From an uncultured Flavobacteriales bacterium (GTDB lineage: Bacteria; Bacteroidota; Bacteroidia; Flavobacteriales_E; Vicingaceae), in assembly GCA_905479915.1 (NCBI GenBank), contig CAJQOH010000020.1:62001-126000 (forward strand): a DNA stretch of 64,000 bases, given 5' to 3'. Position numbers and translations under genes: made by a program. Of the stretch, positions 1 to 64,000 are shown one piece after another. Positions within the stretch are counted from its first letter, which is position 1, and each line of letters starts with the position of its first letter. Below the pieces are notes generated by a model. It searched no databases. It was given only the letters and a program-made list of their open reading frames with translations, and was not told the DNA's origin.

Positions 1-41
1 GATGTTACAACAGCAGCTAATATTAAAATATATTTTTTCAT
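1..41 (-). CDS. N-terminus of a secreted protein (partial)
   Basis: An ATG on the minus strand at 41 opens a frame that reads MKKYILILAAVVT and then leaves the window. A short positive start followed by a hydrophobic run is the beginning of an export signal. It starts 32 bases after the gyrA stop on the same strand, so it probably belongs to the gyrA transcription unit. In related genomes gyrA is often followed by a TPR-type secreted protein, but nothing here identifies the product. Confidence 0.55.
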   Translation of the reverse strand, partial: MKKYILILAAVVT

Positions 42-73
42 ATAATTTTTTTTAATTTAAGATGATAAAAGTA

Positions 74-2731
74 TTAATCTTCATCGTTATTATCAACATC
101 CTTGCCATTATCGGTATCATCTGTAGATCCTTCTTCATTATTAGCTGATGAATCCTCAGAAGCTTCAGATACTATTGGATTACCATCCTCATCTAAAACC
201 ACTGCATCTTCAACGTCTTCATCTTCTGTCTTTTCCACTTTAGCAACGGCTGCAATAGTATCATTTCCTTTCAAGTTAATTAAACGAACCCCTTGAGTGG
301 CTCTTCCCATAACTCTTAAATCTTCTACAGCTAAACGAATAACAATCCCTGATTTATTAATAATCATTAAATCATCATTATCAGTAACATTCTTAATAGC
401 AATTAACTTTCCAGTTTTTTCGGTAATACTAATGGTTTTAACACCTTTACCACCTCTATTCGTTACACGATAATCCTCTATATCAGATCTTTTACCATAA
501 CCATTTTCAGAAACAACCAATACATTCGCATTATCTGTATCTGGAATAGTAATCATACCAACAACTGCATCTTTTTCATCAGCTAAACGAATTCCTCTAA
601 CTCCAGAAGCATTTCTACCCATAGGTCTAGTTTTTCTTTCGTTAAATCGAATTGCTTTTCCTGATTCAAGTGCCATCAAGATCTCATCAGAACCAGTTGT
701 TAATTTAGCTTCTAACAATTGATCTCCTCCCTTAATAGTAATTGCATTAATTCCATTTACTCTTGGTCTAGAATAAGCTTCTAAAGCTGTTTTCTTAACT
801 GTACCATTTTTAGTACACATAATAATGTAGTACTGATCAACTAACTCATCTAATCCTTCTGCAAATCCATTGTCAATATCTTCTTGTGTTGCAGGACGTT
901 TTAAGTATTCTTCATCCTTAATGTCTTTAACATTAATATATGCCAATACTTTATCGTCTGGCTCAATGTTAATTAAGTTCTGAATTGCTCTACCTTTAGC
1001 TTGTTTAGTCCCTTCAGGAATTTCAAACACTCTCATCCAGAAACATTTACCTTTTTCAGTAAATACCAACAAGTAATTGTGAGTGGTTGCAACAAATAAC
1101 TGCTCTAAGAAATCAGCATCTCTGGTAGCTGTTCCTTTAGAACCTACTCCTCCTCTATTCTGTAACCTATATTCCGATAATGAAGTACGCTTCATGTAAC
1201 CTAAGTGAGAAATTGTAACAACAACCTTTTCATCTGGAATCATGTCTTCAATACTAAAGTCTCCTCCAGCATATTCAATTACACTTCTTCTTTCATCTCC
1301 GTATTTATCTCTAATGTAAATTAATTCATCTTTAATAATTTGCATTCTGCGAGACTCATTTGCTAGAATATCTTGTAAATCTTTAATCGTTTCCATTAAA
1401 GCATCATATTCAGCTCTTAATTTATCTTGTTCAAGACCAGTTAATTGTCTTAATCTCATTTCAACGATAGCACGAGATTGAATATCACTTAATTTAAAGT
1501 GCTCCATTAACTTCTCTCTAGCCTCATCAGGACTCTTAGACGCTCTAATTAATTTAATTACTTCATCTATATTATCAGAAGCAATAATTAACCCTTCTAA
1601 AATATGTGCTCTTTCTTCAGCTTTTCTTAATTCATATTTTGTTCTTCTAACAATAACTTCATGTCTAAACTCAACAAACTCAGCAATAATATCTTTTAAG
1701 TTTAATACGACTGGTCTCCCTTTAACTAAAGCAATGTTATTAACACTAAAAGATGTTTGTAAAGCAGTTTGCTTAAATAAGTTATTTAAAACAACATTAG
1801 GAATCGCATCTCTCTTTAATTCATAAACGATACGCATCCCTGTTCTATCAGATTCATCTCTAATATCAGAAATACCTTCAATTTTACCATCATTAATAAG
1901 GTCCGCAGTTTTCTTAATCATATCTGCCTTATTTACTTGATAAGGAATTTCAGAAACGATTACTCTAAAACGTCCAGAATTAGTTTCTTCTAATTCTGTT
2001 TTTGCACGCATTACAATTCTTCCTTTACCAGTTTCAAAAGCGTCTTTTACTCCTTGGTAACCATATATAATACCTCCTGTTGGGAAATCTGGTGCTTTTA
2101 CATGCTCCATTAATCCTGCAATATCAATATCTCTGTTATCAACGTAAGCGATAGTTCCATTAATAACCTCTGTAAGGTTATGTGGAGCCATGTTTGTTGC
2201 CATACCTACAGCAATACCAGAAGCTCCATTTAATAACAAAGCAGGTATCTTTGTTGGAAGCACTGTTGGCTCCTCTAAAGAATCATCAAAGTTCAAACTG
2301 AAATCAACAGTTTCCTTATCTAAATCACCCAACATCTCTTCAGCAATCTTTCTCAATCTTGCTTCAGTATAACGCATTGCAGCTGGACTATCTCCATCAA
2401 CAGAACCAAAGTTTCCTTGTCCGTCTACTAACATATAACGTAATGACCACTCTTGCGCCATACGAACCATAGAATCATATACTGCTGTATCTCCATGTGG
2501 ATGATACTTACCCAATACCTCTCCAACAATTCTTGCTGACTTCTTATAAGGACTACTTGCTCTAACCCCTAAATCTAACATTCCATACAAAATCCTTCTA
2601 TGTACAGGCTTTAAACCATCTCTTACATCAGGAAGGGCTCTAGAAACAATTACCGACATCGAATAATCGATGTAAGCAGATTTCATTTCCTCTTCAATAT
2701 TAATTTGTATTATTTTTTCTCCTTCAGCCAT
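74..2731 (-). CDS. gyrA: DNA gyrase subunit A
   Basis: This is the breaking-reuniting subunit of the type II topoisomerase that introduces negative supercoils using ATP; its partner is GyrB. The N-terminus reads as the standard GyrA/ParC domain, and the catalytic tyrosine is Y121 in [10 protein letters not shown]. The quinolone region reads [10 protein letters not shown], with Thr82 where E. coli has Ser83 and Asp86 matching Asp87. The C-terminal half shows beta-pinwheel repeats. The GyrA box is not canonical; the closest stretches are [10 protein letters not shown] and NRGGKGVK. The last 50 or so residues are a very acidic tail rich in D, E, N and S. Length (885 aa) fits GyrA. ParC is the alternative, but six pinwheel-like blades and the acidic tail favour GyrA. 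It is divergent from clpC. Confidence 0.95.
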
Positions 2732-2868
2732 ATTTTAAGTTATTTTTCTTCTAAATACTACACCTTTTTAAGGTTCATCGAAAATACATAAAATCGACTT
2801 CTAAATAAGGAAGAAATAACGCTTACTTACTAACAAAATTCTGTTGAAAAAGGTGTTTTTCACGACAA

Positions 2869-2897
2869 TTGCACAAATACATATATTATTATTTTTG
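2869..2897 (+). promoter_or_regulatory. Bacteroidota-type promoter of clpC
   Basis: TTG at 2869-2871, an 18-base spacer, then TATTTTTG at 2890-2897 match the Bacteroidota -33/-7 consensus (TTG-N17-23-TAnnTTTG). The predicted transcription start is about 45 bases before the clpC ATG. It lies in the 219-base divergent gap with gyrA. No HrcA/CIRCE or CtsR-like operator was seen. Confidence 0.6.
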
Positions 2898-2950
2898 AGT
2901 TAGTTCAAATTATCCTAATTTTAAAGGTGGTTGACAGTAAAAGATAAACT

Positions 2951-5518
2951 ATGGATGCAAATTTTTCAACAAAAGTAAAAGATGTTATAACCTTTAGTAA
3001 AGAAGAAGCTTTAAGGCTTGGACATGACTATATAGGTGTAGAGCATTTATTATTAGGAATAATTAGAGAAGGTGACGGTTTAGCAGTAAAGATTTTGGTC
3101 AACTTAGGTGTTGATTTAAAAGAACTAAGAATGAAAATTGAATCTTCAACTAAAGTTGGAAATGGATCTAGCAACATGCTATCTAACATACCTTTAGTAA
3201 AGCAGGCCGAAAAGGTTTTAAAGATAACTTACCTTGAAGCTAAAGTCTTAAAAAACAATATTATTGGTACTGAGCATTTATTACTTTCTATCTTAAAAGG
3301 AGAAGATAATATTGCAACAAATTCATTAAATACATTAAACATAAATTACGAATCAGTTAAAGAAGAAGTTATGATATTAAATATTGCCGAGGATGAAACT
3401 CCTAAAGCTGATTTCCCTAACACACCTCCTGAAGATGACGAAAATGAAGGTGAAGGTGGAAAAGGGTTTATGGGAAGCTCTAGTGGTCCGTCAAAAGGCG
3501 CATCAAAGTCTAAAACACCTGTATTAGACAATTTTGGAAGAGATTTAACTAAATATGCCGAAGATGGCAAGTTAGATCCTATAGTAGGTAGAGAAAAAGA
3601 AATAGAAAGAGTCTCTCAAATATTGAGTAGAAGAAAAAAGAACAACCCTATCTTATTGGGTGAACCTGGTGTTGGAAAATCTGCAATCGCAGAAGGTCTA
3701 GCATTAAGAATTGTTCAAAAGAAAGTTTCTCGAGTACTTTTTGGAAAAAGGATTGTTACGCTTGATTTAGCTTCTTTAGTTGCTGGAACAAAATATAGAG
3801 GACAGTTTGAAGAAAGAATGAAAGCTGTAATGAATGAGTTGGAAAAATCTCCAGACATCATTTTATTCATTGATGAAATCCATACCATTATTGGTGCAGG
3901 TGGAGCTTCTGGATCTATGGATGCATCCAACATGTTTAAACCAGCTTTAGCAAGAGGTGAAATTCAATGTATAGGTGCTACAACTTTAGATGAATACAGA
4001 CAACACATTGAAAAAGATGGTGCCCTAGCACGTAGATTTCAAAAAGTAGTTGTTGATCCTACAAGCGTTGAAGAAACAATTGAGATTCTGAACAACATTA
4101 AAGAAAAATATGAAGATCATCACAATGTTTCTTACACAGCTGAAGCTATCGAAGCCTGTGCACAATTAACAGATCGATACATGACTGATAGATTCTTACC
4201 AGACAAAGCTATTGATGCTTTGGATGAAGCTGGATCTAGAGTTCACATTACTAACATTAAGGTTCCTAAGAACATTATTGAAATTGAGAAAAAGATTGAG
4301 GACATCAAAGATCAAAAAAATCATGTTGTTCGTAGCCAAAAATATGAAGAGGCAGCTCAATTACGAGATGACGAAAGAAATCTTTTAAAAGATTTAAATG
4401 TTGCAAAACAAGCCTGGGAAGACGAAACAAAAAACAACAGAGAAGAAGTAAGCGAAGATAATGTTGCTGAAGTTGTTGCTATGATGACTGGAATCCCTAC
4501 CCAAAGAGTTGCACAAGCAGAAGGTGATCGCTTAGCAAGTATGGGAGAAGAAATAAATGACAAAGTAATTGGTCAAGATGAGGCTGTTAAAAAAGTTGTT
4601 AAAGCCATTCAAAGAAATAGAGCTGGTTTAAAAGACCCTAACAAACCTATCGGATCTTTTATTTTCTTAGGGCCAACAGGTGTTGGAAAAACTCAACTAG
4701 CAAAAGTTTTAGCTCGCTACCTATTTGATACAGATGAAGCTTTAATTAGAATTGATATGAGTGAATACATGGAGAAATTTGCTGTATCAAGATTAGTTGG
4801 AGCTCCACCTGGATATGTAGGTTATGAAGAAGGCGGTCAATTAACAGAGAAAGTTAGAAGAAAGCCCTATTCTATCGTTTTATTAGATGAAATTGAAAAA
4901 GCACATCCAGATGTTTTTAATTTATTACTACAAGCACTAGATGATGGACAAATGACTGATAGTGCAGGAAGAAAAATTAATTTTAAAAACACTATCATCA
5001 TAATGACATCTAATATAGGTGCAAGACAATTAAAAGATTTTGGACAAGGTGTTGGTTTTGGAACTAAAGCCAAAAAAGATGGTGCTGATGATCATTCTGC
5101 AGGAATTATCCAGAATGCATTAAAAAAGGCTTTTGCCCCTGAATTCTTAAATAGAATTGATGATGTTATCATGTTTAATTCTTTAGAAAAAGAAGATATT
5201 CACCAAATTATAGATATCGAATTAAAGAGTCTTTATGGTAGAATTGAAGAGTTAGGTTATAGTATTAAACTATCTCAAGAAGCTAAAGATTATATTGCTG
5301 ATAAAGGATATGATTCTGCTTATGGTGCAAGACCATTAAAAAGAGCTATTCAAAAGTATTTAGAAGATCCTTTAGCCGAAGAGATTATCCAATCTAAAGT
5401 TGTTGAAGGTAGCTCTATCAGCGTTAAGTTTGATGATGTTACCAAAGAACTTATTTTTTCAATAAGCAAGCCTAAGAAAAAGAAAAGTTCCGACTTAGAG
5501 AAAGGAAAAGAAGATTAA
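2951..5518 (+). CDS. clpC: ATP-dependent Clp protease ATP-binding subunit ClpC
   Basis: A Hsp100 unfoldase that feeds substrates to ClpP in the cytoplasm. Two Clp_N repeats occupy about residues 1-150, followed by a low-complexity acidic/glycine linker. The first AAA module has Walker A GEPGVGKSA near 237 and Walker B LFIDEIH near 303. A UVR-like motif (YEEAAQLRDDE) near 460 sits between the modules. The second AAA module has GPTGVGKTQ near 574 and LLDEIEKAHPD near 641. A VGF tripeptide in the loop near 701 matches the ClpP-docking position. The UVR motif and ClpP loop separate ClpC from ClpB, which has a long coiled-coil M domain. Stand-alone gene with its own promoter and terminator. Confidence 0.95.
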   Translation: MDANFSTKVKDVITFSKEEALRLGHDYIGVEHLLLGIIREGDGLAVKILVNLGVDLKELRMKIESSTKVGNGSSNMLSNIPLVKQAEKVLKITYLEAKVLKNNIIGTEHLLLSILKGEDNIATNSLNTLNINYESVKEEVMILNIAEDETPKADFPNTPPEDDENEGEGGKGFMGSSSGPSKGASKSKTPVLDNFGRDLTKYAEDGKLDPIVGREKEIERVSQILSRRKKNNPILLGEPGVGKSAIAEGLALRIVQKKVSRVLFGKRIVTLDLASLVAGTKYRGQFEERMKAVMNELEKSPDIILFIDEIHTIIGAGGASGSMDASNMFKPALARGEIQCIGATTLDEYRQHIEKDGALARRFQKVVVDPTSVEETIEILNNIKEKYEDHHNVSYTAEAIEACAQLTDRYMTDRFLPDKAIDALDEAGSRVHITNIKVPKNIIEIEKKIEDIKDQKNHVVRSQKYEEAAQLRDDERNLLKDLNVAKQAWEDETKNNREEVSEDNVAEVVAMMTGIPTQRVAQAEGDRLASMGEEINDKVIGQDEAVKKVVKAIQRNRAGLKDPNKPIGSFIFLGPTGVGKTQLAKVLARYLFDTDEALIRIDMSEYMEKFAVSRLVGAPPGYVGYEEGGQLTEKVRRKPYSIVLLDEIEKAHPDVFNLLLQALDDGQMTDSAGRKINFKNTIIIMTSNIGARQLKDFGQGVGFGTKAKKDGADDHSAGIIQNALKKAFAPEFLNRIDDVIMFNSLEKEDIHQIIDIELKSLYGRIEELGYSIKLSQEAKDYIADKGYDSAYGARPLKRAIQKYLEDPLAEEIIQSKVVEGSSISVKFDDVTKELIFSISKPKKKKSSDLEKGKED

Positions 5519-5522
5519 AAAT

Positions 5523-5553
5523 AAAAGGCACAAATATTAAAGTTGTGCCTTTT
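5523..5553 (+). terminator. Intrinsic terminator of clpC
   Basis: An 11-bp perfect stem (5523-5533 with 5543-5553, core GGCACAA/TTGTGCC) is followed by a T run and starts 5 bases after the clpC stop codon. Confidence 0.85.
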
Positions 5554-5573
5554 TTATTAATGTTAATTCAAAT

Positions 5574-5609
5574 AAAAAAAGCTTCTAACAAATGTTAGAA
5601 GCTTTTTTT
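5574..5609. terminator. Bidirectional terminator between clpC and fabI
   Basis: A 17-bp perfect stem with A and T tracts on its two sides (5574-5590 with 5593-5609, core GCTTCTAACA/TGTTAGAAGC). It would work in both directions. It lies 18 bases beyond the fabI stop on the minus strand and is a second stop for clpC transcripts. Confidence 0.85.
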
Positions 5610-5627
5610 ATTGAAAGTTGTAAAAGA

Positions 5628-6437
5628 TTAATCTCTTACCTCTCCCATAATTTCTTCTGTTAATCCCGTAGTAGAGAATCCACCATCATGAAATAAGTTC
5701 TGCATTGTAACATATCTTGTTAAATCAGAGAACATCATAATACAATAGTTCGCACAATCAAGTGCTGGTGCATTTCCTAATGGAGAGTTTTTATCTGCAA
5801 ACCCATACAATTCTCCAAACCCTTTAATTCCACCACCTGCTGTAGTTTTTGTTGGAGATTGAGAAATAGTATTTACTCTTACTTTTTTATCTCTACCGTA
5901 ATAGTAACCAAATGTTCTTGCTATAGATTCTAATAACGATTTAGCATCAGACATATCATTATAACCAGGAATAGCCATTTGAGCAGCAATAAATGAAAGA
6001 CCTAAAATAGATCCCCACTCATTCATAATATCTTTTTGTTTGGCAATTTTCATTAATCTATGAAAAGAGATCGCTGAAATATCCATTGCCTTATGATAAA
6101 AATCATAATTACTTTCTGTATAATGAATTCCTTTTCTAACATTAATAGACATTCCTATTGAATGTAGAATAAAATCTATCTTACCAAATTTAGCTTCAGC
6201 AGCATCAAATAATTTTTCTAAATCATCTGCAGATGTAACGTCTGCAGATATAACATCAGAACCTGTAGCTTTTGCCAACTCATCCAACTGCCCCATTCTT
6301 AAAGCTACTGGAGCATTTGTTAAAATAAATTCAGCACCTTCTTCATGAGCTCTTTCAGCAACTTTCCATGCTATAGAGTCCTCATTAAGTGCTCCAAAAA
6401 TGATTCCTTTTTTTCCTTTTAATAGATTATACGACAT
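5628..6437 (-). CDS. fabI: Enoyl-[acyl-carrier-protein] reductase (NADH)
   Basis: Catalyses the last step of each fatty acid elongation cycle, reducing enoyl-ACP with NADH in the cytoplasm. The sequence opens with a FabI-type nucleotide fold (KGKKGIIFGALNEDSIAW). The active-site pair is Tyr159 and Lys166 in GYNDMSDAK, the Y-X6-K spacing of FabI rather than the Y-X3-K of ordinary short-chain dehydrogenases. The ISAISF element near 120 is also typical. At 269 aa it matches the longer, divergent Bacteroidota FabI. Own promoter at 6465-6496. High confidence in family; sensitivity to triclosan-type inhibitors cannot be read from this. Confidence 0.92.
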   Translation of the reverse strand: MSYNLLKGKKGIIFGALNEDSIAWKVAERAHEEGAEFILTNAPVALRMGQLDELAKATGSDVISADVTSADDLEKLFDAAEAKFGKIDFILHSIGMSINVRKGIHYTESNYDFYHKAMDISAISFHRLMKIAKQKDIMNEWGSILGLSFIAAQMAIPGYNDMSDAKSLLESIARTFGYYYGRDKKVRVNTISQSPTKTTAGGGIKGFGELYGFADKNSPLGNAPALDCANYCIMMFSDLTRYVTMQNLFHDGGFSTTGLTEEIMGEVRD

Positions 6438-6464
6438 ATAATTTTTTTATTTTTTCTATCTCTA

Positions 6465-6496
6465 CAAATATAACAGAATATAAACGCTGTTATCAA
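6465..6496 (-). promoter_or_regulatory. Bacteroidota-type promoter of fabI
   Basis: On the minus strand TTG (6494-6496), a 21-base spacer and TATATTTG (6465-6472) fit TTG-N17-23-TAnnTTTG perfectly. The -33 end abuts the stop codon of the upstream small lipoprotein gene, so fabI can be transcribed independently of it. Confidence 0.65.
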
Positions 6497-6691
6497 TTAA
6501 TATCTACTTTTTCTCGCTCTTTTTGCTGAGGCAGGTTGAGAATGACGTTTCATACCTCTTTTTGCTCCAACCTGACCTGAAACAGCTCCACTTCTATGGG
6601 GGTCGCAACTAGTTAATGGTAGAATAAAAAAAAGAGTCATTACGGAAGTTAAAAGGAATATGTAGTACTTTTTTAGTTTGCTCATTTTCAT
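6497..6691 (-). CDS. Small basic lipoprotein of unknown function
   Basis: A 64-residue protein with a lysine-rich start, one hydrophobic segment (about 10-25) and a clear lipobox LTSC with Cys29, so it should be exported and lipidated. The mature part is only about 36 residues and is strongly basic (R/K repeated in GAKRGMKRHSQ and KRARKSRY). Met3 is an equally good start. It sits between fabI and recN on the same strand and has a possible -7 box at 6708-6715. The clean signal peptide makes it likely real despite its size. I do not recognise the family; a nucleic acid, lipid A or peptidoglycan contact is possible from charge alone, but that is a guess. Confidence 0.6.
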   Translation of the reverse strand: MKMSKLKKYYIFLLTSVMTLFFILPLTSCDPHRSGAVSGQVGAKRGMKRHSQPASAKRARKSRY

Positions 6692-6707
6692 ACAATTAAA
6701 ATCTTAA

Positions 6708-6715
6708 CAAAATTA
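6708..6715 (-). promoter_or_regulatory. Possible -7 box for the small lipoprotein gene
   Basis: TAATTTTG on the minus strand matches TAnnTTTG, 17 bases before the ATG at 6691. No TTG was found at the expected -33 distance. The box lies inside an inverted repeat (ATCTTAA-CAAAA-TTAAGAT, 6701-6719) that could be an operator or simply AT-rich chance. Confidence 0.35.
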
Positions 6716-6750
6716 AGATATTTAGTTAAGAGTAAAAAAAACATTTCTAC

Positions 6751-8406
6751 TTATGACGCTAATAAAGATCTTGCATTATCCCTTGCTGCAGTACTTAATT
6801 TTTCACCACTCAACATCTTAGCTAATTCTTCTATTCTTTCAAGTTCTCCAAGTGCTGAAATCGATGTTAATGTTTTCTCACCAATGCTTTCTTTATATAT
6901 TTTATAATGCGCCCCACCTTTTGCAGCAACTTGTGGTAAATGAGTAATTGCTATTACCTGCATATTAGCACTAATTCCCTTCATTATATTGGCCATTTTA
7001 TCGGCTATATCCCCAGAAACTCCCGTATCAATTTCATCAAAAATAATTGAGCTTAACTTATTACTTTCCGCTAATATTGATTTAATTGTTAGCATTAATC
7101 GAGATAACTCACCTCCAGATGCAGCCTTACTCAACTCTAATAGTTTTGATCCTTTATTTGAGGTAAATAAAAATTTAATTTGATCTAATCCGTTTTCATT
7201 TAATTTATCCAATACTGCATGCTCAACATAAAAGTTAGCTTCAGCCATCCCCAATTGAGTAAGCGTTCCGATTATCTTTTTAGTTAACTTCTCAAAATTA
7301 TCACCTCTAATTTGAGATATTTTTTGAGCAGACTTAAACAATACAACTTCTTGAGCCTCTATTTGGTCTGTTAATTTCTTAATTTTTTCTTCATAAAAAT
7401 TTGTATCCAACAATTTTAAATTGAATTCTTCCAAAAGAGTTAATATTTCTTCAGTTGACGATACATTGTGCTTTTGTTCTATGGAATATATTTTACTTAA
7501 GCGGTCATTTAAAAAAGAGAGATTTTCTGGATCAAATTGAAAATTGTTGTTGTTATTACCAACTTCTATTGCAACATCTTCAAGTTCAATAAGCACACTA
7601 CTTAAACGTTCATAAATAGCACTGTATACTGGAGAACAGTTTTTAATTTTAAGATATGAATCAGTTATGTTTTTTAATTCATTCACTATATTTTTGTCTG
7701 AATTAGTCAAAGCTGTCTCTGAATAGTCTAATACTGTTTTTATTTCTTCAGAATTATTGATTATTTCTAATTCAGATTCAATCTTTTCCTTTTCATTTGC
7801 TTTTAAATTCAATTCAGCAATCTCATTTGCCTGAAATGAAATATAGTCTACGTCAGATTTTGACTTATTTGCTAATTCATGTAGTTCTTCTAACTGTTTT
7901 TTAGCCGTTAAATAATCTTGAAATTTTTTTCTATAGTCAAAAACTTGCTCTTCAAGGTTAGCAAAAACATCTATAACGCTCATTTGAAATCTATTATCCT
8001 GAATCTTTAGCGTTTGATGTTGAGAATGTATATCTATTAACTGAGAGGTTAAGGTCTTTAATATCGATAAACTTACAGGGGTATCATTAATAAATGCCCT
8101 ACTCTTCCCTTTTGCATTTATCTCTCTTCTTATAATATTAGATGCTTCATAATCTAATTCATTTTCATTAAAAAAATCAAAATATTGTTTTTTATCGAAC
8201 TCGAACTCCCCCTCAATAATGCACTTTTTCTCTTTATCGTTTAATACTGAAGTATCAGCTCTCTGACCTAAGATTAAAGAAAGTGCCCCTAATAAAATCG
8301 ACTTACCTGCTCCGGTCTCTCCAGTAATAACCGTAAAACCATCATCTATCTTGATTTCAAGCTTTTCAATAATCGCATAATTGGTTATAGATAAATGTTT
8401 TAACAT
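6751..8406 (-). CDS. recN: DNA repair protein RecN
   Basis: An SMC-like ATPase that acts early in double-strand break repair. Walker A GETGAGKS is at residues 29-36. Long coiled-coil arms rich in E, K, L and N occupy about 150-370. The ABC signature SKAASGGELSRL and Walker B IIFDEIDTGVSG follow near 430-470, then the H-loop region ITHLPQVAA. Length (551 aa) is normal. The porD stop abuts its start (8406/8407), so it is co-transcribed downstream of bamD-rpoZ-coaBC-porD. Confidence 0.95.
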   Translation of the reverse strand: MLKHLSITNYAIIEKLEIKIDDGFTVITGETGAGKSILLGALSLILGQRADTSVLNDKEKKCIIEGEFEFDKKQYFDFFNENELDYEASNIIRREINAKGKSRAFINDTPVSLSILKTLTSQLIDIHSQHQTLKIQDNRFQMSVIDVFANLEEQVFDYRKKFQDYLTAKKQLEELHELANKSKSDVDYISFQANEIAELNLKANEKEKIESELEIINNSEEIKTVLDYSETALTNSDKNIVNELKNITDSYLKIKNCSPVYSAIYERLSSVLIELEDVAIEVGNNNNNFQFDPENLSFLNDRLSKIYSIEQKHNVSSTEEILTLLEEFNLKLLDTNFYEEKIKKLTDQIEAQEVVLFKSAQKISQIRGDNFEKLTKKIIGTLTQLGMAEANFYVEHAVLDKLNENGLDQIKFLFTSNKGSKLLELSKAASGGELSRLMLTIKSILAESNKLSSIIFDEIDTGVSGDIADKMANIMKGISANMQVIAITHLPQVAAKGGAHYKIYKESIGEKTLTSISALGELERIEELAKMLSGEKLSTAARDNARSLLAS

Positions 8407-9318
8407 TTATTTCCCTTTAGTAATTTTATCGTACTTACTAATGTTTGTAGGATCTATCTTATTTAATAGGTTCGTTACTTCTGCTTTTTCTTTAGCCAAT
8501 CCATCTACAAAAAGATCTACTATTTCATTAGATTTAGCATTAAAGAATACCTGCATTTGAAAGTTAGCTGGTTTTCGATCAAAAACTTTCTCTAACTTCC
8601 CTAATGATTTTAAAACCGTTGCTCTTCCAACTACTACATTTTTTGCCATCACATCAAAACCTAAACGATGGTATTCATAAAAGCATTCTCTTAACTCTGC
8701 ATAATCGTTGTGTAACAAGTTTTCAGCCATCCAGTATCGATTACTCTGACTTTCAAATGCCTTCCATCCAGACTGCGCAGTTCCTTGAGCATTGCTAACA
8801 ATAGCTTGAGCTTTCTGTAAATATCTCGTCCCTCCTTTAAGAGAAAAAGAATCATAATCTAAAGCAACTATAATATTAGCATAGAAAGATAAAACAGAAG
8901 TTAGGTTCGAGATAAAAGTTGTTTCAGAATATTCTAAAGGATCGAACTCATTAAATTTAAATTCAAATTCTTTATCAATATGGTTAAAGGTTGTTGAAAA
9001 GTAAGAAGTATTAAAAATTGGTCTTCTAGACTGTACCTGTATGGTTCCTTTAAATTCGTTTGTAGAAACCTGTTCAGTAATGTTAATCATTATTGTACAT
9101 TCTATTCTCTCCGTATTTTTATAAACATTATTCGTCCATATTGTTGAATTCATATATTCAAAAATGGATTTTTGCATCGCATCAAAAACACTCTTATCAG
9201 AACCTTGAACTTGAGAGGAATTTATTTGAACATTACAATTAAGCTCTTGAGCAGTAACTGTAAACTTTAACAGAATTAAAATAAGGGTAAATAATATTTT
9301 AGTCAATTGAGTTTTCAT
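8407..9318 (-). CDS. porD: PorD-like DUF4835 family protein, type IX secretion associated
   Basis: A 303-residue exported protein. A signal peptide (residues 1-23, ending VTAQ) precedes a mature domain with many aromatic residues and the LDYDSFSLKGG and AESQ/FESQSNRYW-type segments typical of the DUF4835 family found between recN and coaBC in Flavobacteria. This family is annotated in some databases as the T9SS protein PorD; its exact role in secretion is not established as far as I know. The start codon overlaps the coaBC stop by one base (TAATG), indicating translational coupling. The name rests on family recall and gene order, so the family is more certain than the function. Confidence 0.75.
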   Translation of the reverse strand: MKTQLTKILFTLILILLKFTVTAQELNCNVQINSSQVQGSDKSVFDAMQKSIFEYMNSTIWTNNVYKNTERIECTIMINITEQVSTNEFKGTIQVQSRRPIFNTSYFSTTFNHIDKEFEFKFNEFDPLEYSETTFISNLTSVLSFYANIIVALDYDSFSLKGGTRYLQKAQAIVSNAQGTAQSGWKAFESQSNRYWMAENLLHNDYAELRECFYEYHRLGFDVMAKNVVVGRATVLKSLGKLEKVFDRKPANFQMQVFFNAKSNEIVDLFVDGLAKEKAEVTNLLNKIDPTNISKYDKITKGK

Positions 9319-10517
9319 TACGAATTAAGTAAAGATATGATTTTATTAAAAATATCAGTTGCTACTTCAGATTTAGATTTTAACTCGTATTTCTCTATTT
9401 TATTGCTTTTATCTATAATTGATATTTGATTTGTATCGTGTCCAAAACCTGCTCCTTGATCATTTAAAGAATTTAACACTATCATATCCAAATTCTTTCT
9501 TTTCAATTTACCTTTTGCATTTTCCAGTTCATTAGTAGTTTCTAAGGCAAACCCTATTAATAATTGATTGTCACTCTTCACTCCTCCTATATGCCTTAAT
9601 ATATCCTTAGTTGATGTCAACCTAATTTCTAGATGATCATCACTCTTTTTTATTTTATCTGATTCAACTTGTGCTGGAGTATAGTCAGCAACAGCAGCAG
9701 CCATGATAATAATATCCGACTCTTTGTAATTCTCTAAAACCTCAGTATACATTTCTTGTGCCGACCTTACCGATATTCTGTTTATAGTTTTATCAGCATT
9801 TAAATGAGTTGGCCCTGAAACTAGTGTTACAGAAGCTCCAAGCTTCATAGCTTTTTCTGCTAATTCGTAACCCATTTTTCCTGATGAATTGTTTCCAATA
9901 AATCGTACTGGATCAATTTGTTCATATGTTGGTCCTGCTGTAATCAAAACCCTTTTTCCTTGTAAGACAAGCCCCTCTTTTAAGTAATTATTAATGTACA
10001 TTACTATCTCTTCAGGCTCTTCCATCCTACCTTTACCTACTAAACCACTAGCTAACTGACCAACTTGAGCATCTATAACTCTATTCCCGTTAATTATTAG
10101 TTTCTTAAGGTTTTCAGCAGTAGTTTCATGCTTATACATATCTAAATCCATTGCTGGAGCAACAAATACAGGACATTTTGCGGATAAATAAGTCGCCATT
10201 AATAAATTATCGCACAAACCATTGGCCATTTTACCAATAGTATTAGCAGTAGCTGGGGCAATAATAAAGATATCAGCCCACAATCCAAGTTCAACATGAT
10301 TGGTCCATTCACCAGTATCCTCGTCAGAAAAAGCTGAATGTACTGGGTTTTCGGATAGTGTGGATAATGTTAAAGGAGTTACAAACTCTTTTGCATCAGG
10401 AGTCATTATCACTTGGACATTAGCTCCTGATTTTTTAATTAATCTTACAAGATTTGCGGTTTTATAAGCTGCAATACCTCCTGTTATTCCAAGAAGAATA
10501 TTTTTACCGCTAAGCAT
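9318..10517 (-). CDS. coaBC: Bifunctional phosphopantothenoylcysteine decarboxylase / phosphopantothenate-cysteine ligase
   Basis: Makes 4'-phosphopantetheine in coenzyme A synthesis: CoaB ligates cysteine to phosphopantothenate and CoaC, a flavoenzyme, decarboxylates it. The N-terminal flavoprotein domain starts ILLGITGGIAAYK and contains PAMDLDMYKH (the PAMNxxM motif, here with Asp in place of Asn) and GLCDNLLMATYL with the active-site cysteine. The C-terminal CoaB domain has TAGPTYEQIDPVR, NNSSGKMGYELAE and AAAVADYTP. Length (399 aa) is standard. Coupled to porD by a one-base overlap and 13 bases after rpoZ. Confidence 0.94.
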   Translation of the reverse strand: MLSGKNILLGITGGIAAYKTANLVRLIKKSGANVQVIMTPDAKEFVTPLTLSTLSENPVHSAFSDEDTGEWTNHVELGLWADIFIIAPATANTIGKMANGLCDNLLMATYLSAKCPVFVAPAMDLDMYKHETTAENLKKLIINGNRVIDAQVGQLASGLVGKGRMEEPEEIVMYINNYLKEGLVLQGKRVLITAGPTYEQIDPVRFIGNNSSGKMGYELAEKAMKLGASVTLVSGPTHLNADKTINRISVRSAQEMYTEVLENYKESDIIIMAAAVADYTPAQVESDKIKKSDDHLEIRLTSTKDILRHIGGVKSDNQLLIGFALETTNELENAKGKLKRKNLDMIVLNSLNDQGAGFGHDTNQISIIDKSNKIEKYELKSKSEVATDIFNKIISLLNS

Positions 10518-10530
10518 TTTACTGGAAAAA

Positions 10531-10869
10531 TTATTCTCCAGCTTCTTCTGCAGAGTCAGAAGCTTGTCTGAAATAAACTTTATCGTCTAAAAACTCTTTT
10601 AATGCCATTGCATTAGTCTTAGGAAGTCTTTCATAAAATCTAGAAATCTCTATTTGCTCTCTATTTTCAAAAACTTCTTCAAGGTTATCAGTAGAAGATG
10701 CAAATTCGTTTAATTTACCAATTAATTCTTCTTTTAAATCTACAGCAATCTGGTCTGATCTTTTAGATACAACCACACAAGATTCATAAATATTACCTGT
10801 TACTTCTTCAATCTCATCCATGTTTCTTGTAACAGTAGACGATTCAGCATTTGTGTTTTTAAAGTTCAT
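10531..10869 (-). CDS. rpoZ: DNA-directed RNA polymerase omega subunit, Bacteroidota type
   Basis: A 112-residue protein whose central part (EEVTGNIYESCVVVSKRSDQI) matches the omega fold that clamps the beta' subunit and assists RNA polymerase assembly. The C-terminal part (RFYERLPKTNAMALKEFLDDKVYFR) is the Bacteroidota version, which is unlike the short E. coli omega. It lies one base after bamD and 13 before coaBC, the gene order usual in this phylum. A small acidic tail ends the protein. Confidence 0.88.
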   Translation of the reverse strand: MNFKNTNAESSTVTRNMDEIEEVTGNIYESCVVVSKRSDQIAVDLKEELIGKLNEFASSTDNLEEVFENREQIEISRFYERLPKTNAMALKEFLDDKVYFRQASDSAEEAGE

Positions 10870-10870
10870 C

Positions 10871-11680
10871 TTATGAATTTTTTATTTTAAAATCGTTTCT
10901 CATTTCGCTCGCCTTTGTAAAAATTAATTGAGCTTCTTTTAAGTACTTACTTTCCTTATATGAGTCTGCAAAGGTATAATAAGCTTCGATAGTATTGTTA
11001 ATTCTTTCTAGTTTTTTTTCTTTAACACTATTTTCTGCCAATAAAAAATGAGATTTAAGTGTTAAAAAAGTAAGTTCCTCTCTATATTCTGTTTCGGGAA
11101 AGTCCAGTAAAGTATTGTTAATAGAGATTATAGCAGCCTTAAAATGAAATATTTTATAATACTGTTTCGAATTCAAATAAGACTTCTCTTCTAACTTATT
11201 TCTCAATTTATCCATCAATACATTACTAGAATCTACTAACTCATGCTCAGGATAGGTATTAATAAACAGTTGTAAAGAATTAATTCCTGATTGTGTTTCT
11301 GATGCATCTAATGTTGGTATAGGTGACAATAGATAGTTAGAGTAAGCATGCATAAACAACATTTGCTCTGCATGTTCACTTAAAGGATAAGTTACTGCAA
11401 ACTTTTTAAAATGATAAGATGCTGAGTAAAGTAAATTTAATTGGTAATTACAATAAGTGTAACAGTAATATACCTTTTCAGCTCTTTCTGTACCTCTAAA
11501 AAGCGGAATTAACTCTTCGAATAAAGCCATTGCCTTTTCATACTTCTCATCATCATAATACTTAATGGCTTCAGTGTATTTCAAGTCCATATCAGAACTT
11601 TTTAATAACTGTTGATACCTACTACACCCCGTACTTAAAAGTGCAATTAAAGCAATTATAACCCCCCATTTTTTTAACAT
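10871..11680 (-). CDS. bamD: Outer membrane assembly lipoprotein BamD
   Basis: A periplasm-facing lipoprotein of the BAM complex, which folds outer membrane proteins with BamA. The signal peptide ends in a lipobox LSTGC, lipid cysteine at residue 19. The mature part is built of TPR-like helical pairs, starting at KYTEAIKYYDDEKYEKAMALFEELIPLFRG and continuing through YHFKKFAVTYPLSEHAEQ. Length (269 aa) is in the usual range. First gene of the run bamD-rpoZ-coaBC-porD-recN; upstream is a 75-base gap after the glycan operon, so its own promoter is expected there although no good -33/-7 pair was identified. Confidence 0.9.
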   Translation of the reverse strand: MLKKWGVIIALIALLSTGCSRYQQLLKSSDMDLKYTEAIKYYDDEKYEKAMALFEELIPLFRGTERAEKVYYCYTYCNYQLNLLYSASYHFKKFAVTYPLSEHAEQMLFMHAYSNYLLSPIPTLDASETQSGINSLQLFINTYPEHELVDSSNVLMDKLRNKLEEKSYLNSKQYYKIFHFKAAIISINNTLLDFPETEYREELTFLTLKSHFLLAENSVKEKKLERINNTIEAYYTFADSYKESKYLKEAQLIFTKASEMRNDFKIKNS

Positions 11681-11755
11681 TTGGCAAATATAAGATTAAC
11701 TTGTAATTATTGAGAAACTACAAACGTTAAAAGTTCCTAATTATTCTAATAAATA

Positions 11756-12964
11756 TTAAATATAAGAACCCGTGGAAAGGATATGATAAATGTAAATAAA
11801 TCCAGAAAGAACATGTAACCCAAGTACTATGGATAAAATTTTATCTCTTCTTGTAAACTTCTCTTTCTGAAATGCATATCTTAAAAACAGCGTAACACTG
11901 GTCATGAATAAAATATAACTTCCTACTATAGCTTGCCAGCTAAAATTACCATGATACTCTCTTGGTCCTGTTTCTGAAACTAAAATATACCAAAGTAGGC
12001 TTATAATGAAAATAAGAGATGCATAATGAAATACAACACTCTTTTTGATCTCTTTAAAATAGGCCAACACCAATAAAAAAGGAAATAAACAAGAAGCAAA
12101 AAGTGAAAGGTGAATTGTTTTTCCAGTAAAATAATTCCAAATGTGAAATGGAGCAAGTTTTAAACTACCAGAGCTGTATGCATTAGTTGTAGATTCAGAA
12201 TAAATCACTTTTGCTTGGAAAATTAGCAAACCACATCCAACTATTATTGGCAACATTTGTATCCAAAAACTCTTATTCAACTTATTTTTAATTAGAGACA
12301 TCAATGGAAAGGCTGCAACAAAACTTAGAAAGAAACTTGGTTTAATTGCTAAGTTTAAAGCAATTAAAATCGATATAAAAAATAAGTCTTTAATTTCTGT
12401 TTTTGATTTCATCAAGACCTCATACGACTTCCAAAATAAAAGAACCGCAACAGGCATTAAAAATATTGTTGTAGAATTATGCCATACATTTGGAGGAACA
12501 TTACCTAAATACATATTTTTAGGAATAGCGAGTAAGTTATGCGCAAAAATGGATAATCCAGCGCCAACAATTACCAACAGTTCAAGCTTATTCATTTTCA
12601 TAATACTTTCACTGAAAGCATCCTTATTAATAGCAAACATGAATTTTTTTGTGAAATAAAATTTAAATGCAACAGCAAATGCCAAAGCAAATGATGATGA
12701 CAATATTAAAACTCCAGGGTTTTCAGATAAAAATCCTAAAGCTGCTACCACAAAATAATAAAGAAAATTACCAGGAACTCTAGCTCCATCGGCTAACAGG
12801 TTCTTAGTCAAGTTTGCGTGTTGTTGAATATCAGTTTTAACACCAAAAACAAAATTCATTAACAAAAATATGGCTAATGCTATTAAAAATATAATAACAT
12901 TACTTTGTTTCGATATTATCTTTAAAAAATTGATTTCTTTTTCTTCTGACTCTTCTTTTTTCAT
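11756..12964 (-). CDS. Polytopic membrane protein of the glycan operon, unknown function
   Basis: A 402-residue integral membrane protein with about eleven hydrophobic segments and an N-terminal charged tail rich in E and K. After the first helix the outside loop reads VKTDIQQHANLTKNLL, which places an acidic residue and a histidine where GT-C glycosyltransferases carry their first-loop catalytic acid. That is suggestive but not diagnostic. It is the last gene of the minus-strand sugar operon, 37 bases after the WecE-like transaminase gene. It could be a glycosyltransferase that uses a lipid-linked sugar, an O-antigen polymerase or ligase, or a flippase. I cannot choose between these. Confidence 0.55.
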   Translation of the reverse strand: MKKEESEEKEINFLKIISKQSNVIIFLIALAIFLLMNFVFGVKTDIQQHANLTKNLLADGARVPGNFLYYFVVAALGFLSENPGVLILSSSFALAFAVAFKFYFTKKFMFAINKDAFSESIMKMNKLELLVIVGAGLSIFAHNLLAIPKNMYLGNVPPNVWHNSTTIFLMPVAVLLFWKSYEVLMKSKTEIKDLFFISILIALNLAIKPSFFLSFVAAFPLMSLIKNKLNKSFWIQMLPIIVGCGLLIFQAKVIYSESTTNAYSSGSLKLAPFHIWNYFTGKTIHLSLFASCLFPFLLVLAYFKEIKKSVVFHYASLIFIISLLWYILVSETGPREYHGNFSWQAIVGSYILFMTSVTLFLRYAFQKEKFTRRDKILSIVLGLHVLSGFIYIYHILSTGSYI

Positions 12965-13001
12965 ACAATAGAATTATAGTAATACTGGTTTAATTATTCA
13001 A

Positions 13002-14156
13002 TTACTGGGCTTTAGAAAAATATTCTAAAACTTTACTTGATATATAATCTATATCTTCAGTTGATAAATTATAATAAAGTGGCATTCTAACAAGTAGATT
13101 TTCAAACCTATCAACATTAATCAACTCTCGCCCATCGTGTTTATTTTCATAAAATGGACTACTATGCAGGCCAATATAATGAAATACAGCCATAATATCT
13201 TCAGACTTCAAATAACTTATAAGCCCTCTTCTTTCTTCTTCCGAATTACATATTAAATAGAAATTATGCGCATTGTTTGTTGCATAATCTGGAATGTTAG
13301 GGCAAAAAACATTATTTGTCTCTTCTAGTACTTTTAAATTTTTAAAGTACTGATCCAAATTCTTTTTTCTTTTTAATTGTATTTCTTCAATATGTTCTAA
13401 TTGAGCAAACAAAAATGCAGCAGTCAATTCAGATGGTAAAAAAGACGAACCAATATCTACCCAATTATATTTTGCTACTTCTCCTCTAAAAAATGCAGAA
13501 CGATTGGTTCCTTTTTCCCAGATAATTTCAGATCGCTCATACATTGTTGGGTCATTAACTCCTAAAAGCCCTCCTTCTCCACTAATAATATTTTTAGTCT
13601 CATGAAAAGAGAAAGTTGATAGATGTCCTATTGAACCTAATGGTTTTCCTTTATAATAAGAATCAATTGCCTGAGCAGCATCTTCAATTAAATATAAATT
13701 ATGTTTATCTGTTAATTCTTTAATAGTATCCATTTCACAAGCAATACCGCCATAATGAACAACTACAATTGCTTTAGTCTTTTCTGTAATTAAAGCTTCT
13801 AGCTTTGTCTCATCTATATTAGGATGATCTGGCTTTGAATCGGCAAAGACAATTTTAGCACCTCTCAATGCAAAAGCATTTGCTGTACTTACAAAAGTAT
13901 AGGAAGGCATAATAATTTCATCTCCTTCTTTCACATCAATTAATAAAGCACACATCTCTAAAGCATGGGTACATGAAGAGGTCAATAAAGCCTTACCTAA
14001 TTTATGTTTTTTGACAAAATATGAATGACACTTTTTAGTAAATTCACCATTCCCTGCTAATTGACCTTTTGATATTGCTTCTTGAATATACTCAAGTTCA
14101 TCACCTATAATAAAAGGTTTATTAAAAGGATATTTTAGTTTTTTCATACTTGTCAT
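13002..14156 (-). CDS. wecE: WecE-like dTDP-4-amino-4,6-dideoxyhexose transaminase
   Basis: A PLP-dependent DegT/DnrJ/EryC1 enzyme that places an amino group at C4 of a dTDP-4-keto-6-deoxy sugar. The whole length resembles E. coli WecE/RffA: PFNKPFIIGDELEYIQEA, IMPSYTFVSTANAFALRGA, EDAAQAIDSYYKG, SFHETKN with the PLP lysine at residue 188, KGTNRSAFFRG and AVFHYIGLHSSPFYE. I start it at 14156 because that ATG overlaps the stop of the upstream acetyltransferase as ATGA; an earlier ATG at 14165 and a later one at 14147 are possible. With the neighbouring 2,3-dehydratase and 3-ketoreductase its real substrate may lack the 2-hydroxyl. Confidence 0.88.
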   Translation of the reverse strand: MTSMKKLKYPFNKPFIIGDELEYIQEAISKGQLAGNGEFTKKCHSYFVKKHKLGKALLTSSCTHALEMCALLIDVKEGDEIIMPSYTFVSTANAFALRGAKIVFADSKPDHPNIDETKLEALITEKTKAIVVVHYGGIACEMDTIKELTDKHNLYLIEDAAQAIDSYYKGKPLGSIGHLSTFSFHETKNIISGEGGLLGVNDPTMYERSEIIWEKGTNRSAFFRGEVAKYNWVDIGSSFLPSELTAAFLFAQLEHIEEIQLKRKKNLDQYFKNLKVLEETNNVFCPNIPDYATNNAHNFYLICNSEEERRGLISYLKSEDIMAVFHYIGLHSSPFYENKHDGRELINVDRFENLLVRMPLYYNLSTEDIDYISSKVLEYFSKAQ

Positions 14157-14818
14157 TTTAACCAATAGTGATATATATATTCCTTTTTATAAATAGAGTA
14201 TCCATTTTTTGAATAATAATTTATTGCGTCAATATTCTCTTGTTGAGTAACTACTCGAATAAATTGTTTTCCATTTTCTTTAGTCAGTTCAAACGCTTTA
14301 TTCATTAATTGAGAACCTACTCCCTTACCTTGAGTATCTTCTCTAACCGCTACAAGTCCAATTTGCGAATAAGTATTGTGCATTTTCAAAGTCATAAAAC
14401 CTAAAACATTTTCTTCTTCCATTACAACTAAAACAAAGTCAGCTACAATTCCTTCTACAGATTTTAGAATCCACCTAGTATATAGCTCTTCAAATTTAAG
14501 ATTCAGTTTTGAATCTTTTTTAAATCTCGAAGAACCTCCACTTAAAATTGCCAATCGTATTAAATCTTCAGTCAAATCTCCTTCCCAAAGACTTACATTC
14601 TCACTTAAATAAAGCCCTTCTGGATCAATTTCTTTTTCAAACTCTATCTTTTCATCAATACAGTTTAAATTATCTATTGGATTTTTTGAAAAAAGGTAAA
14701 CTAGATCATAACCAGCTGTTGAATCAAAGTTTTCGAAATCCGCTGTAGATTCCAAAATTGATTTCCCAATGTTTAAATCGAAGAAATCAGAATCCCATGT
14801 TAATTTTTCAATTATCAT
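14153..14818 (-). CDS. WecD-like GNAT sugar N-acetyltransferase
   Basis: A 221-residue GNAT-fold protein. The C-terminal domain has the acetyl-CoA motif VREDTQGKGVGSQLMNKAF and then NGKQFIRVVTQQENIDAINYYSKNGY. The N-terminus (LTWDSDFFDLNIGKS) is the element that opens WecD/RffC-type acetyltransferases, which N-acetylate dTDP-4-amino-4,6-dideoxygalactose made by WecE. The transaminase gene follows with an ATGA overlap, as expected for successive steps. Inferred product: a dTDP-4-acetamido sugar. Confidence 0.75.
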   Translation of the reverse strand: MIIEKLTWDSDFFDLNIGKSILESTADFENFDSTAGYDLVYLFSKNPIDNLNCIDEKIEFEKEIDPEGLYLSENVSLWEGDLTEDLIRLAILSGGSSRFKKDSKLNLKFEELYTRWILKSVEGIVADFVLVVMEEENVLGFMTLKMHNTYSQIGLVAVREDTQGKGVGSQLMNKAFELTKENGKQFIRVVTQQENIDAINYYSKNGYSIYKKEYIYHYWLK

Positions 14819-15740
14819 GATTAATCATTTTCTCTACAACATAAACAGGCCTAGATTTTCCCTGATCATATATCTTCCCAATATACAATCCCATTACACC
14901 TAAAACTGTAATAATTATTCCTGATAAAAACCAAATAGAAAGCATGATACTAGCATATCCTTCAACGATTATTTGCCCCATTAAATACCTTGCAAACAAA
15001 ACTATTCCGGCAACCACACTCAACAAAGATATAACTGCTCCCAAACCTGTAACTAATCGCAACGGTCTATCAGAAAATGATATCAAAGTGTTAAGGGCTA
15101 AACTTAAAAGCGTTGAAAACTTATAAGTCGTTTCTCCAGAATGTCTGGCACTATGTTCAACTTCTATATTCGTTTTTTTAAACCCAATCCAATTTATCAT
15201 TGCAGGGAAATACTTTTTGTAATCATTCATTGTTAAAATTGAATCAATTACTTTCTTATGATAAATTCCAAAATTTCCAACTTTATGGTTTTGTTCCATT
15301 CCTGTTAAAAACCCTAACACCATATAAAATAGTTTAGAACTCATCTTCTTTCTCCAAGTATCATTTCTTTGATTGCGCTCTGCCAAAACAATATCATACC
15401 CTTCTTTAGCTTTATCAAAAAGATTAATGATCTCTTTAGGATTGTCTTGTAAATCACAATCCATTACAACTATCCAATCTCCTTTTGCATTACACAAGCC
15501 TCCATAAATAGCACTGTGTTGTCCAAAATTTCTACTTAATTTAATCCCTTTTACTTTTGCATTTTTTTCGCACTCTCTAATTATAGCTTCCCAGGTATTA
15601 TCAGGACTGTAATCTTCAACTAAAATTAGTTCATAGTCAATTTCATTAAGCTCTTGCATAGCAACAACAAGCTGTCTAACCAACTCTTCTACGATGAGTT
15701 CTGAACGATAAACAGGTATAACTACGCTTAGTAATTTCAT
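14808..15740 (-). CDS. GT2 glycosyltransferase, polyprenyl-phosphate hexosyltransferase type
   Basis: A GT-A catalytic domain (LSVVIPVYRSELIVEELV; VMDCDLQDNP with the DxD-type acids near residues 95-97) is followed by two C-terminal transmembrane helices (about 230-255 and 265-290) and the tail MGLYIGKIYDQGKSRPVYVV. This is the layout of ArnC, GtrB and DPM1-like enzymes that transfer a sugar from a nucleotide donor to undecaprenyl phosphate. The start at 15740 gives a one-base TAATG overlap with the preceding TPR gene; the ATG at 15749 is an alternative. A close paralogue lies three genes away at 18808-19737. Confidence 0.85.
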   Translation of the reverse strand: MKLLSVVIPVYRSELIVEELVRQLVVAMQELNEIDYELILVEDYSPDNTWEAIIRECEKNAKVKGIKLSRNFGQHSAIYGGLCNAKGDWIVVMDCDLQDNPKEIINLFDKAKEGYDIVLAERNQRNDTWRKKMSSKLFYMVLGFLTGMEQNHKVGNFGIYHKKVIDSILTMNDYKKYFPAMINWIGFKKTNIEVEHSARHSGETTYKFSTLLSLALNTLISFSDRPLRLVTGLGAVISLLSVVAGIVLFARYLMGQIIVEGYASIMLSIWFLSGIIITVLGVMGLYIGKIYDQGKSRPVYVVEKMINHDN

Positions 15741-17932
15741 TATTGACAATATTGTTTAATCTGTTCTTCAGAAGCAGAATGACCTAATGATTTAGCTTTA
15801 TTAAAACTAACACAAGCATTAGCCTTATCATTTTTACCTATTTGAGCTAATCCTATATTGTGATACGATTGTGCAAATTCGCTGTTAAATTTCAAAACAG
15901 CATTGTAATATTGAATAGCTTGATCAAAATTCTTTAACCCGTAGTAAATATTACCTAAATAGAAATAAGCATTCGCATTTTGACTATTCAATTTCACATA
16001 AGCATTCATATCTTTTAATGCTTCATTGAATTTAGAATAATTAGTATATAATGCTCCCCTATTAAATAATGCATCTTTATAATTCGGATTTATATTTAGA
16101 CATAAAGAATAATTTTGAAGTGCTAAATTAGGATCTCCTATATTTTGATAAGCTAATCCCAAATAGTAATACGCACTATGGCTATTTGGATTTTTTGATA
16201 ACGATTGCTTAAACAAATCAATTGATTCTTGATACTTCTTTTCATTCACTAATTCAACTCCTTTTTCATAAATAGGGTCACTATCGTTTGTTTTATAAAA
16301 AATAGCAACTCTCACTCTATTATCCTTAGACTGGAAGGTATTAACAGGTCTAAATTCATTAGGCCTATCTGTAAAATAACTTTCCTTCAACCTTTTCCCT
16401 TCTTCTTTTGCTCGGTAAGAATAATGGGAATCCCAAAAAATTATACTTCCTTTTGGAATGTGTTTAACTGATTCTTCAGTAAGGTATCCTGCTTTTGGAT
16501 TAAAATTAGTTCTAGATCTCTCTTGATAAAAAGCAAATAATTCATGTGAATAATATACAGGGCTTTTTTCATTAAATACTCCATCTTTAGATTTACATAC
16601 CCTAACATAATAATCAGCTATTCTCTTCATCGTCCTATCTTCTTCAGTCATCTTAAATTTCTTAAAACTAGTAGTCATAGAAAATAAAGCAATAAGTGAA
16701 AACATAAGAACCTTTGTATTTACCTTAGTAGGTATATACAAGGCTAAAACTGCTGCTAGAGAAACCAATAAAGGGATATAATTCTCTTCATCTAACAGAA
16801 CAACCCAATTATGAGTTTTACTCATATATAGGCCTACCAAGATCAAATATGGAATAATAAACACTAACATCCATTTCTTATTCTCTTTACTTAAATCGCT
16901 AAACCTATCCAACCCTAAAACTGCTATGATTGCTAAAAATGGTGCATTTATTAAAAGTTGTCTTGTATTTACTGGGATCCCTTTAGAAAACCAGGTAGCA
17001 TCTCCTATAGCATAATAGGCATATAAACTTAATAAAGGAACCAATATAAAATAGTGTAACTTCTTTTTTTGCAAGAATGATGCTCCACAATAAACAATAA
17101 ACAATAAAGGTGTTATTGCACCAAATAAAACAGTTGTTAAAGAAGGTATTCTTTGTAAACCTCGTTGTTGCAAATAGGCTCCACTAATTTTACTCGCATA
17201 TCCAAATAAATAATCGAATAAAAACAAGAGATTTCCAGAAGTAGCATACCCCCAAACATAAAGAACAAGAGCAAAAGTTCCTGTTAACAATGCTGCAAAA
17301 AATTCTTTTTTAAATAATAAATACCAAAAATAAAGACCTGTTATAAGAAACGCTTCTTGTCTTACAAACGAGGCATAAGAGACAAGTAATGCAGCAAATA
17401 AAAACTTACCTTTTTGGTGGTAAAACAATGCTAAAACAAGCATAAACACACAGGAAAACTCAGCATAATTCCTAAATGAAAGCTGAAACCAAATTGGAGT
17501 TAACCCTAAAAAGAACACAGCCAAAATAGCATATTTACTATTATACCCTTTTAAAATTTTGTAAGAAAAATAAACAGATAAGGCACACATTATGCAATTT
17601 ATAAATGTTACAAATTTCAACCCCAACAATACGGGTAAAACATAAATTAGCTTATAACCAGGTTTACTCCAATTGGAAAGAATGCCATTAGGTTCATTCC
17701 AAAAATCTTGCATACTAAGAAAATGACTTATTTCATCATGTTGATAAACTCCTTTTGAGAAAAAAGAATACACAAAATATATCAATCCCAATAAACCAAC
17801 AAGTAAAATTATCGCGACATCTTTTTTTGGCTTATCATTAATCAAAGCACTATCAATGTCGGTTCTCTCCTCTTCCAATGATTTTGTATGTTTCTTCTTT
17901 TTTACCATTACTAAGCTATCTTTTCTACCCAT
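15740..17932 (-). CDS. Membrane GT-C-like protein fused to C-terminal TPRs
   Basis: 730 residues in two parts. After a lysine-rich cytoplasmic start, about residues 40-425 form ten or more transmembrane helices. The first outside loop carries GVYQHDEISHF, an acidic pair in the position of GT-C catalytic residues, and a later loop has FVRQEAFL. A soluble segment follows, and from about 555 to the end at least five TPR units (for example AYYYLGLAYQNIGDPNLALQNY and AYFYLGNIYYGLKNFDQAIQYY). Polyprenyl-phosphate-sugar-dependent glycosyltransferases with TPRs (TMTC-like) share this layout. The start at 17908 would avoid overlap with the upstream stop at 17911; the ATG at 17932 gives a 22-base overlap. 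Likely uses the lipid-linked sugar made by the flanking GT2 enzymes, but the acceptor is unknown. Confidence 0.7.
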   Translation of the reverse strand: MGRKDSLVMVKKKKHTKSLEEERTDIDSALINDKPKKDVAIILLVGLLGLIYFVYSFFSKGVYQHDEISHFLSMQDFWNEPNGILSNWSKPGYKLIYVLPVLLGLKFVTFINCIMCALSVYFSYKILKGYNSKYAILAVFFLGLTPIWFQLSFRNYAEFSCVFMLVLALFYHQKGKFLFAALLVSYASFVRQEAFLITGLYFWYLLFKKEFFAALLTGTFALVLYVWGYATSGNLLFLFDYLFGYASKISGAYLQQRGLQRIPSLTTVLFGAITPLLFIVYCGASFLQKKKLHYFILVPLLSLYAYYAIGDATWFSKGIPVNTRQLLINAPFLAIIAVLGLDRFSDLSKENKKWMLVFIIPYLILVGLYMSKTHNWVVLLDEENYIPLLVSLAAVLALYIPTKVNTKVLMFSLIALFSMTTSFKKFKMTEEDRTMKRIADYYVRVCKSKDGVFNEKSPVYYSHELFAFYQERSRTNFNPKAGYLTEESVKHIPKGSIIFWDSHYSYRAKEEGKRLKESYFTDRPNEFRPVNTFQSKDNRVRVAIFYKTNDSDPIYEKGVELVNEKKYQESIDLFKQSLSKNPNSHSAYYYLGLAYQNIGDPNLALQNYSLCLNINPNYKDALFNRGALYTNYSKFNEALKDMNAYVKLNSQNANAYFYLGNIYYGLKNFDQAIQYYNAVLKFNSEFAQSYHNIGLAQIGKNDKANACVSFNKAKSLGHSASEEQIKQYCQ

Positions 17933-18801
17933 TTCTTAAAGCTATAATCATAGCTTAGATCTATTTTCTTTTGCAATTTATTATCGTCAAAAATAGTATC
18001 GCCCGATTCAATTTTTAATTGTTCAGGCGGCCAGTCAATAAAATCTACTTTAACAGAGTATTTATGTGCGACTAAATTAGCAATTTCTAATAAACTTAAT
18101 GCATCGTTACTACCAATATTATAAACATCATTTAGAGTTGAATCTATATTAATACTCTTTAATATTGTTTTAACAATATCGCTTATGTGAGTAAATGTTC
18201 GATTCAAATTTCCATCTCCATAAATAGTAATATTCTCTCCTTTAACAGCTCTATTTATAAAGAAACCTATTGTTCCATAAGAGTATACCTGATCAAGTAA
18301 ATTACCATAAGGAACACAAATTCTAAAAATAGTGTAATCAACATTAGATGCTCGTAACATTTTTTCGCAAGCTAACTTATTCTTAGCATAAATTGTTTTG
18401 GATTCTTTTTCTGCACCTTCTATCAACGGAGTATTCTTAACACCTTTATAAACCAATCTTGTTGATGGAAAAATAACCCTCAATCTATCAACTCCTTCAC
18501 AACACTCAATTATATTTGATAGTCCGAGTTCATTGACTTTTGTAAACTTTTCTATTTCCTCTTTAGAATTTCCTGTACCAGTTAAGCCAGCAAAAGCAAA
18601 CACATAATCAACGTTAAAATCTAATTGTTGTAACTTTTCTTTATCTGTTATATCAATCTGAATATAATTAGGGTAATTATCTTTAGATAATGGAGCCAGT
18701 CCAACAGGAACAAACTCAATATTTTGTTCTTTCAAGAAATAAGCAATATGCCTACCTAAGTAACCATTAGCTCCAAATACAATTGCTGTTTTCATAGCCA
18801 A
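17911..18801 (-). CDS. NAD-dependent epimerase/dehydratase (extended SDR)
   Basis: A 296-residue sugar-nucleotide SDR. The Rossmann motif GANGYLG is at the N-terminus, followed by the catalytic YAKNK (Y-X3-K) near residue 137 and downstream segments IYGDGNLNRTFTHISDIV and YNIGSNDALSLLEIA typical of sugar-nucleotide epimerases and reductases. In place of the usual catalytic Ser/Thr, PSTRLVYKG provides the TRL-VY context. Overlaps the GT-C/TPR gene and is 6 bases after the GT2 gene. Candidate roles are 4-keto reduction, C4 epimerisation or supply of a second sugar; the substrate cannot be read from sequence. Confidence 0.8.
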   Translation of the reverse strand: MAMKTAIVFGANGYLGRHIAYFLKEQNIEFVPVGLAPLSKDNYPNYIQIDITDKEKLQQLDFNVDYVFAFAGLTGTGNSKEEIEKFTKVNELGLSNIIECCEGVDRLRVIFPSTRLVYKGVKNTPLIEGAEKESKTIYAKNKLACEKMLRASNVDYTIFRICVPYGNLLDQVYSYGTIGFFINRAVKGENITIYGDGNLNRTFTHISDIVKTILKSINIDSTLNDVYNIGSNDALSLLEIANLVAHKYSVKVDFIDWPPEQLKIESGDTIFDDNKLQKKIDLSYDYSFKKWVEKIA

Positions 18802-18807
18802 AATGAA

Positions 18808-19737
18808 CTAATTTATTGTCTTATGTACGATATAGGTTGGCCGTTGCTTTACATTTTCAAATGTTCTACCCACATACAATCCCACCACACCCAATACAGA
18901 AATAATTATTCCTGAAAAAAAGCTAATTAAAAGTGCTAAACTTGCCCAACCCTCGGCAACTACATCACTAAAAATATACAACACAACCATTATCACTGCT
19001 ACACAGATAGATAAAAAAGAAAGTAACACTCCGAACTTTACAGTTAAACGCAAAGGCTTATCAGAAAAAGTTAAAATTGTATCCATAGCTAAACGTAACC
19101 GTTTCCCAAAAGAATAAGAAGAACTTCCATCTTCTCTCTCAGCATGTTCAATATCAACTTTTGCATAATTAAAACCAACCAATTGCTGCAGCATAGGGTA
19201 ATACCTATTATGATCTTTAACCATCGCCATTGATTCTACTGCTTTTCTCTGATAACAAACAAAATTAGCTACTGAACTATCTTGTTTTGTTTCTGTTAAA
19301 TAACTTAGAGTAGCATAAAATATGCTGGATAAAAATTTCTTAAAAAAATCGTCTTGTCTATTTTTTCTACTTGCAACCACAATTTCAAAGCCTTCTTTAG
19401 ATTTTGATAAAAGCTTTTCAATTTCTTCAGGCTGATCCTGTAAATCACAATCCATTGTAATAACATACTGACCGCTACTCACATCTAGACCGGCCTGTAT
19501 AGCATGTTGCTGACCGTAATTCCTACTTAATTTAACACCTTTAATCTTTGAGTTTTTTACACAATTTTCTTGAATTACTTCCCAAGAATTATCAGGGCCG
19601 CAATCCTCAACTAAAATAATTTCGTAATTATCCGTTATTTTAGAGACTGCACCAACAATCCGTTCTACCAAATTATTGATAATTGTTTCCGCTTTATAAA
19701 CAGGACTTACTATTGATATTTCTACTTGTTGATTCAC
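18808..19737 (-). CDS. GT2 glycosyltransferase, polyprenyl-phosphate type (paralogue)
   Basis: Same design as the GT2 at 14808-15740: SIVSPVYKAETIINNLVERI, ITMDCDLQDQPEEIEKLL with the metal-binding acids, then two C-terminal helices (ILYIFSDVVAEGWASLALLI and SGIIISVLGVVGLYVG) and a basic tail. Shared phrases (LSRNYGQQHAI versus LSRNFGQHSAI, SDKPLRL versus SDRPLRL) show the two are paralogues. Having both in one operon suggests two lipid-linked sugars, or a heteromeric enzyme. Starts with an ATGA overlap with the methyltransferase gene. Confidence 0.85.
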   Translation of the reverse strand: MNQQVEISIVSPVYKAETIINNLVERIVGAVSKITDNYEIILVEDCGPDNSWEVIQENCVKNSKIKGVKLSRNYGQQHAIQAGLDVSSGQYVITMDCDLQDQPEEIEKLLSKSKEGFEIVVASRKNRQDDFFKKFLSSIFYATLSYLTETKQDSSVANFVCYQRKAVESMAMVKDHNRYYPMLQQLVGFNYAKVDIEHAEREDGSSSYSFGKRLRLAMDTILTFSDKPLRLTVKFGVLLSFLSICVAVIMVVLYIFSDVVAEGWASLALLISFFSGIIISVLGVVGLYVGRTFENVKQRPTYIVHKTIN

Positions 19738-20438
19738 TTTATGGCTCTAATATAATATTGCGCTCCTAATGGGCACCAAGTTAACATTTTTTCCAAACCA
19801 AGAAATATTTTAAATAACTTATAACGAGGAAAAAACAACGTATAATTAAGGCTTTCTGTTTTTAATCCACTCTGATTGGTTATTTTTTTATTGTAAGATG
19901 GTTTTAATAAAACAGCATCTTTATCAAACTCACACTCTCTTACAACTTTTCGTGTTAGAGGGATATTAGGGTTATGCTCAAAATTATAAAATCGCCCCCC
20001 CTTCTTTAAAACACGTTTAATTTCATTTAAAATTCCTTCGTGCAATTTATGTTCTATGTGATGAAACACCATTGAAGTAAATACTACATCAAAGTGATTG
20101 TCTTCAAAAGGCAATATTGTACCATCATAAGCTTTAAAAAAAGCATTACTTATCTTTTTATTTTTAGCTATATCTACACTTGCTTCAGACACATCAGTTC
20201 CCGATATATTTGCATTAGCAAAATGTTTCCGAATATAAACTGAGCTATTTCCATCGCCACAGCCAAAATCTAAAATATTCAACGATTTGTTCGCATCTTC
20301 ATACTTTAAAATCTCAACAATTTTGTATTCACTAAAGTAATCACTATCGGCACCACTAATTTTAATTACTTTATCGTGTGTTTCACGATAATCAACAGCA
20401 TGTTCATCAAAATTATCAAATTGCCTTTCTTCACTCAT
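19734..20438 (-). CDS. Class I SAM-dependent methyltransferase
   Basis: A 234-residue protein with the SAM-binding motif I LDFGCGDGNSSVYI, motif II region DVSEASVDIAK, and FDVVFTSMVFHHIEHKLHEGIL, the post-motif of UbiE/methyltransf_11 proteins. No transmembrane segment; a hydrophobic patch FFPRYKLFKIFLGLEKML sits near the C-terminus. Sandwiched between the 3-ketoreductase and GT2 genes, so a sugar or glycan O- or N-methylation is the natural inference. Substrate unknown. Confidence 0.8.
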   Translation of the reverse strand: MSEERQFDNFDEHAVDYRETHDKVIKISGADSDYFSEYKIVEILKYEDANKSLNILDFGCGDGNSSVYIRKHFANANISGTDVSEASVDIAKNKKISNAFFKAYDGTILPFEDNHFDVVFTSMVFHHIEHKLHEGILNEIKRVLKKGGRFYNFEHNPNIPLTRKVVRECEFDKDAVLLKPSYNKKITNQSGLKTESLNYTLFFPRYKLFKIFLGLEKMLTWCPLGAQYYIRAIK

Positions 20439-20445
20439 AGCTAAC

Positions 20446-21405
20446 TTAACTTGCTTTATCTTTTAACTCTTGTAACAACCTACTTTGGTTTAAAATTTCC
20501 GAATATTTAGGTTCAAAATCATTTTCAAGCACACAACGCTTAAATTCATTTAGAATATTTACAAAGTGATTTTCAGCTTCAATTTCATAATTAATAGTAT
20601 CTCCTTGCTGCTCTAAAGTAATTACAGGTTTAAACTCTGCCCCTGGAGTAAATGATCTTGGAACAATTATTTTTCCTTTACTACCCCAGATTTCATAATT
20701 GCACTGGTAAAAATTATCAAAACCAAAAGCTACTTCAGCAAACATTCCATTTGGTGACTTTAAATAAGCTCCTCCAAATAAATCTACATCAGTATTCATC
20801 GTATTAAGTGTAGCAGCTTCAACCTTAATATCATCACCCAAAAAAAGTTGAGAGGCTCTTACAGTATATGCAGCAGCATCTAAAAGAGCTCCACCACCCA
20901 ATTCTTTATTGTACCTGAAATTATTCTGATCCAAAGGAGGGAAACCAAAGGAACTCCTAAAACATCTCAACTCTCCTATTTCACCTTGCTTTATTAAACC
21001 TTTTACAAAATCATGTTGATGATGATACAGGAACATAAAGTTCTCCATAATCAACAATCCTTTTTCTTTAGCTAAAGAAACCATTTTAATGGCAGATTGA
21101 TAATTCATCGCCAATGATTTTTCAACATGTATATGCTTTCCTGCTTCCAAAGCCTTTGCAACCCACTCTTCATGAAGTCCAGTAGGTAAAGGCATATAAA
21201 CAACATCTATATCATTTCTATCTAATAAGTTCTGATAGCCTTCAATAGCTTCGCAATCAAACTCTAAAGCAAATTGCTCTGCTTTTACTTTTGTTCTACT
21301 CGCTATTGCTACCAACTCAAAATCAGCAATACTTTTTATTGCAGGTATTACAGAACGTCTTGCAATATTCGCACAGCCTAATACTCCTATTCTTAATTTA
21401 CTCAT
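20446..21405 (-). CDS. Gfo/Idh/MocA oxidoreductase, probable NDP-sugar 3-ketoreductase
   Basis: 319 residues with an N-terminal Rossmann domain (RIGVLGCANIARRSVIPAI), VYMPLPTGLHEEW, HVEKSLAMN with the EK-type lysine, and the stretch MENFMFLYHHQHDFV. That last element plus FGFPPLDQNNFRY and GGGALLDAAAYTVRA closely recalls KijD10, which reduces C3 of a dTDP-3,4-diketo-2,6-dideoxy sugar. The adjacent gene encodes an EvaA-like 2,3-dehydratase, the enzyme that makes exactly that substrate, and the two genes abut (21405/21406). So the NAD(P)H-dependent 3-ketoreductase role is well supported by both sequence and context. Confidence 0.82.
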   Translation of the reverse strand: MSKLRIGVLGCANIARRSVIPAIKSIADFELVAIASRTKVKAEQFALEFDCEAIEGYQNLLDRNDIDVVYMPLPTGLHEEWVAKALEAGKHIHVEKSLAMNYQSAIKMVSLAKEKGLLIMENFMFLYHHQHDFVKGLIKQGEIGELRCFRSSFGFPPLDQNNFRYNKELGGGALLDAAAYTVRASQLFLGDDIKVEAATLNTMNTDVDLFGGAYLKSPNGMFAEVAFGFDNFYQCNYEIWGSKGKIIVPRSFTPGAEFKPVITLEQQGDTINYEIEAENHFVNILNEFKRCVLENDFEPKYSEILNQSRLLQELKDKAS

Positions 21406-22824
21406 TTAAACAAACTTTACAGCAGACAATAAACTTCTTGACTGGATATTTAAGTAATTATTAAACTTTATAAATGTCTTAATCTGATTTAATGTCATCC
21501 AAATATACTTATCAGGTACATTCACATCAAAATCATCACCCACTTCAATAATCATGTTTTTATTTTGTTCTTCAAAAAACCGTCCGCCTTCTTCTGATTG
21601 AAATGCGGTATAATGAACTTTTGCATTTTTCGATTCTGGATCTAAAATATAATCCAAAAACGCTACCTCATATTCATTCTTACCTTTACGAAAGTTACCT
21701 GTTAAACACTGTACTGTTGGCGCTAACTCAATAATATCGAAATTTCCACTTTCTAATTTTGCTTGCACTAAAAAATGTAAAACCCCATTAATTTTCTTTA
21801 CTAAAAATGCTATAATTCCTTCTTGGGCAGACTTAACTAAAGGCTGAGTCCAGCTATGCACTTCTCTATTCCCTATTTCTGCTCGTACTGCTATTACAGA
21901 AAAATATTTGAAAGCTTCATGATATATTTTTTCATCGTCTTTTTTCCAATTCGATATCGTATTTAATGGTATTTTTTCAACTTCCAATTCAGCAAAAGCC
22001 TTATGCTTAGTAATCCAAGAAATAATCCCTTCAATACTGTTTAGAGCATTATCCGTATCTAATTCAGATAGCAGTAATGCCTTTTCATGTGCTGATTGAT
22101 TTAATTCACCTATTCTTTTGATCATTTCCAAATCACCAAAAGGAATACCAGAAATAACGGTTCGGGTATCCATATTAATCACATTATCTAACGTTAACAG
22201 CTGCTTAATCTGACCTAATGTTAACCAACAAAAATCCTCTTTCACTTCTATATCTGAAGAAACTTCAATAATAATATTTCTATTTCTTTTCTTTAAAAAA
22301 CGTGCTCCTTGCTCAGATTGTAATTGATCTAACAACACACTCACATCGGCTCTATCTTCTAAGAAATATTCTAAATAATTTGGAGGAGTTCCTTTATGAA
22401 CTTGTGTATAATTACTTTTAGTTGCCTGTAATGTTGGAGATAATTGTACCGCATTAATATTGCCAGGTTCAATTTTAGCTTGCATTAAAAAATACAATAC
22501 TCCATCTATATTCTTAGTTATAATCCCTAAAAAACCAACTTCTGGCTGGTTTATTATTGGCTGAGACCACTCTGAAACAGTCCCCCAATTCGTCTCAACT
22601 TTAATTCCTTCAATTGAAAAGAATTTACCTGAATCGTGAACTAAATTTCCTGTTTCATTATTGAACGACCAATTGCTCATTTCTGAGAATTTAATTGGTG
22701 TTATTTTATGTTGGACATTGGATTTTTTTTCTCCTAGCCACTGCATAAACTTGTCGGTAGAAAGAAATGGATTCTCTAGCGTTAACGCTGATTTCAAAAA
22801 GTTATATTCTGTTATTTGATCCAC
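21406..22824 (-). CDS. EvaA-like NDP-hexose 2,3-dehydratase
   Basis: 472 residues built of two tandem copies of about 230 aa. Each half has a W..QP..N/K motif followed by KxxxGxLxFLxQAKxExGN and an AELAPTxQ-type segment: FLMQAKIEPGNINAVQLSPTLQ in the first and FLVQAKLESGNFDIIELAPTVQ in the second, then RFLKKRNRNIIIEV and RFFEEQNKNMIIEV. This internal duplication defines the NDP-hexose 2,3-dehydratase family (EvaA, TylX3), which removes the C2 hydroxyl from dTDP-4-keto-6-deoxyglucose. First gene of the sugar operon proper, 4 bases after the SpoIIE phosphatase gene. Confidence 0.85.
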   Translation of the reverse strand: MDQITEYNFLKSALTLENPFLSTDKFMQWLGEKKSNVQHKITPIKFSEMSNWSFNNETGNLVHDSGKFFSIEGIKVETNWGTVSEWSQPIINQPEVGFLGIITKNIDGVLYFLMQAKIEPGNINAVQLSPTLQATKSNYTQVHKGTPPNYLEYFLEDRADVSVLLDQLQSEQGARFLKKRNRNIIIEVSSDIEVKEDFCWLTLGQIKQLLTLDNVINMDTRTVISGIPFGDLEMIKRIGELNQSAHEKALLLSELDTDNALNSIEGIISWITKHKAFAELEVEKIPLNTISNWKKDDEKIYHEAFKYFSVIAVRAEIGNREVHSWTQPLVKSAQEGIIAFLVKKINGVLHFLVQAKLESGNFDIIELAPTVQCLTGNFRKGKNEYEVAFLDYILDPESKNAKVHYTAFQSEEGGRFFEEQNKNMIIEVGDDFDVNVPDKYIWMTLNQIKTFIKFNNYLNIQSRSLLSAVKFV

Positions 22825-22828
22825 CTTC

Positions 22829-24964
22829 TTAACTAATTTTCACTCCTAAGATACAGATATCATCTAGCTGTTCAATATCTCCTTTCCAATCCAAAAGGGT
22901 TTTATCTAAGAAATTCATTTGCTTATCCATTTCCTTATCTTGAACAGTAAGTAATAATTGTTTAAATTTCTTATACATGAATTTTTTCCCTTTAACTCCT
23001 CCAAACTGATCAGCATAACCATCTGTAAACAAATAAATAGCATCTTCTCTTTTCAATTCAACTGCTTGTGTTTCATAATTAATTTTATTCTTATCTCCTC
23101 CTATTGCCATTTTATCAGCTTTAAACTCATAAAACTTAATTGAATCCTCGTCAAAAAGAACTTCTTTATTGTCTATTAAATCTTCTGACTTCCTTAATAG
23201 ATACAAGGAGTTATTGGCTCCAGAGTAAGTCAGCCTATTTGATGTTTTATCAATACAACAAATTGAGATATCCATCCCATCTCTAATATTCATGTTATCA
23301 GTTTTGGATTTACCTCCAATTGCTTCAACTACCAATTCATTTAGTTTATCTAAGATTTTTCCTGTATCCGTAATTTTAAAATCTTCTACTATCCTATTTA
23401 AAGAATTGTACCCTATCATACTCATAAAAGCTCCAGGAACACCATGCCCTGTGCAATCTACAACAGAGAAATAAATTTTATCACCAACCTCTTTTATCCA
23501 ATAAAAATCACCCGAAACAATGTCTTTTGGTTGAAAATAAATAAATGATTTAAAGTGTTTTTGCAACAAACCATCATCTGGTAATGTTGCTTGCTGAATT
23601 CTTTCAGCATAATTTATACTATCGGTAATGTCTCTGTTTTTCTCCTCAATAATTTTGTTTTGATCATTAAGAAGGGCATTTGTTTTTTTCTTCTGACTTA
23701 AATTGTAAAAAACATATACAATCATAAGTAAAGCTATTACCAGGCCTATAACAAGAAAGTTTTGTTGTAAATTTTTCTTATCAATCTCTACGTTTCTTAA
23801 TTCCTTTTCGGTATTCAACAAATCTATTTCTTGCTGTTTTTTCTCAGTATTATAAATCCCTTCTAATTCCGCAATTTTCTCTTGACTAGATTTACTTGCT
23901 AAAGAATCCTTCATTGCTGAAAATAACTTATGGTACTTTAGGGCTGTTTTATAATCCTTTCGTATTTCATTTTTATCAGCTAATAAATTATAAAACTCCT
24001 TTTTGAGATCAAAAGCATTTATTTCTTCAGCTATTTCTAATCCTTCTTGATAGTATTGATTTGCTTTTGTAAAATCTCCTAATTCAAAAAAGATATCTGC
24101 ATAATTACTTAACGATATTGAATAAGTTCTTTTATCGCCAAGCTCTTTCCTAATATCTAAAGCTCTCTTAGTAGCTTTTAATGAATTAGGCAAGTCTCTT
24201 AACTCTAAATAACATACCCCAACATTATTTAAAGACCATGCTATTTCTGAAGGATTTTCATATTTTTCTGCAATAGCTAATGACTTTTTAAAGCAGTTTA
24301 AAGCTTCAAAATATCTTTCTTGCGCTATATATATCTGTCCGAGATTATTTTGACAATATTGAGAATAAGGTTCATTCTTCGTTATTTCACAGAGATTCAA
24401 TGCTTCCTTAAAATATTGAATAGACTTGTCTAATTTATCAGTAGCACCATAAACTGCGCCAATTGTAAGGTAGGAAACTATTATTCCTGTAGTATCTTTT
24501 AAGCTTTCATCAGCCTTTAGAGACTGAAAGTAAAGTTTAGTAGCTTGATCATATTCTCCTTCATCGTAAAAGATGTTTCCTAAATTACTTGAAAATTGAC
24601 CGATATAATTAGGCATGTCGAGTTCAACACTTTCATCTAAACCTGCTTGCAAATATTTTTTTGCCAATTTAAAATCATATAAAGCTTTATATGATAATCC
24701 AATAACATTAATCACCTTAAACTTATCCTCTACCATTTTGGGGTTAGAGTTAATCAGTTTTAGCGTTTGTAAACCGTAGTCTATTGCTTTTTTAGGATCC
24801 TCAGATTTATAAAACGCTGTAATCTCAGCGTAAGCTTTTACCTTTAAAGAATCAATCTCAACAGTATTAGAATACGAAATAAGGCTGTCAACATTCGTTG
24901 CAGCCTTATTAATGTTTGCTAAAAAGCAATAGCTTAATAATAATATGAGGTAATACTTATTCAA
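22829..24964 (-). CDS. TPR - transmembrane - SpoIIE-type serine phosphatase
   Basis: 711 residues. A signal-like hydrophobic start (1-21) is followed by about seven TPR units (about 75-345, for example IGQFSSNLGNIFYDEGEYDQATKLY) facing the periplasm, a coiled coil, and a transmembrane helix (FLVIGLVIALLMIVYVFYNL, near 405). The cytoplasmic PP2C/SpoIIE domain has GDFYWIKEV, VDCTGHGVPGAFMSMI, RDGMDISICCID and YLFTDGYADQFGG, so metal-binding aspartates are present. Such proteins dephosphorylate anti-sigma antagonists or similar regulators after sensing outside signals. It is co-directional with and 4 bases before the sugar operon and 3 bases after the mutase gene, so it may govern them. Confidence 0.85.
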   Translation of the reverse strand: MNKYYLILLLSYCFLANINKAATNVDSLISYSNTVEIDSLKVKAYAEITAFYKSEDPKKAIDYGLQTLKLINSNPKMVEDKFKVINVIGLSYKALYDFKLAKKYLQAGLDESVELDMPNYIGQFSSNLGNIFYDEGEYDQATKLYFQSLKADESLKDTTGIIVSYLTIGAVYGATDKLDKSIQYFKEALNLCEITKNEPYSQYCQNNLGQIYIAQERYFEALNCFKKSLAIAEKYENPSEIAWSLNNVGVCYLELRDLPNSLKATKRALDIRKELGDKRTYSISLSNYADIFFELGDFTKANQYYQEGLEIAEEINAFDLKKEFYNLLADKNEIRKDYKTALKYHKLFSAMKDSLASKSSQEKIAELEGIYNTEKKQQEIDLLNTEKELRNVEIDKKNLQQNFLVIGLVIALLMIVYVFYNLSQKKKTNALLNDQNKIIEEKNRDITDSINYAERIQQATLPDDGLLQKHFKSFIYFQPKDIVSGDFYWIKEVGDKIYFSVVDCTGHGVPGAFMSMIGYNSLNRIVEDFKITDTGKILDKLNELVVEAIGGKSKTDNMNIRDGMDISICCIDKTSNRLTYSGANNSLYLLRKSEDLIDNKEVLFDEDSIKFYEFKADKMAIGGDKNKINYETQAVELKREDAIYLFTDGYADQFGGVKGKKFMYKKFKQLLLTVQDKEMDKQMNFLDKTLLDWKGDIEQLDDICILGVKIS

Positions 24965-24967
24965 TTT

Positions 24968-26377
24968 TTAATTCTTAAACGCTGCGTGTACTTTTTCTAA
25001 AATTTTAAATGCTCCTTCAGTAGTAGATGATTCTGCATAGGTTCTTAAAACAGGTTCTGTACCTGAAGCTCTAATCATTACCCACTCATCATTATCAAAG
25101 AAGTATTTATACCCATCTACACTTTCAACTCTTTTTACTTCCAGATCTCCAAAAGATTTATAACCATCGTTTTCACATTTAGCAACTATCGCTAATTTAT
25201 CTTCTTCTTTCAGGTGCATATCAATACGTTCAAATTTAAATGAACCTACAATATCATAAATCCCCTCAATTAATTCCTCTAAAGTCTTACCAGATTTAAC
25301 CATATATTCCCATATAATTAACCCCATCCAAATACCATCTCTCTCTGGAATATGTCCTTTCGTTGCAATACCTCCAGATTCTTCTCCGCCTAACAAAACA
25401 TCGTCAGTTAACATGATTCCTGCAATATATTTGAATCCAATCTTGGTTACTTGATACTCCAATCCATAATGATCACACATCTTTTTTACTTTTGGAGTAA
25501 CAGAAAATGCATTTACCACTTTACCTGAATATTTCTTTTCTTCAACCAAATACTTAATCAATAGCAATATAATGTGATGTGAATCAACAAAATTTCCTTC
25601 ACTATCATACAATCCAATTCTATCGGCATCACCATCTGTAGCTAAACCACAATTTATTTGACCTTCAGACATTTTAATCAACTCCGAAAACTCTCCTAAA
25701 TTTCTATGTATAGGTTCTGGAGCAACACCATTAAATCCTGGGTTATGATCACAGTGTAAGAAGTCTATGTTTGGCAACAACCTTCTCATTACATCTTGTC
25801 CAGATCCAAACATTGCATCATAAGCAAAATTCATATCTGAATTACGAATGGCTTCCATATCAAAATTTGCTTCAACATGATCAACATACATTGTTTCTAA
25901 ATCAATATTCTCAACCAAACCTTTAGCAACTAATTCTTCCATATCAATTGAATCTAAATCAACCGAGTTGTTATCTGGAATTAAATCTTCTACTTCTTGT
26001 ATTTCTTTTGGTAATAGAGGTCCTCCAAAATGACCTTTTAATTTATATCCATTGTATGTTGGAGGATTATGAGATGCTGTTAAAACGATTCCTAAAGATG
26101 CTTTTTGATTTAAAGTACCTAATGAAACCATTGGTGTAGAAACTGGTCCTTTTGCCAAATAAACTTTTACACCTGCACTAGCAAAAACCTTTGTTGTTGT
26201 TGTTGCAAACAACTCTCCTGCATACCTACAATCATGACCAACAACTACTGAGGGGTTCTCGAAATTTTGCTTTAACCACTCTACTGTTCCTAATGTTACC
26301 CTTGCAACATTATCTACTGTAAAATCTTTAGCTATTATAGCTCTCCAACCGTCTGTTCCGAATTTTATCTTTGTCAT
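24968..26377 (-). CDS. Phosphoglucomutase / phosphomannomutase family protein
   Basis: An alpha-D-phosphohexomutase that interconverts hexose 1- and 6-phosphates, the entry to nucleotide sugars. The phosphoserine loop LTASHNPPTYNG has Ser102. The metal loop ATDGDADRIGLYD lies near 245, the sugar-binding loop GGEESGGI near 325, and the phosphate-binding RASGTEPVLRTYAES near the end. At 469 aa it belongs to the short archaeal/bacterial PMM/PGM group. It heads the gene series leading into the SpoIIE phosphatase and sugar operon. Whether it works on glucose, mannose or glucosamine phosphate is not resolvable here. Confidence 0.9.
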   Translation of the reverse strand: MTKIKFGTDGWRAIIAKDFTVDNVARVTLGTVEWLKQNFENPSVVVGHDCRYAGELFATTTTKVFASAGVKVYLAKGPVSTPMVSLGTLNQKASLGIVLTASHNPPTYNGYKLKGHFGGPLLPKEIQEVEDLIPDNNSVDLDSIDMEELVAKGLVENIDLETMYVDHVEANFDMEAIRNSDMNFAYDAMFGSGQDVMRRLLPNIDFLHCDHNPGFNGVAPEPIHRNLGEFSELIKMSEGQINCGLATDGDADRIGLYDSEGNFVDSHHIILLLIKYLVEEKKYSGKVVNAFSVTPKVKKMCDHYGLEYQVTKIGFKYIAGIMLTDDVLLGGEESGGIATKGHIPERDGIWMGLIIWEYMVKSGKTLEELIEGIYDIVGSFKFERIDMHLKEEDKLAIVAKCENDGYKSFGDLEVKRVESVDGYKYFFDNDEWVMIRASGTEPVLRTYAESSTTEGAFKILEKVHAAFKN

Positions 26378-26421
26378 TATTTTCTATTTTTTGAAAGAAG
26401 GTAAATTTAATATTTATTTAA

Positions 26422-26429
26422 TAGCTTTG
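26422..26429 (+). promoter_or_regulatory. Possible -7 box of the DinB-like gene
   Basis: TAGCTTTG matches TAnnTTTG 27 bases before the ATG at 26457. No TTG lies at 17-23 bases, so this is weaker than the other promoters. It supports the later start codon over a TTG at 26391. Confidence 0.35.
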
Positions 26430-26456
26430 AAAGTAATTAAAACAACATTTTTAAGG

Positions 26457-26978
26457 ATGAACAAAGCGCTTAAAAACCACAATTTTGCTGAATATTTTGC
26501 TTACTACATTAGTTTAGTGGATGACTCTACAGATGTAATTACTGCCTTAGAGCAAACTCATCAAAAAACAAACGAGCTTTTAACTTCAATTACTGAAGAA
26601 AAAGGCAACTATGCTTACGATGAGGGAAAGTGGACGATTAAAGAATTATTGGTTCATATGATTGATACCGAACGTATTTTTTGTAATCGCGCATTACGCT
26701 TTGCTAGAAATGACCAAACAGATTTACCCGGTTATGATCATGATGGCTATGTTCCTCATTCTGGTGCTAATGAACGTACCTTAGCCGATATTGCTCATGA
26801 ATTTAATGTTGTTAGACAGGGAACAATAGCATTATTCAATAGTTTTACTCCAGAAATGCTAGAGCGAAAAGGAACTGCTAATGGAAATATACTTACTGTT
26901 TTATCCATCGGATTTATTACTTCAGGACATGAAACACATCATGTCAACATTTTAAAAGAAAGGTATTTAAATAACTAA
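26457..26978 (+). CDS. DinB-like metal-binding four-helix protein
   Basis: 173 residues from the ATG at 26457; the frame extends back to a TTG at 26391, but the extra residues precede the likely transcription start. DinB/YfiT-type features are ELLVHMIDTERIFCNRALRFARND and GHETHHVNILKERYL, which supply the three histidines of the metal site. Members act as divalent-metal-dependent thiol transferases or have unknown roles. Divergent from the mutase gene; its stop overlaps that of the convergent hydroxylase gene by four bases. Confidence 0.8.
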   Translation: MNKALKNHNFAEYFAYYISLVDDSTDVITALEQTHQKTNELLTSITEEKGNYAYDEGKWTIKELLVHMIDTERIFCNRALRFARNDQTDLPGYDHDGYVPHSGANERTLADIAHEFNVVRQGTIALFNSFTPEMLERKGTANGNILTVLSIGFITSGHETHHVNILKERYLNN

Positions 26979-27850
26979 GCGTTCTTATCAGCTTTAAAGT
27001 TAGTACCATCCTCTTTTTTAAAGAGTGTTTTAAATGGATGAAACACTTGCCCTACAAAACCTTTTGGAGTATCATCATTGTACAAGCCCAATTCAGGTTC
27101 TAGTTTATCATTCTTTGGCAGGTAAAAGAATCCAAACAATTGATCCCATACAGTTAATATACTCGCATAATTTACACTATCTGTAGTTGGTACATTTTTA
27201 GCATGGTGCCAGTAGTGTGTATCAGGAGTAATGAATATATACTTTAAAACACCCCATTTTAATTTGATGTTTGCATGAGACATGAACGTAAATGTAAAAC
27301 TCACCCATATCTGAAACACCATATACTCTATTGGAGTAACACCGAAAAAATGAAACGGGATATATGACAATGGTCTAAACACTAAATATTCCATAAAATG
27401 GAAATGGCGGGTACTTCCAAAACCCAACTCTTCTTGAGCATGATGAATTTTGTGAAACTTCCATAATAGCGGTACCTTATGCAATAAAACATGACCAAAC
27501 CAATTGACAAAATCAACCAAAACAAATATAAAAGGGAAAATAATCCAATTGGAATATTCCATTACATTAAACACGATTAAATCTTCTCCAAAAGCAGAAG
27601 ACATCATACCATCCAACCCTATTACAACGGGAAAAACAAGTAAGAAATCATAAAAAAAGATATACAAGAAATCTTGAAAGAACCCTTTCCGACTTAAAAC
27701 GGAATATTTTTTCATTTTGGGGAGAAGTGATTCTAAAAGAAAGAAGGCGCCCGAAAGAAATAAGATCACAAACAAACCATGCTGCCACCAATGCTTCACA
27801 AACAAAAATGGACTTGTTAAATACAATTTATATGTTTCCCAAAAATCCAA
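26975..27850 (-). CDS. Membrane fatty acid hydroxylase / sterol desaturase family protein
   Basis: 291 residues with four to five transmembrane helices and the di-iron histidine boxes of the family: HVLLHKVPLLWKFHKIHH, then FMSHANIK and DTHYWHHAKN. The family hydroxylates or desaturates lipids such as fatty acids, carotenoids or hopanoid-like substrates using O2. Substrate unknown. The C-terminus is soluble and lysine-rich. Convergent with the DinB-like gene; the gene lies 35 bases from mltG. Confidence 0.85.
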   Translation of the reverse strand: MDFWETYKLYLTSPFLFVKHWWQHGLFVILFLSGAFFLLESLLPKMKKYSVLSRKGFFQDFLYIFFYDFLLVFPVVIGLDGMMSSAFGEDLIVFNVMEYSNWIIFPFIFVLVDFVNWFGHVLLHKVPLLWKFHKIHHAQEELGFGSTRHFHFMEYLVFRPLSYIPFHFFGVTPIEYMVFQIWVSFTFTFMSHANIKLKWGVLKYIFITPDTHYWHHAKNVPTTDSVNYASILTVWDQLFGFFYLPKNDKLEPELGLYNDDTPKGFVGQVFHPFKTLFKKEDGTNFKADKNA

Positions 27851-27885
27851 TATTTGCTAGTTTTAGTTTTGTTTAAAAATAGTGA

Positions 27886-28926
27886 TTAATTGTAAATCTT
27901 TCTACGGTTTAATTCTCGCTGATATTTACGGGCATAAATTAAATGCTGATTGTAATTTGTAGCAAAATTATGGTAACCAGTAAAATCTTCTTTGGCACAC
28001 ATGTACAAATACTTATGACTCTCATAATCTAATACAGCATCTAAACTTTTGATGTTTGGCAAGTTAATTGGTCCAGGAGGCAAACCTTTGTGTTTATAAG
28101 TATTGTAAGGAGAATTAATCTCTTTATGTTTGTTCAACACCCTTCTAATTGTAAAATCACCCAATCCATAAACCAACGTAGGATCTGATTGCAAAGCCAT
28201 TCCTATTCTTAATCTATTGATGTAAAGTCCTGCAACTTTAGGTCTTTCATCGCTATGTACTGTTTGTTCTGCTTGAACTATTGAGGCTAAAATTGCCACT
28301 TCAGATTGAGATAGATTTAACTTTCTAGCTTTGGCTTTACGCTCATCAGTCCAAAACTTTTTATATTCTTTTGCCATTCTCTGAATGGCCTCTTCTGCAG
28401 TAGTTGCCCAATTAAATTGATAGGTATTTGGTAAAAATAAAGTTAGAATTGTTGTTTGATTAAAGCCGTATTTAGCAACAAATTCAGGGCTATTAATTAG
28501 GTTAATTACTTCTAAACTATCACACTCTAAGTTTTTAGAAATTTTACCAGCCAAATCAGCCTTGGTTCTAACATTGTTAAAAGTAACTTTTACTGGAACT
28601 GTTTCTCCAGAACGAAACAAATCTACCAACTCATTATTATTCATTCCCTCCGCTAACAAATACCTTCCGGAATGTATATTGTTTTTAAATCCTGCTTTTT
28701 TTTCTGCTACAAACTCAAAAGATTCTCTATTAATGATGTATCCTTTTTCGTATAAATTATGTACAACATCATCAAACTGATCATCAGAATTAATGTAAAA
28801 GTATTTATCTGTTGTATTGCTCAATGTTACATTAGGCTGATATACCTGTTGGTACATATCATAAACAACATAAGCACCAACAAATACAGCGATTAGGAAT
28901 AGTGATATTATTATTTTTTTGAACAT
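27886..28926 (-). CDS. mltG: Endolytic murein transglycosylase MltG
   Basis: A membrane-anchored enzyme that cuts nascent glycan strands and sets their length. A cytoplasmic MFKK start and one transmembrane helix (about 5-22) precede a LysM-like domain and the YceG domain with the catalytic-glutamate stretch ASIVQAEQTVHSDERPKVA and INRLRIGMALQSDPTLVYG, then SPYNTYKHKGLPPGPI. I start at 28926 (MFKKIIIS); the in-frame ATG at 28944 lies inside a palindromic repeat and would add MTNKNK, which looks accidental. Length about 346 aa is typical. Confidence 0.92.
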   Translation of the reverse strand: MFKKIIISLFLIAVFVGAYVVYDMYQQVYQPNVTLSNTTDKYFYINSDDQFDDVVHNLYEKGYIINRESFEFVAEKKAGFKNNIHSGRYLLAEGMNNNELVDLFRSGETVPVKVTFNNVRTKADLAGKISKNLECDSLEVINLINSPEFVAKYGFNQTTILTLFLPNTYQFNWATTAEEAIQRMAKEYKKFWTDERKAKARKLNLSQSEVAILASIVQAEQTVHSDERPKVAGLYINRLRIGMALQSDPTLVYGLGDFTIRRVLNKHKEINSPYNTYKHKGLPPGPINLPNIKSLDAVLDYESHKYLYMCAKEDFTGYHNFATNYNQHLIYARKYQRELNRRKIYN

Positions 28927-28938
28927 TTTGTTTTTATT

Positions 28939-29013
28939 CGTCATTGCGAACGAGGTACGAGTGCGGCAATCTTGTATTTAGCTTGTTAGATTGCTTCGTA
29001 CCTCTCGATGACG
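28939..29013. repeat. REP-like palindromic element upstream of mltG
   Basis: Two imperfect inverted arms, CGTCATTGCGAACGAGGTAC... (28939-28972) and AGATTGCTTCGTACC...GATGACG (28988-29013), flank a 15-base centre. The arms share CGTCAT, GAGGTACGA and GCAATCT with small indels. This GTCATTGCGA type of palindrome is scattered in many bacterial genomes as a REP or miniature element. It is much more GC-rich than its surroundings and sits in the 93-base gap between the GNAT gene and mltG. No other copy was seen in the window. Confidence 0.75.
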
Positions 29014-29019
29014 TTGTTT

Positions 29020-29517
29020 CTATAATTTTAATTCGTAATAATTAACTGGTTTCTCAAACAATTCTCTCTCCTCAATAAATTGAAAACCATTTTTTTCAAA
29101 TAAACGAATACTCAGCATATTATCTTTAAAGATGTTACAAAAAATAGTAACAACGTTAAGTTCATTTCTACAATATTCTGAGATAAGTCCTAGAGCTTCA
29201 GTAGCAAATCCTTTCTTTCTAGCTGATAGATCAGCAATTAAAATTCCTACACCGACTATTTTGTTCGAAGCATTAAATTCAAACAAATCTATTGTGCCTA
29301 TTGGTTTTTCATCAGAACTCAAACAGATAACATAACGAACCTGTTGTTGTTCATAAAGATCTTGAGGCTGAGTTACAAAATCAGCTATCTCCCCTTTCGT
29401 AAAAGGCTCTACTGTGCCACTCACCTTCCAGTTTTCTGGGTCATTTTCAATTGCTAAAATAAAATCAGCATCGCTTCTGTTTAACTTTCTTAAAAATATA
29501 TTAGCAGATGTTAACAC
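29020..29517 (-). CDS. GNAT family N-acetyltransferase (RimJ/RimL-like)
   Basis: A 165-residue acetyltransferase of the RimJ/RimL kind that starts with the usual IFLRKLNRSDADFILAIENDPEN. The acetyl-CoA region is VGVGILIADLSARKKGFATEAL and the end is SIRLFEKNGFQFIEERE. Substrate unknown; small molecules, N-termini or antibiotics are all possible in this family. It follows the 181-residue gene with a 7-base overlap. Confidence 0.82.
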   Translation of the reverse strand: MLTSANIFLRKLNRSDADFILAIENDPENWKVSGTVEPFTKGEIADFVTQPQDLYEQQQVRYVICLSSDEKPIGTIDLFEFNASNKIVGVGILIADLSARKKGFATEALGLISEYCRNELNVVTIFCNIFKDNMLSIRLFEKNGFQFIEERELFEKPVNYYELKL

Positions 29518-30056
29518 GAAATTTGCTCTTTTCTACTTAAAGCTGCCACACAATTCTCCACATCCTCTTTAGTGTATGTTGTCATTTCAAAAACATGGTC
29601 AACTATTTTCTTAGAAAGGTTTAATTCAAAAACTCCAGTAATTAATTGCTTCTCATAAAGAGCAGGAAGTAATTCAAAAATAAAATTGGTATTGCTTACA
29701 TCTAAGTTATAAGCTTCATAAATAAACTCTTTAACCGGAACCAAACAACTTGTATCAAGCGTTACTTTATAATGCTGTTCTACCATAGCAGCAATTAACT
29801 CATTTAGCATGGTAAAATTTGAGTTCTTCAGCTCAACAAATACAACTTCGGTTTTACGCTTAACTGCTGTAGTATAAAAATCAGTTACAGCCAATCCTAT
29901 ATTTGGCCCTACAGAAGTAATATCATACAATAAGCCATTTACGATCAATCCAATATGTGGAGGTATCTTTGAAGCTCTATAAATAAAAATATATACCCCT
30001 TTTTGAAGATCTTCTTGATCTACAACTGACGTTATATTTATGGGATATTTATTCAT
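29511..30056 (-). CDS. Unknown protein, possible permuted papain-fold (NlpC/P60-like)
   Basis: 181 residues with no signal peptide or transmembrane segment. I do not recognise the family by name. Residues 20-46 read GVYIFIYRASKIPPHIGLIV..LLYDITS, giving a His34 on a strand with HIGL, and further on DTSCLVPVKEFIYEAY gives Cys104 at the start of a helix. A histidine strand before a cysteine helix is the order in circularly permuted NlpC/P60 and LRAT-like proteins. The gene lies in an operon dapF-this-GNAT with ATGA and 7-base overlaps, so it is expressed with diaminopimelate epimerase, which would suit a peptide or murein-related role. Treat the fold call as a hypothesis. Confidence 0.5.
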   Translation of the reverse strand: MNKYPINITSVVDQEDLQKGVYIFIYRASKIPPHIGLIVNGLLYDITSVGPNIGLAVTDFYTTAVKRKTEVVFVELKNSNFTMLNELIAAMVEQHYKVTLDTSCLVPVKEFIYEAYNLDVSNTNFIFELLPALYEKQLITGVFELNLSKKIVDHVFEMTTYTKEDVENCVAALSRKEQISC

Positions 30057-30832
30057 TTTAACTCTACTAAACCTTTAAAAACAAAAGTTGCCGGGCCTAT
30101 CAACCAAATATCTTTAAACTCATTTCCATTTCGTTTAAATCCAACTTTTAAGTTCCCTCCCGCAGCATTAACAGATATAACTCCTTCTTGTAAACCATTT
30201 ACATCTGCCAAACTTAATGCCGCTGCAGTAACACCAGTTCCACAAGACAATGTTTCATCCTCCACCCCTCTTTCATAAGTTCTAATATCAAGCTCAGTAT
30301 CATTAAATTTTACAAAGTTGACATTTGTACCCTCTTCTTTAAAACGATCATTGTATCGAATGTTTGCCCCTTCAAGTTTAACATCAACAGCTTTCACATC
30401 CTCTACGTTTACAATGTAATGAGGAGATCCTGTATTGATAAAGTAATGCTCATCACCTTTCTCAATATCTTTTACATCGTGCATTTTTAAAGAAACCTCT
30501 CCTCCATCATTTATCCAAGCCTCATGTTCTCCATCCGTAGATAAAAACATGGCTTGTTTTTCTATAATTCCTAAATGCTTAGCAAAAGCAACAGCACATC
30601 TGCTTCCATTACCGCAAAAACTTTGTGTTCCATCAGCATTGAAATAAATCATATTAAAATCTAGATCATCAAGATTCTCAATCAAAATTAATCCATCTGC
30701 ACCTATACCAAAACGCCTATCGCAAAGTTGCTGAACATGTTTTAGGTTGGTTTTATCAAAGACATTGTTACGGTTATCAATCATAACAAAATCATTACCT
30801 GTTCCTTGATATTTATAGAATTCTATTTGCAT
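30053..30832 (-). CDS. dapF: Diaminopimelate epimerase
   Basis: Converts LL- to meso-diaminopimelate for lysine and peptidoglycan synthesis, a cofactor-independent two-base racemase. The paired cysteines are Cys73 in SFCGNGSRCA and Cys197 in LSCGTGVTA. Also present are KYQGTGNDFVMIDN at the N-terminus and GADGLILI. Length (259 aa) is slightly short of the usual 270-280 but complete. First of a three-gene operon with the unknown 181-residue protein and a GNAT enzyme. Confidence 0.94.
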   Translation of the reverse strand: MQIEFYKYQGTGNDFVMIDNRNNVFDKTNLKHVQQLCDRRFGIGADGLILIENLDDLDFNMIYFNADGTQSFCGNGSRCAVAFAKHLGIIEKQAMFLSTDGEHEAWINDGGEVSLKMHDVKDIEKGDEHYFINTGSPHYIVNVEDVKAVDVKLEGANIRYNDRFKEEGTNVNFVKFNDTELDIRTYERGVEDETLSCGTGVTAAALSLADVNGLQEGVISVNAAGGNLKVGFKRNGNEFKDIWLIGPATFVFKGLVELK

Positions 30833-30866
30833 AATGCGAAATTAGTGCTTTAGTTAGAAAGTTCTA

Positions 30867-31268
30867 TTATTCTCCTTTAAATTTTCGATTTGATTTCTTT
30901 TCTGAATGCTTCTTTTTATTGTCCAGCCTTTTTCTAACCGATGATCTGCTTGGCTTTGTTGGTCTTCTTTTCTTTACTGGCGTTAAAGCTGTTTTTATTA
31001 AGTGTATAAAACGATCAAAAACAATCTCTTTATTGGTTAGCTGACTTCTAGTTTCATCGCATTTCAAAGCTAAAACTCCATCAGCAGAAATTCTATTGGC
31101 CAATTTTTCTAAAATAATTGATTTTCTTCTTTCTGTTAAGACTTCTGAACGAACTACATCAAACAACAATTCAACTTTAGTAGAAACTTTGTTCACATTT
31201 TGCCCTCCAGCCCCACCACTTCTACTAGTTCTGTACTTTACCTCTCTATGAAAATCTTCGTAATTCAT
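30867..31268 (-). CDS. arfB: Alternative ribosome-rescue factor ArfB (GGQ hydrolase)
   Basis: 133 residues with the release-factor GGQ motif RSGGAGGQNVNKVSTKVEL at 16-34. It lacks the codon-recognition domain and ends in a highly basic tail (KKRRPTKPSRSSVRKRL and on) that in E. coli ArfB inserts into the empty mRNA channel. It releases peptides from stalled ribosomes. Monocistronic or first before dapF, 34 bases downstream. Confidence 0.9.
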   Translation of the reverse strand: MNYEDFHREVKYRTSRSGGAGGQNVNKVSTKVELLFDVVRSEVLTERRKSIILEKLANRISADGVLALKCDETRSQLTNKEIVFDRFIHLIKTALTPVKKRRPTKPSRSSVRKRLDNKKKHSEKKSNRKFKGE

Positions 31269-31365
31269 TTAAATATTTACAAATACTTGATAAAGGTCAA
31301 TATAAATATGCATTTCTACGTTAATTTTATGATAATTTCACCAATTCAAATTCATTATAGAATCC

Positions 31366-32814
31366 TTGCATAAAAAGATTACATATCTGCTTATTCTTAT
31401 TTTTTGTTGTAGACAAATAGCTGCACAAGAAAACATGGGAATCTCTAATAGTAATTATGCCCCTACTAACTCTGTTTTTCTAAACCCATCTTCTATTGGA
31501 GACTCTAAAGTATATTGGGAGATTAATCTTGTAGGAGCTTCCGCTTTTATTGACAACAACTATGTTTATTCTCCCGGATTCTCTTTTATTAGCGCAATAA
31601 GGAACCCAGCGGGTGTTGCTGAACCTTTAGATGATTTCAAGCCGGGTAATAAATCTGCTTATGTAGATATAGCAGTGCATGGTCCTTCATTTTATTTAAA
31701 CTTAGGAAAACATGCTGTTGGTTTGTCAACTCAATTAAGAACAGTAGTTGATGGAAGAAACATTGATGACAACTTAGCTAAATTTATGTTTGAAGGTTTC
31801 AAGTACTTACCTCAAAGGGGAATTGAATACAACACTTCAAACACCAAAATTAATACCATGACTTGGGGAGAGCTAGGTATTAATTATGCCTATACTTTTA
31901 AACAGCAAAGCAACAACATGTATATCGGAGGGATATCTGTTAAAAGGCTTTACGGCATTAACCACCTGGGTGTAAACATTAAAAACGCAACCTTTACTGT
32001 ACCAGATACTAGTGATATTGTGTTTGCTGAAATTGACGGTAAATATGGTTTTTCTGCCCCAGCATTTAATGCGGGTAGAGGTTGGGGACTTGATTTTGGT
32101 TTTACTTATAAAAAGATGCTTGAAGAAATTGATGCTTACGTTCCTTACTCTAAAAAAAGTGGTTGTAAAAAACCAGATTATTTATACAAAATTGGGGTAT
32201 CATTAATAGATTTCGGTTACATCTCTTTTGGTAGTGCAAGTTATGCCGGAAACGTTGATGAATCTGGAACATGGGAAGACTTCAGCAATAGTAATTTTGA
32301 AGACAACTTCAACCAATACGATGCTAAAATATTAAACTCTTTTTCATCCTCATCAGATGTCAGTAGTTCTTACAAAGCGTTTTTACCAACATCATTATCC
32401 ATACAGTACGATTATAATTTTGAAAATGGATTTTACCTGAACACAACAGTTGTTCAAAACCTATCTTTCTTCAATCAACTTGGTGTTAACCGTCAAAACT
32501 CTTTTGCACTAACACCACGTTTTGAAACTCCTCGATTTGAAGTTGCAATGCCTCTTACTTTTAGAAAATACATCTACCCTTCTTTAGGATTGGCATTTCG
32601 TTTTTGGAACAATTTGGTTATTGGAACCGACAGATTGGGACCTATATTATTTAAAGGAAATAAGTACGGGGCTGATATTTATTTCAATCTAAAGGTGGCT
32701 AAACTGTATACTAATAAATGTAGAGTCAAACCATCTAAGAGAAAATTTAAACGGTATAAAACAAACGATTGCCATTTTACACCAAACAAAAAGTGGAAAA
32801 AGAAAAAACGATAA
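31366..32814 (+). CDS. DUF5723-like outer-membrane barrel-type protein
   Basis: 482 residues that begin at a TTG (no ATG in a sensible place) followed by a signal peptide (residues 1-20, ending in AQE). The mature part opens ENMGISNSNYAPTNSVFLNPSSIGDSKVYWEINLVG, the hallmark of the Bacteroidota DUF5723 family, and continues with alternating aromatic strands that suggest an outer-membrane beta barrel. The last residues are very basic (KKWKKKKR). Probable porin-like or PorV-type surface protein; no substrate is known. Divergent from arfB. Confidence 0.72.
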   Translation: MHKKITYLLILIFCCRQIAAQENMGISNSNYAPTNSVFLNPSSIGDSKVYWEINLVGASAFIDNNYVYSPGFSFISAIRNPAGVAEPLDDFKPGNKSAYVDIAVHGPSFYLNLGKHAVGLSTQLRTVVDGRNIDDNLAKFMFEGFKYLPQRGIEYNTSNTKINTMTWGELGINYAYTFKQQSNNMYIGGISVKRLYGINHLGVNIKNATFTVPDTSDIVFAEIDGKYGFSAPAFNAGRGWGLDFGFTYKKMLEEIDAYVPYSKKSGCKKPDYLYKIGVSLIDFGYISFGSASYAGNVDESGTWEDFSNSNFEDNFNQYDAKILNSFSSSSDVSSSYKAFLPTSLSIQYDYNFENGFYLNTTVVQNLSFFNQLGVNRQNSFALTPRFETPRFEVAMPLTFRKYIYPSLGLAFRFWNNLVIGTDRLGPILFKGNKYGADIYFNLKVAKLYTNKCRVKPSKRKFKRYKTNDCHFTPNKKWKKKKR

Positions 32815-32854
32815 AAAACCGCTTATCAAAGTAATTTTACCACTGGTGTAACTT

Positions 32855-32887
32855 TTGATTTAATTTATCTACTCTCAACTATATTTG
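32855..32887 (+). promoter_or_regulatory. Bacteroidota-type promoter of the ABC exporter operon
   Basis: TTG at 32855-32857, a 22-base spacer and TATATTTG at 32880-32887 form a consensus promoter. The transcript would start about 15 bases before the ATG at 32910. Confidence 0.65.
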
Positions 32888-32909
32888 TATCAACTTATAA
32901 AGATACAAT

Positions 32910-33797
32910 ATGGCAACGCTTAAAATCAACAACTTATCTAAAACATACGCTAATGGTGTTAAAGCATTAGATGATATAAACATTGAACTTTCTAATGGAA
33001 TGTTTGGTTTACTTGGTCCTAATGGAGCAGGAAAATCCTCACTAATGAGAACATTAGCAACCTTACAAGAAGCTGATTCTGGTACTGCTTTTTTAGATGA
33101 CATTGATATCTTTAAGGATCCTACTGAATTAAGAAAAGTATTGGGTTATCTTCCTCAAGAGTTTGGAGTTTATCCTCAAATCACAGCCTATCAATTACTT
33201 GATCATATGGCAATTTTAAAAGGAATTGTTAACGGTAAAGAACGTAAACAGTTGGTTGAATATTTATTGCAAAAAGTAAACCTTTTTAGCAAGAGACATC
33301 AAAAAGTAAAAGGATTTTCTGGAGGGATGAAACAACGTGTTGGAATTGCGCAAGCATTAATTGGAAATCCAAAATTAATTATTGTTGATGAACCTACTGC
33401 TGGTTTAGATCCTGGTGAAAGAAACAGGTTTCACAATCTTTTAGCCGATGTTGCTGAAGATGTTATTATTATATTGTCTACACATATTGTTGATGATGTT
33501 ACCGAGCTATGCTCTAACATGGCAATTATGAATACTGGTAAGATGGTTTACCAAGGAACACCACAAAATGTAATTAGTGAGTTAAATGGTAAAGTTTGGC
33601 AAAAAATAATTGAACGAAATGAGGTGAACGAATACAAAACCAATTACACTGTTATTTCAGATAAAATGGTAGCCGGAAAGCCTTTAATACATGTTTTAAG
33701 TGAGTCAAACCCTGGTGATGGGTTTGAAAGTATAGCTCCTACTTTAGAAGATGTTTTCTTCTCAAAAATTAATATCTCTGAAAAAGCATCAGTTTAA
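32910..33797 (+). CDS. ABC transporter ATP-binding protein
   Basis: 295-residue nucleotide-binding protein of the ABC-2 type. Walker A GPNGAGKSSL is at 36-45, the Q-loop is at YLPQEFGVYPQ, the signature FSGGMKQR near 140, Walker B LIIVDEPTAGLDPGE near 160 and the H-loop STHIVDDV near 195. It lies 18 bases before the permease-peptidase fusion and is its ATPase. A C-terminal extension after the NBD (about 215-295) is a substrate or coupling domain typical of this subfamily. Confidence 0.92.
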   Translation: MATLKINNLSKTYANGVKALDDINIELSNGMFGLLGPNGAGKSSLMRTLATLQEADSGTAFLDDIDIFKDPTELRKVLGYLPQEFGVYPQITAYQLLDHMAILKGIVNGKERKQLVEYLLQKVNLFSKRHQKVKGFSGGMKQRVGIAQALIGNPKLIIVDEPTAGLDPGERNRFHNLLADVAEDVIIILSTHIVDDVTELCSNMAIMNTGKMVYQGTPQNVISELNGKVWQKIIERNEVNEYKTNYTVISDKMVAGKPLIHVLSESNPGDGFESIAPTLEDVFFSKINISEKASV

Positions 33798-33815
33798 TCT
33801 AAATACTTAGCAATT

Positions 33816-36800
33816 ATGTTTAAAGAATTTTTCATAAAAGAACTTGGTGCTGCACTCCAAAGGCCAATGCTCTATATATTTATATTAATGATGACCCTTT
33901 TTGGGGCATTAATGGTAATTTTTGGAGAAACAATTGGTTCTACAGGAAACGAATATGCCAACTCTCCCCATACCATTACTGGAATTATTGCCGCTTTCTC
34001 ACTTTTATCCTTATTAATTTCTACTGCTTTTTTTAACAATGCAGCATTAAGAGATTTTAAATATGGATTTAATGAAATCTTATTTACAAGTCCGATACAC
34101 AAATTTGGATATTATTTTGGAAGATTTTCTGGAGCTTTACTCCTTTCTACAATTCCTTTATTAGGGATTTACTTAGGGTTTATGATAGGCGCTATTATTG
34201 GTCCATTATCTGGTCAAATTGATGCAGAACGAATTGGTGCCTTTCATTTTGAAACGCTTCTAAACAGTTACTTCCTGTTTATTTTTCCGAACATGTTTAT
34301 TGCTGGAACAATTATTTTTGCAATGGCAACAAAATGGAAAAATACCATCATTTCTTTTTTAGGAACCATACTTATTATTGTTGTTAATTCTATTTCAGGA
34401 ACACTAACTTCAGATTTAGACAACGAAACAATCGGAGCGTTAATAGACATGTTTGGTACGGATGCTTTTTCTATAGATACCAAGTATTCTACCCCTTCAG
34501 AAAAAAACTCACAAGGAGCACTATTTGGAGGTTTGCTACTATTAAATAGAATCATTTGGATGGTTGTTGGATCTATTATCTTAGCCCTATCCTACTTCTC
34601 TTTTAGCTTTATTAATAAAAACCAAAAAGTTAAAAAAACAAAGCAAGTAGATACTAGTAACTCAGCAATAAAGATGAGTAGACCTGGTGTTATTGGAGTA
34701 TTCAATCTAAAAACGAGTATTAGTCAATTTAAAAGCTTCTTTGCTATTAATTTTTATAGTATCGTTAGAAGTAATTTATTTAAAATACTATTTGTTATTA
34801 GTGCTGTAATACTAACTGTTAGTTTATGGGGTGGTTTCGAATACTTTGGCTTACAATCTTACCCTGTTACCTACAAAATGATGGATGTAATCAATGGAAT
34901 TGTAGGTTTATTTGTTCTAATTGTATTGGTATTTTTTAGTGGAGAATTGGTTTGGCGAGATAGAGACAGTCACATTAATGGAGTTATTGATGGAACACCA
35001 CACAGCTCTCTTATTTCCTTATTGGCAAAAACAATCTCGCTAATTTGTGTAGGAGTCTGTTTAAATGTATTTTTTATTGTTGCTGCTATTATTTACCAAT
35101 TACTTAATGGTTATACCAATATTGAATTAGGAGTATATCTTCAAGACTTTATATACAAAGCATTACCAATGTATGTTATTTGGTCCTCAATCTTTGTTTT
35201 CTTACAAGTAATCATCAACAATAAATACATTGGGTATTTTATATCCATACTGTTAATCTTCTTGTTAGATATCTTAATGGCAATATTTGAGTTCCGATCT
35301 AACATGATAAACATCGGGTCCTCTCCTTCTTATACCTATTCAGATATGAATGGATTTGGAGCAGAGCTATACGCCTCTAACTGGTTTAATTTTTACTGGG
35401 TATTATTTGCTGTTTTATTGCTTGTATTTGCAGGATTAATATGGGTAAGAGGAACCACTTTTGGATTAAAAAATCGTTTAAAATCGGCTAAAAAACACTT
35501 AACCCCAAAATATGCTTTCGGATTGGCTATCATTAGTATTTTATGGATAGGAACGGCTAGTTTTGTTTATTACAATACTCAAGTTCTTAACTCTTATGAG
35601 AGCAGCGATAAAAGAGAGGCAGATCAAATTAGGTATGAAAAAGAATTGAAAAAATATGATGGGATAGCACAACCCAAAATAACAAGTGCTACTTACAAGA
35701 TAGATATCTTTCCAGAAAAGCGAAACTTCTTAGCCAAATCGGGTTTAATTCTTACCAATGAAACCAGCGAAATTATAGACTCTCTACACTTTATTGTTGA
35801 TGCTGGTTGGGAAATGAAACTTCATCTTAAAAATGCTAAAATCGTTTTTGAAGATAAAGATTTAGGTTATTTGATTTACCAATTAAATACACCTTTAGTT
35901 CCAAACGAAAAAGTAGCCTTAGTTGTTGAAGCAGCTCACATTTCAAAAGGATTTGAAAATAACGTAAGCAACTCATTTGTTGCAGAAAATGGTACATTCA
36001 TTAATAATTTTGCGATACTTCCTTCTATCGGTTATAGTGATGCTTATGAACTTGGAGACAAGCAAAAACGAAAAAAGAACGATTTACCTGTAAAAGAAAG
36101 AATGCCCAAGCTTCAAGCTGAATGTGGAAAATCTTGTCATGTAAACTATCTATCTAACGGAACATCAGACTGGATAAATGTAGAAACCTATATTTCTACT
36201 TCTAGCGATCAAATTGCTATTGCTCCAGGAACACTGCTGGAAGAAAGTTCAGAAAATGGCCGTAACTATTACCATTACAAAGTAGATCATAAATCACAAA
36301 ACTTCTTCAACTTTATGTCGGCTAGATTTGAAGTGGCTCGAAAAAAATGGAATGGAATTGATATTGAAGTCTATTATGATAAGGCTCACAAATACAATGT
36401 TGATATGATGACTGCTGCAGTTGAAAAATCATTGAAATACTACATTGACAATTTTGGACCTTACTTTCACAAGCAAGCTAGAATTGTTGAATTTCCTAGA
36501 TATTCAACATTTGCTCAAGCTTTCCCAGGCACAATGCCGTATTCAGAATCATTCGGGTTTATTACCAATTTAGAAGATGAAGATGATAACAACGTTATCG
36601 ATGCTGTAATTGCACACGAAATGGCGCACCAATGGTGGGCTCATCAAGTAGTTGGTGCTACTATGCAAGGAGCTACAATGTTCTCTGAAAGTTTTGCAGA
36701 ATATTCTTCTTTAATGGTGATGAAGCATTCTGTAAATGATGACATTAAAATGAAAAACTTTTTGAAATACGATTATGATCGTTATTTAAAAGGGCGCAGC

Positions 36801-37394
36801 TTTGAACAAAAAAAGGAACTTCCATTATATAAAGTAGAAAATCAACAATACATTCATTATGGTAAAGGAAGTGTTTTACTGTATGCACTTCAAGATTATA
36901 TTGGAGAAGATAAAGTAAACAATGCTATGAAAAGCTTTTTAAATGAATACCGATACGTAAAGCCACCCTATCCTACTTCATTAGATTTTTTAAGGCATTT
37001 GGATACACAAATTCCTGACTCTTTAAAATACTTGGTAACCGATTGGTTTAAAGAAATCACCTTATATGATTACCGATTAAAAGAAGCAAACTACACAGAA
37101 CTGGCTAACGGAAAATACGAAATCTCTTTAGCTGTAGAAGCCTACAAGATTAAAGCAGATACTATTGGTAAAGAATCTAAAGTTGAATTTGATGACTGGG
37201 TAGATATAGGAGTATATGCTGATGAAGATGAAAAAGAGTTGATGTATCACAAGAGAGTAAAATTCAATGAAAATGAAATGAACTTTAAATTTGAAGTTGA
37301 CTCTCTTCCTACAAAAGCGGCAATTGATCCGAGAAGAATATTGATTGAAAGAAACATTAAAGACAATGTTAAAAAAGTTTCCAAAAAAGAATGA
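33816..37394 (+). CDS. ABC permease fused to an M1 (aminopeptidase N-like) peptidase
   Basis: 1192 residues. The N-terminal half (to about residue 590) has around twelve transmembrane helices, in two ABC-2-like sets. The C-terminal periplasmic half is an M1-type zinc peptidase: HEMAHQWWAHQ near residue 934 supplies HExxH, and the third ligand is in SESFAEYS, 20 residues after the second histidine, one more than in classical aminopeptidase N. Upstream YSESFGFIT replaces the GAMEN exopeptidase motif, so it may not be an aminopeptidase in the strict sense. Fusions of this kind are known in Bacteroidota with unknown cargo. Overlaps yjbQ by 4 bases. Confidence 0.9.
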   Translation: MFKEFFIKELGAALQRPMLYIFILMMTLFGALMVIFGETIGSTGNEYANSPHTITGIIAAFSLLSLLISTAFFNNAALRDFKYGFNEILFTSPIHKFGYYFGRFSGALLLSTIPLLGIYLGFMIGAIIGPLSGQIDAERIGAFHFETLLNSYFLFIFPNMFIAGTIIFAMATKWKNTIISFLGTILIIVVNSISGTLTSDLDNETIGALIDMFGTDAFSIDTKYSTPSEKNSQGALFGGLLLLNRIIWMVVGSIILALSYFSFSFINKNQKVKKTKQVDTSNSAIKMSRPGVIGVFNLKTSISQFKSFFAINFYSIVRSNLFKILFVISAVILTVSLWGGFEYFGLQSYPVTYKMMDVINGIVGLFVLIVLVFFSGELVWRDRDSHINGVIDGTPHSSLISLLAKTISLICVGVCLNVFFIVAAIIYQLLNGYTNIELGVYLQDFIYKALPMYVIWSSIFVFLQVIINNKYIGYFISILLIFLLDILMAIFEFRSNMINIGSSPSYTYSDMNGFGAELYASNWFNFYWVLFAVLLLVFAGLIWVRGTTFGLKNRLKSAKKHLTPKYAFGLAIISILWIGTASFVYYNTQVLNSYESSDKREADQIRYEKELKKYDGIAQPKITSATYKIDIFPEKRNFLAKSGLILTNETSEIIDSLHFIVDAGWEMKLHLKNAKIVFEDKDLGYLIYQLNTPLVPNEKVALVVEAAHISKGFENNVSNSFVAENGTFINNFAILPSIGYSDAYELGDKQKRKKNDLPVKERMPKLQAECGKSCHVNYLSNGTSDWINVETYISTSSDQIAIAPGTLLEESSENGRNYYHYKVDHKSQNFFNFMSARFEVARKKWNGIDIEVYYDKAHKYNVDMMTAAVEKSLKYYIDNFGPYFHKQARIVEFPRYSTFAQAFPGTMPYSESFGFITNLEDEDDNNVIDAVIAHEMAHQWWAHQVVGATMQGATMFSESFAEYSSLMVMKHSVNDDIKMKNFLKYDYDRYLKGRSFEQKKELPLYKVENQQYIHYGKGSVLLYALQDYIGEDKVNNAMKSFLNEYRYVKPPYPTSLDFLRHLDTQIPDSLKYLVTDWFKEITLYDYRLKEANYTELANGKYEISLAVEAYKIKADTIGKESKVEFDDWVDIGVYADEDEKELMYHKRVKFNENEMNFKFEVDSLPTKAAIDPRRILIERNIKDNVKKVSKKE

Positions 37395-37801
37395 TACATC
37401 AAGTTGAGTTTAGTTTACCTCGCTATTCTAGAGGGTTCCACATCATTACTTCAGAAATCTTAAAGAACATTGAAGAACTTCCTGAAAAAGGAATTCTTCA
37501 TGTTTTTATAAAACATACTTCTGCCGGGTTAACAATCAATGAAAATGCTGACCCAACTGTTTTAACTGATTTTGAAAGCAGTTTTAACCACATTGTAAAG
37601 GAAAATGAACCTTTTTACAAGCATACTTATGAAGGCTCTGATGATATGCCTGCTCACATAAAGTCGTCTTTAGTGGGAAGCTCTATTTCTATACCAATAA
37701 CAAATTATAAACTAAACCTAGGTGTTTGGCAAGGAATCTATCTTTGTGAGTTTCGAAACAATGGCGGGAATAGGAACTTAGTTATAACAATTAATTCCTA
37801 A
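37391..37801 (+). CDS. YjbQ family protein (secondary thiamine-phosphate synthase type)
   Basis: 136 residues with the family signature IKHTSAGLTINENADPTVLTDFE and the C-terminal GIYLCEFRNNGGNRNLVITI. Members (UPF0047) have a weak thiamine-phosphate synthase activity in vitro, and the true role is unsettled. The start overlaps the stop of the permease-peptidase gene as ATGA, so it is the third gene of that operon. Confidence 0.88.
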   Translation: MIHQVEFSLPRYSRGFHIITSEILKNIEELPEKGILHVFIKHTSAGLTINENADPTVLTDFESSFNHIVKENEPFYKHTYEGSDDMPAHIKSSLVGSSISIPITNYKLNLGVWQGIYLCEFRNNGGNRNLVITINS

Positions 37802-37803
37802 GG

Positions 37804-37944
37804 TTATATTAGACTTGCCATTGCTAGAAAAAGCAATACTATTATAGGTAGAACACCTAAAACTATTGCTAGAGATTTGCTAAAATACCCTAAACTAGTT
37901 CTCGTATACATTTTATTATAAACAACGTTAATTGCGTTTTTCAT
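37804..37944 (-). CDS. Small single-pass membrane protein (46 aa), hypothetical
   Basis: An ATG at 37944 opens a 46-codon frame that ends in TAA at 37804, just after the convergent yjbQ stop. The product begins MKNAINVVYNKMYTRT, has a hydrophobic helix of about 20 residues (SLAIVLGVLPIIVLLFLAMA) and ends at I46. The positive N-terminus followed by one membrane span is a plausible small membrane protein; codons look like those of the neighbours. There is no homologue I can name, and this could be chance. Confidence 0.4.
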   Translation of the reverse strand: MKNAINVVYNKMYTRTSLGYFSKSLAIVLGVLPIIVLLFLAMASLI

Positions 37945-38091
37945 ACATATCCGTATTTATACTTAACTAATCTGTTCGTTTCTAAAGGATTTCACAAAAA
38001 TTTGCAAAAAAAACCAAGGTTAACAACCTAATATTTGTCAAATGTAATAATTTTATAAAATAAGACACATTTTTTTAGGACTTTTACTAGT

Positions 38092-38742
38092 ATGAAAACA
38101 AAAGACCTTATACTTCAATCTGCTCTAGAATTTTTTAATACTAAAGGATTTGAGCATGCATCTACCTATGATATTGCGAAAAGCATAGGGATAAGCCAAG
38201 GTAATTTAACCTACCACTTTCCTACTAAAAGAGATTTAGTAAATGTTTTAGCCAAACAAATGATTGCTGAAATTGATAACATCATACTAGAAATAAATAA
38301 TGATTTTTCTTTAAAAGATTTTTATGAAAATTTAGAATATACATTCAGCGTAAATTTAAAATACCCTTTTCTTTACATGAATTATAGTCAAATCGTATTA
38401 AATGATGAAGATTTAAATGATTACTTCATTCAAAATTCTGCTGGAAGAAAAAAGCTACTGAGAAAAATGCTTATAACTCTTGAGCAAAACGACTACATCA
38501 AAAAAGACAGTATAATTGAATTAAATGACCATGTTGCTGATGCCATCAATATGATTGCCATATACTGGGTGCCTGAATCTGCTATTTATCATAAGAACAA
38601 ATCGGATGAAAAGAAAATCAACCATCACCTTAGTCTGATATTTTTGCTTTTTAAACCATATTTAACTGCTAAAGGTGAAGAAAACATTGAAGGGATCTTC
38701 AATTATCAGTCAGCATCAAAAAAAATGCATTTTGCTAGTTAA
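38092..38742 (+). CDS. TetR/AcrR family transcriptional regulator
   Basis: 216 residues. The N-terminal helix-turn-helix region reads ILQSALEFFNTKGFEHASTYDIAKSIGISQGNLTYHFPTKRDLV, a clear TetR DNA-binding domain; the rest is a helical ligand domain with no recognised effector. A small inverted repeat ATTTG-T-CAAAT at 38033-38043 lies about 50 bases upstream and could be an autoregulatory operator. The neighbour YjbQ gene ends 290 bases before, so the regulated genes are not obvious. Confidence 0.85.
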   Translation: MKTKDLILQSALEFFNTKGFEHASTYDIAKSIGISQGNLTYHFPTKRDLVNVLAKQMIAEIDNIILEINNDFSLKDFYENLEYTFSVNLKYPFLYMNYSQIVLNDEDLNDYFIQNSAGRKKLLRKMLITLEQNDYIKKDSIIELNDHVADAINMIAIYWVPESAIYHKNKSDEKKINHHLSLIFLLFKPYLTAKGEENIEGIFNYQSASKKMHFAS

Positions 38743-38765
38743 ACGATTCTTAAATATTACTTTTG
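38732..38765 (+). promoter_or_regulatory. Bacteroidota-type promoter of ndk
   Basis: TTG at 38732-38734, a 23-base spacer and TACTTTTG at 38758-38765 match the consensus at the upper limit of spacing. The -33 element lies within the end of the TetR gene. It supports a start at 38802 rather than the ATG-less extension at 38763. Confidence 0.5.
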
Positions 38766-38801
38766 CCGAAAATTAATTCGTCAAAAATAAAATTAGATAT
38801 A

Positions 38802-39221
38802 ATGGCAACAAACAGAACTTTTACAATGATTAAGCCTGATGCAGTTGAAAGCAACTCTATAGGTGGAATTTTAAAAATGATTAACGAAGCTGGTTTCAGA
38901 ATCGTAGCAATGAAATACACTCAGCTTTCTAAAGAAACTGCTGGTGCATTTTACGAAGTACACAAAGAAAGACCTTTTTATGGTGAATTAGTTGACTACA
39001 TGTCATCTGGACCAATCGTTGCTGCTATCTTAGAAAAAGATAATGCTGTTGAAGACTTTAGAACTTTAATTGGTGCTACTAACCCTGCAGAAGCTGCAGA
39101 AGGAACAATTAGAAAAATTTACGCTACAGATATCTCTGCAAATGCAGTACACGGTTCTGATAGTGATGAAAATGCTGAAATTGAAGGAAACTTCCATTTT
39201 ACTGCTGCAGAAAAGCATTAA
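38802..39221 (+). CDS. ndk: Nucleoside diphosphate kinase
   Basis: 139 residues. It transfers phosphate from ATP to NDPs through a phosphohistidine. The sequence has [12 protein letters not shown] at the start and the active-site His117 in [12 protein letters not shown]. Other family marks are [11 protein letters not shown] and [15 protein letters not shown]. The open frame extends back to 38763, but that is upstream of the promoter -7 box. Ends before a strong terminator. Confidence 0.95.
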
Positions 39222-39271
39222 ACATAAATCTTAAGCCTGTTCATAAAACAAGCAAAGATTCAAAATAAAGA

Positions 39272-39302
39272 AATCCTCAGCTTTTAGCTGGGGATTTTTT
39301 TA
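39272..39302 (+). terminator. Intrinsic terminator of ndk
   Basis: An 11-bp stem with one G-U pair (39272-39282 with 39288-39298, AAATCCTCAGC/GCTGGGGATTT) is followed by a T run, 51 bases after the ndk stop. Confidence 0.85.
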
Positions 39303-39458
39303 TGCCCTTACCTCCTTACCTTCCCATCAACAAAAACACCAATCAGACTTTTTAATTTTTAGCTATTTAAGCGAATAATAAATTTTAAATTCCCCACAAA
39401 TAAAAAGGACTATGATTTATTTTGCTGAAAATTAATTTAAAATTCAAAACAAAATATT

Positions 39459-40811
39459 ATGATTAAAAATTTACTACTAGGAGGATTGTTTTTTTCTTTG
39501 TTCACTGCAAATGTTAGTGCTCAATTTAATCAATTGTCAAAAGAAGATTTAAACCATGCTTATGCAAAAAAACAAGCAAACTTTAAAAGTTTAAATGGAA
39601 CAAGTACTTATATCCCAACAATAAACACAAACAACGCTTCAAAAAAAGCAGCTAACATGTCTGACGAGAGTGGATATTTCTACCAAAATGGATTTGTAAT
39701 GGCTGGACAAACTAATAACTTTTTTCAGCAAGGAATGAAAGAAAGGTCTGCTGGTATTTCAGGTACTGAAACTGTACGTACTTACTCAGAAGCTGTACAA
39801 TTTGTACCAAATACAGCGGATTTAACGTTAGATTCTCTTTCATTTTTAGGATCTGATGCTGATACAACAACAGGAAGTACTGCAGATGTAGTTGTTTTAA
39901 TTCAAGATAAAAACCTTACATATGTAACTCATGAATTTGTAACAATTGGTGATTTTGGTAAATACACTGCTGTATTTGCAACTGCTCCAAATTTTACTGA
40001 TAGTTTTTACATCACTATTACGCCTTTCGATTCTCAAGTAGATAGTTTTGGTATTGCTTTAACGTTAGATTATTCAACTCTTCCTTTGCCTTATGATGGA
40101 AACGGTTTAATCGTAGAATGGGATGCAACAGCTGTACCTCCTGCAACGCCTGGATTTGTAGCTGCAACTTTACCAGGTGATGGTGGTGGTGACTGGATCA
40201 TGTGGCCTGCTGTAAGTTATACTTTTGAAGATGTTACAACAACTACAACTTGTTTAACTTCTCTTAATCAATCAGTAACTTTTGACACAGAGAACGAAGG
40301 ATTATTGGTTAACCCTATTTGGAATTATAACGCATGGGCTATAGCACAAGGAGCTCCTATTTCTTCTGGTTTTTACTATACTGAAATTGATATTGCACAA
40401 CAACCATTAAACGATACAACTCAGTCTGCTGGTTATACACACGTATTCCCTGCTCCTGGAACAAACACAATTAACTATACAGAAAGAATTTACCCTTGGG
40501 GACAAACAGCTAGTATAGATCAAACTACGGTTATCAACTTAGGTCTTTGTACTGGAATTGATGACGTAGCAAATGCTAACGCTACTTCAACTTACCCTAA
40601 CCCAGCAAAAAATAGCATTAACTTTCAAATAGCTAATGAAAACGCTAACTTAACAGTTGTTGATTTAACTGGAAAAACAGTGCTTACAGAAAACTTAAGA
40701 AACAAAGTAAACGCTGTAAATGTTTCTCAATTGGCGAACGGTTTTTATGTATACTCAGTTCAATCAAATGACGGAACAATAACAACAGGAAACTTTGTGG
40801 TAAACAAATAA
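39459..40811 (+). CDS. Secreted protein with type IX secretion C-terminal sorting domain
   Basis: 450 residues. A signal peptide (1-21, ending VSAQ) leads to a long beta-rich, Thr/Asp/Gly-rich body with no recognised enzyme motif. The last 75 residues match the type A sorting domain of T9SS cargo: TYPNPAKNSINFQI, LTVVDLTGKTVL, NVSQLANGFYVYSVQ and the short end GNFVVNK. So it should cross the outer membrane by T9SS and be attached or released at the surface. Function of the body unknown; two cysteines only. Bounded by terminators on both sides, so it is a single-gene unit. Confidence 0.85.
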   Translation: MIKNLLLGGLFFSLFTANVSAQFNQLSKEDLNHAYAKKQANFKSLNGTSTYIPTINTNNASKKAANMSDESGYFYQNGFVMAGQTNNFFQQGMKERSAGISGTETVRTYSEAVQFVPNTADLTLDSLSFLGSDADTTTGSTADVVVLIQDKNLTYVTHEFVTIGDFGKYTAVFATAPNFTDSFYITITPFDSQVDSFGIALTLDYSTLPLPYDGNGLIVEWDATAVPPATPGFVAATLPGDGGGDWIMWPAVSYTFEDVTTTTTCLTSLNQSVTFDTENEGLLVNPIWNYNAWAIAQGAPISSGFYYTEIDIAQQPLNDTTQSAGYTHVFPAPGTNTINYTERIYPWGQTASIDQTTVINLGLCTGIDDVANANATSTYPNPAKNSINFQIANENANLTVVDLTGKTVLTENLRNKVNAVNVSQLANGFYVYSVQSNDGTITTGNFVVNK

Positions 40812-40832
40812 GATTCTAATTTATTTTATAAT

Positions 40833-40862
40833 AAGCCCCAACTACTTAGTTGGGGCTTTTTT
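40833..40862 (+). terminator. Intrinsic terminator of the T9SS cargo gene
   Basis: A perfect 10-bp GC-rich stem (AAGCCCCAAC, 40833-40842, with 40849-40858) and a six-base loop are followed by a run of T. Confidence 0.9.
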
Positions 40863-40896
40863 ATTAGTTTTATTTTTTTGAACAAGTCAACTTTTA

Positions 40897-42570
40897 ATGT
40901 CAAATTATTTTACCCCTTTTAAAGAAGATGTTTCTGAACTTTCGCTACCAGAAAAGTTCACTTTCCCATTCTATTACACCCCTAACCCTATTTCTATTAT
41001 TGCTACAAAAGAGCTACAAGAATACTTATCCAACCAACCAAATTGGGGTGAGAAATTTGGATTAATTACTGATGATGATGATGCCATCGGTAAAATGTTT
41101 GGTGTTTTAGTCGTTCAAAATCAAAACGGAGAACTGGGCTATATTTCTGCTGTTTCAGGAAAATTATTTGACAGCAATGAACACGAAAAATTTATTCCGC
41201 CAGTATTTGATATGAATGCTGTAAACAGCTTTTTTAATGTTGGAATAAAAAAAGTAAATGAACTAATCACTGAAATCAACCAGCTAGAAGGACAAATTGA
41301 ATACCTAAACAATCTTAACCAATTAAAAGAGCTGAAGGCTGCTATGAATACAGATATAGCTGCTGCCAAAACACGAAGTATCGCTGCAAAAAAAGAAAGA
41401 GATGCCATTCGTAGCGAAGCCAAATTCACCATTTTTGGAGAAGAGTTTACAGCGCTTTGTACCAAGCTAAAACAAGAGAGCGCCAATAAGAAATTCTACA
41501 TTACTCATTTAACTGAACATTGGAATGAAAAGATAGCTGTATTAAATGAAAAAATTACTCCTATTGCTGATAAAATAGCTGCTTTAAAAAACGAAAGACA
41601 GGCATTATCTGCCAGCTTACAACAACAACTATTTGAAGAGTACAACTTTTTAAATGCCAAGGGAGAAACAAAAAGCCTAATCTCAATTTTTGAAGCAACC
41701 GCTGTTCAAAGACCTCCAGCTGCTGCTGGTGAATGTGCTGCTCCAAAACTATTGCATTACGCTTATAAACACAATTTAAAACCAATTGCTATTGCAGAAT
41801 TCTGGTGGGGAAAATCCCCTAAATCAGAAATCAGAAAACATAAGAACTATTACCCTGCTTGTCAAGGTAAGTGTAAACCAATATTGGGGCATATGCTTCA
41901 AGGATTAGAGGTAGATGACAATCCAATGTTAAAAAATCCTAGTGATGACATTGTGATTACAACGCTTTTTGAAGATGAACACATGGCGGTTATCAATAAA
42001 CCTGCTGAATTACTATCTGTTCCTGGAGTAAACATTAAAGACAGTGTTGCCCAACGAATGAAAGACAAATACCCAAAAGCTACTGGCCCACTAACGGTTC
42101 ATCGATTAGATATGCAAACTTCAGGTATAATGTTGATTGCAAAATCTTTGCCCATTCATAAAATATTGCAAAAGCAATTTATGGATAGAACCATTAAAAA
42201 AAGATACATAGCACTACTCGATGGAGAAGTAAAGGAAGACAAAGGGAAAATTGACCTACCCTTACGTCCAGATCTGGATGATAGACCACGTCAATTGGTT
42301 TGTTATGAACACGGAAAACATGCATTAACCAATTACAAAGTTATTGATCGCAAAGAAGGTAAAACCCGTATTTACTTTTACCCAGTAACAGGTAGAACAC
42401 ATCAGTTAAGAGTTCATTCGGCCCATCAATTGGGTCTAAACCTTGCCATTGTTGGTGATGATATGTATGGAAAACCTGCCAACAGACTACATCTTCATGC
42501 TCAGTTCATCCAGTTTACACATCCGGTAACCAATAAAAAAATGAAAATTGAAGTTGATCCTGACTTTTAG
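40897..42570 (+). CDS. RluA family pseudouridine synthase with long N-terminal extension
   Basis: 557 residues. The C-terminal half is a pseudouridine synthase: HRLDMQTSGIML holds the catalytic Asp (about residue 405), RTIKKRYIALLDG and YPVTGRTHQLRVHSAHQLG follow. The N-terminal half has a coiled coil (about 130-240, rich in K, E and A) and a module PPAAAGECAAPKLLHYAYKH, GKSPKSEIRKH and YYPACQGKC with three cysteines, which occurs in the long RluA-type proteins of some gamma-proteobacteria and Bacteroidota. It modifies U in rRNA or tRNA; the target is unknown. The dus gene follows after 15 bases. Confidence 0.9.
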   Translation: MSNYFTPFKEDVSELSLPEKFTFPFYYTPNPISIIATKELQEYLSNQPNWGEKFGLITDDDDAIGKMFGVLVVQNQNGELGYISAVSGKLFDSNEHEKFIPPVFDMNAVNSFFNVGIKKVNELITEINQLEGQIEYLNNLNQLKELKAAMNTDIAAAKTRSIAAKKERDAIRSEAKFTIFGEEFTALCTKLKQESANKKFYITHLTEHWNEKIAVLNEKITPIADKIAALKNERQALSASLQQQLFEEYNFLNAKGETKSLISIFEATAVQRPPAAAGECAAPKLLHYAYKHNLKPIAIAEFWWGKSPKSEIRKHKNYYPACQGKCKPILGHMLQGLEVDDNPMLKNPSDDIVITTLFEDEHMAVINKPAELLSVPGVNIKDSVAQRMKDKYPKATGPLTVHRLDMQTSGIMLIAKSLPIHKILQKQFMDRTIKKRYIALLDGEVKEDKGKIDLPLRPDLDDRPRQLVCYEHGKHALTNYKVIDRKEGKTRIYFYPVTGRTHQLRVHSAHQLGLNLAIVGDDMYGKPANRLHLHAQFIQFTHPVTNKKMKIEVDPDF

Positions 42571-42585
42571 AACAAATTCATTTCA

Positions 42586-43524
42586 ATGTCACTTACCCTA
42601 CTCTCTTCACCCTTACAAGGTTTTACTGATTTCAGATTCAGAAATTCATTTAACCAGTATTTTGGAGGAATAGATACTTTTTATGCTCCTTATATTCGGC
42701 TAAATGGAAAATTCATTATCAAACCTGCTTACGAAAGAGATTTATTGAAGAAAAACAATACCGTAAAAGAGCTCATTCCACAAATAATGACCAACAGTGC
42801 AGATGAGTTTTTATTTGTAGCCAAATACGTACAAAGTTTAGGATACAATGAATTGAATTGGAATTTAGGCTGTCCCTATCCTATGGTTACTAAACGAGGT
42901 ATGGGTTCTGGATTAATTTGTGAAACTGAAAAAATTAACCACATCTTAAATAAAGTACATTCAGAATCTGATATTTTAGTTTCGATGAAAATGCGTTTAG
43001 GATATGAAAATGCTGAGGAAATTTTAAATGCTCTACCTATTCTAGACAGCTACCCATTAAAAAATATTGCCATCCATGCGCGTTTAGGAAAACAATTGTA
43101 CAAAGGTGGTGTAGATCTAGAAGGTTTTCAAAAGGCATTAGACAAAGCCAAACACTTGTTATATTACAATGGTGACATCACTTCTGTTGAGGCTTTCAAC
43201 AAGGTAAAGGAACAATTTCCGAGTATTACCCATTTTATGATTGGTAGAGGACTAATTGCAGATCCTTTTTTACCCAGTATGATTAAAAAGAATGCCCGCG
43301 AATATCCTGAAGATCGGTTAGAAAAATTTGGGAAATTTCATGACACCTTGTTTCACCAGTACAATGAATACTTGTCTGGCGATAAACACACACTTTTAAA
43401 AATGTACTCCTTTTGGGAATATTTTTCACAAACCTTTGAGAACCCTCAAAAAACATTTAAAAAAATTAAGAAAGCAAAAAGTGTTGCTGCTTATGAAGAT
43501 GCGGTGAGAAGTATTCTAAGTTAG
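42586..43524 (+). CDS. tRNA-dihydrouridine synthase family protein
   Basis: 312-residue flavin-dependent enzyme that reduces uridines in the tRNA D loop. Family features are LLSSPLQGFTDFRFRN at the start, WNLGCPYPMVTKRGMGSGLI containing the catalytic Cys (about 104), MKMRLGYE and the FMN-phosphate loop FMIGRGLIADPFLP. Which uridine it targets is not clear. In operon with the RluA gene. Confidence 0.88.
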   Translation: MSLTLLSSPLQGFTDFRFRNSFNQYFGGIDTFYAPYIRLNGKFIIKPAYERDLLKKNNTVKELIPQIMTNSADEFLFVAKYVQSLGYNELNWNLGCPYPMVTKRGMGSGLICETEKINHILNKVHSESDILVSMKMRLGYENAEEILNALPILDSYPLKNIAIHARLGKQLYKGGVDLEGFQKALDKAKHLLYYNGDITSVEAFNKVKEQFPSITHFMIGRGLIADPFLPSMIKKNAREYPEDRLEKFGKFHDTLFHQYNEYLSGDKHTLLKMYSFWEYFSQTFENPQKTFKKIKKAKSVAAYEDAVRSILS

Positions 43525-43609
43525 AATTAAAAACAACTGTTATTTAAGACTTTCTCTATTTATTTCTAATTACAGCTATTAACAACAATCAATTTCTTTC
43601 CTTTGCAAA

Positions 43610-44803
43610 ATGGAACTGAAAACTATCGTATTAAGTAGAGGAAAAGAAAAATCAATCCAACGGAAACACCCTTGGTTGTTTTCTGGCGCAATCAACAGAA
43701 TTATTAGTGATACTGGTGAAGCTCCAGAGATTGGTGAGCTTGTTGAAATTGTTGATGCTAAAAACAACTTCTTAGCGCTTGGATATTTTAGTGATGGTAC
43801 TATAGCAGTTCGCATAATTTCTTTTGAAAAAGTAACCATCGATCAAACATTTTGGAATAAAAAAATACAAACGGCTTATAACGTTAGAGAAAGTTTAGGG
43901 TTAACCAACAGTAATACCACTAACATCTACCGTTTAATGCATGCTGAAGGCGATGGAGTTTCTGGTCTTATTATCGATTTTTACAACGGAACAGCCATAA
44001 TTCAAGCCCATTCTATTGGCATTTATAATGTATTGGATGAAATTAGTTTAGCCTTACAAAACATTTATGGTGATCAACTTATTGCCATTTATAACAAAAG
44101 CGCAGAAAGCCTTGCCAAACAAACTGATGAGAAGGTTGAGAACGAATACATTTATCAAAATGGAGATTCGAACTTGATTGGCTTAGAAAATGGCAATCAA
44201 TTCAATTTGGATTGGATTAACGGTCAAAAAACTGGCTTCTTCTTAGATCAAAGAGAAAACAGACAGTTAATAGCTGATTACTCTAAAGGAAAAAAGGTAC
44301 TAAATACCTTTTGTTACTCCGGAGGGTTTTCTGTTTATGCCCTTAAAGCTGGAGCTAAAGAAGTACATTCTATTGATAGCTCTCAAAAAGCAATTGATTT
44401 AGTTGATGAAAACATTAAACTGAATAAATTAAAAAAGCATCAATCATTCACTTCTGATACGTTAGATTATTTAAAAGAAAACACGGTTGATTATGATGTG
44501 ATCATTTTAGACCCTCCTGCATACGCCAAAAGTAAAAAAGCGAAGCACAATGCTATTCAGGGTTACAAACGTTTAAACCTAACCGCTTTAAAACAAATCA
44601 AACCAGGAGGAATTCTATTTACCTTCTCTTGTTCTCAAGCGGTTAACCGTAAATTATTTTATGATACCATTACTGCTGCTGCAATTGAAAGTGGAAGAAA
44701 CATTAGGGTATTGCACCACCTATCTCAACCAGCAGATCATCCTGTAAACATCTATCATCCAGAAGGAGAATATTTAAAAGGACTGGTTTTATATGTTGAA
44801 TAA
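43610..44803 (+). CDS. RlmI-like class I rRNA methyltransferase with PUA domain
   Basis: 397 residues. The N-terminal PUA-like domain (about 1-75) binds RNA. An EEHEE linker is followed by a Rossmann domain with the SAM motif NTFCYSGGFSVYALKAGAKEVHSIDSS, the DPPAYAKSKK motif and FTFSCSQAVNRKLF with a conserved Cys. This matches the RlmI/RlmK family that makes m5C1962 in 23S rRNA in E. coli. Single gene following the dus gene after 85 bases. Confidence 0.88.
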   Translation: MELKTIVLSRGKEKSIQRKHPWLFSGAINRIISDTGEAPEIGELVEIVDAKNNFLALGYFSDGTIAVRIISFEKVTIDQTFWNKKIQTAYNVRESLGLTNSNTTNIYRLMHAEGDGVSGLIIDFYNGTAIIQAHSIGIYNVLDEISLALQNIYGDQLIAIYNKSAESLAKQTDEKVENEYIYQNGDSNLIGLENGNQFNLDWINGQKTGFFLDQRENRQLIADYSKGKKVLNTFCYSGGFSVYALKAGAKEVHSIDSSQKAIDLVDENIKLNKLKKHQSFTSDTLDYLKENTVDYDVIILDPPAYAKSKKAKHNAIQGYKRLNLTALKQIKPGGILFTFSCSQAVNRKLFYDTITAAAIESGRNIRVLHHLSQPADHPVNIYHPEGEYLKGLVLYVE

Positions 44804-44879
44804 TCGATATCCGATACTCAAATATAAAATTGTAATTTTCGTTCTGATTAGCACAACCCTTTTTGAAGGATAATATCCA

Positions 44880-45413
44880 ATGAAAAAAATCATCTCAATA
44901 CTAATTCTTACGCTGTTTTCCTTTATAGGAAGTGCTCAAAACATTGGTATTGGTGGATCAGCAATATATAATTTTCAATCAGAAAGCTTTGGTGCTGGAG
45001 CAAGAATTAGCATCAATCCAAACAACAATTTAAGTTTTGTACCACAATTTTCTTACTTTTTTGCAGGTCCTGTTTCCGAATGGACTGCAGGATTAAGTTT
45101 AGAATTAAAAGTGTTAAAATTAAAGACCTTCAATTTTTACATTCTTGGACATGGAGGCTACAACAACTGGTTAAACTCAAATGCATCTGCAATGGAAGGA
45201 GCCTCTCCTACTAACTGGAATGCTGAGCTAGGAATTGGTGTTACAACCAATCAGTGTCTAAGGCCGTTTTTAGAATATCGCTACAACATTAAATTTCAAG
45301 AAACCAATTTGCAATTGGGTTTATTGTATATATTTGGATGTGGCAACAACAATGGAAGCTACAGAAATCCTAAGAGAATGAAAAGAGGAACCGTTTGTCC
45401 TGCTTACAACTAA
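44880..45413 (+). CDS. Small outer-membrane beta-barrel-like protein, hypothetical
   Basis: 177 residues. A signal peptide (1-19, ending SAQ) precedes alternating strands such as ISINPNNNLSFVPQFSYFF, ELKVLKLKTFNFYILGHGGYNNW and LQLGLLYIFGCG, as in eight-strand OmpA-like barrels. The C-terminal end GNNNGSYRNPKRMKRGT is basic. No enzymatic motif. Followed 38 bases later by a lipoprotein gene, so the two may form a pair at the envelope. Confidence 0.6.
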   Translation: MKKIISILILTLFSFIGSAQNIGIGGSAIYNFQSESFGAGARISINPNNNLSFVPQFSYFFAGPVSEWTAGLSLELKVLKLKTFNFYILGHGGYNNWLNSNASAMEGASPTNWNAELGIGVTTNQCLRPFLEYRYNIKFQETNLQLGLLYIFGCGNNNGSYRNPKRMKRGTVCPAYN

Positions 45414-45451
45414 ACAGGTTAATCCTGAAATAATTATTTAATTGAGAAAAG

Positions 45452-46345
45452 ATGAGAACTAAAAAACTACTAATTCCTTTAACAATTTTAACTACCGCTA
45501 TTTTAATCAACACCAGTTGTAAAAAAGATAGAATTGAACCACCAGAAGAAACATTAAACGAATACAACTCTATCAATACTTATTTAGATAGTAAAAAACA
45601 AGATGAACAAGAGTTTATCATAACGGGACCTAGCAATGATACCATTACTGGTAATCAAGGAACTAAAATAATTGGCGGAAAAAATTGTTTAAGAGATGCC
45701 AATGGAGACACTGTAGACTATCCTTTTTCTATTTACTTAGTAGAACTGTATACTCCAAAAGATATGATGTACTGGCAAATGCCAACTGTTGGTGGAGGAA
45801 ATATATTAGAAACTGATGGCGAAATTAGAATAAGAGCTGAAGAAAATGGTCAGGCATTAACTCTGGCACCTAGCTGTCCTTATGAATTTTGGATGCCCAA
45901 CGGAGCACCAAATAGTAGTATGACAATTTTTACTGGGGCAGACAATGGCAGTTTTGTTGATTGGACCAACACAACAACACCTTTTACGATTATTCCTTAT
46001 GGTTATTCTGGTATTACAAATACACTAGGATGGCTTAATGCAGACATTCAAGTTGGTACAGGAAGTGGACATACCTTAAGTTTCACATCGCAAGTTGATG
46101 ATTTAACTAACGTGGGTACTTTCATTTACTTTCCTGCTACACAAACGGTTATGCAAGTTTACAATTCTACTTCTGGATTAATACCTAACGGTTCTAGTGT
46201 TAAGGTTGTTATGATGGCTCAAGATGCTAGCGGAAACCTGTTTAGTTACACAGAAAGTCGTACAGTTAATAATAGCGCTACTATAGATATGGCGTTAACT
46301 CAAACAACAGATCCTATTTTAACAAGTCATTTAGATAACTTATAA
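45452..46345 (+). CDS. Lipoprotein of unknown function
   Basis: 297 residues with a signal peptide and lipobox INTSC, lipid Cys about residue 23. The mature protein starts KKDRIEPPEETLNEYNSINTYLDSKKQDEQEF and continues with beta-rich, Thr/Ser-rich segments (GKNCLRDANGDTVDYPFSIYLVELYTPKDM). Two cysteines in the mature part could pair. I do not recognise the family. It is likely surface-exposed or periplasmic. Ends before a bidirectional-looking terminator. Confidence 0.6.
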   Translation: MRTKKLLIPLTILTTAILINTSCKKDRIEPPEETLNEYNSINTYLDSKKQDEQEFIITGPSNDTITGNQGTKIIGGKNCLRDANGDTVDYPFSIYLVELYTPKDMMYWQMPTVGGGNILETDGEIRIRAEENGQALTLAPSCPYEFWMPNGAPNSSMTIFTGADNGSFVDWTNTTTPFTIIPYGYSGITNTLGWLNADIQVGTGSGHTLSFTSQVDDLTNVGTFIYFPATQTVMQVYNSTSGLIPNGSSVKVVMMAQDASGNLFSYTESRTVNNSATIDMALTQTTDPILTSHLDNL

Positions 46346-46458
46346 CAAGTATTGATTAACAATTAGCTCTTAACAACTTACTTTCAAAATACCGGGTAAG
46401 ACCTTATAAGGGAATACTTTTATATTGTAACCATTAAGGTTACGCAATTTTTAGTTCG

Positions 46459-46493
46459 AAAAGGTAGTAGCAATTATGTTGCTACCTTTTTTT
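46459..46493 (+). terminator. Terminator after the lipoprotein gene
   Basis: AAAAGGTAGTAGCAA (46459-46473) pairs with TTGCTACCTTTT (46479-46490) leaving a three-base bulge, then a T run. It lies between convergent genes, so it may serve both strands, but the T tract is longer on the plus strand. Confidence 0.7.
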
Positions 46494-47229
46494 ACTTTCC
46501 AAAAACCTTTTTAAGTAAATCTGTTGCTCTTGCTGTAGGGTCTTGTCTAATTTTTAATTCCTCCTTGGCCACCTGAATAAACAGGCCTGTTAGCGCTTTT
46601 TGAGTTACATAATCTTCTAAATCAGGATTCACTTTAGTTACAAAAGGAAGTTTATTGTACGAACCAAAAACTGTTTTCCAATGTTTGGTTGCCCCAACCT
46701 TATCTAAAGAAACTTTAATTACTGGTTTAAACTTATTGGTCAATTCAGCATTAGTTGCTTTATTTAAATAGTTCGTAGCAGCATCATCTTCACCTTTTAA
46801 AATACTCATCGCATCAGTTAAGGTCATGCTTTTTATTGCAGCAACAAAAATATCCTTAGCACCTGCTGCTGCATCTTCGGCTGCTCTATTCATACTTTCA
46901 ATTGCTTCATCCACCTTTGCACCTTGCCCCAATGCTCTTAATTTTTCTTCCACTTGTTTTGCCTGATCGGGCATTGGTATTTTTATTTGAGGATCTTTTA
47001 GGTAGCCATCTTTTTTATTGAGTTGTGCCACTCCTTTTGTTACTCCTTGGTTCAAAGCCTCTTTCAAACCTCTACCCACTTCATCTTGACTTAAAGTTCC
47101 AGAGGATGGAAGAGTTATTTTTTCTGTTTGCTCTTTCGCCTTTTTAGTAATACTTTTCCAGCCTTGAGCAGAAGCATCAATTGTTATTAAAGTTGTTAGT
47201 GCTATGGTTAAGTAAGTTATTTTTTTCAT
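46492..47229 (-). CDS. DUF4197 domain-containing secreted protein
   Basis: 245 residues from the ATG at 47229, which opens a good signal peptide (MKKITYLTIALTTLITIDASAQ); the frame continues upstream to 47265, but the signal peptide fits the later start. The mature part has SQDEVGRGLKEALNQGVTKGVAQL and ends LFIQVAKEELKIRQDPTARATDLLKKVFGK, both typical of DUF4197, a helical family found in many proteobacteria and Bacteroidota. Function unknown. Divergent from fhs. Confidence 0.8.
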   Translation of the reverse strand: MKKITYLTIALTTLITIDASAQGWKSITKKAKEQTEKITLPSSGTLSQDEVGRGLKEALNQGVTKGVAQLNKKDGYLKDPQIKIPMPDQAKQVEEKLRALGQGAKVDEAIESMNRAAEDAAAGAKDIFVAAIKSMTLTDAMSILKGEDDAATNYLNKATNAELTNKFKPVIKVSLDKVGATKHWKTVFGSYNKLPFVTKVNPDLEDYVTQKALTGLFIQVAKEELKIRQDPTARATDLLKKVFGK

Positions 47230-47364
47230 GATAGTGATTTTTAGTTGTTTATAACACCTTTTCAATTACAGTGCCAAATTGATCTTATTTTAACAAAGTA
47301 TAATATTATACAACTTGTTTGTGTTTTTTTCTATCTTTAGCTTTCAAATTTTAAAATTAAAAAA

Positions 47365-49047
47365 ATGGCAGCAAAATTTCCATCAGATATTGAGATCGCT
47401 CAAAAAAACAAAATGGCTCACATCAATGACATAGCCACAAAAATAAGCATTGACACGGATGATTTAGAGCTTTATGGTAAATCTAAAGCTAAATTACCCC
47501 TGAGTATTATTGATGAAAAGAAGATTGCTAAAAACAATTTAGTTTTGGTAACTGCCTTAACTCCTACTCCTGCTGGAGAAGGAAAAACAACAACATCTAT
47601 AGGGTTAACAGAAGGATTAAACAAAATCGGAAAACAAGCAACAGTTGTTTTAAGAGAACCTTCTTTAGGACCAGTATTTGGTATTAAAGGTGGAGCTGCT
47701 GGTGGTGGTTACGCACAAGTTGTTCCTATGGAAGATATCAATTTACACTTTACAGGAGATTTTTCTGCTGTAGAAAAAGCCAACAATTTATTATCGGCAT
47801 TAATTGACAACAACATTCAAAGCAAAACAAAAAGTTTAGGAATTGATCCGCGTACCATTATCTGGAAACGTGTAATGGATATGAATGATAGATCTTTAAG
47901 ACAAATAACTATTGGACTTGGAGGTACTGCAAACGGAATACCTCGTGAAGATGGTTTCAACATTACACCTGCATCAGAGGTAATGGCTATTTTATGTATG
48001 GCTGAGAGCTTTGCTGATTTAAAAACAAAATTGGGGAACATTTTTATCGGATATACTATGGATAAAAAACCAATTTATGCACGTGATTTAAAGGCCGAAA
48101 ATGCAATGGCTATTTTATTAAAAGATGCGATTAAACCTAACTTAGTACAAACATTAGAAGAGAACCCTGCAATTATACATGGTGGTCCTTTTGCAAACAT
48201 TGCACAAGGAACCAATACTATTATAGCAACAAAGGTTGGATTGTCTTTATCAGACTATGTGGTTACAGAAGCTGGTTTTGGTGCTGATTTGGGTGCTGAA
48301 AAATTCTTAGACATTAAATGTGTTTCTGGAGGTTTAAAACCAAAAGCATTAGTTTTAGTGGCTACCATTAGAGCATTAAGACATCATGGAGGAGCTAAAA
48401 AAGAAGAATACAATGATGCAAGTGTTGAAAGAGTTGGTAATGGTTTTGCCAACCTTGAAAAACACATCGAAAATTGTAAAAAGTTTGGATTAAATCCTGT
48501 TGTTGCAATCAATGCATTCCCATCAGATACGGAAGAAGAGGTTAAATTAATTCAAGAGAGATGTGCAAAAATAGGAGTTCAAGCCATTGTAGCTGAAGGG
48601 TTTGCTAAAGGTGGTGACGGAATGACTAACCTTGCAGAAGCAGTTGTTAAAGAAGTAGAGTCTGGAAAAAGTAATTTCCACCCGCTTTACAATTGGAACT
48701 TAACCATCAAAGAAAAAATTGAAAGAGTTGCTAAAGAAATTTATGGAGCTGAAGGGGTTGATTATTCTAAAAAAGCAATTACCGATTTAAAGAAAATTGA
48801 TGCTTTAGGTTTACAAGGGCTTCCTGTATGTATGGCAAAAACTCAAAAATCGTTTTCTGATAATGATAAATTACTAGGAAGACCTACTGGGTTTAGGGTT
48901 AATGTAAGAGAGTTTGAATTTGCTACAGGTGCTGGTTTCGTTATTCCAATTTTAGGAAATATGATGCGTATGCCAGGATTACCTGCTACTCCAGCATCAG
49001 AAGGAATGGACATTGACAATGATGGTGTAATCTCAGGATTATCATAA
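47365..49047 (+). CDS. fhs: Formate-tetrahydrofolate ligase
   Basis: 560 residues. It makes 10-formyl-THF from formate, THF and ATP, feeding one-carbon metabolism and purine synthesis. Marks include the ATP-binding TPTPAGEGKTTTSIGLTEGL, REPSLGPVFGIKGGAAGGGYAQVVPMEDINLHFTGD and NIAQGTNTIIAT (all short stretches of the highly conserved sequence). Length is standard. Ends before a strong terminator. Its presence suggests use of formate alongside or in place of FolD. Confidence 0.95.
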   Translation: MAAKFPSDIEIAQKNKMAHINDIATKISIDTDDLELYGKSKAKLPLSIIDEKKIAKNNLVLVTALTPTPAGEGKTTTSIGLTEGLNKIGKQATVVLREPSLGPVFGIKGGAAGGGYAQVVPMEDINLHFTGDFSAVEKANNLLSALIDNNIQSKTKSLGIDPRTIIWKRVMDMNDRSLRQITIGLGGTANGIPREDGFNITPASEVMAILCMAESFADLKTKLGNIFIGYTMDKKPIYARDLKAENAMAILLKDAIKPNLVQTLEENPAIIHGGPFANIAQGTNTIIATKVGLSLSDYVVTEAGFGADLGAEKFLDIKCVSGGLKPKALVLVATIRALRHHGGAKKEEYNDASVERVGNGFANLEKHIENCKKFGLNPVVAINAFPSDTEEEVKLIQERCAKIGVQAIVAEGFAKGGDGMTNLAEAVVKEVESGKSNFHPLYNWNLTIKEKIERVAKEIYGAEGVDYSKKAITDLKKIDALGLQGLPVCMAKTQKSFSDNDKLLGRPTGFRVNVREFEFATGAGFVIPILGNMMRMPGLPATPASEGMDIDNDGVISGLS

Positions 49048-49074
49048 TTGAACCAATAAAAAAATAAAGATTCT

Positions 49075-49109
49075 AAATATCTCTCAAAAAAATTGAGAGA
49101 TATTTTTTT
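49075..49109 (+). terminator. Intrinsic terminator of fhs
   Basis: A 13-bp perfect stem (49075-49087 with 49093-49105, core ATATCTCTCAA) and a five-base loop are followed by seven T. It lies 28 bases after fhs. The surE reading frame runs back through it, which argues against an upstream surE start. Confidence 0.88.
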
Positions 49110-49124
49110 ATCAAATTTTAGCAG

Positions 49125-49132
49125 TAATTTTG
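49125..49132 (+). promoter_or_regulatory. Possible -7 box of surE
   Basis: TAATTTTG matches TAnnTTTG and lies 18 bases before the surE ATG at 49150, just beyond the fhs terminator. No TTG at the expected spacing. Confidence 0.35.
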
Positions 49133-49149
49133 CTAGTAAACAAAGAGAA

Positions 49150-49920
49150 ATGAATTTAAAAAGGCCACTAATTCTTGTTGTAAACGATGATGGTATTCAT
49201 GCACCAGGCATCCGAGCATTAATAGAAGTTGCAAAAGAACTTGGTGAAGTAACTGTTGTTGCACCAAACAAACCTCAAAGTGGTATGGGCCATGCAATCA
49301 CATTAGATTCTACCCTACACCTTCATAAAGAAAAAATAGCTGGTGTTACTGCATATTCTTGTAGCGGAACTCCTGCAGATTGTGTTAAAATTGCAGTAAA
49401 TAAGATATTGGATCGTAAACCGGATTTAATTGTTTCTGGAATTAACCACGGATCAAACTCCTCGATTAATGTAATTTATTCAGGAACTATGTCTGCGGCA
49501 CTTGAAGGAGCTTTGGAAAATATTCCTTCTATTGGTTTCTCATTATTGAGTCATTCTATTGATGCTGATTTTACGGCATCACAGCATTATGCTAAAAAGA
49601 TCATTACACAAATTTTAAGCACCAACAAGAATAAAAACCTGTGCTTAAACGTTAATATTCCTAATTTGAGTACTGCGCTAATTTCGGGTCTTAAAGTTTG
49701 TAGACAAGCCAATGGAAATTGGGAAGAGAATTACGATGAAAGAACTGACCCTATGGGCAGAACATACTACTGGCTTACCGGAGAGTTTATATTGGATGAT
49801 GATGGCAGAGATACAGATGAATGGGCATTAAGAAACAATTACGTTTCAGTTGTTCCAGTACAACCAGACTTAACGGCACATAAGCTATTAACGGATATTA
49901 AACACTTAGAAAATGAATAA
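49150..49920 (+). CDS. surE: 5'/3'-nucleotidase SurE
   Basis: 256 residues from the ATG at 49150. SurE removes phosphate from nucleoside monophosphates. The start motif LVVNDDGIHAPGI contains the metal-binding Asp pair, and SGINHGSNSS holds the Asn/Ser of the metal site. The rest (SGTPADCVKIA and DPMGRTYYWLTG) matches the family. An open frame extends upstream to 49093, but that region is the fhs terminator hairpin. The 100-residue membrane protein gene overlaps its end by 8 bases. Confidence 0.93.
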   Translation: MNLKRPLILVVNDDGIHAPGIRALIEVAKELGEVTVVAPNKPQSGMGHAITLDSTLHLHKEKIAGVTAYSCSGTPADCVKIAVNKILDRKPDLIVSGINHGSNSSINVIYSGTMSAALEGALENIPSIGFSLLSHSIDADFTASQHYAKKIITQILSTNKNKNLCLNVNIPNLSTALISGLKVCRQANGNWEENYDERTDPMGRTYYWLTGEFILDDDGRDTDEWALRNNYVSVVPVQPDLTAHKLLTDIKHLENE

Positions 49921-50215
49921 ACCCAACAACTTTAAAAACTTAGATCATCTTTTAGTAGGTCTAATCCCAGCATTAATTCTACCTGCTCTTATAATGGCTG
50001 CAATTCTTAAGTATTACTCTAGTTTTACTTTAGAATACATTATAGAAAACCCAATGTTTAGTCCATTGGTAAACGATTTAAAAGGAGCATTATTAATTAA
50101 TTTAGGGTTGTTTTTCTTATTCTATTGGTTAAAAAAAGACAAATCTGCTAAAGGAGTCTTATTGGCTACCTTACTCTATGGAGCAATCTACATCTACTAT
50201 ATGTTTTTTATGTAA
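49913..50215 (+). CDS. Small membrane protein, hypothetical
   Basis: 100 residues with three hydrophobic segments (about 15-35, 60-75, 85-99) and a KKDKSAKG loop. It overlaps surE by 8 bases and ends 3 bases before lpxB, so it is translated within a surE-lpxB operon. Unrecognised; a lipid A-related role is suggested only by the neighbour. Confidence 0.6.
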   Translation: MNKPNNFKNLDHLLVGLIPALILPALIMAAILKYYSSFTLEYIIENPMFSPLVNDLKGALLINLGLFFLFYWLKKDKSAKGVLLATLLYGAIYIYYMFFM

Positions 50216-50218
50216 ATC

Positions 50219-51328
50219 ATGAAGTATTACTTAATAGCAGGAGAAGCATCAGGAGATTTACAAGCCTCTTATTTGGTTAAAGAGCTAGCCAAAGGTGATC
50301 CTAAGGCTGATTTTAGGTGTTTTGGTGGCGATTTAATGGAAGCACAAGGTGCTACTGTTGTAAAGCACTATAAAGAGCTTGCTTTTATGGGAATTGAGGC
50401 TGTTCTGATGAACATTAGAACCATCTTTAAAAACATTGCTTTTTGTAAAGAAGACATAACAGCTTACCAGCCAGATGTACTTATCTTAGTTGATTACCCC
50501 GGATTCAATCTTAAAATTGCCAAGTGGGCAAAAGCCAATAACATTACCGTTTATTACTACATCTCCCCTAAAATATGGGCATGGAATCAAAAAAGGGTTC
50601 ATAAAATAAAACAAATCATTGATAAGATGATTGTTATTCTTCCTTTTGAAGAAGACTTTTATGCCAAATTCAACTACCCTGTTAGCTTTGTAGGTCATCC
50701 TTTACTTGACTCTATTGCCAATAGACCACCAATTGCACTTCAGGAATTTTGCAGTGAACATAAGTTATCCAACAAACCCATAATTGCCTTATTACCAGGT
50801 AGTAGAAAACAAGAAATCTCTGCCATGCTATCCTTAATGCTCAGTGTTGTAGATCAATTTGCTGATTATCAATTTGTTATTGCTGGAGCTCCATCTCAAC
50901 CACTCTCCTTTTACCAAGGGTTTATTACTAAAGATGTTTCCATAATAGAAAACAAAACATACGACTTATTACAGCACTCAACTGCCGCATTAGTTGTTTC
51001 TGGAACTGCAACTTTAGAAACAGCACTGTTTAAAATACCACAAGTAGTCTGTTATAAAACGGGTTGGTTGTTTTATCATTTGGCAAAAATGGTGATGAAG
51101 GTAAACTACATTTCCCTAGTTAACTTAATCATGAATAAAGAATCTGTTAAAGAATTGATTCAGAAAGAATTAAACACAATCAACTTAACCAAAGAGTTAA
51201 AGAAAATTCTAGACGGAGAAAAGCGTAAAACAATGCTAAATGACTACGAAACACTGCACCAAAAACTTGGTGGTGTTGGCGCTTCTAAACGTGCTGCGAA
51301 GTTAATTATTGACGCTCTAGAGAAATAA
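50219..51328 (+). CDS. lpxB: Lipid-A-disaccharide synthase
   Basis: 369 residues. It joins UDP-2,3-diacylglucosamine and lipid X to make the lipid A disaccharide 1-phosphate, at the cytoplasmic face of the inner membrane. Features are YYLIAGEASGDLQASYLVKEL, DYPGFNLKIAKWA, YYISPKIWAWNQKRV, LLPGSRKQEI and VSGTATLETALFKIPQVV. A complete GT19 enzyme. Its presence means this organism makes lipid A. Last of the surE operon. Confidence 0.94.
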   Translation: MKYYLIAGEASGDLQASYLVKELAKGDPKADFRCFGGDLMEAQGATVVKHYKELAFMGIEAVLMNIRTIFKNIAFCKEDITAYQPDVLILVDYPGFNLKIAKWAKANNITVYYYISPKIWAWNQKRVHKIKQIIDKMIVILPFEEDFYAKFNYPVSFVGHPLLDSIANRPPIALQEFCSEHKLSNKPIIALLPGSRKQEISAMLSLMLSVVDQFADYQFVIAGAPSQPLSFYQGFITKDVSIIENKTYDLLQHSTAALVVSGTATLETALFKIPQVVCYKTGWLFYHLAKMVMKVNYISLVNLIMNKESVKELIQKELNTINLTKELKKILDGEKRKTMLNDYETLHQKLGGVGASKRAAKLIIDALEK

Positions 51329-51397
51329 CAATAACATTGTGAATAACTGTTACAATTGGTATTCTTTTTGCTTTCTGAGAAAGAATATTTTTACGCA

Positions 51398-52561
51398 GTG
51401 TTAAAAAAAGCCCTCATACTTTTTACTATTCTATTTAGTCTTACCCATATTGGTATTGCTGAAATAGTGAATATTGGTATTTACCACAACAGTAAAATAA
51501 CTTCTTTTGTTTTTCATCCTGAAGAGGGAGAATATGCCGTTTTTACTGAAAAAGGGAAGCTTTTAACCTTAGATAAATCAGAGCTACTAGAGCTAAAATA
51601 TGTCAACAACAAAATCTACATCAAATCCATAGATAAGGATTATGGCAGCTTTAAAAAAGTACGATTTATAGGTACTGCAGCCAATAACTCTTTTAAAGTT
51701 AAACCTAAAAACAGTAAAAGAATAAAGATTTATGAAGACAACCTCTTTGTAAACCTACATAGCTATTACAACTATTTTCAGTTGATCAACAACATAGAAA
51801 TTAACAACTATGTTGCAGGAGTTGTAGAATCTGAAGTAGGAAGAAGTCCCCCTCCAGAATACTTTAAATTACAAGCCATTATCTGTAGAACGTATGCATT
51901 AAAAAACATTACACGCCATCAGACTGAAGGGTTTAGCTTGTGCGATAAGGTGCATTGCCAGGCTTACAACAGAAAACCTAAATCAGAACTCATTAAAACG
52001 GCTGCTTTAGAAACAAACAACATAGTAATTGTTGACAGCGATATTAATTTAATTGTAGCTACCTTCTACTCTAACTGTGGTGGTGAAACTGCAAAATCTG
52101 AGGAGGTTTGGAAACAAAGACTCTATTACCTCAGAACTGTAAAAGATACTTTTTGTTTGCACGAAAACAATTCGGTTTGGACCAAGAAAATACCTCGTTC
52201 TAACTGGATTAAATATTTAAAAACCCATCACTGTTCTGATGATGCTATTCATCATGAATGTGGCTTAGAGTATTTCCAACAAGGCAGAGAACAGCACTAC
52301 ATGAAAGACAATGTTAAAATTCCTTTTGTAAAAATTAGAAGTGATTTCAAATTGAAATCAGCACAATTCAATGTAATTCCTGAAGATAATTTTGTTCGAT
52401 TAGAGGGCAAAGGCTTTGGACATGGTGTGGGTCTTTGCCAGGAAGGAGCTATGAAAATGGCAAAAGACGGACATTCTTACATCAACATTCTGCACTTCTA
52501 CTACAGCAATGTGCACATGATCAACTTAGAATCTCTAGATTTTTTCAAAGCTGATTATTAA
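51398..52561 (+). CDS. SpoIID/LytB-like domain protein, exported
   Basis: 387 residues from a GTG at 51398, chosen because it opens a signal peptide (MLKKALILFTILFSLTHIGIAE); a TTG at 51356 would add a non-signal-like leader. The SpoIID core reads AGVVESEVGRSPPPEYFKLQAII, CRTYALKN and ends with GKGFGHGVGLCQEGAMKMAKDGHSY. SpoIID enzymes cut glycan strands lacking stem peptides, and the catalytic Glu corresponds to the one in ESEVG. Conserved cysteines occur near 180-200. Likely remodels peptidoglycan in the periplasm. 69 bases after lpxB. Confidence 0.85.
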   Translation: MLKKALILFTILFSLTHIGIAEIVNIGIYHNSKITSFVFHPEEGEYAVFTEKGKLLTLDKSELLELKYVNNKIYIKSIDKDYGSFKKVRFIGTAANNSFKVKPKNSKRIKIYEDNLFVNLHSYYNYFQLINNIEINNYVAGVVESEVGRSPPPEYFKLQAIICRTYALKNITRHQTEGFSLCDKVHCQAYNRKPKSELIKTAALETNNIVIVDSDINLIVATFYSNCGGETAKSEEVWKQRLYYLRTVKDTFCLHENNSVWTKKIPRSNWIKYLKTHHCSDDAIHHECGLEYFQQGREQHYMKDNVKIPFVKIRSDFKLKSAQFNVIPEDNFVRLEGKGFGHGVGLCQEGAMKMAKDGHSYINILHFYYSNVHMINLESLDFFKADY

Positions 52562-52645
52562 TTCCAACCAATCTAATCTTCCAAAATAGTTTATTGACAC
52601 CTTAACGACAGTTTAGATCAATTGCATTAGCGAACTTAGTTGTTA

Positions 52646-53101
52646 ATGAAATTAACTGTTACAATACTCCTCCTCTTCTCTTTTGCTTTTAACTTAAACG
52701 CTACAACAAATACATCTTATACCGATTCTGTTGTGGTAAACGAGTATCAATTGGGCAGTACAACGGTAAACAACTGTACTCCTTGGCACCATCTTAAATG
52801 CGTTGCAATTACAGGAACAGAGGTTTTTGAAGATGGTAGAGATGGAAAAAAAGTACGCCACTGGTGGAGAATGTCTTATATCGGACAGGCTTGTTCTGAA
52901 AAACATGGAAAAGTATTTGGTAAAATATTCGAAGGCTTCTTTGCAGTACCGCACTACACAGGAGTACTTGTAGGCAGTAGTTTTGGTTATTTAATTTATG
53001 CTTTTAGAGGCCCTAGAGATCTAGAAAAAGTTAAACTCCGTAAACAAAAAAGAAACCTTCGTAAAAACAACAAACTAACTACTAACACTTTACAGGATTA
53101 G
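52646..53101 (+). CDS. Secreted or membrane protein, unknown
   Basis: 151 residues from the ATG at 52646 (a TTG two codons before is possible). Signal peptide MKLTVTILLLFSFAFNLNA, then a mature part with cysteines at NNCTPWHHLKC and GQACSEK, a hydrophobic stretch FFAVPHYTGVLVGSSFGYLIYAF and a very basic end KLRKQKRNLRKNNKL. Not recognised. The basic tail and hydrophobic segment suggest membrane association. Stop overlaps the convergent nuclease stop by four bases. Confidence 0.55.
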   Translation: MKLTVTILLLFSFAFNLNATTNTSYTDSVVVNEYQLGSTTVNNCTPWHHLKCVAITGTEVFEDGRDGKKVRHWWRMSYIGQACSEKHGKVFGKIFEGFFAVPHYTGVLVGSSFGYLIYAFRGPRDLEKVKLRKQKRNLRKNNKLTTNTLQD

Positions 53102-54015
53102 CGCTTCCCTTTTTGAAGTATCCAATCCTCACTATTGTTCTGCCCTTCTAAACGCTCTTCTAAGCCATCTTCTATTTTCGAGAAGAAATTTATACCCGTT
53201 AGCGCTTCCACTTCATTAATTGATACCGCAAAGCTCGATATTGACTTTTTAAGCGCTTTATTTGGCATTACAAAACCAATTGCTTTTTCATTTACCAAAT
53301 CAAGCACCACCTTAAAATAATAGTTAGGAACACTTATTTTATTACTACTTCTTTCAATCGTTTCTAAATCATCACTTAACAAAGGCCCTGTTACCACATA
53401 GAGTTGGGTATTGGAAGATTTTACCAAATAGCTTCTTATCGACCTTTCTAATTGAGCCCATTTTTTTCTATTAAAACTTCCCAGCTGGGGCGACATATTG
53501 GAATAAAAATATGTTTCTGACAACGCTTTCTTACTCCATTTAAAATCTGCCGAAGGAGCCAAATGTCCCCTATCATAGCCAAAACCTATATAGTCCGTCT
53601 TTTTTGTTTCTTTATTGTATTGTTTGATGAAATAATCTTTTTCAGTAGCGCTTCCTGTTTCGATTAAAGGATCTTCTCTAAAATCATTAGACCTTCCTGC
53701 CTTACCATTAATTGCATCTGGCAAAATGATATGTGCCACCCACTTTGCTTGTTCATGCTTTTCGGAATACACCAAACTCATTGCTGAATGCGTAATAAGC
53801 TCTTCCTGTTTTTTAAGCTCTGGCAAACCAACAGCAACAAGGTCTTCTCTAATCTTTACAAGCTTTAACTCATTCACCTCCTCTTGAAGCTCTACTTGCT
53901 GCCTTTGCAATTCAGCCATCTGAGCAGACAATCGCTCTATTTTCTCATCAAGGGTTTGAGAAAATGTTATTGCAACAACAAAGAGAAATACTATCGTTAA
54001 AAACTGTTTTTTCAT
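53098..54015 (-). CDS. DNA/RNA non-specific endonuclease, secreted
   Basis: 305 residues from 54015, where a signal peptide begins (MKKQFLTIVFLFVVAITFSQ); the frame upstream adds 12 residues that do not fit. A coiled coil (EIERL-type, about 25-65) leads to the nuclease domain with GYDRGHLAPSADFKW, whose His is the catalytic base, and YFYSNMSPQLGSFNRKKW with the metal-binding Asn. This is the DRGH endonuclease family that degrades extracellular nucleic acid for nutrition or against competitors. Divergent from comEC; a link to DNA uptake is possible. Confidence 0.88.
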   Translation of the reverse strand: MKKQFLTIVFLFVVAITFSQTLDEKIERLSAQMAELQRQQVELQEEVNELKLVKIREDLVAVGLPELKKQEELITHSAMSLVYSEKHEQAKWVAHIILPDAINGKAGRSNDFREDPLIETGSATEKDYFIKQYNKETKKTDYIGFGYDRGHLAPSADFKWSKKALSETYFYSNMSPQLGSFNRKKWAQLERSIRSYLVKSSNTQLYVVTGPLLSDDLETIERSSNKISVPNYYFKVVLDLVNEKAIGFVMPNKALKKSISSFAVSINEVEALTGINFFSKIEDGLEERLEGQNNSEDWILQKGKR

Positions 54016-54084
54016 ATCTAATCTTAAGTGCCAAACCGCACCAAATAACAAGTATCCAAAATTACATAAATTAGTCCCCTTTTA

Positions 54085-56223
54085 ATGAATTACAATAACA
54101 ACCATATCCCCTTAGTAAGATTACTGCTTCCATTTATTGTGGGAATAGTTGGCGCAATCTATTTAAAACCGGAACTCTCCTTGCTATTGTTCATTTTTGG
54201 AGCTACATTTTCTTTGTTTATTGCATTACTACTCATCAAAAAAGTAAATACCAACTACAAATTTAGAGGAGTTTTTGGTCTGCTCATATATTTCAACTTT
54301 ATTGCTGCTGGCGCTGTGTTAACGAGCGTTAAATATAAAAACACTGATAGCACCTCTAAACTATTAACCAATCAAAACAATCAGTTATTAATTGGAGCGG
54401 TACATGAACCCATACAGACTAAAGAGAACAGTACAAAAGCAATTCTTGAAATTAGAAAAGTGAAGATCAATAACACTTGGATAAAAGGCAATGGCAAGGT
54501 GTTGATTTACTTTCAAAAAGATAGTTTATCACAATCACTAAACTTAGGAGACCTGATAACATTTGCACCAAAATTGGTGCATGTAGCTCCACCCAAAAAT
54601 CCAAATGAATTTGATTTCAAAAAATACCTCTCCTACCACTTTATTCACCAACAGGCATTTTTAAGGGCTAACGAGTGGAAATTAATTCGAAAGAATAACG
54701 TAAACGGTATTGTTCAATTCGCGAACAATAGTCGAAAACACCTTATTCATATCTTAGAACAAAAAGGAATTAAAGGCCGTGAATTGGCCGTTGCCTCTGC
54801 TTTAATTCTTGGCCAGAAAGAGGGCATAAATACAGAATTGAAAAGCGCCTACTCAAGTGCTGGAGCCATGCACATACTTGCTGTTTCTGGATTGCATGTT
54901 GGTATAATTTTCTTACTCTTTAACCAACTGCTTTTATTTGTAAAAAGAATAAAATACGGAAAAGTGATCCAAGGCATTTTAATCATATTCATATTATGGA
55001 GCTATGCACTACTCGCAGGATTATCTCCTTCAGTAATGAGAGCTACCACCATGTTTTCATTTATTGTACTTGCAAAAATGACCAATAGAAACACCAACAT
55101 TTTTAACACCCTTGCAGCCTCTGCCCTAGTTTTATTAATCTACAACCCTCTATTGATCATGGAAGTTGGTTTTCAGCTTTCTTACCTCGCTGTAATTGGT
55201 ATTGTTATTATTCAACCATGGATAAACAATTGGTTCAATTTTAAATGGTGGATCTCTATAAAGATTTGGGAAATAACGGCAGTATCTATTGCTGCCCAAA
55301 TAGCCACATTCCCTTTAGGACTATTGTACTTCCATCAGTTTCCGAATTACTTTATTTTATCCAACTTAATTGTAATCCCATTAGCAGTATTGATACTTTA
55401 CTTAGGCGTACTTTCTCTTAGTTTGTCTATTATCCCTATAGTTAGTGATTATTTAATTCTAGCATTAAAGTACGTGGTTCAGTTTTTAAATACTACTGTA
55501 AGCTTTATAGATCAGCTCCCACATTCATTGTCAGAAAACATTCGGTTTGACATTGCAGATACTTGGCTAATTTATTTGGTTATTGCTGCCATCATTCTAC
55601 TTGTTACTTACAGAAAATTTAAATTTCTATTGGCTGGGAGTTCTTTCTTTATTCTTTTTCTCATAACTAGACTCTGGATAAATTATATGGATGTAAATCA
55701 ACAACAGTTGATTGTGTACAACATCCCTCAATGTTCTGCTATTAATTTTATTGATGGAAATAACAATGTTTTATTGGCAGACTCCCAACTTATCAAAAAG
55801 AGAAGTAAACTCTTATTTCATGTCCAAAACAACTGGATCAACACTGGTGCCATTCCAGAAAAAATTATTCCTTTAGATCATTCTAGCAAATTGCAAGCCC
55901 CCCTTCCCCACATCATCAATCAGCACCTTTTTAACCAATTAAACTATTATCAATTTTATGATTACAAGGTTGCCGTTATTGATCATCAAACCAATTTAAA
56001 GAAACAACAAGCGCAACTCTTTGTTGATCTATTGGTCATCACTAAAAACAATAACTTATCTGCACAAGAAATTCATAGACTCTTCAATCCAAAGCAAATA
56101 GTACTAGATGCCTCAAATTCATTACACCATTGCAAAAAATTCCTACAACAATCTAAGTCATTGAAACTTAATGTTTGGTCGGTTTTTGACAAAGGAGCTT
56201 ATCAAATAGAATTTAATAAATAA
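54085..56223 (+). CDS. comEC: ComEC/Rec2 family DNA-uptake membrane protein
   Basis: 712 residues. The N-terminal part has helices and an OB-fold-like stretch (FQKDSLSQSLNLGDLITFAPK); the competence domain contains ASALILGQKEGI and the conserved HILAVSGLHVGIIFLLF, and LLAGLSPSVMRATTMF; a long set of transmembrane helices follows. The C-terminal 200 residues lack the HxHxDH motif of the metallo-beta-lactamase domain, so this domain looks degenerate, as in other Bacteroidota ComEC. It forms the inner membrane channel for transforming DNA. Divergent from the secreted nuclease. Confidence 0.9.
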   Translation: MNYNNNHIPLVRLLLPFIVGIVGAIYLKPELSLLLFIFGATFSLFIALLLIKKVNTNYKFRGVFGLLIYFNFIAAGAVLTSVKYKNTDSTSKLLTNQNNQLLIGAVHEPIQTKENSTKAILEIRKVKINNTWIKGNGKVLIYFQKDSLSQSLNLGDLITFAPKLVHVAPPKNPNEFDFKKYLSYHFIHQQAFLRANEWKLIRKNNVNGIVQFANNSRKHLIHILEQKGIKGRELAVASALILGQKEGINTELKSAYSSAGAMHILAVSGLHVGIIFLLFNQLLLFVKRIKYGKVIQGILIIFILWSYALLAGLSPSVMRATTMFSFIVLAKMTNRNTNIFNTLAASALVLLIYNPLLIMEVGFQLSYLAVIGIVIIQPWINNWFNFKWWISIKIWEITAVSIAAQIATFPLGLLYFHQFPNYFILSNLIVIPLAVLILYLGVLSLSLSIIPIVSDYLILALKYVVQFLNTTVSFIDQLPHSLSENIRFDIADTWLIYLVIAAIILLVTYRKFKFLLAGSSFFILFLITRLWINYMDVNQQQLIVYNIPQCSAINFIDGNNNVLLADSQLIKKRSKLLFHVQNNWINTGAIPEKIIPLDHSSKLQAPLPHIINQHLFNQLNYYQFYDYKVAVIDHQTNLKKQQAQLFVDLLVITKNNNLSAQEIHRLFNPKQIVLDASNSLHHCKKFLQQSKSLKLNVWSVFDKGAYQIEFNK

Positions 56224-56286
56224 TTTTTCAACATAAACAGTATTAAACTGTTAATTTTACAGTACTAACATTTTTTAGAATTTTAT

Positions 56287-58158
56287 TTGTTGAAGAGCCG
56301 AATCTCCATATTAATCATAATCTTTATTGGTTTTTACGGAAAATCTTTTGCTCAGTTTTCAGATAAACAACTCCATAAAATTGATTCTCTAAATGCGGTA
56401 ATTCAACATTCAGATCAAGATACTGCCATTGCATCTGCCTACTACGAATTGTCTGATATCCTTTACATTGTTAATTTAGATACAATCTTATACTTGTGCG
56501 AAAAAGCAACCATCATTGCACAATCTAACCTTGAAAAAGAATGTTCTGAAAAAGAAAAAGTAAGCTTCTTAAAAACCAAAGCAAGCGCTCTTAACAATAT
56601 AGGCTATGTCTATAAGAGCCATGGAGACATTCCTAAAGCACTCGACTTTTACCACGCCTCCCTTCTAATCAACGAAGAAATTAAAGACAAATCTGGAACA
56701 GCCAACCTATTGAACAACATTGCTGTTATTTATGAATCGCAAAACGACAGCAAACAAGCTTTAGAGTATTACGAAAAAGCACTCCAACTATTTAGAGAAA
56801 CCAACTTTAAACCTGGTATTGCAGCTTCTTTAAACAATATTGGTGTTATCTATAGAAATGAAAAAGCAAGCGGAAAGAAAGCACTAGATTATTATTTAGA
56901 AGCACTAGCCATTCGTAAGGAAATAGGCAATAAAATAGGAATCTCTAATTCTCTTAACAATATCGGGTATGTGTATGATCGGCTTAATGATCGCGAAAAA
57001 GCGCTAGATTACCATAAACAGGCGCTAAAAATAAGAGAAGAGATTGGTTATAAAAAAGGAATCATTAGCTCCCTATTCAATATTGGTGATTTAAAATTTA
57101 ATGCTGGAAACGTATCTGAAGCAAAACAATATGCAACTAAAGCCATTAAAATCGCTCAATCTGCAGGTATTCCATCAGAAATAAGAAAAGTATCTTTTTT
57201 GCTAAAAGAGATTTATCACAAAGAAGGGAATGCTGCTCTTGAATTAGAAATGTACGAACTCTACATTAAAATGAGAGATAGTTTAGACAATAAGAAAAAC
57301 AACGCTGCCGTTTACAAACAGCAATTGCAGTACAAATTCGAAAAACAAAAGGCCATAGACAGTAAAGAAGCTGAAAAACAACTTGCCATTGCAGATCAAA
57401 AGAAACAACAGCAAAAAACAATAACCTTTATTATCTCTGTTTGTCTTTTTCTTGTAATTATCTTTTCCATTTTTATTTATAAGCGCTGGAGATTAACTCA
57501 ACAGCAACAAGTAACCATTCTTTCTCAACGAGATGAATTAGACCGTAAAAACGAAGAAAAGAAGTTCATGATGAAAGAAATTCATCATCGGGTCAAAAAC
57601 AACTTACAAGTAGTTAATAGTCTACTCAGACTGCAATCCTATCAAATAAAGGATGAGAAAATAGTTGCCATTTTTGAAGAGTGCCAGAATAGAATTTTAT
57701 CGATGTCTCGCCTTCATGAAAAAATGTATAGCTCCGAAGATTTAATCAATATTGATATTGAGGAACACTTTAGTTCTCTTTTAGAAGACCTCATTAAAGA
57801 TTATGGCATATCCACAAAGATTACGCGTGACATCAACATCAAAAACGTAAACCTTGGCATTAAAACCCTTGTACCTCTTGGCTTACTAATTAATGAAATC
57901 ACATCGAATGCTTTAAAACACGCTTTTACAGGAAAACCAGATGGTACAATTACGGTCCATCTTAAAAAAATAGACAGCACCACTCACGAACTTACAATTG
58001 GTGATAATGGTATCGGAATAAAAAATGAAAACATTCAAGAACCAAAATCTTTAGGTCTTGAGCTGATCCATGCCTTTACAGAGCAATTGGATGGTTCTAT
58101 TGAACAATTGGATGCACCTGGCGTTATGTACAAAATAACATTTAAGAAAGTGGATTAA
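56287..58158 (+). CDS. TPR sensor histidine kinase (HisKA_2 type)
   Basis: 623 residues beginning at a TTG. Signal peptide (1-22, ending SFAQ), about six TPR units (residues 95-290, e.g. LNNIGVIYRNEKASGKKALDYY), coiled coil, one transmembrane helix (TITFIISVCLFLVIIFSIFIY near 390) and the kinase core: MKEIHHRVKNNLQVVNSLLRLQS with the phospho-His near 431, then NEITSNALKHAF and IGDNGIGI for the N and G1 boxes. No response regulator lies beside it. It resembles the SpoIIE protein at 22829 in its sensor half. Confidence 0.9.
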   Translation: MLKSRISILIIIFIGFYGKSFAQFSDKQLHKIDSLNAVIQHSDQDTAIASAYYELSDILYIVNLDTILYLCEKATIIAQSNLEKECSEKEKVSFLKTKASALNNIGYVYKSHGDIPKALDFYHASLLINEEIKDKSGTANLLNNIAVIYESQNDSKQALEYYEKALQLFRETNFKPGIAASLNNIGVIYRNEKASGKKALDYYLEALAIRKEIGNKIGISNSLNNIGYVYDRLNDREKALDYHKQALKIREEIGYKKGIISSLFNIGDLKFNAGNVSEAKQYATKAIKIAQSAGIPSEIRKVSFLLKEIYHKEGNAALELEMYELYIKMRDSLDNKKNNAAVYKQQLQYKFEKQKAIDSKEAEKQLAIADQKKQQQKTITFIISVCLFLVIIFSIFIYKRWRLTQQQQVTILSQRDELDRKNEEKKFMMKEIHHRVKNNLQVVNSLLRLQSYQIKDEKIVAIFEECQNRILSMSRLHEKMYSSEDLINIDIEEHFSSLLEDLIKDYGISTKITRDINIKNVNLGIKTLVPLGLLINEITSNALKHAFTGKPDGTITVHLKKIDSTTHELTIGDNGIGIKNENIQEPKSLGLELIHAFTEQLDGSIEQLDAPGVMYKITFKKVD

Positions 58159-58210
58159 TACTTTCACCTAATTTTCATTCTAAATAATAACAATTCTTTA
58201 ACCTAAAAAC

Positions 58211-58241
58211 TTGTGTTTGTCAATAGTGAACAATACTTTCG
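58211..58241 (+). promoter_or_regulatory. Possible promoter of the DUF486 pair
   Basis: TTG at 58211-58213, a 20-base spacer and TACTTTCG at 58234-58241 (one mismatch to TAnnTTTG). About 35 bases before the first ATG. Confidence 0.45.
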
Positions 58242-58275
58242 CACACTTATATTCCACAATTGAATTAATTGTAAC

Positions 58276-58665
58276 ATGAATAAAAAAAGTACGCTCCAAA
58301 AAATTTTAGTGCCCATAATGTTAATATTATCTAGTGCGATAATGGCAATGGCTTGGCTTGGACACTTAAAATACAAAGAGGATTTAAGCTTTTTAATGGC
58401 TGCTCTTTTTGCGTGGATTCTTGTTCTTCCTGAGTACATTCTTAATGTTTCTGCAATACGCTGGGGTGTTGGCACTTATGAACCTAGCGAAATGGCAGCA
58501 ATGAACCTATCGTCTGGTATTGTTTTTATTGCACTGGTTTCTCATTTCTTTTTAGGTGAAGAAATTAGCATTCAAAAATATTTTGGTTTCGGACTAATGA
58601 TCGTTGCAATGGTTTTAATTTCAGGGTCTAAATCGGCTAAAAACGAAAACAAAAAGGAGCAGTAG
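58276..58665 (+). CDS. DUF486 small multidrug-type membrane protein (first of a pair)
   Basis: 129 residues with four helices. Family features are AMAWLGHLKY, ILVLPEYILNVSAIRWGVGTY and PSEMAAMNLSSGIVFIALV. DUF486 belongs to the drug/metabolite transporter superfamily, but the substrate is unknown. It has a longer charged C-terminal tail (KSAKNENKKEQ) than its neighbour, to which it is clearly related, and ends 2 bases before it. Confidence 0.85.
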   Translation: MNKKSTLQKILVPIMLILSSAIMAMAWLGHLKYKEDLSFLMAALFAWILVLPEYILNVSAIRWGVGTYEPSEMAAMNLSSGIVFIALVSHFFLGEEISIQKYFGFGLMIVAMVLISGSKSAKNENKKEQ

Positions 58666-58667
58666 CC

Positions 58668-59000
58668 ATGGTAAAATACGTAGTTCCCATCATGCTTCTA
58701 ATTTCGAGTGTTTTAATGGCTTTTGCTTGGCTTGGTCATGTAAAATACAAACACAAAAGCTTCTTCACTGCACTACTATTCAGCTGGTTATTGGTTCTTC
58801 CTGAGTACCTACTTAATGTCTCAGCAATACGTTGGGGTATTGGCACTTACCAGCCTAGCGAAATGGCTGCAATGAACTTATGTACTGGTGTACTTTGCAT
58901 TGCTTTTGTTTCAAAAATGTTCTTAGGAGAAAAGTTAACCAAGCGTAAAATTTTTGGATTTGTATTAATGGCGGTCAGCATCCTTCTAGTAGTGCTTTAA
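58668..59000 (+). CDS. DUF486 small multidrug-type membrane protein (second of a pair)
   Basis: 110 residues with four helices and the same motifs as its upstream neighbour: AFAWLGHVKY, LLVLPEYLLNVSAIRWGIGTY and PSEMAAMNLCTGVLCIAFV. The tandem arrangement resembles paired SMR transporters such as EbrAB, where two opposite-topology subunits form the pump. The ends differ mainly in length: this copy has almost no tail. The gene lies 1 base before a convergent gene. Confidence 0.85.
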   Translation: MVKYVVPIMLLISSVLMAFAWLGHVKYKHKSFFTALLFSWLLVLPEYLLNVSAIRWGIGTYQPSEMAAMNLCTGVLCIAFVSKMFLGEKLTKRKIFGFVLMAVSILLVVL

Positions 59001-59001
59001 T

Positions 59002-59814
59002 TCACTCATACCCCAATTCATTCAACGTTACCAAATCCCAAGTACCCGTTTTTTTAAGGTTTTTATCTTCTTGATATTTGACAATAGCCGCTGATGTTTT
59101 TGCTCCAAAAAAACCATCAGATTCGCCATCGTAATAGTTTAATTCATTCAACTTTTCTTGAACAAACTTCAGTTTTTGTTTTTGTTTTTGTTGAATTGAA
59201 ACAAAGCTTTCATTTAATACTAAAATATTTAATTCTGGAACAAATTTAATCTGGTTTAAATAATGGGGAGAAATGGCCAACAACTTATCCAAATAAACAA
59301 ACGCATTTGCTATATCATCTCTTTTTACGGATAATAAAATTAGGCTATAATAAGGTTGAGGCCTTTCTGAATTTAATTCTATAGATTTCAGCAAATTCTT
59401 TTCAGCTTCAGAATAATGCCTAATAATTATTTGGGATTGCCCTTTTAATCCATAAGCAGAAGCATTTTTTGCATGATTAGAAATTGCCGAATCATATTGT
59501 ACTATCGCATTTTTAAAATCTCCAGAATAATAATACTCAACCCCCTTTTCTATATGGTTTTTCCCAATATCTAACCCACTAATAACTCTTTCAAGCTCCA
59601 CGATTTGCTCAGAACTATTGGCTAGCGTCCCCTTCATTTTATTAACGGAATACGAAAGAGAATCTAAAAGCACATTCTTTTCCTCAACCTGTACATTTAT
59701 CGTCTTTAATTTTTGTGCACCATAGATAAACGAACATATCACAACAACAAATCCGAATCCAGATAATAAAGCACCTTGAATAGACTTCTTTTTTAAATCT
59801 TTTAAATCACTCAT
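59002..59814 (-). CDS. Membrane-anchored TPR protein with peptidoglycan-binding domain
   Basis: 270 residues from the ATG at 59814 (an ATG at 59823 is possible). A cytoplasmic LKDLKKK start and a transmembrane helix (about 14-32) are followed by a coiled coil to about 75, TPR-like units (about 85-190, e.g. ASAYGLKGQSQIIIRHYSEAEKNL) and a C-terminal PG_binding_1 domain (FVQEKLNELNYYDGESDGFFG and SAAIVKYQEDKNLKKTGTWD). No catalytic domain is seen. It would span inner membrane to cell wall. Third gene of an unrecognised minus-strand cassette; overlaps the previous gene by 8 bases. Confidence 0.7.
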   Translation of the reverse strand: MSDLKDLKKKSIQGALLSGFGFVVVICSFIYGAQKLKTINVQVEEKNVLLDSLSYSVNKMKGTLANSSEQIVELERVISGLDIGKNHIEKGVEYYYSGDFKNAIVQYDSAISNHAKNASAYGLKGQSQIIIRHYSEAEKNLLKSIELNSERPQPYYSLILLSVKRDDIANAFVYLDKLLAISPHYLNQIKFVPELNILVLNESFVSIQQKQKQKLKFVQEKLNELNYYDGESDGFFGAKTSAAIVKYQEDKNLKKTGTWDLVTLNELGYE

Positions 59815-60094
59815 TATCTCCAATTACTTTTTTAATTAATTGCATGGCTTCTGACCACATTTTTAGTAACCTACCTGTTGTATAAGCAATACCCCCAGTA
59901 GATGTAAAGAGCCCCATTATTTCAATAGTATTTTCTTGACTTTCGCTTTTCTCAATCAAAGAGATTGCCGCAGCAATTAAAACCAAAACTGAAACAATTG
60001 TTATTGCCAAATAAACCATTCTTTCAATTTTAAATAATGAAACAAGTTCCTTAATTGCTTTTACAACCCGCTCTAATTCAAAATCTTCACCCAT
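59807..60094 (-). CDS. Two-helix membrane protein, unknown
   Basis: 95 residues. A cytoplasmic helical start (ELERVVKAIKELVSLFKIERM) is followed by two hydrophobic segments (about 26-45 and 57-75, the second short and Gly/Thr-rich: IMGLFTSTGGIAYTTG) and a charged end. Unrecognised; it resembles small phage-holin or membrane-scaffold proteins in size and shape only. It overlaps the start of the downstream TPR gene and starts 49 bases after the soluble 134-residue gene. Confidence 0.55.
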   Translation of the reverse strand: MGEDFELERVVKAIKELVSLFKIERMVYLAITIVSVLVLIAAAISLIEKSESQENTIEIMGLFTSTGGIAYTTGRLLKMWSEAMQLIKKVIGDNE

Positions 60095-60143
60095 ATTACA
60101 TTGTTTTAGTTCTCATTAATTTCGTTAAAAAGTACAAGCGCAT

Positions 60144-60548
60144 TTAACCAGGAAAAATTTCGAGCTCTACCATTATTTCTGTTGCCTTCTCAATAGCTCC
60201 TTCAATATTCTCGGTTGATGGTTCTAACAAATAGTTTAAGCACTCATTCAATCCATTACGCTGTTCTCCGCTTAAACTCTCTTCATACTCCTTCAATACT
60301 TTTTGGATTGAAGATTCAATATGTGCAACCACAACTCCAGTAGCAAAACCTGCTTCATTCGCTATTTCATCAAATGGCTCATTACTGGTTCTTGGTTGAT
60401 CATCTTTTATGGCCCGCTTATCTATTCGATACAGTATCTCTTTTCTTTCGTAAGAACGGTAGAGATCTGCATCTGCACCAGCAACTCCATACCTTCCACA
60501 TCGATAAGCACGTCTAACTAAGTACTCATACATCATTGCATCTACCAT
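60144..60548 (-). CDS. Soluble protein of unknown function, first of a three-gene cassette
   Basis: 134 residues, no signal or membrane segment. The N-terminus is Arg/Tyr-rich (MMYEYLVRRAYRCGRYGVAG, ADLYRSYERKEILYRIDK). The rest is acidic and helical (ESSIQKVLKEYEESLSGEQ and NIEGAIEKATEIMVELEIFPG). I recognise no domain. The start at 60548 could be replaced by one of the Mets at positions 5 or 6. A strong inverted repeat lies about 58 bases upstream at 60606-60635. Confidence 0.5.
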   Translation of the reverse strand: MVDAMMYEYLVRRAYRCGRYGVAGADADLYRSYERKEILYRIDKRAIKDDQPRTSNEPFDEIANEAGFATGVVVAHIESSIQKVLKEYEESLSGEQRNGLNECLNYLLEPSTENIEGAIEKATEIMVELEIFPG

Positions 60549-60605
60549 AACCTATTTTAAGAAATTATTAGAATCTAAAACTAGCGGTTATAAGCTCTAA
60601 ATAAA

Positions 60606-60635
60606 ACAGTATAAATACGTAGGTATTTACACTGT
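60606..60635. promoter_or_regulatory. 13-bp inverted repeat upstream of the three-gene cassette
   Basis: ACAGTATAAATAC (60606-60618), a 4-base loop and GTATTTACACTGT (60623-60635); arms match at 12 of 13 positions (one wobble pair). No T run, so it is not a terminator. It fits an operator for a dimeric repressor, located 58 bases before the ATG at 60548. No consensus -33/-7 pair was found beside it. Confidence 0.55.
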
Positions 60636-60723
60636 ACTACAAATACAATTACACATTTTTGAAAATAGTATCATGCTACAGCAAGTAACATTTATTGGAT
60701 ATTTCACTTTTGGAAAAACACAA

Positions 60724-60933
60724 TTAATTCAATCTAATCTTTTTTAAATCTTTTGTACTTCCCCCGATATTAATATCACTTCCAGGTTTTCCATTATTGC
60801 CAAGCTTACTTGCAATAGCACCATTTCTTTCTACTCTATTTTGACTATGGATTGCAGAACTTTCAGACTTGCTACACGATACTGAAATTGATACTAGCAC
60901 TACTATCCCTATTCTCATTTTAAATTCTTTCAT
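60724..60933 (-). CDS. Small lipoprotein, hypothetical
   Basis: 69 residues from an ATG at 60933 (MKEFKMRIGIVVLVSISVSCSK) with a hydrophobic run and a cysteine that suit a lipoprotein signal, though the lipobox (SVSC) is weak. The mature part is short and polar with Gly/Asn stretches (GNNGKPGSDINIGG). An open frame extends upstream to 61038, but those residues spoil the signal. Low complexity, no homologue recognised. Confidence 0.4.
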   Translation of the reverse strand: MKEFKMRIGIVVLVSISVSCSKSESSAIHSQNRVERNGAIASKLGNNGKPGSDINIGGSTKDLKKIRLN

Positions 60934-61142
60934 CACCTTATACAATAATTTGATTAAAATCACTTCTTCAAATATATTTTTTATAGTATTTGAATCATGC
61001 AAAAAGCTATTCAACCTTTTAATTGGGAGTTTTTTCATTTTATTTGGTCTTCTATTTTATAGAATAACCCAATTCCATTGATTTCTGTACATATTCTAAT
61101 CGCAAAAATTTGATAATCGATAATTTAAGATAAAATAGTCTT

Positions 61143-61163
61143 TAGCTACAAGCTACAGATAGC
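61143..61163. repeat. Copy 1 of a 21-bp repeat flanking the ATPase gene
   Basis: TAGCTACAAGC followed by TACAGATAGC. An identical copy is at 62646-62666 in the same orientation, 1.5 kb away on the other side of the ATPase gene. AAAATAGT precedes both, at different distances. This copy has one mismatch in the hairpin that the other forms. Confidence 0.7.
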
Positions 61164-61254
61164 AAAAATTGATAATGCTAATCCCCCCCATAAGTGCACA
61201 AAAGAGTTAATACCCTTTAAGAGTATTTTATGTTAAAGAACGAGATATAAAAAC

Positions 61255-61281
61255 AAAAAGAGCCTCCAATTGGAAGCTCTT
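61255..61281 (-). terminator. Intrinsic terminator of the ATPase gene
   Basis: On the minus strand AAGAGCTTCC-AATT-GGAGGCTCTT (arms 61272-61281 and 61258-61267, one G-U pair) is followed by TTTTTG and more T, 27 bases after the ATPase stop. Confidence 0.8.
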
Positions 61282-61307
61282 ATTACATATCTTATAATAT
61301 AATTTGC

Positions 61308-62444
61308 TTAAGAAATAAAGTCTAAATAGTTTTCAGGATGAATGGTGATAAACTCAGCATCTGGATACATTTTCTTCCATGCTGATGGTGCTCCTTTTAC
61401 TTTCTTAGCATTCCACTTAAATTCATAACCATATATCTTACCACCACGCTCTTCTACCCAATCAACTTCTTGCTGGTTGTATGTTCTCCAAAAGTAATTG
61501 TTCACCAACATTCCTTTATAAGATTGGAGTTTCAATCGTTCTGACACTAAGTAGTTTTCCCACAACTGCCCTTGGTCAGCTCTAAGCTCCATAGTATTTA
61601 CATTAGCAATCAATGCGTTCCTAATACCATTATCATAAAAATACCAACGTGAAGATTTCGATATTTCTTTTCTTGGATTTCTACTGTAAGCATCTACTTT
61701 ATAGATTACAAATACTTTAGTTAATAAATCTAAGTAACGCTCTACGGTATTTTTATCTATTCCTAACTTCTTACCTAGCTCTGGTAATGATACTTCTCCT
61801 CCAATCTGAAAAGCTATTAAACGTAATAAACTAATTATTTTGTCTGGTTTCTTTAATCGTTCAAAGGCTAAAATATCACGTATTAAATATGACCCAACTA
61901 GTTGTTCTAAGTATTGTACTTTTCTATCCCATCCAGTATATTGCTGTAGTTCTGGGTAACTCCCTAATATCAATCGCTCATCTAGCTTACCTTTTGTTTC
62001 TATAAGATTTTCTTCTTTCCCATATTCCATTTGAGACAACGGAAACAATCTAACTGTAATATCTCTACCTGTTAATGGTTCTCCTAATTCATTTTCTAAA
62101 TCAAACACCGAAGAACCAGTTGCAACAATCTTAATACCGTCAATCTCATCTACCATCAACTTTAATATCTTTCCTATCTCTGGTACTGTTTGAGCCTCGT
62201 CAATAATCAACCATCTCTTATCTCCCATTAACCTATTATAGTTTGCTACTGTTCGGTTACTTAACACAGCTACTGTTGTTGCATCCTCTCCATTTAAAAA
62301 TAAATAAGGCTCTTTAGTCTCTGCTAATTGCTTCTTTAATAGTTCTGTTTTACCAACTCTTCTTGCTCCCATAAGTATTAATACCTTATTCGGTTGCAAA
62401 AAAGTTACGAAATTCTGCTCGATCTCTCTCTCTAAATACTTCAT
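61308..62444 (-). CDS. AAA_14 / DUF4143 family ATPase
   Basis: 378 residues. Walker A GARRVGKTE is at 26-34, Walker B RWLIIDEAQTVPEIGK near 77-92, and sensor ATGSSVFDLENELGEPLTGR follows. The middle has a winged-helix stretch (GIDKNTVERYLDLLTKVFVIYKV), and the C-terminal DUF4143 nuclease-like fold has WENYLVSERL, NQQEVDWVEE and GYEFKWNAKK, whose D-V-D/E-x-K pattern is PD-(D/E)XK-like. These orphan ATPases are common accessory genes in Bacteroidota and archaea; their role is not established. Bracketed by the 21-bp repeats. Confidence 0.88.
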   Translation of the reverse strand: MKYLEREIEQNFVTFLQPNKVLILMGARRVGKTELLKKQLAETKEPYLFLNGEDATTVAVLSNRTVANYNRLMGDKRWLIIDEAQTVPEIGKILKLMVDEIDGIKIVATGSSVFDLENELGEPLTGRDITVRLFPLSQMEYGKEENLIETKGKLDERLILGSYPELQQYTGWDRKVQYLEQLVGSYLIRDILAFERLKKPDKIISLLRLIAFQIGGEVSLPELGKKLGIDKNTVERYLDLLTKVFVIYKVDAYSRNPRKEISKSSRWYFYDNGIRNALIANVNTMELRADQGQLWENYLVSERLKLQSYKGMLVNNYFWRTYNQQEVDWVEERGGKIYGYEFKWNAKKVKGAPSAWKKMYPDAEFITIHPENYLDFIS

Positions 62445-62507
62445 AATCTATCCTTTAACATTCTAATACTTGTATCAAACTCTTACACCTAATACACTTA
62501 TTTAATA

Positions 62508-62530
62508 CAAATATAGTGAATTTATTCACT
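62508..62530 (-). promoter_or_regulatory. -7 box and overlapping palindrome of the ATPase gene
   Basis: On the minus strand TATATTTG (62508-62515) is a perfect -7 element 64 bases before the ATG at 62444. Just upstream and overlapping by one base is the palindrome AGTGAA-TTTA-TTCACT (62515-62530), which lies where a repressor would block polymerase. No -33 TTG was found. Confidence 0.5.
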
Positions 62531-62640
62531 TATTTAATAATAATTATGTGACTTTAATATAGGTTTGCCATGTCTTTGTAGTCTTAGAATTCCTCCACAC
62601 TGCTTTTTAGTAAGTGCTAGTACTTACAAAATAGTATTTA

Positions 62641-62666
62641 ATCTGTAGCTACAAGCTACAGATAGC
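62641..62666. repeat. Copy 2 of the 21-bp repeat, with a perfect hairpin
   Basis: The 21-bp repeat (62646-62666) is the same as at 61143-61163. Here the preceding bases extend it to a 9-bp perfect stem (ATCTGTAGC, 62641-62649, with 62655-62663) around a five-base loop. No T run follows on either strand. Confidence 0.7.
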
Positions 62667-62815
62667 TAACTCAGGTGCCATTTGGAACATTTTCGTTAAA
62701 TAAAATTTACATGATACATACACAAAAACTGTATTCATCAATATTATTATTATTCCTTTGACGTTTCTATGAATCATATCAAAAATTATAGCATCATTTT
62801 ATATTAAAAATACTA

Positions 62816-63388
62816 CTAATTTTTCAAATTAAACGTAGCACTAATATCATTAAAGAAATCTACCTTTTTCACAAAGTTATCATCATTATTATCCCAGAGA
62901 CAACTTAAAACATAAAACCTTTCATTACTCTTTAGTAAAAATGTTATTCCTCCGATAAATTGATTTTCTTTTAATTTTGCAACATAAGAAATTCTATGAG
63001 AATGAATATTATTCAATTTTAATTCCGAATATTTTATTATTTGAAATTTCAAATAAACTTCTGAAAGAGAAGATATATTTTCTTTGGCTACATCATCTAA
63101 AGTCCTATCTATTGGAATAGGATAGCTCAGAACAGTAATACTAGACGTAAATGAACACGTATCACAAATTGTATCAAAAATTACAATATCTGCTTCTTTA
63201 TATCCAACTTTAAAATCCCAACCCTCTGGTCTAGAAATAACGAAACTTAAAGAATCTTCTAGAATCAATTCTAATCCATTATCAAGTAATTTTTCATTGT
63301 AAGAAACTAGTTCCTCCTTATTTTCATTTACATCTGCGACACAAGAAGTAATAGCAAATATAATTACTATACATAATAATCTAATCAT
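62816..63388 (-). CDS. Lipoprotein, possibly PsbP/DcrB-like fold
   Basis: 190 residues with a signal peptide and lipobox ITSC, lipid Cys16. The mature part has FVISRPEGWDFKVGYKEADIVIFD, NISSLSEVYLKFQIIKYSELKLNN and ends YVLSCLWDNNDDNFVKKVDFFNDISATFNL, a pattern of strands and a terminal helix that resembles PsbP/DcrB-like proteins. A Cys pair occurs at DTICDTCSF. It starts 2 bases after the upstream gene whose C-terminus is at the window edge, so the two are co-transcribed and may work as a pair. Function unknown. Confidence 0.6.
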   Translation of the reverse strand: MIRLLCIVIIFAITSCVADVNENKEELVSYNEKLLDNGLELILEDSLSFVISRPEGWDFKVGYKEADIVIFDTICDTCSFTSSITVLSYPIPIDRTLDDVAKENISSLSEVYLKFQIIKYSELKLNNIHSHRISYVAKLKENQFIGGITFLLKSNERFYVLSCLWDNNDDNFVKKVDFFNDISATFNLKN

Positions 63389-63390
63389 AT

Positions 63391-64000
63391 TTATTTAGGT
63401 TTTTTACCAAATTCGACACTTATATCCAGCCCTATAATAGCAGCTACTTTAGCACCAAATTTAAAACTCGATTTTGGCGTTATTCCATTTTTATCTTTAG
63501 TCAAGTTAGTTTCAGCAATAATTAAACTTATTGATTCACTAGTTTGTAAATCTGTTGCTGGTTTATTCATGTTTCGAATATTTTTTACAGCAGATGTTTG
63601 ATATTCATATCCAGCTAGAAGTGCCACACTAAAACCTGCGGTACTATTTACCTTTCCATTTTTTCCCCAATAATTAAAATCATGAGAAGTTTTAAAATCA
63701 TCTAGCATTTCATTCCCAGATTCTGAATAAGAATATCTAACCATCTCATCAGTAGTTGCATTACCATACAATGAAACTTCAGCTCCAAATGCTTTAAAAT
63801 CAAAACCTGCTTGCAATCCATAATTTATACCAACATCAAATTTAAAGAAGTTTTCGCCATTCATAATATTATCCCAGAAATTATCTGCATATTTATAAAA
63901 ATTAACCAATGGAGTAAATGAAGGACCAGCAGATACTATTGGTCCTTGACTTAATACAGCTCCAGGATTTGATGATGGCAACGGAACTCCATTTGGCATA
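63391..64000 (-). CDS. C-terminal part of a larger protein (runs off the window)
   Basis: The visible frame begins inside the window at an ATG near 63999, but its start is not signal-like and the frame is open to the edge. It is probably the C-terminus of a longer protein. The visible 202 residues are Gly/Asn/Ser/Phe-rich with alternating strands (GINYGLQAGFDFKAFGAEVSLYG, FKFGAKVAAIIGLDISVEFGK). The Pro/Ser/Gly start MPNGVPLPSSNPG resembles the junction before C-terminal domains in Rhs-like proteins, but no Rhs core is visible here. No function is assigned. Confidence 0.45.
   Translation of the reverse strand, partial: MPNGVPLPSSNPGAVLSQGPIVSAGPSFTPLVNFYKYADNFWDNIMNGENFFKFDVGINYGLQAGFDFKAFGAEVSLYGNATTDEMVRYSYSESGNEMLDDFKTSHDFNYWGKNGKVNSTAGFSVALLAGYEYQTSAVKNIRNMNKPATDLQTSESISLIIAETNLTKDKNGITPKSSFKFGAKVAAIIGLDISVEFGKKPK

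Follow-up and report, generated by a model that had tools for sequence, protein, structure and literature searches.

The window analysed here, a stretch of 64,000 nucleotides from an uncultured Flavobacteriales bacterium, carries a tightly packed operon of sugar and membrane genes, with spacings between genes of -22 to +37 bp. All operon genes lie on the minus strand, and the plus strand of the region is interrupted by many stops. The initial annotation had singled out four genes, for EvaA, KijD10, WecE and WecD enzymes, as one tight operon making one sugar; the close packing was confirmed and all four open reading frames exist at the coordinates given, each of them on the minus strand. Its list left out an SDR, two GT2 enzymes, a methyltransferase and two membrane proteins, and the interpretation changes once these are included. 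Upstream lies a predicted phosphohexomutase gene of the PGM/PMM type (24968-26377), whose counterparts in loci L011-L019 share 82-89% identity and adjoin the gene of EvaA or that of a PP2C phosphatase. The gene is syntenic with EvaA in most relatives of the genus, and its product may supply Glc-1-P to RmlA. The next gene encodes a TPR and PP2C/SpoIIE-like phosphatase (22829-24964), an operon companion that occupies a different slot in relatives and is therefore probably not a pathway enzyme.

The protein encoded at 21406-22824 (472 aa) contains two copies of PF03559 in one chain (507 bits over two stretches), and its sole relative in a PDB search was EvaA, the dTDP-4-keto-6-deoxyglucose 2,3-dehydratase (4j7g, E=4e-112). 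The catalytic residues of EvaA, Glu139 and Glu190 (PMC8987622), align with Glu119 and Glu171 of the protein at the locus. Judged from its sequence, this product is an EvaA-type dehydratase in which the catalytic residues are kept. The adjacent gene (20446-21405) encodes a KijD10-type NAD(P)-dependent sugar 3-ketoreductase of the Gfo/Idh/MocA type. Its top PDB match was KijD10 (3rbv, E=7e-77), with the next family at 1e-31, which places the protein close to the 3-ketoreductases, as had been proposed; the distant placement that was to refute the proposal did not arise. The lysine and tyrosine altered in the deposited KijD10 mutants 3rcb and 3rc7 are retained as Lys96 and Tyr180. The genes rmlA and rmlB, which the initial annotation had noted as absent from the window, were located elsewhere in the genome, rmlA at G000:C25:101196-102047 (472 bits, cut-off 361) and rmlB at G000:C28:83422-84414 (478 bits, cut-off 365); therefore, the substrate can be made. 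Both this substrate supply and the predicted chemistry, in which EvaA and KijD10 would work from dTDP-4-keto-6-deoxyglucose, are supported.

The gene combination had been called unusual. The pairing of EvaA with KijD10 is not peculiar to this operon, since both were present in 63 of the 74 EvaA loci retrieved, although EvaA itself is rare, found in 3 of 393 genomes of a phylum-wide sample. Within the genus, EvaA is present in 14/14 genomes. Because both enzymes are best known from antibiotic clusters (PMC8987622), the operon could be read as a specialised-metabolite pathway. This reading is highly improbable: no PKS or NRPS genes were found among the open reading frames read around the operon, the surrounding genes (bamD, coaBC, recN and PGM) are housekeeping genes, the operon encodes a GtrB-type GT2 together with membrane proteins and it is fixed in all 14 genus genomes. 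The envelope setting assumed earlier is thus supported.

The genes that follow are a class I SAM methyltransferase gene (19734-20438; Pfam Methyltransf_11), whose orthologues in the genus occupy the identical slot with 66-81% identity and whose product is likely a sugar O-methyltransferase, and the gene of GT2a (18808-19737), a polyprenyl-phosphate glycosyltransferase of the GtrB/ArnC type with two TM helices. GT2a matches GtrB (5ekp, 7e-54) and ArnC (9hwj, 5e-51) over its full length, and in the tree it falls in a clade that holds EvaA-locus GT2s only. Beyond the SDR gene, the operon encodes a putative GT-C glycosyltransferase with a C-terminal TPR domain (15740-17932). This protein has 8 or more TM helices and an invariant Asp-Glu in its first loop; its membrane part had no match in Pfam, and a fold search with its model was swamped by matches to the TPR domain. 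Its same-slot equivalents lack the TPR domain and are only 33-36% identical, a divergence that, with the gain of the TPR domain, suggests that its donor may have changed.

The extended SDR (17911-18801) has the Epimerase fold, with an invariant YxxxK motif and invariant nucleotide-binding glycines. Its structural model (pLDDT 88) matched C4 epimerases and reductases at a TM-score of ~0.83, the nearest folds being C4 epimerases and not a characterised 2,6-dideoxy 4-ketoreductase. Fold was uninformative as a guide to the reaction, as epimerases, reductases and dehydratases all matched alike. Across 46 genomes of the family, the SDR occurs in 18 of the 22 with EvaA and in 0 of the 24 without it (p=2.6e-9), and WecE in 7/22 and 9/24, respectively (p=0.76), p-values that are overstated because the genomes are related. 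The four genomes with EvaA only are assemblies of ~250 or more contigs, and in one of them (G028) the contig with EvaA ends short of the SDR slot. Both genes are retained even on separate contigs in five g6 genomes and in G044. This confinement to EvaA genomes makes the SDR the best candidate for the C4-ketoreductase of the EvaA/KijD10 core, which should then yield a dTDP-2,6-dideoxyhexose.

Comparison with relatives divides the operon in two. Syntenic relatives have the order PGM-EvaA-KijD10-methyltransferase-GT2a-SDR-GT-C-bamD, and WecE and WecD are missing from the locus. In L012, L013, L014, L016 and L018, the order from EvaA onwards, interrupted in places by the PP2C gene between GT2a and SDR, leads to the GT-C gene directly before bamD, rpoZ and coaBC; the gene order of L135 matches this type. 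The segment from EvaA to GT-C is thus the ancestral core, fixed in the genus. Four additional genes between GT-C and bamD were seen in the window only. The first encodes GT2b (14808-15749), a second GtrB/ArnC-type polyprenyl-phosphate glycosyltransferase (5ekp, 5e-62) that, like GT2a, has a C-terminal TM pair and a full-length match to this type, and that lies outside the clade of EvaA-locus GT2s with moderate support (86/84). The second encodes a GNAT N-acetyltransferase (14153-14818) that falls below the equivalog cut-offs (NF008212, 96.7 against 219 bits; TIGR02382, 61 against 195) and matches 2fs5 weakly in PDB (4e-8); it is therefore WecD-like only, not a proven WecD. This is the one identity proposed earlier that needed weakening, those of EvaA, KijD10 and WecE being upheld by profile or PDB matches. 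WecE (13002-14165, with an ATG at 14156), the dTDP-4-keto-6-deoxyglucose 4-transaminase that forms dTDP-Fuc4N, scored 517 bits with TIGR02379 (cut-off 435), matched 4piw at 6e-123 and contains the HETKN lysine motif. The last gene (11756-12964) encodes an orphan membrane protein of 402 aa with ~9 TM helices in a TM scan, without a Pfam or NCBIfam match or a homologue in 45 family genomes, which is a candidate GT-C or exporter of the cassette.

The initial annotation had placed EvaA, KijD10, WecE and WecD in series towards a dTDP-4-acetamido-2,4,6-trideoxyhexose, which would leave the SDR to another use such as epimerisation. The four genes do share one tightly packed operon, DegT is often found next to EvaA and KijD10 at other loci (28 of them) and a WecE-like DegT occurs in L080 (Pelosinus, 336 bits) and L079 (276 bits). 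However, relatives whose EvaA is 81-87% identical have no WecE or WecD at the locus, WecE is distributed independently of EvaA and the WecE of the window is nested in the tree among proteins unlinked to EvaA. Among 59 EvaA loci, the SDR was beside EvaA in 13 and DegT in 28, and none elsewhere combined the two. Moreover, two undecaprenyl-phosphate (Und-P) glycosyltransferases would be needless for one sugar; their presence in one operon fits two. Synteny, co-occurrence and phylogeny thus led to the rejection of the four genes as one pathway, and the single combined sugar is unlikely at this locus. The additional genes also travel on their own. GT2b, WecD and WecE genes are adjacent in L118 and L126, and WecE and GT2b genes in L122, away from EvaA or in its absence; in the same genus, G028 has a GT2b-WecD-WecE group followed by a 602-aa membrane protein, with EvaA on a different contig. 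Among EvaA-less genomes, GT2b, WecD and WecE are grouped in G030 and WecE adjoins GT2b in G001. Base composition gave no mark of recent insertion, the GC content of the cassette genes (29-33%) being the same as that of the rest. Most likely, these genes were acquired separately, as a cassette that serves a second sugar of an ordinary kind, Fuc4NAc, and WecE, the WecD-like protein and GT2b probably make Und-P-Fuc4NAc.

The explanation that we favour, with a probability of roughly 0.7, is that two modules draw on one precursor, dTDP-4-keto-6-deoxyglucose from RmlA and RmlB. In the first, EvaA would dehydrate at C2/C3, the KijD10-like enzyme would reduce C3 and the SDR would reduce C4, giving a dTDP-2,6-dideoxyhexose of the digitoxose, olivose or oliose type, probably of D configuration because a 3,5-epimerase is absent from the operon. 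The methyltransferase may O-methylate this sugar, GT2a would load it onto undecaprenyl phosphate and, on the periplasmic side, the putative GT-C would hand it on to a glycan or glycoprotein. In the second module, WecE would aminate the precursor at C4, the WecD-like GNAT would acetylate it to dTDP-Fuc4NAc and GT2b would form Und-P-Fuc4NAc, with the 402-aa membrane protein as transferase or exporter. The 4-keto-2,6-dideoxy intermediate might also be put to both uses, with the SDR leading to the 2,6-dideoxyhexose and the recruited WecE/WecD to its 4-acetamido analogue. The insertion of the cassette inside this operon, not elsewhere, and the divergence of the putative GT-C speak for this, and WecE could still use that intermediate in this one genome; it is nevertheless a typical WecE above its curated cut-off with its normal substrate available, and this reading is given slightly less weight than the serial one.

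Under the two-module explanation, the core most likely makes a rare 2,6-dideoxy sugar for the cell envelope of this Vicingaceae-like bacterium. The wider proposal stands a little above even odds: an envelope pathway, fixed in the genus, whose antibiotic-type enzymes make a 2,6-dideoxyhexose that a GtrB-type enzyme places on Und-P, for addition in the periplasm to a surface glycan or glycoprotein, and next to which a plug-in Fuc4NAc cassette was acquired. Dehydratases of the 2,3 type have been described almost only from antibiotic clusters, and here one is fixed in an envelope operon of a Bacteroidota genus. A literature search found neither EvaA in non-antibiotic settings nor a description of an undecaprenyl-phosphate-linked 2,6-dideoxyhexose donor made by antibiotic-type enzymes. 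The four proteins EvaA, KijD10-like, SDR and GtrB-like GT2 provide a signature for envelope 2,6-dideoxy sugars, which makes the origin of digitoxose in bacteria such as Tannerella forsythia testable. The locus is also a caution that the sugar genes of one operon need not form a single pathway; here, relatives separate two.

The core resembles the antibiotic dTDP-2,6-dideoxyhexose pathways (EvaA; KijD10 of kijanimicin; TylX3, OleV, UrdS and SpnO) in combining a 2,3-dehydratase with a Gfo/Idh 3-ketoreductase, but differs in its envelope-glycan setting, in having a polyprenyl-phosphate GT2 in place of the aglycone glycosyltransferase and in its proposed 4-ketoreductase, an SDR distant from any characterised enzyme. 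The S-layer protein O-glycan of T. forsythia has been proven to contain digitoxose, which is a 2,6-dideoxyhexose, and sugars of this class are therefore known in Bacteroidota envelopes; the feature shared with the locus, where the sugar is predicted from genes, is a Bacteroidota envelope with a 2,6-dideoxyhexose. The available parts of the two sources describe the core-sugar genes as elsewhere on that genome, and the digitoxose genes were not found in those parts (PMC4030854, PMC6120980). Gtr-type three-component periplasmic glycosylation combines GtrB, a flippase and a GT-C (PMC4728340, PMC11127046). The locus likewise encodes a GtrB/ArnC-like GT2 together with a putative GT-C, but the donor would be a dTDP-dideoxy sugar and no GtrA flippase was identified. 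With the dTDP-Fuc4NAc branch of the enterobacterial common antigen (ECA), the cassette shares a WecE above cut-off and an adjacent WecD-like GNAT; it differs in having an Und-P glycosyltransferase instead of WecF, and no other ECA genes were seen in the window operon. Finally, the EvaA-KijD10-DegT loci of gut Bacteroides and Prevotella, some with a NeuD/PglD acetyltransferase (for example, L041 and L063), have the first two enzymes in common with the core, but at C4 they use an aminotransferase of the DesI/perosamine type, without the SDR. The acetamido sugar that had been proposed for the window fits these gut loci better.

The four genes from which the initial annotation had built a pathway to a dTDP-4-acetamido-2,4,6-trideoxyhexose do exist on the minus strand of this AT-rich Bacteroidota contig. 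The sole PDB relative of the EvaA protein (21406-22824) is EvaA itself (4j7g, 4e-112), and both catalytic glutamates described for that enzyme (PMC8987622) are conserved. The proposed KijD10-like character of the Gfo/Idh protein (20446-21405) was borne out by a PDB search, where KijD10 was clearly nearest (7e-77); the Lys and Tyr changed in deposited KijD10 mutants are kept. The transaminase (13002-14165) exceeds the curated cut-off for WecE. The WecD assignment (14153-14818) stood only in part: the protein is a GNAT that matches the TDP-fucosamine acetyltransferase 2fs5 along its length, but it falls under the curated cut-off (97 of 219 bits). Since the 3.57-Mb genome carries genes for RmlA and RmlB at other sites, dTDP-4-keto-6-deoxyglucose should be available in the cell. 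Genes resembling those for RfbF/RfbG, RmlC and SAM methyltransferases occur at a separate locus in the first 6 kb of contig C3 of the same genome (L002/L010), which suggests that one more sugar, CDP-linked and either deoxy or branched, is made.

Interspersed with these genes, and omitted at first, are two GtrB/ArnC-type glycosyltransferases (GT2a, 18808-19737; GT2b, 14808-15749), an extended SDR (17911-18801), a methyltransferase (19734-20438) and a TPR-containing polytopic membrane protein (putative GT-C, 15740-17932); another polytopic protein (mem402, 11756-12964) comes after WecE. A scan of 84,980 genomes yielded 74 EvaA loci, the nearest of which (L011-L019 and L048, Flavobacteriales/Vicingaceae, EvaA identity 71-87%) show, as far as their contigs extend, the order PGM-(PP2C)-EvaA-KijD10-MT-GT2a-(PP2C)-SDR-GTC-bamD, some being without one or other bracketed or flanking gene. 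GTC directly adjoins bamD in L012, L013, L014, L016 and L018, with an opposite-strand ORF between SDR and GTC in L012. Exactly this junction, empty in the relatives, holds GT2b-WecD-WecE-mem402 in the window. Therefore, the transaminase and acetyltransferase are an insertion into an older operon that was already complete without either, and their assignment to the EvaA/KijD10 pathway is unlikely.

Other genes vary as well. A TPR and PP2C/SpoIIE-like phosphatase gene (window 22829-24964; L016 14044-16386; L018 7277-9724; L020) lies within the operon of many relatives, ahead of EvaA or in the GT2a/SDR gap, sometimes in two copies. In the window, the putative GT-C bears an acquired C-terminal TPR domain that 6/6 positional equivalents lack, and with 33-36% identity to these it has diverged far more than adjoining genes (about 70-88%). 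In L012 (13095-13928) and L083 (12349-13176), the KijD10/GT2a interval encodes an additional or alternative methyltransferase whose N-terminus is rich in cysteine, suggesting that methylation is variable.

For 59 EvaA loci, 5 kb or more of downstream sequence was available; in these, EvaA was accompanied by the SDR in 13, a DegT aminotransferase in 28, neither in 18 and both in none, as expected if each locus has one C4 enzyme, for SDR reduction or DegT amination. The window is the sole locus carrying an SDR together with a DegT-type enzyme, a pairing due to the cassette insertion. The 4-acetamido-2,4,6-trideoxyhexose is thus a fair prediction not for the window operon but for the EvaA-KijD10-DegT loci of gut Bacteroides/Prevotella, whose aminotransferase resembles DesI and perosamine-type enzymes; a NeuD/PglD-type acetyltransferase is present in L041 and a PglD-like domain in L063. 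Loci of this arrangement (L041, L043-L047 and L049-L063, gut Bacteroides/Prevotella and others) are candidates for genuine 4-amino- or 4-acetamido-2,4,6-trideoxyhexose in gut commensals. The pathway as originally drawn is best sought in a Pelosinus MAG (L080), where EvaA-KijD10 precedes a true WecE-like transaminase (12347-13492) and a GT2.

Co-occurrence was analysed in 46 family genomes, whose kinship makes the p-values guides only. EvaA was present in 22 (14/14 in the window's genus), and the SDR in 18 of these 22 vs 0/24 EvaA-less genomes (p=2.6e-9). The four exceptions are fragmented assemblies; in one, G028, the EvaA contig stops short of the SDR slot (L133). In G044 and five g6 genomes, the SDR and EvaA are on different contigs, so the link exceeds mere neighbourhood. 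WecE (at least 55% identity) occurred in 7/22 genomes with EvaA vs 9/24 without (p=0.76). The cassette also exists apart: in G028, a member of the window's genus, contig C22 encodes GT2b-WecD-WecE with a membrane protein of 602 aa (L118), and EvaA is on C149; in genomes without EvaA, GT2b, WecD and WecE are grouped (G030) or WecE-GT2b are paired (G001). In trees, the window WecE nests within WecE proteins from EvaA-less loci, and GT2b falls outside a clade composed only of EvaA-locus GT2s (support 86/84).

On the favoured reading, EvaA, the KijD10-like enzyme and the SDR would produce a dTDP-2,6-dideoxyhexose, with the activity and stereochemistry of the SDR predicted; its structure model (pLDDT 88) resembles C4-acting SDRs generally. 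The methyltransferase may methylate this sugar. WecE, the WecD-like protein and GT2b would turn the same precursor, dTDP-4-keto-6-deoxyglucose, into Und-P-Fuc4NAc. PF03559 is sparse in the phylum (3/393 sampled genomes), yet fixed in the window's genus, and a search of open-access papers turned up none that places an EvaA-type enzyme in an envelope operon. A 2,6-dideoxy sugar, digitoxose, is known from one Bacteroidota envelope glycan, that of Tannerella forsythia (PMC4030854), and the core-sugar genes of this glycan are said to sit elsewhere on the genome (PMC6120980). GT2a would transfer the 2,6-dideoxyhexose onto undecaprenyl phosphate, and the putative GT-C, for which a fold search was uninformative, would then use the lipid-linked sugar in the periplasm on a presumed acceptor, a scheme that can be likened to Gtr-type systems (PMC4728340, PMC11127046).
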